Assembly: GCA_022925895.1 (NCBI GenBank)
Contig: JAKSYS010000652.1
Span: 1 to 35,105 of the forward strand
Length of the DNA: 35,105 nt
Origin: Fragilaria crotonensis
Lineage: Eukaryota; Bacillariophyta; Fragilariophyceae; Fragilariales; Fragilariaceae
Direction: 5' to 3'
In this document: in pieces, positions 1-35,105 of the stretch
How positions within the stretch are numbered: position 1 is the first letter of the stretch
Layout: every line of letters starts with the position of its first letter
Made by a program: the position numbers and the translations under genes
Notes under the pieces: model-generated
Told to the model about the DNA's origin: nothing
What the model saw: the letters and a program-made list of their open reading frames with translations, nothing else
The model's database searches: none

Positions 1-110
1 CCCAGTATTTTTTGTCGCATGGCATGCGACAAAAATCTTCCGAGTTTTGGGATATCCCAAAATTTTTGTCCTACGAAAAAGCTAGCGAGAAATTTCGTGC
101 GACAAATGTT
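1..110. repeat. Left terminal/subterminal repeat region of the PiggyBac-like element
   Basis: Two palindromes sit close together. The arms TTTTTGTCGCATG (9-21) and CATGCGACAAAAA (23-35) are separated by one base. TTTTGGGATATCCCAAAA (45-62) is a perfect 18-bp palindrome. A further GTGCGACAAA occurs near 102. They are probably transposase-binding sites, an inference from their position and repetition. Confidence 0.55.
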
Positions 111-364
111 TTTCAGCGATTCTCATTGATGCCTACAATTGAAGTTCGCTTGTTGCCCCTGCATGCATTCCAGAGACCAGTTGTGCACCCTGTCTCCGTA
201 CTAAAAGTTCAGGTCTTTGTACACTGTAGGTTCTACATACGGTAGGTATTATCTGTAGACCCTCATACAGAGGTGTATGTGCACTTTGAAGTGCGCAGCA
301 ACAACAAGCACCCGCCATTGCATCAACAAGAAATCAATTCTTGCTCTTGAAAGGTCCCTCAATC

Positions 365-3300
365 ATGTCAAACAACAGTGATGGTGGCGATGAAAGTGAC
401 TCTGATCTTGAGGATATGATGTATTTGATGTCTGGTTCAGCTGGTGATGCTGATTTGGATGATGCAGACGACGATGAGGAACCGATAGGAGAATGGAACT
501 TCATCAGAGAGTTTGAGACAACTATCGAGATCGATGTAGTAGACCGACATCTGCTGGAGGTGGCCCGCCAGGAGGTACCAATTGTCCTTAACCGTCTGAA
601 AGCCAAGATGTTTGGCGGAAGAGTCAGGAATCTGTGGAAGGTTGAACCTGCTCGTTTTTAGAGGCGTGGATGGATGCTAATTTGCTGGGACATATCAAGC
701 AATTCATCAATAAGAACTTATCTCGGGATTCCGTCTCGAATTCAGAGATACTTGCCTTCATTCGGATTGAATTGATGCTCTCATTCTACCGAGTCTCCCC
801 TTCGTTGTACTTTGATATGGATGAGCGAGCAAATTTTCCATCTGCAGGACAGGGTATGGACCTCATTCGATACCGAGAGATCTTGAAGGCTTTGTCACGG
901 TCTGGCACTTCAAGGCAGGAATCAGCATCAACTTGGACACCTCCTATGCAGCATGACAGAGAAATGGCTGCAGCAATGGAAATTGTTCGTTCAACTGGGT
1001 CAGAGCTAGCTTTTGTTGCAGGAGTGACCCAAGTTGGTTTGGACGATGACTTACTTCGGATGCGATCAAAGAGGGTCATCAATCACGGGTTCTCACAGAT
1101 CAACAACCTGCAAAGGGTTAGGAGTCATTCATCATGGAGCAGTGTCAGTGGTCACTGGTTTGTATATTGGCGGGCATGTTGCAGCTCGGGGTGAGTCAAC
1201 TTTGGACTGTGTGAAAATATTGCAGAGGAGTATGACAGGCGTATCATCCGAATCGCAAATCCGACTCGATGGCAACACTTTCTTCTGGGATCGAGGATAT
1301 GGTGGAGTGAATGGAGAAGTCAACCAGTGGAGTGTGTCGGTTGGAGCTATGCTTTTGGGAACAACAAAGAGAATGCGATCGTTCCCTTTTACATACGACC
1401 AACATCCGGGCCCAGACCGGCGGCTTATTGCAGAGAAAGGTGCATCAGCCCATTATTGGGCTACGAAGGCGATAAGAAATGGTTCAAGAGTTACACATCA
1501 ATATGCACTGGCCAGTCGAAACGGCTTAGGCCGGGTGGTTCTCATGCAAACGACTGATGACAGGTACGGACCGGGAAAGTTTACCCTTGTAACCCGACAA
1601 CGAGGATGCGATGTCGCTCCAGAACCTACAGATGATGAAGTAATTAGACTGTTTGAAGCAGACCATGTTGAGCAGCTGACAGATACGCAACGATCTCCAG
1701 AATGGTTCAACCAGCGTCAGTTTCGAATTACTGGAACCACTGCTCTTGCACTATGGAAGCGCTATGCGCATCGGGCTCGTTACACCGCCAGTGTCACCAG
1801 TGGAGGGGAGCTGTCGCACAATATCCTGTCAAGCTGTAAAATACTTGGGTTGAAATGCTCGAATGAACTCATTCCAAATGAGGCTGTGGCTGATCGGATT
1901 TACAGTAGACATGAGTTAGTGGGGTTGTCGGTTGCACACCTAAAAGATATTTGCCGAGCGAAATCTCTGCTGGTGACAGGAGCAAAACAATTCTCATTGA
2001 TAGAGTGCTTTCATGGGGAGGATCTGATCAGTCAAACGGGAATGCCCACTGGAACTTCTTCTGGAGAAGTGGTTTATGTCGCCCTTTGCCTCATCGACCT
2101 CAATGCGTGAAGGTACCCTCAATGAGTCAAATGTATTGTCAAGACTTCCCTGTTTCTTGATCAGGAAAGCGATTTCGTTGTGACACATATCAGGGAATAT
2201 GGCTTGTTATGTGCAAAAGGTATGTTCTATGCAGCATTCTCGCCCGATGCGATTGCAGTTGCGGAGAACGAAAACATATTTGGCGAGGACGAAGGTATTC
2301 CTTTCATAGTGGAGATCAAGAGCAAATGCACCCCCGCAACAGTAATGAAAGAGACCGCATTGGCCAGGACCTACGGCACGTGTCCAACGATTTATGTTGT
2401 TATGACGGATCCTCCTACGAACGACGACTTTAAACGAATGATTCCTGAGCCCGAGTACAGGTGTCAATTGTTGCATGGCATTGCATGTGGCAATCTGCGA
2501 CATGCTTTCTATGTGGTGGCATCATTGCACAAGATAATTCGTGTTGTTCATGTGAATGTTGATGAGCAGGTGGTTGAGCAATATCGATGTGCATTGCAAG
2601 AGGTACATGATCGTGAGCTTTCCTGGGTACTTCATGGTCGTTTACCGTGTTTGGGAGGAATGAAGCTGAGGCATGCAGTTGACGAGTACACTGTTCAAAA
2701 TACGTTGGAACTATGGAGAGCAATCTATAATCTTGTGAAGACCCGGGGCAGACCGTTGCCAGCAGGACGCATGTTGATTCCGACCATTGTAGCAATGTGG
2801 AATCGAAGCAAAGGTCCTGTTGATGTGTTCTCGCGGTACATGAAGAACTGCCATGCTCGGCATGCACAGCTCTCACCATTGGCACATATGGCTTCGTCTT
2901 CTGATGTCTCGAGTTTATAATGCATATCAGAGCTACATTCTCAGTCGCTCTGTTGCATTCCTGCTAAGTGATGGGTGCAATTCGTATGCTGCATTCCAGG
3001 CACACCGAAAGCTGTATGGGTCTTTTTCAAAGTTCTGCAGTTCTCTTGCTAAAGACCTAACACTCGAGGTTTCAGGTGATGACAGCAGCGACAGTGAAGG
3101 AGGAGATGATGGTGGTATCAGCATCCAGCAGACGGGAGAAGGAAGTGTTCTGAACACAAGCGGAAGGTCTTTACATACAACAAGCGCGAGCTGTACTTCA
3201 CAAGTCGCGAGATGATTCAAAGACGATTGGACCAGTCATTGCCACATGTTCTATGCAAAGTGGAATCGAAACCAACAAGCTGTGTCTGGTGCTGCAGAAA

Positions 3301-3667
3301 GAGGCATGATCAACCAGATCCGAAGCACTGCAGGCATGGTCGTACGACGAAGTTCATGTGTCCTGTGTGCATGGTCAGCCTTTGTCGTGTCAAGCGTTTC
3401 AACGGCATGAGCTGCCATGAGTTATTTCATACAAGCAGATCATTGGTAGACTATTGCACAGCCGAGATGGATGCTGTGGTTCACGTCATCCCGCATCGAA
3501 ACCGACCACCACCTCCGAATCGAGGTTCAGTGAATCCAGATGATTCTTCTCAGGAAAACGAGGAGCCACCTGCTCCTCGCAGAGTTCGATCTCGGATTAC
3601 TCCTGTGGTAACACGAAGACTTCGGAGATCGCTGAGACCAAGGAGAGCTCCAATACGGCGGTTTTAA
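365..3667 (+). pseudogene. PiggyBac-type transposase with inserted YqaJ-like nuclease and SAP motif, frameshifted
   Basis: The coding trace starts at ATG 365 with an acidic N-terminus and runs through about six frame changes (near 655, 1110, 2030, 2160, 2890 and 3150). Read across them, it has a PiggyBac catalytic core: GLDDDLLR near 1036-1059 for the first Asp, DRGYGG near 1290 for the second, and MQTTDDR near 1543-1563 for the third. There is also an LGTTKR motif near 1353. Next comes a YqaJ-like start (RSPEWFNQRQFRIT, from about 1692), then a SAP-like helix pair (LSVAHLKDIC...VTGAK, about 1924-1987). The nuclease core follows, with SPDAI near 2246 and VEIKSK near 2310, a PD-(D/E)xK pattern. 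A Cys/His-rich C-terminus (3280-3450, ending in CHELFHT) matches the PiggyBac zinc-binding tail. The frame changes imply a dead copy or assembly indels. No intron-sized gaps separate the frames. Confidence 0.7.
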
Positions 3668-3721
3668 GACTGAACATCATTGTGTCAATGCGAGTCTCCT
3701 CGTGTTAATTTTTCAATAGTC

Positions 3722-3975
3722 GTATTTTTTTTTGTCGCATGCTAGCTTTTTTCATGCGACAAACTCGTGCGAACTCCGAAAAAAAATTGATGAAGTTTGC
3801 AATGTTGTAACTTTGCGAGCATCATGATTAGGAAGTTATCCTCACAGATGTAGGAAGAAGGTTAAAAGCATTACAGATCGCACTTTTCAGAATCAAATGG
3901 TTGTGGGTTGTTCCTCCGTTATTGGGTTTCAACATTTTGTCGTCTTTTTTGTCGCACGGAATTTTCGCACTGGGG
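3722..3975. repeat. Right terminal/subterminal repeat region of the PiggyBac-like element
   Basis: TTTTGTCGCATG and CATGCGACAAA occur as inverted arms around 3730-3765, and TTTTTTGTCGCACG occurs near 3945-3959, just inside the ACTGGG end. The same motif lies inside the left end, which ties the two ends together as one element. The arrangement is not a simple long inverted repeat: only the outer six or seven bases and the TGTCGCA motifs match. Confidence 0.5.
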
Positions 3976-4047
3976 TTATATTAGTGCCGTTCGCGTTGTG
4001 TTGTGTGTTTCTCCGCGTTTCATAGAATTCCAACTTCACTAAGCAGA

Positions 4048-4946
4048 ATGAACAGCAACCTCATGTTCGAGACTCAACGAAAAGGAGAGCCAATGCCCGG
4101 CAACATGCCAGGCAACATCTCCTTAAACAACCAACAGAATTCGGATGAAGCACGTATCGCCCTTTTCAATCAGCTCACCGGCGGAGATTTGAATACTCTT
4201 GCTCTCCTCAACGCACAACAGCAGCGTAATCTTACTTTTACGACTCAAGATGCAGCGCAGCGTTCTGTCATGGAAGTCCTCGCTCGCCACAACACCTCCT
4301 CTGACGCTCTTAATGATGGAGATGAAGTGCAGGAAAAGCGTAAGCGTGAAGAAGATTCGAGGACAATAACTCCAAGAAACAACGCACATCAGATGCCGCT
4401 CGCGATATCGTTCCCAACGATGACGATTCCGGCCCTCCCCCGATCCCAGCGTCTGAGGAAGGCATTAACTACTTTAATGACAACGACGTCCTCAGCGGCC
4501 GTGGAGGAGGCACCAACGTCCACCCAGGAAATCGTCACTTTCGCGATCTCATCAACCTTCATCGTAGAGCCTACCTGAAGGCACGAAAGAACGATAAGCC
4601 TGCCATTTCCAGGGCCATTGTTCGCGGCATCCGCGAGAACAACGGTGCCTTTTTGAAGCGCGACGAGAAAACCGGCCTCTGGTTCGAAATTGGTGATGAC
4701 GCAGCCCGCGAGAAGACATCCCAAGCCCTTCGCCAGCGAGCTCCGGAAATGCGTAAAATCTTGTTCGAGTCCGAGAGGGAACAAGCGCGTCAAGAAGCGG
4801 AAGATCAGCTTCGTCAACAGCAACACTTCGTTGCCTCTGGTCTTGGAGGAAATATGGGCGGTAATGCTCCAGACCTCTCGGTTCTAGGGGGAAACTTCAA
4901 TCTTCAAGGTCTCAACCAAGGAATGAATCAACAGACGCGTTGCTAG
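4048..4946 (+). CDS. DUF6824 domain protein, with one frame break
   Basis: The N-terminal part is read from ATG 4048 (an in-frame ATG at 4003 is an alternative) and is Asn/Gln-rich. Near 4350-4360 the reading switches frame (from KRKREED to EDNNSKK). It then continues through NDNDVLSGRGGGTN (from about 4473) and KARKNDKPAISRAIVRGIREN to FLKRDEKTGLWFEIGD and EKTSQALRQ. This is the DUF6824 signature, an expanded family in diatoms with unknown, probably nuclear or regulatory, function. The tail is Gln/Asn/Gly-rich and low in complexity. The single frame change has no room for an intron. It is either an assembly indel or a real mutation that would remove the domain. The gene is convergent with the thioesterase gene, 107 bp away. 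Confidence 0.7.
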
Positions 4947-5053
4947 CACGGTGCACGCTTGATCATCCTTGTTTTGCTGCTAATGAGCTCTGCTCACCTA
5001 TCACCCTCTAGGAACGTCCAGAGTAGCTATTTTATCAACATAATTTAAGCTAT

Positions 5054-5800
5054 TCATTTCTTCTTGGATCCTTCTTCGTCGCCATAGAGCACACTATCGA
5101 GGAAGGTCGCAAACGCATCAATTTCGTCGGGATGCGAGGAGTGTCCCACAGGATAAGAGCCCGCCTGGACTGACACACCTGCGTTTTGAAGAATCTTGAC
5201 ACCATGGCCTTGTTGCTCAAACAAGACCTTGTCATCAAACTTGCCATGCCCCCAAAACAGGGGTGTCTGTCTCGCGTTCTCTGAGACATGAAGCTCGTCT
5301 CTCAGGGTCAACCATCCACTTAACGATGCACATCCCGCCAGGGGCGTTTGGTCATCACCGTTGCGATACGCCGTCAACAGAGCAATTGCTCCTCCTTGCG
5401 AGAAACCTCCGACTACAATACGATCTCGAGCTATGCCGTCCGTCTCCAAGCGTGATATTTCTTCCTGTACCTGTTCCACAGAAGCGAGAGATCCGTCCTT
5501 ATCATCTCGGGCTGTAAGTCCAATAGGCCAATCCAACACATCAAACCAACCAGGCATTTCCGCACCTCCATTAATTGTGATGGGAATAGTTGGAGCTGGA
5601 GGGAAGACGTACTTGACATTTGATAATCGAGGCTTGATGGAGGGCAGCATTTGCTCCAGAGAAGACCACCCTGCTGGCGTGTCGCCGAGTCCGTGGAGAA
5701 AAATGAGGGCACCTGTCTTGCAGGTGGAATTAAGCGCAGTGGCAACAGTAGAAGGCATTTTACCCAATACTAGCATCAAGAGAAACGAATCAAAGAGCAT
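5054..5800 (-). CDS. Acyl-protein thioesterase (LYPLA/APT family serine hydrolase)
   Basis: An alpha/beta hydrolase of 248 residues, or 234 if it starts at the second Met (ATG 5758), which fits the usual length of about 230 better. Motifs in order are IFLHGLGDTPAGW with the oxyanion loop, MPGWFDV, the nucleophile elbow GFSQGG (Ser134), HGKFDD (Asp189) and YPVGHSSH (His220). Together these make the complete Ser-Asp-His triad of acyl-protein thioesterases. These enzymes remove palmitate from cysteines of membrane-anchored proteins, and some act as lysophospholipases. The first 14 residues of the longer form are hydrophobic, and whether they are used is unclear. The C-terminus ends in a short Lys tail. 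No intron is needed. Confidence 0.9.
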   Translation of the reverse strand: MLFDSFLLMLVLGKMPSTVATALNSTCKTGALIFLHGLGDTPAGWSSLEQMLPSIKPRLSNVKYVFPPAPTIPITINGGAEMPGWFDVLDWPIGLTARDDKDGSLASVEQVQEEISRLETDGIARDRIVVGGFSQGGAIALLTAYRNGDDQTPLAGCASLSGWLTLRDELHVSENARQTPLFWGHGKFDDKVLFEQQGHGVKILQNAGVSVQAGSYPVGHSSHPDEIDAFATFLDSVLYGDEEGSKKK

Positions 5801-6095
5801 TAGGATGTTGGAAAGACAATTAATGCGTAATCCGGCGGCCGTGCCATCTCCATAATGAGACTTGTGTCGGTATGTCAGAAGTCAGATGTCAGAACAAGAT
5901 TAGACACGTCGAATTCGATGATCGGCAATCCAATCGTAACAGTGCTGTACCCATTTCTATTAGTACAGTACTGTACTGTATACTAGTACAGTATACGCTC
6001 TCTTCTGCACGTATTCATGCATGTGGCAAAATGATGATATTTTGCAACTGCAACATCCTACATCCTACTACCTATAAGTGCGGGAGGAAAAGTAT

Positions 6096-6117
6096 ACCAT
6101 TCGGTCATCCGAATGGT
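6096..6117. repeat. Perfect hairpin, 9-bp arms
   Basis: ACCATTCGG and CCGAATGGT are separated by four bases. The hairpin is preceded by AAAAGTATACCAT (6088-6100), a 13-mer that recurs exactly at 8105-8117 as the arm of another hairpin, which suggests both derive from one repeat family. Confidence 0.5.
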
Positions 6118-7008
6118 AGAACTTTGCAAACAGGTACAGTAACTGGATGCCAGTCGCACAGTAACAAGTACAATTCGCACAGTGCACAGTACGACCTTGT
6201 CTCGCGCCTTGGATCATGGATTTATACTCCGTGTACACGATGTAAGCTGCATATGCTGTATTCATCATGCTTGCAACTTGCAAGTGGTACTAGAACGGAG
6301 TACAAACCTACGAACACAGTATGTTGCATGTACTGTAGTACTACAAGTACCAGTACTAGTAAACCATTTTATACATCACAAAGCAAAAAATGATAATAAA
6401 AGAACTAATTATTGGGTTGATTAAGTTTTTTCAAGTACAGCTGCATACTCCCACCATCAGTTAATTTTGATTGACAGAAATGATTTAGTTTGCAACTAGC
6501 AGCCACTAGCTAGTACTAGCTACTACTCTGGCTGAGAGCTACAAGTGCTTTTGTTTTTTGGCGGTAAAGCTGAATTGTTGAGACCTCAGCAACTGTTACT
6601 GGTAGTGCTGCCATATAAAATATGACAAACCACTGCATTGCAGTTAACATGATGGTACTAGTAGCTAGATAACAAAAAATAACAACATCCAAATACAGTG
6701 CTATACTTTCCAGCTACACTGAAACCATCATTTTCATTTGTTCCCAATGCATGATCTTCATTCCCTCAGCTAACCATGTTTGTTTGGTGGATGAATTGTC
6801 CCTGTTCCTCTCTAATCACTTCACTTTTGTTTATCATGGTAGCTTGCTGCCTGGTTGCATTCTTGATCTCTTTCTTGCCATCTTTTTTCTTTCCTGTCAT
6901 CAAGCAACATCAACATAATTGTCATCATCAAGAATGCACAGGCGCGTGGACTTCCAGGAGTGGTTGGTCTAATAAATACAAAGTGTTGGGAAGATAGTAG
7001 CCATCTGT

Positions 7009-7045
7009 GCAATTCTGTCTAATAAAAGCTTCCTGACAGAATTGC
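7009..7045. repeat. Perfect hairpin, 11-bp arms
   Basis: GCAATTCTGTC at 7009-7019 and GACAGAATTGC at 7035-7045 surround a 15-base loop containing AATAAAAGCTT. No coding context is visible. It may be a transcript end or a relic of a small inverted-repeat element. Confidence 0.45.
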
Positions 7046-8104
7046 CTTTGCTCTCTACACAGGACCAAATATGCTAAGAACCTTGTGGAGATTGTTCCTT
7101 TGTTGCTGCAACCAAAACCTTTGTGTCGACCATTTTATCAAGTTGAAGGGCTCCTTGGAATTAGCAAGAAATTTTGCTAATTTAAATGGGAAAAGGCATG
7201 TGGATGTTGTTGTTATAAAATTTGTCAAGATGCGCTTCAGCAGACTACTACCTTTCCAGAAACTTTGAGGCGCATTCTAGTGTTATATGAGCAAACAATG
7301 TGTCTAATGAAGTGCAATGCAAAGGATACTAGCTTGTTCCAGCAGTCTGACAAACATGATCGAAAGGAGTTCAAATGATAGTAGTGCTATCTTCTTGCAC
7401 CAATACAAGCCAGCAGCTTGTTGTCTTCCCCAACCCTTGACTGCTGTCTTTGTTGTTTCTCCTGTTCCATAGGAAACAGGAAACAGAAGTTGGCCCCCAT
7501 CAATTGTGATGATAGAGTTGGCATCATTGTCAATGCCAGATACAGCCGCAAGGCACGAGCACATGAGACAAATACCATCATGTTGAAAGGTGCCTTCTTC
7601 GTGTGTAACAGTGATCTCATCTTCTTCTTGACCAGCACAAATGTATGGGTTTGACATGCTGCTGCATCACAAGGATGTGATTCCTCATTGTTCTCAGTCT
7701 CAGGTTCTGCACCAGCCAAGAACTTTATGAGAGATGTTAGGTGTAAGCATCAGTGGGGTGCTTGCCTTCAATCTAGTACTACTTCAATTTTGCTGCCCAG
7801 GAATGGCAACTAGTAACTCCTTAACCCAAGATTTTGTCCAATGATCCACTAATTGTGGCTCTACTCTCAAAACCCTCTGTAGTATAGAAGAGTAATGTAC
7901 CATAGTACAGTAGCAATGAATAGTGGGTACTACAGTACCTTTGAGACCAGGTATACGATCATGTACAGTATGCGAACGTGTTTGTACTCCGGTACGAGTA
8001 CCAGGTAGTCGCCATCGTACATATAAACTCCGTACTCCGAAGTAGTACAGTGCTGTGTCTCCGTACTGCGGAGTAGAGTCAACTTGCTTTCCGGGTAGTA
8101 ATCG

Positions 8105-8145
8105 AAAAGTATACCATCATCAGGTGTCATAAATGGTATACTTTT
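8105..8145. repeat. Perfect hairpin, 13-bp arms
   Basis: AAAAGTATACCAT at 8105-8117 and ATGGTATACTTTT at 8133-8145 flank a 15-base loop. The left arm is identical to 6088-6100. A related ATGGTATACT lies near 8251. Confidence 0.55.
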
Positions 8146-9070
8146 CAACTTCCTACCTGTAGGATGTACAGGTACGTGGTACATGGTAGAAATCGGGTAG
8201 TCGAGAAATTCCTACCGAAATGGTAGAACAACGCCTCAAAAACCGCTCGACATGGTATACTATCGTCTACTATTGTACCTACTAGTAGCAGTATCTATAT
8301 ATATTAAGTGCCATTTCTGAGTGTGCTCTACTAGGCATACCGTCTATGCATACTCAGTACAGTACTGCATACAGTACAGAATGACAAACGCAAAAAAATC
8401 ACTCTTCCGCATGATGTGTTCACAGGTCACAGTGGTGCTACGTGTGCTACATAATTTGTCCATAGTACTGGAGTACTCTGTTCTCATACTACCGTAGTAC
8501 TGTACATATAGATTTACGCAACAAGATCATGCTTGTCATGAATTCCTCACAACAAATTCCGAGTTATCCCGGTACAATGCAACATGTCACAACTTGAGCT
8601 GTCAATCTAGTATCTAGTCTCAAGGATCTCATGCGATCTTGATATCAAAAGCTGCCTTCCAACTCTGGATAGAACACAATGATACGATCCATAGTATCCA
8701 ACGGTTTTTAAATCCCGTCACGGGAACAACAGAACGTGGAATTCGTTCCCGACGTGGTTCGGTTCGGTGCATTCTTCTTGCCACAATATCTGCTGCTGGG
8801 AGACCTTCGATCAAACCAAACGATCGTCGCGTCCGTGAATTGAAATCTTGGACGATCATTGTGGTAAGAGACAAATCGTCCAATTTAGCCGTGGCAGTTC
8901 AGTTCATCCATTCATGTTCACATCACGCAAGTCGAGTGAAGCCTGTCGCCGATTTCGAGTTTTAATGCGTGCGGCTTTTCTGTACTGGAGTACCAGGTAC
9001 AGGTACTGGTACGAGGTTTCAGTACTTGAACCCGTTTTGGTCGAAAGCAAGGCGGTGTTCTCATCAACAT

Positions 9071-9080
9071 TGACGCGTCA
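9071..9080. promoter_or_regulatory. Palindromic TGACGCGTCA, candidate bZIP (CO2/cAMP-type) element
   Basis: TGACGCGTCA places a TGACGC half-site on each strand, 284 bp upstream of the carbonic anhydrase ATG. In the diatom Phaeodactylum, TGACGT and TGACGC motifs are known CO2/cAMP-responsive elements of carbonic anhydrase promoters bound by bZIP factors. The function here is inferred from sequence and position only. Confidence 0.4.
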
Positions 9081-9363
9081 TGTTTTCGTCAACATTGCAT
9101 CAACACAGCATCACATCGTCGTATCACGTCTGCAATATCGACGAGACGTTGGCTGTGACCTGTGTGTGACCCCCTGACCAAGGCTTCCCGAAGTCGACGT
9201 TGTTCTTCCTTCGGAAGTGGAGATTCGTGAATATGCTCGACTTTTGGTTGAACCAACTTCTGGTGCTTTTTGCTACCAGCTACACCCAGACGGCTCACTT
9301 TGCACCTTGAGCACCGCAGGTCTTGTAGTTTCCCAACAGAATCATCAGTTACCACTTGCTACC

Positions 9364-10185
9364 ATGTCCACCATCCTCGATACCACCACCCCCACCACCA
9401 GCCTTTACAACACCTGCCGATTGACTGATCCAATCGATGCTACATTCAAGACGATTGCTCGCGCATTTCCCAAGGCCTTACCCAATAACGTCTTGGTGGA
9501 CCGGATCACTAAGACTTTGACGGAACACGGAATTGGTCGTGAAACAACATTGTTGACTACTGCCCTCTGTTGCGATGAACTCAATCGTGGTCTCGAACGC
9601 GATTTTGCCGCGCACTACGGATGCCACTTCTCCATGGGTGGTCTGGCTGGTTTCGCCTTTGGTGGGGTGACCAGTTTTGGAAGCATGGCAGCCCATATTC
9701 CTGAGGGCGGATCGTGCTTGATCATTTACGGACCCCATGTAGGGGTGGATTCGGCGGGGGTCGTTGGGAAAATTGGTCGTCGCGGTCGGAAGGATTCTAG
9801 CTCGTGTTGCGGAAGCGCTGCTGCCGCAGCCGCTTACGTGGCTTCCGTTCGGGCGGGTGCCGTGGAAGCCTGCATGCCCACGGACTGCATTGATATCCAG
9901 CAATACTTTGTTGGAAAGATGCTGCTGCAGCACGGAGAACGACTCGCAACGTCGCGAGATGCTGATGTGGAGCTGCCTTATGCTCTCTTCGATGAGCAAG
10001 TGAAGTTGATGCACAGTATTGTGGCGGAGGGTTGTGTTGAAGTTGGTATCAATGAAAAGATTATCTTGCTCGGTGGAATTCAAATTAACACTCCCGAAGG
10101 CTGTCCTGAGTTCTTCCTTCCGCTTTCATTCGAAATTCGTGATCACTTGGGACGGATGTGTAAGGATCTCTTGATGGATTCCTAA
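9364..10185 (+). CDS. Theta-type carbonic anhydrase (LCIB/C-like)
   Basis: A 273-residue protein from ATG 9364, the first in-frame ATG; the frame is open upstream but lacks an ATG. It shows the LCIB-family core: ALCCDELNR (Cys69/70, Asp71, Arg75), then GGLAGFAFGGVTSFGSMAAHIP, YGPHVGVD (His125), KIGRRGR and SSSCCGSA (Cys148/149). One Cys from the first motif, the His and one Cys from the last motif are the expected zinc ligands, and the Asp/Arg pair is typical of the active site. The family interconverts CO2 and bicarbonate and serves inorganic carbon uptake in diatoms and green algae. No obvious signal or bipartite plastid presequence is seen at this start, so the protein may be cytosolic or an upstream targeting exon may be missed. 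A candidate bZIP palindrome lies upstream. Confidence 0.9.
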   Translation: MSTILDTTTPTTSLYNTCRLTDPIDATFKTIARAFPKALPNNVLVDRITKTLTEHGIGRETTLLTTALCCDELNRGLERDFAAHYGCHFSMGGLAGFAFGGVTSFGSMAAHIPEGGSCLIIYGPHVGVDSAGVVGKIGRRGRKDSSSCCGSAAAAAAYVASVRAGAVEACMPTDCIDIQQYFVGKMLLQHGERLATSRDADVELPYALFDEQVKLMHSIVAEGCVEVGINEKIILLGGIQINTPEGCPEFFLPLSFEIRDHLGRMCKDLLMDS

Positions 10186-10396
10186 GATCAACATAGAACC
10201 TACATCCCTCGGGCCCGTCACCTGAAGCTTCAATGGGTGTTGGTAACGTTGCCTCATCGGCTGGTCAGTGGCACAGCCAACGTTAGCGCCTTAACTGTAT
10301 TACTACCATGAACTCGCTCGAAAAAATAAATACTACGCATATCTTTGTAAAGTGCAGCACTAGCCCCTCTTTTTCAATACGCCCCGAGATCCGACT

Positions 10397-11746
10397 CTAC
10401 TGGTCTTCGGTGTTGCCACCTGCATATCGATTTGCATATATTTGCAAAGCCCGATCGGCTGCATCCGCAGAATGTCTTGCGATCGGCATTTTACGGGCAA
10501 TGATGTGATTCCAAGGTGAATCTGCCGGGCTGGCACTCACCAAACGCGAATGTATCTCCTTGGTGTCTCCGGCAGTTGGTAGCAAGAGTGACGTCAATAA
10601 AGCAGATGGAATGTAGTCGGAACAAAACTCCACAAGAAAGGTTGCATCATCGGTCAGTCCATCGTGTCCCAGGGTCAGATACAGGACCATGGCAGCGGCA
10701 TCGTGCACAGGTTTGTCGTCTGGAGCTGTTGTCGGGAGCACCTTACTGGCCAAAGGGAGAAGTAAAGCAGGGCCTTGAACGAGCGGTTGTCGAACGACGG
10801 CGTTGACGAGAGCCACAAACAGAGATCGCAGGTTGCCTGCAAAGCGCAAACCGAACCCTTCTTCGAGTACATTTACCATCGTCAGTGCACAAGCAGCCTG
10901 CTCAATTACAATTGCAACGTCTGTCTTGTCCGCAACGAGGTCGAGGACCGACTCGAGGGTTTCTTCTCCCAAGGTGATCAAGTCTCGAAAGAATGACATA
11001 GTTTGATGCGGTGCATCATCTAAATCAGACTCTTGAGGAGCTTTCTCACGCCATTCTTCTATCGTTTCATGGTCCTCCTTGAGGCTGGCTAGGTGTCGGA
11101 GAAAGTGCACTAAGAAACATCGCATTGCGAACGGACCTCCTGCTGATGCGGTTGTTTTCAGGTCCCTGATACACCGAGTGGTCAAGAGAGATACTAACCA
11201 GAGATTATTGATAGTTGATAGAAATGGAAGAAGAGGGTGAATTTGCAGATGCTGATGCAAGAGTTGCATAAGTGACACCAACAATGGCGAGTAGGGTGCC
11301 GCGTTCTGCTTGAATAGTTCCTCCGAGACACGATCCAGCAAGACATCAACGTGGGTGTCTTGAAGTTCTGTGAGAAAAAGAAGATGCACAGCAATGACGC
11401 ATCCTTGTTCGTAGAGTTGTGTGACCTCTTGACCCATCCAGTCATGATGGTCCGATAGGATACGTATGTTCTCCTCGACTGTCACAATGTCCACCAAGAC
11501 ATGGGTTGCTTCTTGCAAGATTTCTTGATCTATGGAAGTAAATGGAGCTTGTTCGTGAAAGACAAATGACTCCATTTTCGAAAGACTGCGTTGAAGGCGC
11601 CGAACCGTCCGACGGTGTTCATGTCCATTGGAATTGCCACCACTGCTGGAAGATGCGCTGACGACGCTGGCGGTTCCAATACCTTCCGTTCGATGAGACA
11701 TGAACGCCTCAAAGGCTACTTCAACTTCATGCGCCAAAGCTTGCAT
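10397..11746 (-). CDS. Hypothetical helical protein, 449 residues
   Basis: I do not recognise this family. The frame is long, unbroken and convergent with the carbonic anhydrase gene (211 bp apart). The N-terminus carries a Ser/Gly/Asn-rich low-complexity stretch (about residues 27-45). The rest is Leu-rich and predicted mostly helical, with repeated amphipathic segments such as LLVSLMQLLHQHL and DLITLGEETLESVLDLV, compatible with an armadillo/HEAT-like solenoid. There are no transmembrane segments or catalytic motifs. The same frame stays open for about 110 bases upstream of ATG 11746 without another ATG, back to a stop near 11860, and reads plausibly as protein. A 5' exon may therefore be missing. 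Confidence 0.7.
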   Translation of the reverse strand: MQALAHEVEVAFEAFMSHRTEGIGTASVVSASSSSGGNSNGHEHRRTVRRLQRSLSKMESFVFHEQAPFTSIDQEILQEATHVLVDIVTVEENIRILSDHHDWMGQEVTQLYEQGCVIAVHLLFLTELQDTHVDVLLDRVSEELFKQNAAPYSPLLVSLMQLLHQHLQIHPLLPFLSTINNLWLVSLLTTRCIRDLKTTASAGGPFAMRCFLVHFLRHLASLKEDHETIEEWREKAPQESDLDDAPHQTMSFFRDLITLGEETLESVLDLVADKTDVAIVIEQAACALTMVNVLEEGFGLRFAGNLRSLFVALVNAVVRQPLVQGPALLLPLASKVLPTTAPDDKPVHDAAAMVLYLTLGHDGLTDDATFLVEFCSDYIPSALLTSLLLPTAGDTKEIHSRLVSASPADSPWNHIIARKMPIARHSADAADRALQIYANRYAGGNTEDQ

Positions 11747-12211
11747 CGTTTCCAGAGAGGAATCGGGATAGATGCAACAACCGACGCTGACTACAACCTT
11801 GCAATGCCGATCTCGATGATTGATGACTGTTTCAATGGAAGGATTCCAGAGATGTGAAATTCAAATCTCGCTACTCCCGATGTGCACATTCACGAAAAAA
11901 CTTCTATAGATCCGACGGATCATGGACAATGTTACCATTTACAGGAGTAGCTGATGGATGAGTCGTGCCAGGTCGTGACTCGTGCCTCGCAAGAACACAA
12001 CCCAAACGTCGCCTTATTCATCCTTTTCCCTCCCTACATATTCTTTGTACTTTGATATAATCCGAGGACTATTACACTCGGTACAATACGTAGTATGTTC
12101 ATTCACAGCGACTCGAAACGAGTTGGCCTCCAGGACCTACAGTAGTAGTCAATAAACTCACAGAGTCATATAGGCTAACAACATCATAATCTCTACTAGG
12201 ACGACCGAACT
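11747..12211. other. Intergenic gap between two minus-strand genes
   Basis: No gene is seen. It holds the presumed 3' end of the GOST-type gene and the promoter of the 449-residue protein. It is AT-rich, with a TTTGTACTTTGATATAATCC tract near 12043-12062. Part of the right edge of the downstream frame (11747-11860) could be coding if the gene has an upstream exon. Confidence 0.4.
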
Positions 12212-13786
12212 TTAGCTCGATTTCAAAGTGATCATCGTCTTCTCTTGTCGAAGTTCCACTTCCCTTTCAAATACCATTTCATCATCCTGCTTGCTCACTG
12301 CCAAATACAAATTCTCCGACATGGGGCGAAATTGGAGTCCCATGACTGCGTAGAAAACCAAGGTGGACAACTCGTTGAAGAAATAGCGCACCCAGGTGTG
12401 TCGGTAGTCCAGAGTGGTCGCAAAGAGATGCACAGCTATGCGTGTACAATAAATGTAAGCCACAACAATGATGTAGAAAGATCGAAAGCGCTTGAGCTTG
12501 TCCAAAGTCTTCTGTTTTTCGGCTCGATCAAGACCGTCCAGTGATTCAGCTGCTTCTTGCTCGTCGTCCTCGTCTCCAAGACTCTTTTCCAATGCGTCGA
12601 CTTGCCAAACAATCGGAATCAGGACAGCACAGCAGCATAATATATCCAGCAGGTGAAGGAAGGCGCTCCAATCATCATACGCGCTCTCTCCTTCCGCCTC
12701 GGAAGCCAACACCACAATGGCAATGTTATCGAGGACTTGCATCACCAAAACAACGAAGATGAGGCATTTCTCCCGATGGTTCAGAAACGGCTTGATAAAG
12801 CTCCAACCTGATCCAATGAGCAGCACCACCGTGAACAGAAAGATTGACTTGACAAAGGACATGCCGTAGTAGAGTGTGGACCAAAACTCGGCATGGCCAG
12901 TCATTCGAATAAAGTGGTATCGGATTGCTTCGAGCAGGGTCGTCACAGTCTTCACGACCAAAAGGAGCGACATGAGGTGATGAATGGCATAGATCACAGG
13001 TCGTTCTCCCGAGGAAGCAAAGCATCCCTCGCGCCCTTTTTGAATGCCACGGATGTTGAGTATCCAAATCACAGTGCAAAAGAGGTAGCTGACGAAAAAG
13101 TAGAAAAATATAATCGGCAATGGCATTTCGCCTGCCGTAAGATACGAGTCTAGTCCGAGTTGGTCCTTGTTCTTGTAGTGAAAGTCAATTTCAAAAGATG
13201 TTCGAATCTCTGCTTGTCGGGCCGCGAATGTTTTGCGGCAGACTTGAAACATCAGGAAGTAAAGACCCTCTTCGCCTTTCTTAAACCCGTACATTACGGA
13301 TGCGGATTTGGTTGCCCACGAAGAGTTTCTATAGCGAATGCGCAAGAAGATTCCATCGCTGGCAGCTGTCGTGATATCTCCAACATCACCGTAGTCTCCA
13401 TCGTCACTTTCAAAGATAGTATCTTCCTCTCGATTTAGAAAGGATTCAAAGATGCAATGACTAGAATTTGTCAAATACTCTTCTTCATATTTGGCAAACG
13501 CACTCTCCGACTCGAAGCGTTTGAGCAGGAATCCGGCATCAAGTGAACGTAGGATTTCTAGCTGTTTCTCGTCCATGTTCATCACAGCACCACGTTTTCT
13601 GTGCTTGTGACCTAGCTCAATTATGAAGTCGAAAACATCGAAACCGAAGCACCCTGAAGAGAGAAACCCATACGGAGTCCCGTTAGGAGCAATGAGCGTT
13701 CTTGCGTCTTGACTCACTACGAAATTATGCTGTAGTGCGGTCGAGAATGGCGCCAAAAGCGCGAGATTGAGCAAGAGAAGCTTCAT
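12212..13786 (-). CDS. GPR107/GOST-type seven-transmembrane protein
   Basis: 524 residues from ATG 13786. A clear signal peptide (MKLLLLNLALLAPFSTALQ) is followed by a luminal domain of about 200 residues with several Cys and N-glycosylation sequons (NSS near 107 and 164). Seven hydrophobic segments follow at about 222-245, 263-285, 303-325, 340-361, 373-395, 436-457 and 466-484. An acidic loop (404-420) and a charged cytosolic tail complete the chain. IGSGWSFIKPFL and QFRPMSENLYL match the lung seven-transmembrane (GPR107/108, TMEM87-related GOST) signatures. Family members reside in Golgi and endosomal membranes and act in trafficking of cargo to or from the Golgi; they are not classical GPCRs. 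The frame is unbroken and no intron is needed. Confidence 0.88.
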   Translation of the reverse strand: MKLLLLNLALLAPFSTALQHNFVVSQDARTLIAPNGTPYGFLSSGCFGFDVFDFIIELGHKHRKRGAVMNMDEKQLEILRSLDAGFLLKRFESESAFAKYEEEYLTNSSHCIFESFLNREEDTIFESDDGDYGDVGDITTAASDGIFLRIRYRNSSWATKSASVMYGFKKGEEGLYFLMFQVCRKTFAARQAEIRTSFEIDFHYKNKDQLGLDSYLTAGEMPLPIIFFYFFVSYLFCTVIWILNIRGIQKGREGCFASSGERPVIYAIHHLMSLLLVVKTVTTLLEAIRYHFIRMTGHAEFWSTLYYGMSFVKSIFLFTVVLLIGSGWSFIKPFLNHREKCLIFVVLVMQVLDNIAIVVLASEAEGESAYDDWSAFLHLLDILCCCAVLIPIVWQVDALEKSLGDEDDEQEAAESLDGLDRAEKQKTLDKLKRFRSFYIIVVAYIYCTRIAVHLFATTLDYRHTWVRYFFNELSTLVFYAVMGLQFRPMSENLYLAVSKQDDEMVFEREVELRQEKTMITLKSS

Positions 13787-14552
13787 TTTTGGGAAGGGGG
13801 AAAGGGGTTACTGTCGGCAGAGGAATGAGGAAACGAGCGTCATTGTAGTGACTCTTCAGGTCTGCCTGTATCGTTTTCTTCTGACTCTGACTACTGTACC
13901 GTACTTCCTGTACCCCGTACTGTAGTGTCGAGCAGTCGTAGCCTTGTACAGGACGACCTGGTACCAGTTACTGGTACTGTGTGGGGAGGCAGTGTGTGTC
14001 CCCTAATCGAGCCGATCCAGCTTTTCTAAAAAAATCGACTCCATAAATTGCAAATTAAAGTTACACATCAACTTTACCTACAAATCTCAGACTGCTCTTC
14101 TGAGGACAGAAATACCCTTCAGTGTACCAGTAGTAAGTAGAACTCAGTACTCCCGTACACTTCTGGAGGTGATGGCCGGCTCGATTAGGGGACATCTAGA
14201 CGGGCTCCCGCATACCTTGTACAGTACCAGGATACGCCCTCGTAATGGTACTGTACCTGGTACTGTAGTAGCTGGTACGCGTACTGGAGTACAGTACTCG
14301 GAGTACAACAAGGAAAAGGATCATCTATGGCATAGATATTTACTGTACTCCGTGCACTCCGTACTCTAACTAGTAGTAGGATCGTGCAACGGACACAATG
14401 GACAATGGACTACTTTACTTGTACAGTAGAGGAGACAGGTTTTGCCAACATGAATCTAAGGAGCCCACCATCCACCATTGCCAGCCTTGTTCATAGCACA
14501 ATGCCAGGGCATACTCTAGAAGTTCAGTACAGGTGAATCTACTTTACTCTAA
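13787..14552. other. Intergenic region with GTAC-rich DNA and inverted repeat
   Basis: There is no gene. GTAC-containing words (TACTGTACC, GGTACTGTGTG, GTACAGTACC and others) are dense at about 13890-13985 and 14135-14375. An 18-bp perfect inverted repeat (13997-14014 and 14177-14194) encloses a small AT-rich segment. Confidence 0.5.
13997..14194. mobile_element. Candidate 198-bp miniature inverted-repeat element
   Basis: TGTCCCCTAATCGAGCCG at 13997-14014 and its exact reverse complement at 14177-14194 bound an AT-rich, non-coding interior. Size and structure fit a MITE. No flanking target duplication is evident, so it could instead be a hairpin-forming regulatory or repeat remnant. Confidence 0.4.
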
Positions 14553-17500
14553 TTACAACAACGGCCTACCAGTCTTTCTCACCAAAAGCCAGTACTTGGC
14601 CCACCATCCACTTTCGTCGTAGCTCTTTTCCAGAAACCCAACGTGATAGCCAGGCATAGTTTCTGCAAAAGTTTCGCGACCTTTATGATCCGACAGATCG
14701 GTCACAAAGGCGTTTGTTTCAATCGACATAAACACATTGCCAGCCTGCAGGAGATTAGGTACGACTCCCCAGCCGAAGAAAATGATGACTCCGCCCGGAT
14801 GCAAGACTCCCTGCTCGGCGTCGAACTCCTTGGACGGTATTGAATAGCATGGCGAACCTCCCTCAACAAGCTTCGTTGATTTGATTTGAATATCGAATCC
14901 TGTTCCATTGATTATGCTCGCTACTATACACCGTCGAGAACTCAACCCAGAAAACACTTGACCCCACGAATTAATCAGTGACCAAGCTTCCTCATCCAAG
15001 GTCTTAAAGAACTCCGGGGAATGGCTACCCAATTTCTTGACCCTTGCGAAGCACTGCTCAATCACATCTATCTCGTCCTTGATGCTACTATGTAGCCGCT
15101 TTCGATTGTTGTTGGAACTTCCGAAAACGTGCTTCACTTGCCGGACCTTGATTCCGGGTATGTCGTGCCTGAAAATGTCCTCCAAGCCTGCATGAAGCGA
15201 CTTGTTATCACCCCCTGATACGGCGATTGCCCCATTGCCCATCTTGTTTGCTTGCATTGCTAGCAATTTGTGAAAGAGGGCGAACTGGGCGGAATCGTCT
15301 ACTTCGAAGACAAAGGACCTCAGCCCTGTTTGTCCGAACACAGTGATGCGCATTTTGTCATTGTCTTGCATTCCGAAGTGACTGATCTCCTCCCAGCTTA
15401 CACGCCACGGCTCTCGGTTCCTGTTGTCTAAAGCTAACAGATATCGGTCACTGGCGATAATCAAATGACTGGGTATATAAACATGTCCAATGTAAACGTC
15501 ATCAAGGCTCTCACCCCCGGTCACAATCTGCTGAGCTTTGGCAGCTCGATCGTCATAGGGAGTTATGCGAACATTGAAAGCCTTCTCCTTGCTGGCCCTT
15601 GGCAATGCTCGGCGCAATCGCTTCGGAATCTTAGGTATGATTTGCTTGTCACTCGTCGCATCCGAAACATGATTCATTACGAGGACTGCAGCATCGCCCA
15701 CTCCAACGACTGGTTTCACAATCGCTCCTACGAGTGCTTTGCCAACACCCTTGACGAAACCAAGCGGGCCATGTTTCGATGCATAGTGAGCTGGCTGCTC
15801 CCAGATGCCGTACGCTCCGGACCTGACGCCTCTACCAATGCTTGCACCAGCAAGATAGAGGGAGTCTCTGAAATCGCGATTTGTTTCGCCACGACTCATT
15901 GCATCTGTTAGCATCCGTTGGTGCGCCTTGCGTTCGTCAAGAAACTGGTCGTCCGCAGTGAGACCAGCTAGATTCGAATTTACAACTTCTGTCACGTTCG
16001 CAGCTCCCCGAACTACTCCAACGAAAACTCCTCGTGCAAGGCTTTGAGTGCCAGCCTCCAGTCCTTCAACAAACTGCGCGGGTCCGTGCACCAAACCATT
16101 GATTGGTTCGTAGAAAAAATCTCTGACACCAGTCCCGACGTTCGAAATGAAGTCGGCTGGAGCTCCAAGGATGGCAAGGCTGCCGAGGATGCCAAAGATC
16201 TGCTTCGTCAGCTGCGATGAGTAGTGTGTTCCCACGATTCGAGCCAATGCCTGGGGAGATTCAAAGACATGACCGACCACAAATGATGTGAATTTGAGTG
16301 GAGCATTCGCAATACTTGCCATCCCGCGTATGAATTGAAAAATCATCATTCCTTCCGCGCCTGGCGTCCATTCCATCCACTCTTGCGTAAACGTCAATCC
16401 TATCCTAACGGGATGCAAGTGCAGTTGTTCAATATATATGCGACCCCAATTCGCCGTTGATGCGATTGCGTCGACATCAGACGAAGTGCAGTCATTCCCT
16501 CGCCTATACACTTGCGACATTCTGCTTGTAATATCAACGATCCAATCTTTCGGATCCTGGTGTTGATCTTCCTGCACTTCTCCGAGAGGCTGAATAAAAC
16601 TGGCTATGTTTTCTGCAGTTCGTCGGTCGAGGTAAATTTCAATATCCAAGAGGCGAATGGCAACATACCGAAATGCCAGAGATGTACTTTGCGGTTGCAG
16701 TCGACGTACGGCTGACACGTGCAAAAGGGGTTCTGCGACATCGACCCTGGGACAAAACACAAGCACTGGATGTATGGACCTCTGGACATGGTTGTCCACT
16801 TGAAGTGACATCAAGGTCAACTCCATTTCGTGATAGCCCTCGTAGTTCTGAGCGAACATGAACACAAGACTATCTAACTGAGCTAGCAAAATTTCGCGAC
16901 CGTAGACCGACGATGATCCGTTGTCAATCACGCTGATTGAAATTGTTGGCAGATTGATACGAAGGCTAAAGGACACATTGTCATCATCGTCGATAGCATC
17001 AACACGGTCAGTGGGCGACGGAATACTGGTGCTCAACATTTCTTCATAATGTTTCCCACCCCGACGAAGTGTATTCATATTCTCCTGGTTGAGTGCTCTG
17101 CGACTGTGTCGACTACCCAGCTCAGTAAATTCGACGACCTTCGTTGAGTGCTGAGCTCCAATCTGGCACCGGATTTCGGTGCCGTCATCGAGAGGTAGGA
17201 TACTAAATGATCCCATGGCATCTATTTCGATGAATGCATTCTTCTTACGTTTGTCGAATCGACTAGAATTTCTTGATGCCCCTGTCCACTCAAGAATGTG
17301 AAGTTTCTCTGGATCGTCGAACCCGAAAAATACGTTCTCTCCGGGGCGAACTACCCAGACGAACTCTTCTTTTAGGTCGAAACCAAGAAACGCGCCAATA
17401 ATCTGACCAAAGCCAGATCCGCACTCAAACCCGTGATTGTGAAGGTCCTCCTCTCCGTTGTTGTTGTGCCCAGTGCAACCACCAAGAACTGAGTTGTTCC

Positions 17501-20500
17501 CTTCATCTTCGCCGACGTCGTCGTGCAGAGGTTGTCGACAAAGAATCGTGCGTGACGTGTTGTTGCGCAGAACATACAATGCATTTGACACCTCGTTTGT
17601 TGACCAAATGACCACCACGACCGCCGAAGACTGTTCCTTTGTCGCGAGACGAACTTCTGCCTGGACAACGATGGGGTGGTTCCCCTTGCTCGTCTCCAAC
17701 GGAAGTCTCATCGAGGTTATCCCTATCTTGTCGAGTTGAATGCAGCCGTTTGTCCAAAGGATTTCGCCCTTTGAACCAGAGACCGCTCGTCCTAGCCTGA
17801 TTCTCGGTGGCAAGGATTGTCTTTCCCAATGGAATGGAACACTTGATCGAGGTTGAATGCAAGTTTGAACCTTTTGCCATCCGTCTTGAGCGACGATAAG
17901 ATCCTCGTCCAACAAATTAACAATCTGGTACCTTGGAAATAAAGTGATCAACTTCGTTCTGCTGAATATCGATGGGCAAACGTTCACGCTCACAGCCAAT
18001 TCGAACCTTCGGTAACCATTGTATTCGTCGACAGAGAAAATCGTTTTGGGGATGACATTGGATATGTCCAACGGGGACACCCAACATGATTTTACAGATG
18101 TCTCTTTCTCGGTTCCTCTACCACTTGTTCCACATTCAATTGAGAGGGCGATTTTCTCTTTTCTTGAGAAGTAAAGGGTCATGCCGTCCTTTCCGATCGC
18201 CCATTGAACCCCAGGGCTTAATCTATCCTCTTTCACCATACCTCTGTTCGCCTCCGAGTGGGATCGTCGCGAGGTCTCGGCGTCTGGTGAAGCTCCAAGC
18301 ATGTCACTGAAACTATCGCAGAAACGGCATCCGAAACCTGTCTTATCCAAGATCCAATATTGAGCGTAAACTCGGAGCGTCGGACAATGACCCATCTCGA
18401 CACTTATGATGATGTTCAATGGGTCACCAGCGCCTCGTCTTTCGAAGAATACGATGCTCTTGAACTCATCTGCATAATCTGCATCACTTGAACCAGCATT
18501 CATGTGCCATTCCTCCTCTGTGTCCACAGGCTGCCATGTAAAAGAGCTGGATTTTCCATTGACAATTCTATGCCACGAAGACCAGTGGTAGCTGGGGAGA
18601 CGCAAAGAAATATGCGGCTTCAAACAGGGATTCACACCGACACCCTTTGCTTCGGCGCCAGCTTGAATAGCCAAATGCTCCTTGCAAGATACCTTCCTAC
18701 CTTTAGGCCCAATCACCCGGCGTACATCATCACGGGCATCGTCGTTAACTTCGCCGAGTTCGCACTCGAGCTGACATGGTAGGAGATTTACAATTTTGAG
18801 AACAGGTTCGACTCGTACATCAACAATGCCCTTGACACTCGTAATTTGAATCAAAAGATGAACGCTCCTATCAGTGTCGAGCCCCATGAATACCTCACTG
18901 CCATTAGCCCTTCTCACATTTATGACAGTTCGCACCAAAGCAGATGACGTATTGCCGGTTGGTACAATCATGATGCGCCGACTCATGGACATGTTTTTCT
19001 TCGTCATCGGAGGTTTGTTGGCACTCTTGTCCCTTGGTATTCCAAGCTGAATGAAAGTTGCAGTTGCAAATTGAATTGGGAATGGGAGACTATCACCGGC
19101 GTTCACGATCCCCAATCCAATTTCCTCCCAGGATGGACTCGACACGAACACCGACAGATCGGCTGAGGTGTTGTTATGCAGAGTAACATGGCTCTTCGCC
19201 GTGACAACATAGTTATCGTTGCTGTCGCGCACCGTTTCCCATACAAGAAAGAGCGGTCTCAGCGGGTCTGAAAGGGGTGGCGGTCGAATCGTGCGTGTTC
19301 TTGTCCAACGCCTTCTACGACAGGAATCACCACGTCTATAAAATCGACGTTGGCGATTGAAAGTCTCAAAATCTGCTTCGTATTCCCAACCATCGCAATC
19401 GGTTGTCTCGCCGTACACACCGCTGAGATCGACAGTCCAATCGTTAAGCCAGATCCAATTATTATCGGGGAGCATTACTCGTTCCCGAGCCATTCGAAGA
19501 ATGCATGTCATGTCAGTCCATTCTGGAGAATCATTCTTCAAGTACGGTGTTACCCAGTTACTATGCTGGGATGGTCGAGTTGTCGAAGTCTTCACTTTTT
19601 TTGGTAGACTGTAACTGTCGTTGTCGTCCTCACTATCTGAATGCCCTGTGCCAAGAATATCAACAAAGAGCGACTGATCTGGGTCTGCAATAATCTCATC
19701 GCCTGGCGACCACGTGCGAGACGACAGAAGATCGCGCCCTTTGGATAAACTATAACAGTCAGTTATGCTGGCTCGGAGCCTCTGATTTTGCATGCACCAC
19801 TCGACGACTGGCTCAGCATTGTAATACGCGTATTCCGATTGTGTGACACGTGAGTTTTCGCTGAACACTGTTTCTGGGCTGCATCGACCTGAAAATTGAG
19901 CCAAGACCGTTTCATTTCCGTCATTGGAGGCGGCCGGCAGCAGCCGATGCAGAATGGTCGATCTATCGCCCACCGCTGAAACTGGTAAATCTATGAGAGG
20001 TTCACGTTCTCCAACCTGACCTATTGCTGATTGCGCCAATCGCGCCTTCAACTTTGGTAGGACCCCTGAGAAAAGACCAGAATCTCGCCCTGAAAGGTGA
20101 TTTACGTCAAGTGAGACTTCGCATCCTGCTCCTATTGCAATATCGCCCAAATCCTCAGAGCTGAACCCATGCGCTTTGGGGTCTGAGGGCGAGACTTGCA
20201 TATCGAGACCGGTATAGTTCCTTAATAGTACAGTGTGCCCCTCCGTCGCCCGCCGGAGCCCGATTGTTGTCAAAGTCGTCGGATCAACGTGGACATCACG
20301 AAATGCCGCCCGGGTGTCCACGTCTGATTTGGCCTTCAAAATGGAAAAATCAATCTTAATGTAGTCCTTCAACATGACACTGGTCACATTCGTCGAGATA
20401 GCTTCTGTTGTTGTTACGTTTACAAGCTGCAGAGGAAAGAAATGAGAACGAGCATAGAATTAGGCGCACCGAAGCCTTGACTATCGCTTACCAGCTCGTC

Positions 20501-23500
20501 TGGCATCTGCTCAACTGACACGTCGATATTTACGGGTTCTATTGTGCTTTCCCACTCAGTCAAATCGGCATTGAAATGGTTCACAGAAATCGAAGCGTTG
20601 CATTCACCCGAGAGCGCCGTCATACATCCGTTAAAGCGACCTTTGAACGAGCTGAATCTCACATCGAAAAGCGGCCGTGTCCCTTGCTTTGATCGAAACG
20701 CCTCTAGCAAGACGAAAGAAACGTGCTGAATCTCAAATCGGATGGCTGTTGCAATACCTGCACCTTTCCTTTGGAAACGAACCAACTTAAGTAGGACTCG
20801 ACGTGGTCTCGTTGCCTGAGAACGAACCTCTCCCTCACAATGTGAATTGTTGACAACAAACCGTTGCAGTCTCTGACGAATGCTATCCCCGACACTCTTA
20901 ATGATGAAAGCATCATTCGGGGTCAGGCTCGCTTTCAAGGCTTCACAATCCAAGGAAATATCCTGAGACACAACGCTTCCCAAGTTTTCAGTTCCATATA
21001 CTATCCTGAATTCGGCGGCCGTCGGACCAATCATAGGAGCTACCTTTGGAGACAAGCGGTCGAATTCAGTATTCGCGGACGCAGAAAGGTTATCAACGCT
21101 CGCATGCAACGTTTTGCTACCGCTTCCATCACCATTCTCGACACTTTGGAACATGAAGAGAGCATTCGCAACAACTTGAACAACTGCATATGATTGAGCT
21201 GTTCCAGCTTCATCAGTAGCCTTGCTTTTGTCCGACAACCTTAGTGGCCGACCAGCAAGCAGAGTCATATCGTGGAGTGTGACCTTAAAAAGGATACTGG
21301 AATCCGATGCAGAATTTTGCACCCGATCTGACTCCATATTTGCTGCGGGGTGCTGCCGAACCGAACTGTCCCTTTGGCTTCCATTCGCGTCTACGAGTTC
21401 ATGAGATCGATTGATGGGCAATAATCTATCGTACGATGGAATTTTCTCTTCTTACCGAGCCTTTCAAGTCTTGCTTTTCTTCCTTCTTCGTGCACCTTTC
21501 GCTCAAGTTCCCTTGTGACAACTTGTATCAGTTCCATGACTTTACTGAATCCCTTGGAGCAGTCCTTTAGCGTTATCGGTGTGACTCGGAGAACAATAGA
21601 ATCCATGTCTATCTCAACTTCGTCGAGGTGGAGCAATTTGTCATGAAGGAAGCTGACCGATAGGAAACTGGAAGGGTTGACAGTAGCTGTCATGTCTGTG
21701 ATTTGTCCCTTTTCCAATGCCTGCTGCAAGCTTCCAGAAGGGGACTGCTGGCAAAATGGATCGGCGCCTGAGAGTCGCGATTGTGCGGGTGGCAGCGCAC
21801 CGACCGGTGTACTTGTACCATTGGTTTCTCTCTCAGACGACATATAATCCTTGTCTAGGCGGACAAGAATACAATGAGGTAGATCAGGAATTTGCTGCTC
21901 TGACAGGAGGGGATTGAATCTGCGATCAGCCTTGACACGGATTATTCTGATGTCAGATACTAGGAACTTGTTTCTGGTGATTCCATGTTGACTCAAGCGC
22001 CCGATATTGATGTCGATCAAGTCAACGACGTAAGTCCTAATCCTTGGTTCCGCATACTCTGAGAAAGATGCAAGAGTGCTCACACTCCTCTCGTCATTGG
22101 AAATCCCGTCATCTCTTTTAGAGTGACCTTCCAAAGCCATTTCGAACCGCTCAACGTGAACGGACAAAATGCCAACACCCGACGTTGTAATCTGGACAGC
22201 CCGGAGGAGCGACTCTTCCTTTTCCTTATTGCCAAAGTTGTCATCCCTAGTAGGCACTTCATGCACTGCGTTGGGGTCACGTCGCTTCTTCACCCTTACA
22301 AGGCCACTGGCATACCACTTGCCGATAGCCTTTGCCAGAATCTCGGCGTCGACGAGGTTCAAGCAGATCGGGCTCACAGAAATATCAAGCTTGCGCCACG
22401 GTCCAATGTCAGAGAGAATCGACATGCTATTGAAAGTTGGGTTGTTACAAGGTAGCGCTAGCTCACGTTCAGCAAGGATTGCTTCAACATGGAGCTGCAG
22501 TGGTTGGATTACTGACATCGCGTCCTTATCAGAAATTTTTCCAAAGCGAATGCGACCGTGCTTTGATTGGCGAATGAACATCATTTGGATGTCCCGGGCA
22601 GCCAGGTTCCAAACCGTGTCCGTCCGGAGCTCCTCTTTCGTGATTGACATAATGAATTTTCCGGCATCAAAATACACTGCCCCGTCTGACGTTTCCCCAG
22701 ACACTGGAAACCAAACTTTTGGCGCAGCAATGTTCATCCTAAGATCAAGAGCACTTGGAGACATGAGCGCCAGAAGAGCTTTCCTTGCCAACGGTGTAGC
22801 AACGTTTCTCAGTTGTCTCGTGACTTCAGTTTGCAATTCAACGGACGGACTTGAGAAGAATTCAGCGACCGCATCCATGCAAGGCTTGCTCCATACAAGA
22901 GTCGCTGGATGAGCCGAGATACCGAGTCTGGTCGAATTAGTGTCGTTGGTCGCAGACAATCTGCAAACAACCCCATGGGGAGGGGGCTCCATGTTCGCGT
23001 CAGTTTCAAGGGAAAATGCAGAGTCGACTGTGAGAGATAGGTCGCCTTCGTAATTCATGCGGTGAACTTCCTCGAACATGAGTAGCTTGCCCCGGTCGGA
23101 AATCTGGTGAGGAGTGAAGTTCGCCAATCGATTTTGAGGGTCAATCACTTCGAAGTGAATAACATCAAACACAAAATCGCGGCGCCCAGGCCCGAAGGTG
23201 CGGACCTCTCCAGTTGCACTGAGGTCTAACTCGATGATCGGGTCTTCATACTGGACGAGGACCACCGAAAGGTTCGTCTGATTCAGGTGGAAAGTGTTCA
23301 ACCATTGCTTTCGTCCCATTCGGGCTGCGATTGCGGCGTAGACAGCTCCCTTTGTCAGAGAGCTTGCTGACGATCGGATTGAAGTATCGGGGTCGGCGTC
23401 GATCTCAATCGCAGGCTGCTTTACCTTCTTGCTTCGACGGAAAGGGTTGGTTAGACGAGGTTTGCTCTGGGCACCTACGTCAACCTCCAATTGTTCATTC

Positions 23501-25342
23501 TCAGCCTTATCAAAGAAATCCTTTCCGGCTTCTTTTCGCATAGCATAAACCTCGCGAAGTGCCAACAAATGAAATGTTTGCAACGCTTCGATAGGAAGTA
23601 GATCTTCTAGGCCAAGTAACTCAAAACTTTCCTCGTCCTTCAATCCGCCGTGAAATCCGTTTCCCTCCGAAGATTGGTTTATCTTCTTCTTCACCAACTC
23701 AATGTATCTCGCTCTACTGCGCGCAATCTTGACAACGTCGTCCCATGGACGAGAATGTGGGCTCGTTGTGACGCACGCAATGACATATTTCCACCACATC
23801 CGAGGTTGGGACAATGGGTCTGCTTTTGGTCGCTGACGCAACATGGTGTCAAAGCGTTGCTGGGAATACATAGCGCTTTTCAGCTTGCTGTACTGGACAA
23901 ACTGATTTGGCCTAAAATGAAGTTCCAAATTCAAAGGAAGAACTTCTGCCAGGAGGGTCATAGGCCCTGGCTGATTGCGATCTCCAAGTTGCACAAGGAC
24001 TTGAGCTGAAAGGTTCTTGCAGCAGTAGATGTGAGGGAGATTCGGTCCGTTATCCAGTGCTCCTTTTCGACCAGGGGAAATAGAGTCTGGTCGCATTAAC
24101 GACTGACTAATCCTTTCTCCAGGATGTTGAAAGTGGACCATACCTTCCATCGCTGCAGATATTCGACCCTGTAATCGGTTGGGCGACAAATTATGATCAT
24201 TGGTTGCAAGGACGTAACTCTCAGACAGAAGTAGCGGAGGTTGATCATCCCAATAGAAAGCAGCATTATTAAATTCAGCCAGTTTGTTCTGAACTTCCCC
24301 CGACGACGTCGACAAAAGGCTATTTGATTGACTTTGTTGTCTCGAAGACACTGTCGACGAATCATCACTGACGCAACTCTCCGACCTTACTGGGGCTTGT
24401 CCCTCCTTCGCCGTTCGAACGACGAAGCTCTCTAACGTCAACCCGAACGAAAACGCTCGCTGTTCCGCTGGGGTTCCGTTCTCAGCACCATACTTCTGCT
24501 GAAACTGTCTTTGTCCCGGGTGACTAAAATCGAGACCTCCCTCGGATACTTCGCAGCGAACATGCATATCAACCATGCTCACTTCCAAGTTTCGGAGTAG
24601 TTTCTCTCGTAATTTGACACTCCAGCTGCTCTTTGATGGCATAAAGATACTATCAGGAACCTCAGACGCCGCATCTCCAAAAAAAGAGCTTTCGAGTTCT
24701 GAAAAGGCGTCCTCATCGTCCAAATCTTCATCTTTAAGTCGTTTTGATCTCCATTTGGTTTTTGACTTACGAAGCTGCCGTTCCGCTAGTTTCATTGCGC
24801 CCCGCATACGTCGAGTTGGTGGTCCCTCTCCTGGAATTCGACCATGAAAAAAGTTGCGTTCAAATCTAGCCAAAGCCGACCGTTTTGCCCTGGTTCTCAG
24901 CGAACATCTAGGATCAACTGCAGTTCCAGCTCCGTACCGCCGATGAGCCGTCGACGGCAGCAAGGGAACGCAGAGCAAATGCACGCCCTGAATTTCGATT
25001 CTTGTTGGCAGTTTGTCGAGGTTTTTCAAGGGGACAACGATTTTGACAGACTTTGCCCAGCACGATAAGACGCCAAAGCCTGACAAGCCGACTGCTCCAA
25101 GTACATGGCTACCAATCAGATCTCCGTCAAGTTGCACGTTTTCCAGCTTCACCTTTCCTCTCAAAGCTGCTATTTTCAGGTTTTCTTTCGATATGTTGAG
25201 AACATATTCGCCAACCACATCTTCCATCACTGGATGTCGTCCAAGACGGAAAGAACAGCATTAGTTACATGGGAACGCACGACAGCATTGATCAACCTGA
25301 TGTCGCGTGATACGTACCGGAAATCAACAGTTGCTTTGCCAT
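14553..25342 (-). CDS. VPS13: VPS13 intermembrane lipid-transfer protein, four exons
   Basis: Exons on the minus strand are 25342-25318, 25229-21456, 21390-20492 and 20426-14553. The introns are 88, 65 and 65 bp (GTACGT...CAG, GTAAGA...TAG, GTAAGC...CAG), and all phases fit. The joined frame is 10572 bp, 3523 residues. The N-terminus places VVGEYV at residues 13-18, as in other VPS13 proteins, followed by the chorein domain (LKIAALRGKVKLENVQL). A long lipid-groove region follows. The VPS13 adaptor-binding region lies at about 1980-2600 and contains WILDKTG. The conserved VPS13 C-terminal domain is at about 2900-3130 (LKFTSFVVGHVF, ADFISNVGTGVRDFFYEPI), a PH-like domain at about 3210-3290, and an extra C-terminal domain at about 3400-3523. 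The family moves phospholipids between membranes at contact sites. There is no frame break. The retroelement sits 375 bp upstream. Confidence 0.92.
20427..20491 (-). other. VPS13 intron 3 (65 bp)
   Basis: The donor GTAAGC follows GACGAGCTG and the acceptor is CCTCTGCAG with a pyrimidine-rich tract. The junction falls between codons. Confidence 0.85.
21391..21455 (-). other. VPS13 intron 2 (65 bp)
   Basis: The donor GTAAGA follows ...AGGCTCG and the acceptor is CTCGTAG. The split codon is restored as Asp. The frame from exon 2 would otherwise run into a stop shortly after. Confidence 0.8.
25230..25317 (-). other. VPS13 intron 1 (88 bp)
   Basis: The donor GTACGT starts at 25317 and the acceptor CATCCAG ends at 25230. 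Splicing joins the 25-nt first exon (ATG 25342) to the chorein domain in phase 1. The result places the conserved Gly-x-Tyr-Val at the same residue numbers as in other VPS13 proteins, which is the main argument for this otherwise easily missed exon. Confidence 0.8.
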
Positions 25343-25716
25343 CCTTTTATTGTTTTCTAGAGCAACTGCTGCAACCAAGTTGTATTCATTTCTTGGGGTG
25401 GCACTATGCCTTAAGAAGGACTGTTGCAAGTCGATGAATCCTCGGGTAAGGAGTGAACCATAACGGTGATCGGGATGTATCCACGTTGGTGGAGTCGACA
25501 CGGGACACGGGATGGATTCGATTCGAACGTTATTTGGGAGCAGTTCACTTGTTTAAATGATAGTACAAGTCTTATAGTAGTACCAGGTACTGCTCCCAGC
25601 CACTCGTAGTTTACTGGTAATTGGAGGATGATCGTATGAATCACTCTTGGATATCAGTTTTCCGTTGGACCTTTCTCTTGTTCGATGTCACTTTGCGGAA
25701 CCGTTTGAAGTTTGAA
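25343..25716. other. Presumed VPS13 promoter/5' region up to the retroelement
   Basis: There is no gene. The frame of exon 1 stays open upstream but has no ATG. A TAGTAGTACCAGGTACTG tract lies at 25576-25593. The insertion point of the retroelement (TTTGAA before GCC) closes the region. Confidence 0.45.
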
Positions 25717-26044
25717 GCCGATAGCGGCAGTGTGGACGGGAGGTCCAGTACAGCCTTCGCAGCACTCGAACCCTTGCTGCCCAGTCGAGCATTCCGAGGT
25801 GACGCACTCGTTTGTAATGACCCCGCAATACTACAATTCTACGTGGGATCTCCTCAAAAGAATACGGCAGTTTGAACAGAGTATTATCTACCCTCTTGCT
25901 CCCATTGTTTTGTCGAACCAGGTCAAACGATCAGTAGAGACAGAACAAGACTACCCGCACGACGCATCGACAAGCCTGCCACGCTCCGTCAGGTCCCTCG
26001 ATTCCAGTGTAGGCAAGCTTCGCAAGCGAGTTCAGGTTTTTAAG
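25717..26044 (+). repeat. Split direct repeat A1
   Basis: 328 bp, identical to 31751-32078. It starts at GCCGATAGCGG and ends at TTTTTAAG. It contains an open frame from ATG 25817 that runs into the coding region. Confidence 0.95.
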
Positions 26045-26176
26045 ACCCAGTGTGGCGCAAGTTGCCAGGCGAGACCTCGACAACATGGCCCAACTGAATC
26101 TCCGAGGGGACGCGGGTGTTCGCTTCGACGACCAGCAGCCACCCGAAGTACCACCAAGGGTTCCCGCGATGGTTGA
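25817..26176 (+). CDS. Small frame starting in repeat A, uncertain
   Basis: Starts at ATG 25817 and gives 119 residues. The part inside A1 looks protein-like: MTPQYYNSTWDLLKRIRQFEQ is followed by a Lys/Arg/Ser-rich helical segment. The part beyond A1 is Arg/Pro-rich and less convincing. The same frame starts in A2 (31851) and ends at 32135. It overlaps the next frame (ATG 26085) by 92 bp in the +1 register. It may be a leader or an upstream part of Gag, or chance. Confidence 0.3.
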   Translation: MTPQYYNSTWDLLKRIRQFEQSIIYPLAPIVLSNQVKRSVETEQDYPHDASTSLPRSVRSLDSSVGKLRKRVQVFKTQCGASCQARPRQHGPTESPRGRGCSLRRPAATRSTTKGSRDG

Positions 26177-28335
26177 GCCGGGCGTCGCCCCTATGCCCGG
26201 GGGTGCTGCCGCCCGCACGTATCAAGAGTACTACCGTGAACGGGGGCACATCCCACCACCCGACCGCGTCGGTGGCTACCTTTGCGGGGTATCGCTTTGC
26301 GGACGGGGGTGGAGGCGTGGTACCGACTCCGGCTGGCCTCCGAGATCAGACAGTCACGCTCAGTGACCGTCACCCAATGACCTTTCTATGTCTGGTACCA
26401 GGTACCGACGGTTTCGGTGAGGTCACAATCCTCCATCGCTTCGTCCGATACCTTGATGCTCCCGGGGACGACCCGTCGGGTTACAACGACAAGGTATTAG
26501 GTTTGCTAGGGGACATCCTCCCCCACCAATACCCCGTCGTTGAAATTCCGAATACGGCGTTCCATCTGGTGGGCGCTCCCGTCCGGGTACCCACCATCGG
26601 GGCAATGAATGCCCTAATGGCAACATGGGGGGATCCCTTGACGGCGCTTGGACCGTACACAGACCAGGACCCGGAAACTGAAGTGGTGCGTCCCCGCAAC
26701 CTCCAGTTGGTACCCGCACGCCTCGCCTCCCTAATTGTACACCGGCATCGCGTGCGGGCTAAGCACGCCTACCAAGAACTTGTCGGCGCAATACAGGCCG
26801 AAGGGGCTGTGGAGCCCTATAGCGACGTCATTGTATGGCTCAGAGCTGCTTGTACCGCTCGAGGGGGCGGGGGGGCGCAGAATACTGTCCCCAGTGTAAT
26901 TCAGACCTTCGCACCGTTGCACCTCCCCCCCGACGTCTACGAGTATGTCACAAGCAAGGTAAAGGCCGACCTCCCAGCTTTGGGGCAGCGCGACACACCA
27001 CCGGGTACCACCGACGCACTCATGGGGGCCATCAGAGCCTTATCAGCTCCGCGAGGAGGTGGCAATAACCCGGGCGGGGAAGATGCGGAGCGCGTGGCCC
27101 GGGAACCGAAGAGTGTGGCCGAGGCCTACCGAGAAACCTATCGCACGCTGCTCCGGTTCAGCAATGTGGAGGAGGTGACTCAGCTAGCTCCAGTCTGGCA
27201 ACGCTTAGCTAATTGCCTCAAGAGCGAGCAACACACCGTATTGACTCAAGAATTCCAGAAGGTGTGTATGGCCCGCGGCCTGTCTACCGAATACTACGTC
27301 CCTGTGGTAACGACCGCGCTCAAGCAAATGGTGGTTGGCTTTCAATTCGTCGGCTTTGGGTCGGATGACTTGACCTCGGGCTGCCAGCCTTTCCTGGTGG
27401 CATATGCCGGCCGAGCCAACCACTACCAGGTTTTGGCCGCAGCGGATGTGAGCAACCAGCTGGCCCAGGGGGAGCATGCGGCCAGTTTGACGGATTACAA
27501 AGCCATCAAGGACAAGGAGAAAGTGAAGCTCCCCAAGGATGTGGCGGAGACGTGCATCACCCTATGCCGCTTTGCGGTGTTGTGCCAAACATTGTTTCAG
27601 GGCACGGGCCCCACGCACCCTCTTGTCGATGCCATGTGGACCACCGCGCTGACTCTCCAGAATCATGCCCCGGCCGTCACTGACCGGTACCAAGCACTGG
27701 TAGGCGTTCCCGGGGTGTCCCAAACTTATTATGCTCGAATCGTGCGCGCCGTTCAACTCGGAGTGTACGAGTACCTCCAAGGAGTCGCCACGAACCTCGT
27801 GGACAGTGTGATGGGCGTCGAGAAGCCAAACTTTGCGGTGATGTTGCAGGATCTTAGGCGAGGAACGTTTCACCTATCCACCAATTGGATCCCAATTCCC
27901 CCTGAGTACGTGATGGGCAGCAGCACGCCCCACACTCTGAGTGCCAGCAGTGCCAGCACTGGGAGCCGCAGTGCGGCCGGTGGAGCCTCGGCCATGGGGT
28001 CCGGGGCCTCGGCGAGTAGCACGGCAATGTCGTCGATCACGCTGGACTCACCGCAGCGCGAGAGCGTCACGAGAATCGAGAACCCGGCACCGGACCCCGA
28101 GTTCGCGGCGCTGACATTACGTTCCGGTGGCACCCGCACAATCCTGCGGGCAAACCGGCCCCCGTCTAACGATGCGGGGAACGAGTTTTGCGTTGCCTGG
28201 TGGACACGCAGCGGTTGCTACCCGAATTGCGGGCGCCGCAACACGCATCAGCCGTTTGCTTCCACATCTGAACGCGCACGCCTGATGACGTACGTCCGAC
28301 AGCATCTGGTTGCACCGTCGCAGGCACCCGCTTGA
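26085..28335 (+). CDS. Gag-like protein of the DIRS-type element
   Basis: ATG 26085 has a good context (A at -3, G at +4). It opens a Pro/Gly-rich, protein-like frame that ends at 26366. The long Gag frame (26116-28335) lies in the +1 register, and its own first ATG is only at 26377. Either a one-base indel or +1 frameshifting between 26116 and 26363, or initiation at 26377, is therefore required. The long frame gives about 650-740 residues and is predicted largely helical. It has a Ser/Ala/Gly-rich linker (about 27930-28040) and a C-terminal C-x8-C-x3-C-x5-H zinc-binding motif (28189-28250) typical of nucleic-acid-binding Gag tails. The frame ends with a single TGA at 28333. Confidence 0.7.
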
Positions 28336-28393
28336 CGGGAACGCCAGGGGGAGGTCTTAGCGGGGACACACCAGCTACGACCACCACCCTGGC
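28333..28393 (+). promoter_or_regulatory. Predicted stop-codon readthrough signal (UGA-CGG plus stem-loop)
   Basis: The Gag stop reads TGA CGG. Seven bases after the stop a hairpin begins. GCCAGGG (28343-28349) pairs with CCCTGGC (28387-28393). Two more pairs follow past a bulged A, then GGTC (28353-28356) with GACC (28379-28382), then TAGC (28358-28361) with GCTA (28374-28377), leaving a 12-base loop. This makes 17 base pairs in all. No stop interrupts the same frame between 28336 and the RT ATG. UGA-CGG followed at about 8 nt by a stem-loop is the class II readthrough arrangement known from several plant RNA viruses. Confidence 0.7.
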
Positions 28394-30723
28394 CGCCTGA
28401 CTTCCCAGCACCAGCTCACAGCACTGGTGGTGGGAGGTCAACCAACAAACGCAAGGCAACCGAAATCAGTGAAGCGGAGCACATGCTCGGTAAGTTGGCG
28501 TTGTTTTATGCGACGGAATTGCGCGCGAAAGGTTGGCGAACGCTGGTATCCGAGACAAGAGGGTGCTCCAACATTTCCCCAAAGGTGCAGCAACTACAAC
28601 ACAAGGCAGCCCGACTGCTCAAGCATTTGGGACAACGGGGGGCAAGTGTCACCTTGCACACCCCCCCTTGGTCGGCCGAGCGGAAGCGCACGGCACTCGC
28701 TCGCGGTCCCCACAAGTCGTCACACGGCGAACGCGCGTTCGTTTGCGAGGAGATTCTCGACTTTTGCCGCCAAGGATATTGGCTGGTCCTACCACAAGAC
28801 GTCGTGATCGGATGGCCACACCTCCGGGTCTCACCCCTGGGGGTGGTGCCCCAACGGGACCGGCGACCCAGGCTCATCGTCGACTACTCGTTTTCAGACG
28901 TCAACGCCGAAACCGTGCCACTGGCGCCCAATGAAGCCATGCAATTCGGCCGCGCGTTACAGCGCGTCTTCACCACCATTGTCCATGCCAATCGCCGGTA
29001 TGGACCAGTCTATCTATCTAAAATAGACATAGCCGATGGTTTCTATCGTGTATGGCTACAAATAGCCGACATTCCAAAGCTCGGAGTTGCCTTGCCCATC
29101 GCTCCTGGAGCAGTCCCGTTGGTGGCATTCCCATTGGCCCTACCGATGGGTTGGGTTTTGTCACCGCCGTATTTCACGGCCCTGACTGAAACTGCTTGCG
29201 ACCTCGCCAACGCGGCGATCCGATCGCGCCCTCCGTCTGCTCGACTCAAGCAGGTTCATCGGCTGGAGGCAGTGGCGAACACACCTCCCGCCGATGCTGT
29301 CATCGAACGTGATACAGCGCCCTTGCAGGTAGGGGAACCCCTCCCGGGGACCCGACTCACACCGGTGGCGTCCGTCGATGTTTATGTGGACGACTTCCTT
29401 CTCATGGCGCAAACACGCGCGCAGCAACACAAAGTGCTACGCTCCGCCCTGACCGCCATTGACGATGTCTTTCGACCACTGGAGGCGGGGGACCCTGCCC
29501 ATCGCAAGGAACCAGCATCCGTCAAGAAAATGCTCAAGGGCGACTCCCAGTGGTCGACCTGGAAACGTATTCTTGGCTGGGATATCGACACGGTGTCGGA
29601 GACACTCCACCTGCCCCCGCATCGGGTCGCACGCCTCCGCGAAGTCCTGACATGGCTTCAACCGCCCCGAAAGCGCCTTCCTCGCAAACAATGGCACCAG
29701 CTTCTCGGCGAGCTCCGGTCCATGGCCCCAGCACTCCCGGGCACTCGCGGTCTGTTCTCGGTTCTGCAACATGCGCTCAGTCAGGGCGATCACCATCGTG
29801 TACGCCTGAACCGGCACGTCTACGGCATTGCAAAGGATTTCGCGACCCTCGTCGATGCCGTTGCTAGCAGACCAACACGTCTTCGGGAACTTGTCCCTAC
29901 GGCCCCCTCCGATATCGGGGCGTGTGACGCGTGCCAGCACGGCATGGGTGGCGTTTGGTTCGACGCGCTCGACCCCACCGCACCCCCTATCCTATGGCGC
30001 TCGCGGTTCCCGCAACATATCCGTTCGGCCCTTGTTACCGCTGACAATCCATCCGGCCTTGTGTCGATCTCAGACCTGGAACTCACCGGCGTGATTGCAC
30101 ACGCGGACGTACTTGCACGGCACCGTGACATCACCGAGCGTACGATTTGGTTAGCCAGTGACAACACCGCCGCCGTGGCCTGGTCCAACAAAGGCTCTGC
30201 CACTTCTCTTACCGCCCGGGCCCATCTGCTTCGGTTCAAAGCCTTGCACCAACGCGCATATCGTTACGTCGATCGCACACATTACCTGCCCGGCCCTGTC
30301 AATGTCATGGCCGATGATGCCAGTCGCTTGTGGCTGCTCTCCGATGCGGAACTCCTCACCCACTTTAACGTCACATATCCGCAGGCGACCTCCTGGCAAA
30401 TGCTGCACCTCTCGTCCGTGACCAATGCTATGCTGACTGGTGCACTCTCACGGACTCCGCAGCTGGGCGCGGCTCTGCTCAACGCAGCGCCACTGCTGCC
30501 ACCTCATGGGCGCTCTGGCAGACCTTCTGCACCAGTGTCGGCATCGATGCCCTCCGCCTGGCTGCCCGCGATCCAATCCCCCTTCTCCAACTGTTCGCCC
30601 ACCGCTACCGCTCGGGCACCGTTGCGCCCGGCCGTCGACCTGTCCGAGCTCGCACGGTGGAGGACGCCATACGAGCGGTGGGCCAGGCGTACACCGGGAT
30701 GGGGGCCCCTGACCCTCGTTTGA
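28336..30723 (+). CDS. Reverse transcriptase / RNase H of the DIRS-type element
   Basis: The frame continues directly from Gag after the TGA; the first ATG is at 28483, giving 746 residues. RT motifs (ATG numbering, approximate): RLIVDYS near 130, KIDIADGF (180-187, first catalytic Asp), LPMGWVLSPPYF (220-231) and VDVYVDD (298-304, YVDD box). RNase H motifs follow: ACDACQHGMGG (about 485), SDLELTG (about 540) and ASDNTAAV (about 565), which give the Asp-Glu-Asp catalytic set. This RT-RH type is the one found in DIRS elements. The last 80 or so residues overlap the recombinase frame and are low in complexity, so the functional protein probably ends or shifts frame before 30500. There is no protease and no methyltransferase. 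Confidence 0.92.
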   Translation, partial: RERQGEVLAGTHQLRPPPWPPDFPAPAHSTGGGRSTNKRKATEISEAEHMLGKLALFYATELRAKGWRTLVSETRGCSNISPKVQQLQHKAARLLKHLGQRGASVTLHTPPWSAERKRTALARGPHKSSHGERAFVCEEILDFCRQGYWLVLPQDVVIGWPHLRVSPLGVVPQRDRRPRLIVDYSFSDVNAETVPLAPNEAMQFGRALQRVFTTIVHANRRYGPVYLSKIDIADGFYRVWLQIADIPKLGVALPIAPGAVPLVAFPLALPMGWVLSPPYFTALTETACDLANAAIRSRPPSARLKQVHRLEAVANTPPADAVIERDTAPLQVGEPLPGTRLTPVASVDVYVDDFLLMAQTRAQQHKVLRSALTAIDDVFRPLEAGDPAHRKEPASVKKMLKGDSQWSTWKRILGWDIDTVSETLHLPPHRVARLREVLTWLQPPRKRLPRKQWHQLLGELRSMAPALPGTRGLFSVLQHALSQGDHHRVRLNRHVYGIAKDFATLVDAVASRPTRLRELVPTAPSDIGACDACQHGMGGVWFDALDPTAPPILWRSRFPQHIRSALVTADNPSGLVSISDLELTGVIAHADVLARHRDITERTIWLASDNTAAVAWSNKGSATSLTARAHLLRFKALHQRAYRYVDRTHYLPGPVNVMADDASRLWLLSDAELLTHFNVTYPQATSWQMLHLSSVTNAMLTGALSRTPQLGAALLNAAPLLPPHGRSGRPSAPVSASMPSAWLPAIQSPFSNCSPTATARAPLRPAVDLSELARWRTPYERWARRTPGWGPLTLV

Positions 30724-31514
30724 ATTCTCACGGACACCTCGACTTCCGCCTGGCATCCATGTACCGCGCATGGCAGCGAGATGACGACCCGCCTACTCGT
30801 GTCAAACCCCTCCCTTTGTCCCTCGTCGCTCAGGTATGTCACCTCGCCTCCTTGGAGAATTCCCCCCGCGCGGCGGCAGCTGCCTCTTGTCTGGTCATCG
30901 GCTTCTTCTTCCTCTTGCGCCCGGGCGAATACCTGGGCACGCCTCGCCAAACCCATTTTGTGCTGGGGGCCGTCCGGTTCTGGATCGGCTCTCGCGCGCT
31001 TGATCACACTACATGTCCAGGTGGGGACATTCTGGCCGCTACCTTCGTTACCCTCACCTTCAATCGCCAAAAGAATGGGGTGCGTAACGAAACCGTCGGC
31101 CACGGCCGTTCCGGCCATGCCCATCTCTGTCCCGTGCACGCACTCGGCCAACGCGTTCTCGCCCTCCGTCGTCAAGGGGCTGCACATGACACTCCCCTCA
31201 ACGCCTTCCGCCCGGACGTGAACTCCAGCTGGACATTTATCCTTCCTTCTGACCTCACTACCCGCCTCCGCGCTGCCTTGGCCCTGCACCCCGATCCCGC
31301 CTTCACGGTTTCCGACGTCTCCATACGTTCCACTCGTGCGGGTGGTGCCATGGCCCTCCTCTGCGCCGGCGTCGACGCCGACCGCATCCGCTTACTGGGT
31401 CGCTGGCGGTCAGACGAAATGTACCGCTATCTTCACGTCCAGGCACAGCCCGTCATGACCGGCCTTGCCGCCGCCATGCTGCGCGGCGGCTCCTTCCGGC
31501 TCACGCCACATTAA
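30369..31514 (+). CDS. Tyrosine recombinase of the DIRS-type element
   Basis: The frame is open from 30369, after a TAA at 30366, and lies in the -1 register relative to RT. Its first ATG-type start is internal, and 30657 begins with GTG. The stretch upstream of 30657 (WALWQTFCTSVGIDALRLAA, then LLQLFAHRYRSG) is the typical SAM-like N-terminal core-binding domain of these recombinases. The protein must therefore begin upstream, most simply by frameshift from RT. The catalytic domain has FFFLLRPGEYL (first Arg), IRSTRAGGAMALLCAGVD (second box, Arg where His is usual), LLGRWRSDEMYRYLH (GRW motif, then the Tyr nucleophile). It mediates integration of the circular DNA copy. It ends at TAA 31512, 46 bp before B1. 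Confidence 0.88.
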   Translation, partial: RHISAGDLLANAAPLVRDQCYADWCTLTDSAAGRGSAQRSATAATSWALWQTFCTSVGIDALRLAARDPIPLLQLFAHRYRSGTVAPGRRPVRARTVEDAIRAVGQAYTGMGAPDPRLNSHGHLDFRLASMYRAWQRDDDPPTRVKPLPLSLVAQVCHLASLENSPRAAAAASCLVIGFFFLLRPGEYLGTPRQTHFVLGAVRFWIGSRALDHTTCPGGDILAATFVTLTFNRQKNGVRNETVGHGRSGHAHLCPVHALGQRVLALRRQGAAHDTPLNAFRPDVNSSWTFILPSDLTTRLRAALALHPDPAFTVSDVSIRSTRAGGAMALLCAGVDADRIRLLGRWRSDEMYRYLHVQAQPVMTGLAAAMLRGGSFRLTPH

Positions 31515-31560
31515 CCCACCCACGCTCTCGCTCCCTCCCATCTCGCCTCTGGCCTCTGGG

Positions 31561-31753
31561 CCGCATGGTACAGCAAGCAAGCTACTGTACAAAGGAGATG
31601 TAGGGTATGGTAACTCCTAGTAGGATGTCACAAACCCCCATCAACTAATCACTGTAGCAGTAGCCAGGCCAGTAACCATAGCACCGCCTGGAACAACCAC
31701 ACCGGACCGTAGCGTCGAACAGCCGCTGGGGCGGGAGAGCTACGAATCCCGCC
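31561..31753 (+). repeat. Split direct repeat B1
   Basis: 193 bp, identical to 32093-32285. It starts CCGCATGGTACAGC and ends ACGAATCCCGCC. The last three bases (GCC) are also the first three of A2. Confidence 0.95.
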
Positions 31754-32078
31754 GATAGCGGCAGTGTGGACGGGAGGTCCAGTACAGCCTTCGCAGCACT
31801 CGAACCCTTGCTGCCCAGTCGAGCATTCCGAGGTGACGCACTCGTTTGTAATGACCCCGCAATACTACAATTCTACGTGGGATCTCCTCAAAAGAATACG
31901 GCAGTTTGAACAGAGTATTATCTACCCTCTTGCTCCCATTGTTTTGTCGAACCAGGTCAAACGATCAGTAGAGACAGAACAAGACTACCCGCACGACGCA
32001 TCGACAAGCCTGCCACGCTCCGTCAGGTCCCTCGATTCCAGTGTAGGCAAGCTTCGCAAGCGAGTTCAGGTTTTTAAG
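31751..32078 (+). repeat. Split direct repeat A2
   Basis: 328 bp, identical to A1. It joins B1 directly through the shared GCC at 31751-31753. After it comes a 14-base C-rich spacer before B2. Confidence 0.95.
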
Positions 32079-32092
32079 CCCGCCCGCCCACT

Positions 32093-32285
32093 CCGCATGG
32101 TACAGCAAGCAAGCTACTGTACAAAGGAGATGTAGGGTATGGTAACTCCTAGTAGGATGTCACAAACCCCCATCAACTAATCACTGTAGCAGTAGCCAGG
32201 CCAGTAACCATAGCACCGCCTGGAACAACCACACCGGACCGTAGCGTCGAACAGCCGCTGGGGCGGGAGAGCTACGAATCCCGCC
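32093..32285 (+). repeat. Split direct repeat B2
   Basis: 193 bp, identical to B1. It ends the element at GCC (32283-32285), followed by host sequence ACAGAAGAAG. Confidence 0.95.
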
Positions 32286-33802
32286 ACAGAAGAAGTACAG
32301 TCGAATGTAGTAGTACAATACACCCGTACTCTACTAGTAGTATAGTATCAATTGGCTTGCAGTATACTGGTGACCAGTGACCAGTGACCGATGGTCACTG
32401 GGCTTGGGGCTTGAGGAAGGAAGGCCAATGGCCAACAATGAAAGATGAGTACAATAAGACAAACAAGCACCGCGAACTCTACGTATACCTGACTAAATAT
32501 TTCTTGACAATAATATATAGGAATGTTTGCAAATGATTATGCATCTCACATGCATTACAAATTATAAGGCATGTATTTTTAGGCCCACCATCCTAGTCAT
32601 GACAATTGGGAACCCACACAACTGAACAACTGTCAAGTTTTGTTGAGCTTCCAGAGATTACAAATCAAAACTGATGCGCAATTTGGAACCTGGGACAAAG
32701 GATGGGGACACCAGGAAGTCCAATGAGACGTTCCACGAACGGGAGCTTAGTTGCTTGTAAAGAAGATCTGCTGGTGGTGGTGGGCAAAATCGCATGTTTA
32801 GCTAGTAGCTAGCTAGATGCATGTTCTTGTTGAAGGATTAAGTCTCTATCCTACTACTATTGTAGTAGATTATCAACCACGCACATACAAGCATGATGCT
32901 GCCTGCCATAGTACTGATTGAGAAGCCCATCAGCTCCTCCCACATCCCTTACCGTAATGATGGAGAAGATCCAATTTCCTTTCCTCAGGGTCATGATCTG
33001 ACATTCCAGTTATGATTTGTAGTGGAGGATGATGGGGTGAGCCCTGTTGATGAAAGTGATAATAATAAGTCTTTGCCCTACAAGAAGAAGCCATGCTGCT
33101 GACTTGCTTTGTGATGGATCTGGTCCGTTCACGATCGGAACCTACTAGAATACATCCAATGCTCAAGATATTCAGCCAACCAGGTCAAGAGTCTCCTTGC
33201 GTGCTGCATCCTCCCGACAAGAACTGCAGTTTTGCAGATGATGTGCACTAGAAGTGCTGGGGATGACTTTTCCAATTCTCAAAATTCATCTATTGCTTCT
33301 TGCAATGAATTCAAACCTCCATTGGCTGGGACATAATAGCTACTCCAGTATTATTCTCCTAAAAATTTCATACCATGGCACAGTGAAGTTTGGTCAGCTT
33401 TCAGTATGGGCAGTTAGCATACGGTAGGAGTAGTAGGGATATTCTTCAACTTGCGAAAACTGTACTGCTGGAGCTCTAGAACAAAGCGTCTGCACTCTGC
33501 ACCCTTCATTCGATAATTCATCACTTTCAAATGTATTGTAGTAGTCAGGTTGTTGGAGTGAAGCTGCCCTCACAAGTTCATTGGTTCAAGCATTGGACAC
33601 GATAGCAGTAACCCAAGGAATCGGAGCTCAAGCCATCGAGCTGGGAACAACGATAGCCGTGACGTAGAAATCAGTATACAGTAGTAATGTAATGCGATTC
33701 CCCTAATGTACAACCACGTACCAGTACCGTGGTTCCAATACAAATTACACAGTAAAATACAGCATTATTAAAAAAAAAAAATCTGTAGAATTTGTATAAT
33801 GA
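32286..33802. other. Gene-poor region between two mobile elements
   Basis: No convincing gene is present. Visible features are GTAC/TAGTAG-rich sequence at 32290-32345, a 9-bp-arm palindrome (CCAGTGACC/GGTCACTGG, 32381-32401) preceded by tandem GTGACCA units, CTAGTAGCTAGCTAG near 32798-32815, and a homopolymer A run at 33771-33781. The rest is AT-rich and featureless. Confidence 0.45.
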
Positions 33803-33889
33803 GGCCCATCCTTATCGAGAGACAAAACTGGTCTGCAAAACTGACCCCCAACTTTTTTTTTCAACTTTGTCCACTCCCCGTCCTTATCG
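33803..33889 (+). repeat. Left terminal inverted repeat
   Basis: Imperfect inverted match to 34871-34946 over roughly 80 bases, with small indels in the T-run and near the tip. Confidence 0.75.
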
Positions 33890-34783
33890 AAGAAAACCAA
33901 AACAGCGCCTTTTCCGGGTTCGTAGCCAAGCCGTCCGTTGTTTTTTGGTGCATTTGTGGAATACTCCATACTCCATCACACTCCAGTACACGTTCGAGCT
34001 AATCATGATGCTCAACCATGGCACTCACATCTGCAAACCTCTGAATACATATATGCCATGTCATATCTTAGCTAATATGCGAATCTATAAAGGTAGAACA
34101 TGCCTTCCTAGAATGTATTATTATTATCATTGCACAAGAATGAGTCAGTTGGGGAGCAGTATTCCCAGAAATCCAATGAAGTACTCCGAGTATTCGGCAA
34201 CAGCAATACTGACAGTATCCTGCACATTGAATTCCTCATCTGTCCATCACTGTCGAGGATCTGAATATGTTTCACCGACCTCTTCCCCTTCTTCAACATC
34301 ATTCGGCATTGCTCCTCTTGATTTTTGTGCGTTGACAATTGTATGGAGCAAGGCGTTCATTGACCAATGCCTGCTGTCATTCTTGGCGTGATTCCAGGCT
34401 ACGCTAATCAGTTGCGTGTTTTCTGACCCTTTGCTTGCACCAGATTCTCTCGTACATCCTTATGGGTCGTTCCCTCGCACGTCCTTACTTGTCAACCCAA
34501 TCTCGCATCTTCTTCGCACCAGTTCAACACGTACTACAAGTATACGTACAAGTATACTTGTCATGAGGATTTCTTTTCAACACCGTGAGCATTATTTCAG
34601 ACAAAGGGACCCAATCACATTCCTCAACAGTGTGAGGGCTTTGTTGGCGAGTCCATCATAGCGAGGAAAGTGTCGTGTGAACTGTGGTGATGATGACGAA
34701 CGTTGTTGGCGTTGTGATGTTGTAATGGTAGTACGAAGATTCGATTTACGATTAACCGGACTCGAACACCTCAACTTTTTCTT

Positions 34784-34830
34784 GCAAAGTTGCTTTAAAG
34801 TTGGAGCCCAACTTTGTCGAGCAACTTTGC
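34784..34830. repeat. Strong two-part hairpin
   Basis: GCAAAGTTGCT (34784-34794) pairs with AGCAACTTTGC (34820-34830). Inside it AAAGTTGG (34797-34804) pairs with CCAACTTT (34808-34815) around a three-base loop. This makes 19 base pairs with one small internal loop. It lies just inside the right end of the inverted-repeat element. Confidence 0.6.
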
Positions 34831-34870
34831 AATGAGTTGAGTTCTTTTTATTTTTCGAGTAACTTTTTCC

Positions 34871-34946
34871 CGATAAGGACGGACGATCCGGAAAAAAAGT
34901 TGGGGGGTCAGTTTTGCAGACCAGTTGTCTCTCGATGAGATGGGCC
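34871..34946 (-). repeat. Right terminal inverted repeat
   Basis: Inverted counterpart of the left repeat; it ends in GATGGGCC followed by TGA. Confidence 0.75.
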
Positions 34947-35105
34947 TGAGTCGAAAGTCACAAACCAAGCTCAGTCATCGTAGTTTTTAGTTTGAACTTT
35001 TTTGACGAGTATCTTCAAGATTGTGGAAACTGGACATTCGACACTTTCTGTCACTCGAGAATGAAATCAGTACGTACAGACGTACTTACCATGGTTCGTC
35101 ATGTC

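Follow-up and report, generated by a model that had tools for sequence, protein, structure and literature searches.

How is reverse transcriptase (RT) translated in a retrotransposon whose gag ends in one UGA, with RT following in the same frame? The question is raised by an element in a 35,105-nt stretch of DNA (the window) from the freshwater diatom Fragilaria crotonensis, which has a genome of ~62 Mb. An initial annotation of the window had proposed that the stop codon and a stem-loop behind it form a readthrough signal. Every DNA comparison described here was made within this one genome, and statements drawn from published work refer to the parts of each source that were covered.

The element and its reading frames

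The element has both of its ends. Its main features are:

25717..32285, + strand: tyrosine-recombinase (YR) retrotransposon, A1-[gag, RT/RNase H, YR]-B1A2B2, 6569 nt, delimited by exact repeat extents and ORFs
25717..26044, + strand: split direct repeat A1, 328 nt, 100% identical to A2
26085..28335, + strand: gag, with ATG at 26085 and open frame 26116-28335; homologues P0122, P0123 and P0128
28336..30723, + strand: RT/RNase H frame, in the gag frame, stop at 30721-30723; Pfam RVT_1 at E 7.1e-5, below the cut-off
30369..31514, + strand: ORF of the tyrosine recombinase, -1 relative to RT; predicted fold matches Cre; first ATG at codon 111
31561..31753, + strand: split direct repeat B1, 193 nt, overlapping A2 by the 3-nt core GCC
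31751..32078, + strand: split direct repeat A2, 328 nt, 100% identical to A1
32093..32285, + strand: split direct repeat B2, 193 nt, 100% identical to B1

The GCC core common to B1 and A2 also starts A1 and closes B2. The order A1-[ORFs]-B1A2B2 is that of Ngaro elements (PMC8547959), and by these split direct repeats the element is of the Ngaro/PAT type. The earlier label was DIRS-type; a DIRS1-like identity, with inverted terminal repeats and internal complementary regions, is ruled out by the direct orientation of the end repeats. Split direct repeats, gag, RT and tyrosine recombinase are all shared with Ngaro and PAT elements (PMC8547959, PMC4157794, PMC3783388, PMC3266345). Ngaro elements, as described in the part covered, are usually free of ORF overlaps (PMC3266345), whereas RT and YR overlap in the diatom family. 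A methyltransferase domain, which serves to tell Ngaro from PAT, was not matched by Pfam up to E 10. The complete identity of A1 with A2 and of B1 with B2 suggests that the element inserted recently. Beside it lie two long ORFs (14553-25230, - strand) that match the N-terminal and adaptor-binding domains of VPS13 and represent one or more host genes. Elsewhere in the window, a 42-nt inverted repeat (33819-33860 / 34892-34933, 88% complementary, ~1 kb apart) could mark the ends of a DNA transposon.

The gag product has a Cys/His-rich stretch at its C-terminus. Its start codon, placed at 26085 by comparison with homologues, is in another frame than the open Gag frame, with the change from one to the other at about 26260-26285; this copy thus has a frameshifted gag, either broken near its start or affected by an assembly indel. 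In 86 of 120 listed clusters of Gag proteins the pattern recognised a tail, and every one of these ends 0-17 residues past it; this count is at the protein level, and the other 34 clusters were dropped from it. Past the single TGA of gag, the same frame is open from 28336 to 30720 (795 codons), as had been annotated. Several of the listed RT homologues carry PF00078, and the RNase H part of the window frame is presumed from its motif.

For the frame at 30369-31514, Pfam gave no match. Its AlphaFold model (mean pLDDT 83.7) is confident in fold from about residue 11, and each of the 32 PDB matches with E of at most 0.001 is Cre or a Cre derivative, although TM-scores over the whole chain are low (0.29-0.37 by query). 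The model points to a tyrosine recombinase. This frame overlaps RT by about 352 nt (30369-30720) in the window; the -1 relation recurs in 19 of the 29 loci listed, and in 9 of 13 loci examined the recombinase frame has no ATG before codon 110. No slippery heptamer was found near the overlap in 9 of 13 loci, and none is common to the family. One or two such heptamers each are present in L051, L054, L057 and L068, with CCCGGG at seemingly the same place only in L054 and L057. Three NCBI models appear to put a short intron at the RT-YR junction. The overlap is possibly the site of a second recoding or splicing event.

The junction of Gag and RT in the window and across the genome

Three features make up the junction in the window:

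28333..28335, + strand: Gag UGA stop, next codon CGG; read through in the proposed mechanism
28336..28342, + strand: 7-nt spacer from UGA to the stem
28343..28393, + strand: proposed readthrough-stimulating hairpin, 19 pairs in the predicted fold, with covariation among copies

The annotated succession of TGA-CGG, a 7-nt gap and a stem-loop was confirmed to the base. The stem-loop had been described as 17 pairs, which is what the arms given at the time hold; in the predicted fold there are 19, with the 5' arm at 28343-28364, the loop at 28365-28370 and the 3' arm at 28371-28393. The predicted folding energy of 28330-28400 is -38.1 kcal/mol, whereas 200 dinucleotide-preserving shuffles give -23.7 +/- 3.0 (z -4.81; 0/200 as low). 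The full minimum-free-energy structure also pairs the spacer's CGGG, which is a point against the readthrough reading.

This layout resembles type II readthrough signals, in which UGA-CGG or UGA-CUA is followed by an extended stem-loop about 8 nt downstream, UGAC being a leaky context (PMC3542737). Here the stem begins at the eighth nucleotide after the stop. The initial annotation had likened the junction to plant RNA viruses; the match of layout stands, and its range is wider, since UGA-CGG/CUA with a stem-loop is common to signals of alphavirus, tobravirus, pecluvirus, furovirus, pomovirus and coltivirus (PMC3542737).

When the genome was searched at the DNA level with 27900-28600, 17 places were returned. 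With a search by RT protein, which is blind to the signal, 68 matches were obtained, and 30 loci were cut out for the best ones. The sequence TGAC-N6-GCCAGG, which comprises UGA-C, a spacer of the same length and the start of the 5' arm, is present in 29 of these 30 loci, in 29 distinct 100-nt contexts, a figure independent of the motif. The longer pattern TGAC-N6-GCCAGG-N10..40-CCTGGC is matched at 46 places of the genome, a reversed-pattern control at 0. Together these two counts rule out chance or the decay of a single copy, in line with the earlier judgement that chance co-occurrence was unlikely, and they extend the UGA-C and hairpin layout to other copies.

For a closer comparison, 40 distinct junctions (distinct by 100-nt context) were gathered from loci L001-L077 with the pattern TGA-N7-GCCAGG; the TGA, the 7-nt spacer and GCCAGG are imposed by this search, and the base after TGA is free. 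That base is C in 40/40 junctions. The next codon is CGG in 28 and CUA in one, the other 11 having CUG, CUC, CGA, CGU, CGC or CCG. Some copies thus depart from the CGG/CUA of type II viruses. The codon before UGA is ACC, GCC, GCT or ACT in 38/40, in contrast to the AA dinucleotide said to favour many viral cases (PMC3542737), and this weighs against the readthrough reading.

In 33 of the 40 junctions a single frame runs through gag, the UGA and RT, and in 32 of them no other stop intervenes. Directly past the UGA, 17 of 26 RT loci (L048-L073) have at least 735 open codons. The common frame seen in the window thus extends to most copies; the remaining junctions and the L061 subfamily depart from it. 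Eight junctions are out of frame, truncated or interrupted by a stop ahead of RT (L005, L015, L017, L020, L021, L036, L045 and L047); they look like decayed copies, were kept in the counts and count against the readthrough reading. A further point against it is L061, an RT locus whose open frame is long but which lacks the signal, and in which gag and RT are in different frames. The gag stop of this locus is UGA-CAU (L061:1280-1380), with a hairpin of unrelated sequence following at similar spacing (z only -2.32). A place on C499, 94% identical to L061, belongs to the same diverged subfamily. In the single locus L061, the gag frame past the stop encodes APTVGATR, a peptide also present in RT protein P0024, and this hints at an indel of later date.

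Between copies, synonymous RT sites are near saturation (mean pS 0.73-0.81 for codons 30-300 in 16 of the 17 open copies), and despite this UGA-C and the lower stem are retained. Related-locus searches found no relatives of the element in viral contigs or in prokaryotic/genome contigs; a pattern scan of viral contigs gave at least 120 stretches, and 120 of these were taken as chance matches, because tblastn gave no gag/RT relative in them.

The structure of the hairpin and the start of RT

The 46 places comprise 38 distinct hairpins, and we define their interior as the part beyond the six pairs that the search required. Interiors fold at a mean z of -2.13 (mononucleotide shuffles), with 32/38 below -1. 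Numbered from the hairpin base without bulges, pairs 7, 8, 11 and 12 form above permutation (P up to 0.005) and pairs 10 and 14 weakly so; the upper pairs 9 and 13 have no excess over permutation in the 38 hairpins. In two gapless sets of 8 and 10 sequences, 13 and 22 cells carry changes in both partners of a pair; neither these counts nor the covariation scores are reached by any of 500 shuffles. Pairs changed on both sides number 5 and 9, values reached by 111/500 and 96/500 shuffles. When the longer gapless set is slid by +1 and by +3, its covariation scores are 0.163 and 0.201, close to the 0.220 obtained in register. The interiors do covary, as the annotation's proposal would have it, though not uniformly across pairs.

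Relatedness of the sequences can inflate covariation counts, and we therefore regard length variation that preserves the frame as the stronger point. The interiors range from 15 to 39 nt, and 35 of the 38 are a multiple of three in length; the three others belong to L036, L047 and L017, each out of frame. The folding signal is also confined in place. In 54-nt windows at the 32 in-frame junctions, mean z is -4.03 at +10 past UGA, with 30/32 below -2 (mononucleotide shuffles), and -2.0 to -3.2 at -10 to +5, where the windows overlap the hairpin. The remaining windows between -300 and +390 have mean z values of -0.91 to +0.91.

The outer stem, GCCAGG/CCTGGC, recurs in sequence and not in pairing alone, both arms having been imposed by the search pattern. 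Recurrence beyond the needs of pairing would suit a hairpin that serves mainly as an RNA packaging, dimerisation or regulatory element, with its place by the Gag stop secondary. We find this scarcely credible, because the 7-nt distance to UGA is kept in 29/30 RT loci although Gag homology ends 0-42 nt before the stop. In addition, the arms encode residues that are near-invariant (Q4, P17, P18 and W19 after UGA), which may explain why the arm sequence is conserved.

Could RT be made separately, by internal initiation or reinitiation past the Gag stop, with the hairpin only helping? The window has an in-frame ATG at 28483, where NCBI model MHU86_23050 (P0001) begins and which the annotation had named as the start that would overturn its proposal, and an ATG lies 21-36 nt from the UGA in 5/40 junctions. 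A comparison of AUG codons makes such a start very unlikely. Across the 32 in-frame junctions without other stop, the distance from the UGA to the first in-frame AUG is anywhere from 21 to 489 nt. Six of 17 open copies have this AUG at the equivalent of window codon 140, inside conserved RT sequence: codons 50-139 of those six copies have a pN/pS of 0.48 (core 0.25), and starting at codon 140 would drop the conserved HKAARLL and RGA stretches. With the ATG at 28483 unconserved, and the first AUG of these six copies inside conserved RT, 28483 is not the start used by the family, and it was rejected. Separate synthesis also needs no common frame, yet such a frame is kept in 33/40 junctions and in the multiples of three of 35/38 interiors. 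The frame downstream of UGA is coding (pN/pS below 1), and its codons 30-49 are weakly constrained (pN/pS 0.65), as expected of a linker, though this also weighs against the readthrough reading; L059 was left out of the pN/pS averages.

An intron spliced out across the UGA would likewise join Gag to RT, with no readthrough. NCBI models P0001, P0020 and P0045 leave the RT frame early and continue in the recombinase frame, which we read as a predicted RT-YR intron, and a GT is available within 45 nt upstream of UGA in 30/32 in-frame junctions. The last 15 nt before UGA, however, are free of GT in 22 of the 32, and splicing would leave the invariant UGA-C, the fixed 7-nt spacer and the frame-keeping hairpin unexplained; an intron here is highly improbable.

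A UGA with a downstream hairpin also resembles bacterial SECIS or eukaryotic redefinition elements, so that insertion of selenocysteine has to be weighed. Rfam, searched up to E 10 over 25600-32400, gave no SECIS match; a SECIS unlike the Rfam models would escape this search. The selenocysteine would also sit in the variable linker, behind ACC, GCC, GCT or ACT in 38/40 junctions, and we give this alternative a negligible chance. Reassignment of UGA in the genome seems unlikely as well, since the 16 best RT rows and the window Gag frame hold no other in-frame stop.

Proposed readthrough and its relation to known systems

We propose, with a probability of roughly 90%, that 28333-28393 acts as a signal for programmed readthrough of the stop codon and thereby fixes how much Gag is made relative to Gag-RT. 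At the level of sequence this reading is carried by the layout, its conservation, the covariation, the preserved frame and the missing RT start; the occurrence and rate of readthrough, the amino acid inserted and a role in packaging are what we infer from them. At the UGA of gag, translation would end for most ribosomes, which would let go of Gag. The hairpin, starting after a 7-nt spacer, would meet the ribosome with UGA in the A site, and the leaky UGA-C context together with the stable hairpin would allow a near-cognate tRNA to decode the UGA in a minority of ribosomes. Without a change of frame, these would pass the unwound hairpin and translate RT/RNase H, and the resulting Gag-RT fusion would bring RT into Gag particles. 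Protease is reported to be absent from tyrosine-recombinase retrotransposons (PMC3783388, in the part covered), and the fusion may therefore stay uncut.

As in several type II viruses, in which the polymerase is an in-frame extension (PMC3542737), RT here follows the stop in frame. Unlike those viruses, the carrier is a nuclear retrotransposon of a diatom, the GCCAGG/CCTGGC stem is recurrent and the readthrough function is a proposed one. Gammaretroviral type III signals also have a Gag stop read through for RT and an 8-nt spacer to the structure; they differ in using UAG-G and a compact pseudoknot (PMC3542737). A signal of this type, with UAG followed by G or a purine, is ruled out by the UGA-C of the window and the junctions.

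Among retrotransposons, expression of gag-pol at an in-frame UGA has already been described for LTR elements of fission yeast (PMC10085805). The Ty3/Gypsy elements Tj1, Tosmo1-3 and Tcry1 have an in-frame UGA between gag and pol, as here, followed by CTA or CTG, as in 4/40 of our junctions. They differ in being LTR elements with integrase and protease, and a strictly conserved 8-nt context, rather than an extended hairpin, is described for them (PMC10085805). Candida Tca2 likewise combines gag-UGA-pol with a predicted downstream RNA structure, in this case an LTR element with a pseudoknot (PMC2194720). The Tca2 gag UGA and downstream pseudoknot were insufficient for readthrough in S. cerevisiae (PMC2194720), which counts against our reading.

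The annotation had regarded the layout as undescribed for DIRS/Ngaro elements. In agreement with this, we found no report of readthrough in DIRS-order elements, judged by title and abstract among the matches listed from the open-access literature, which leaves absence from print unproven. In the covered parts of six publications on the order (PMC6681497, PMC8547959, PMC3783388, PMC3266345, PMC4157794, PMC9210276), the word 'readthrough' is absent, and other wordings were partly covered.

We speculate further, with more doubt than confidence, that an entire clade of tyrosine-recombinase retrotransposons of diatoms, devoid of protease, might express every one of its enzymes through recoding, with a single start codon. 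The particle would be built from fusions left uncut, Gag-RT and Gag-RT-YR, which would arise through UGA readthrough and a second event between RT and YR, either a -1 shift that dispenses with a classical heptamer or a short intron.

Because dozens of diverged natural variants are present in one genome, the contributions of pairing, spacing and context are directly testable. The junction also carries a warning for annotation, in that gene models ending at such UGAs split one polyprotein into two genes. How RT is linked to Gag has been little studied in DIRS-order elements, reported to be devoid of protease and DDE integrase, in the literature covered. Readthrough at this junction would widen the range of the type II mechanism beyond RNA viruses, to a retroelement in the chromosomes of a stramenopile.
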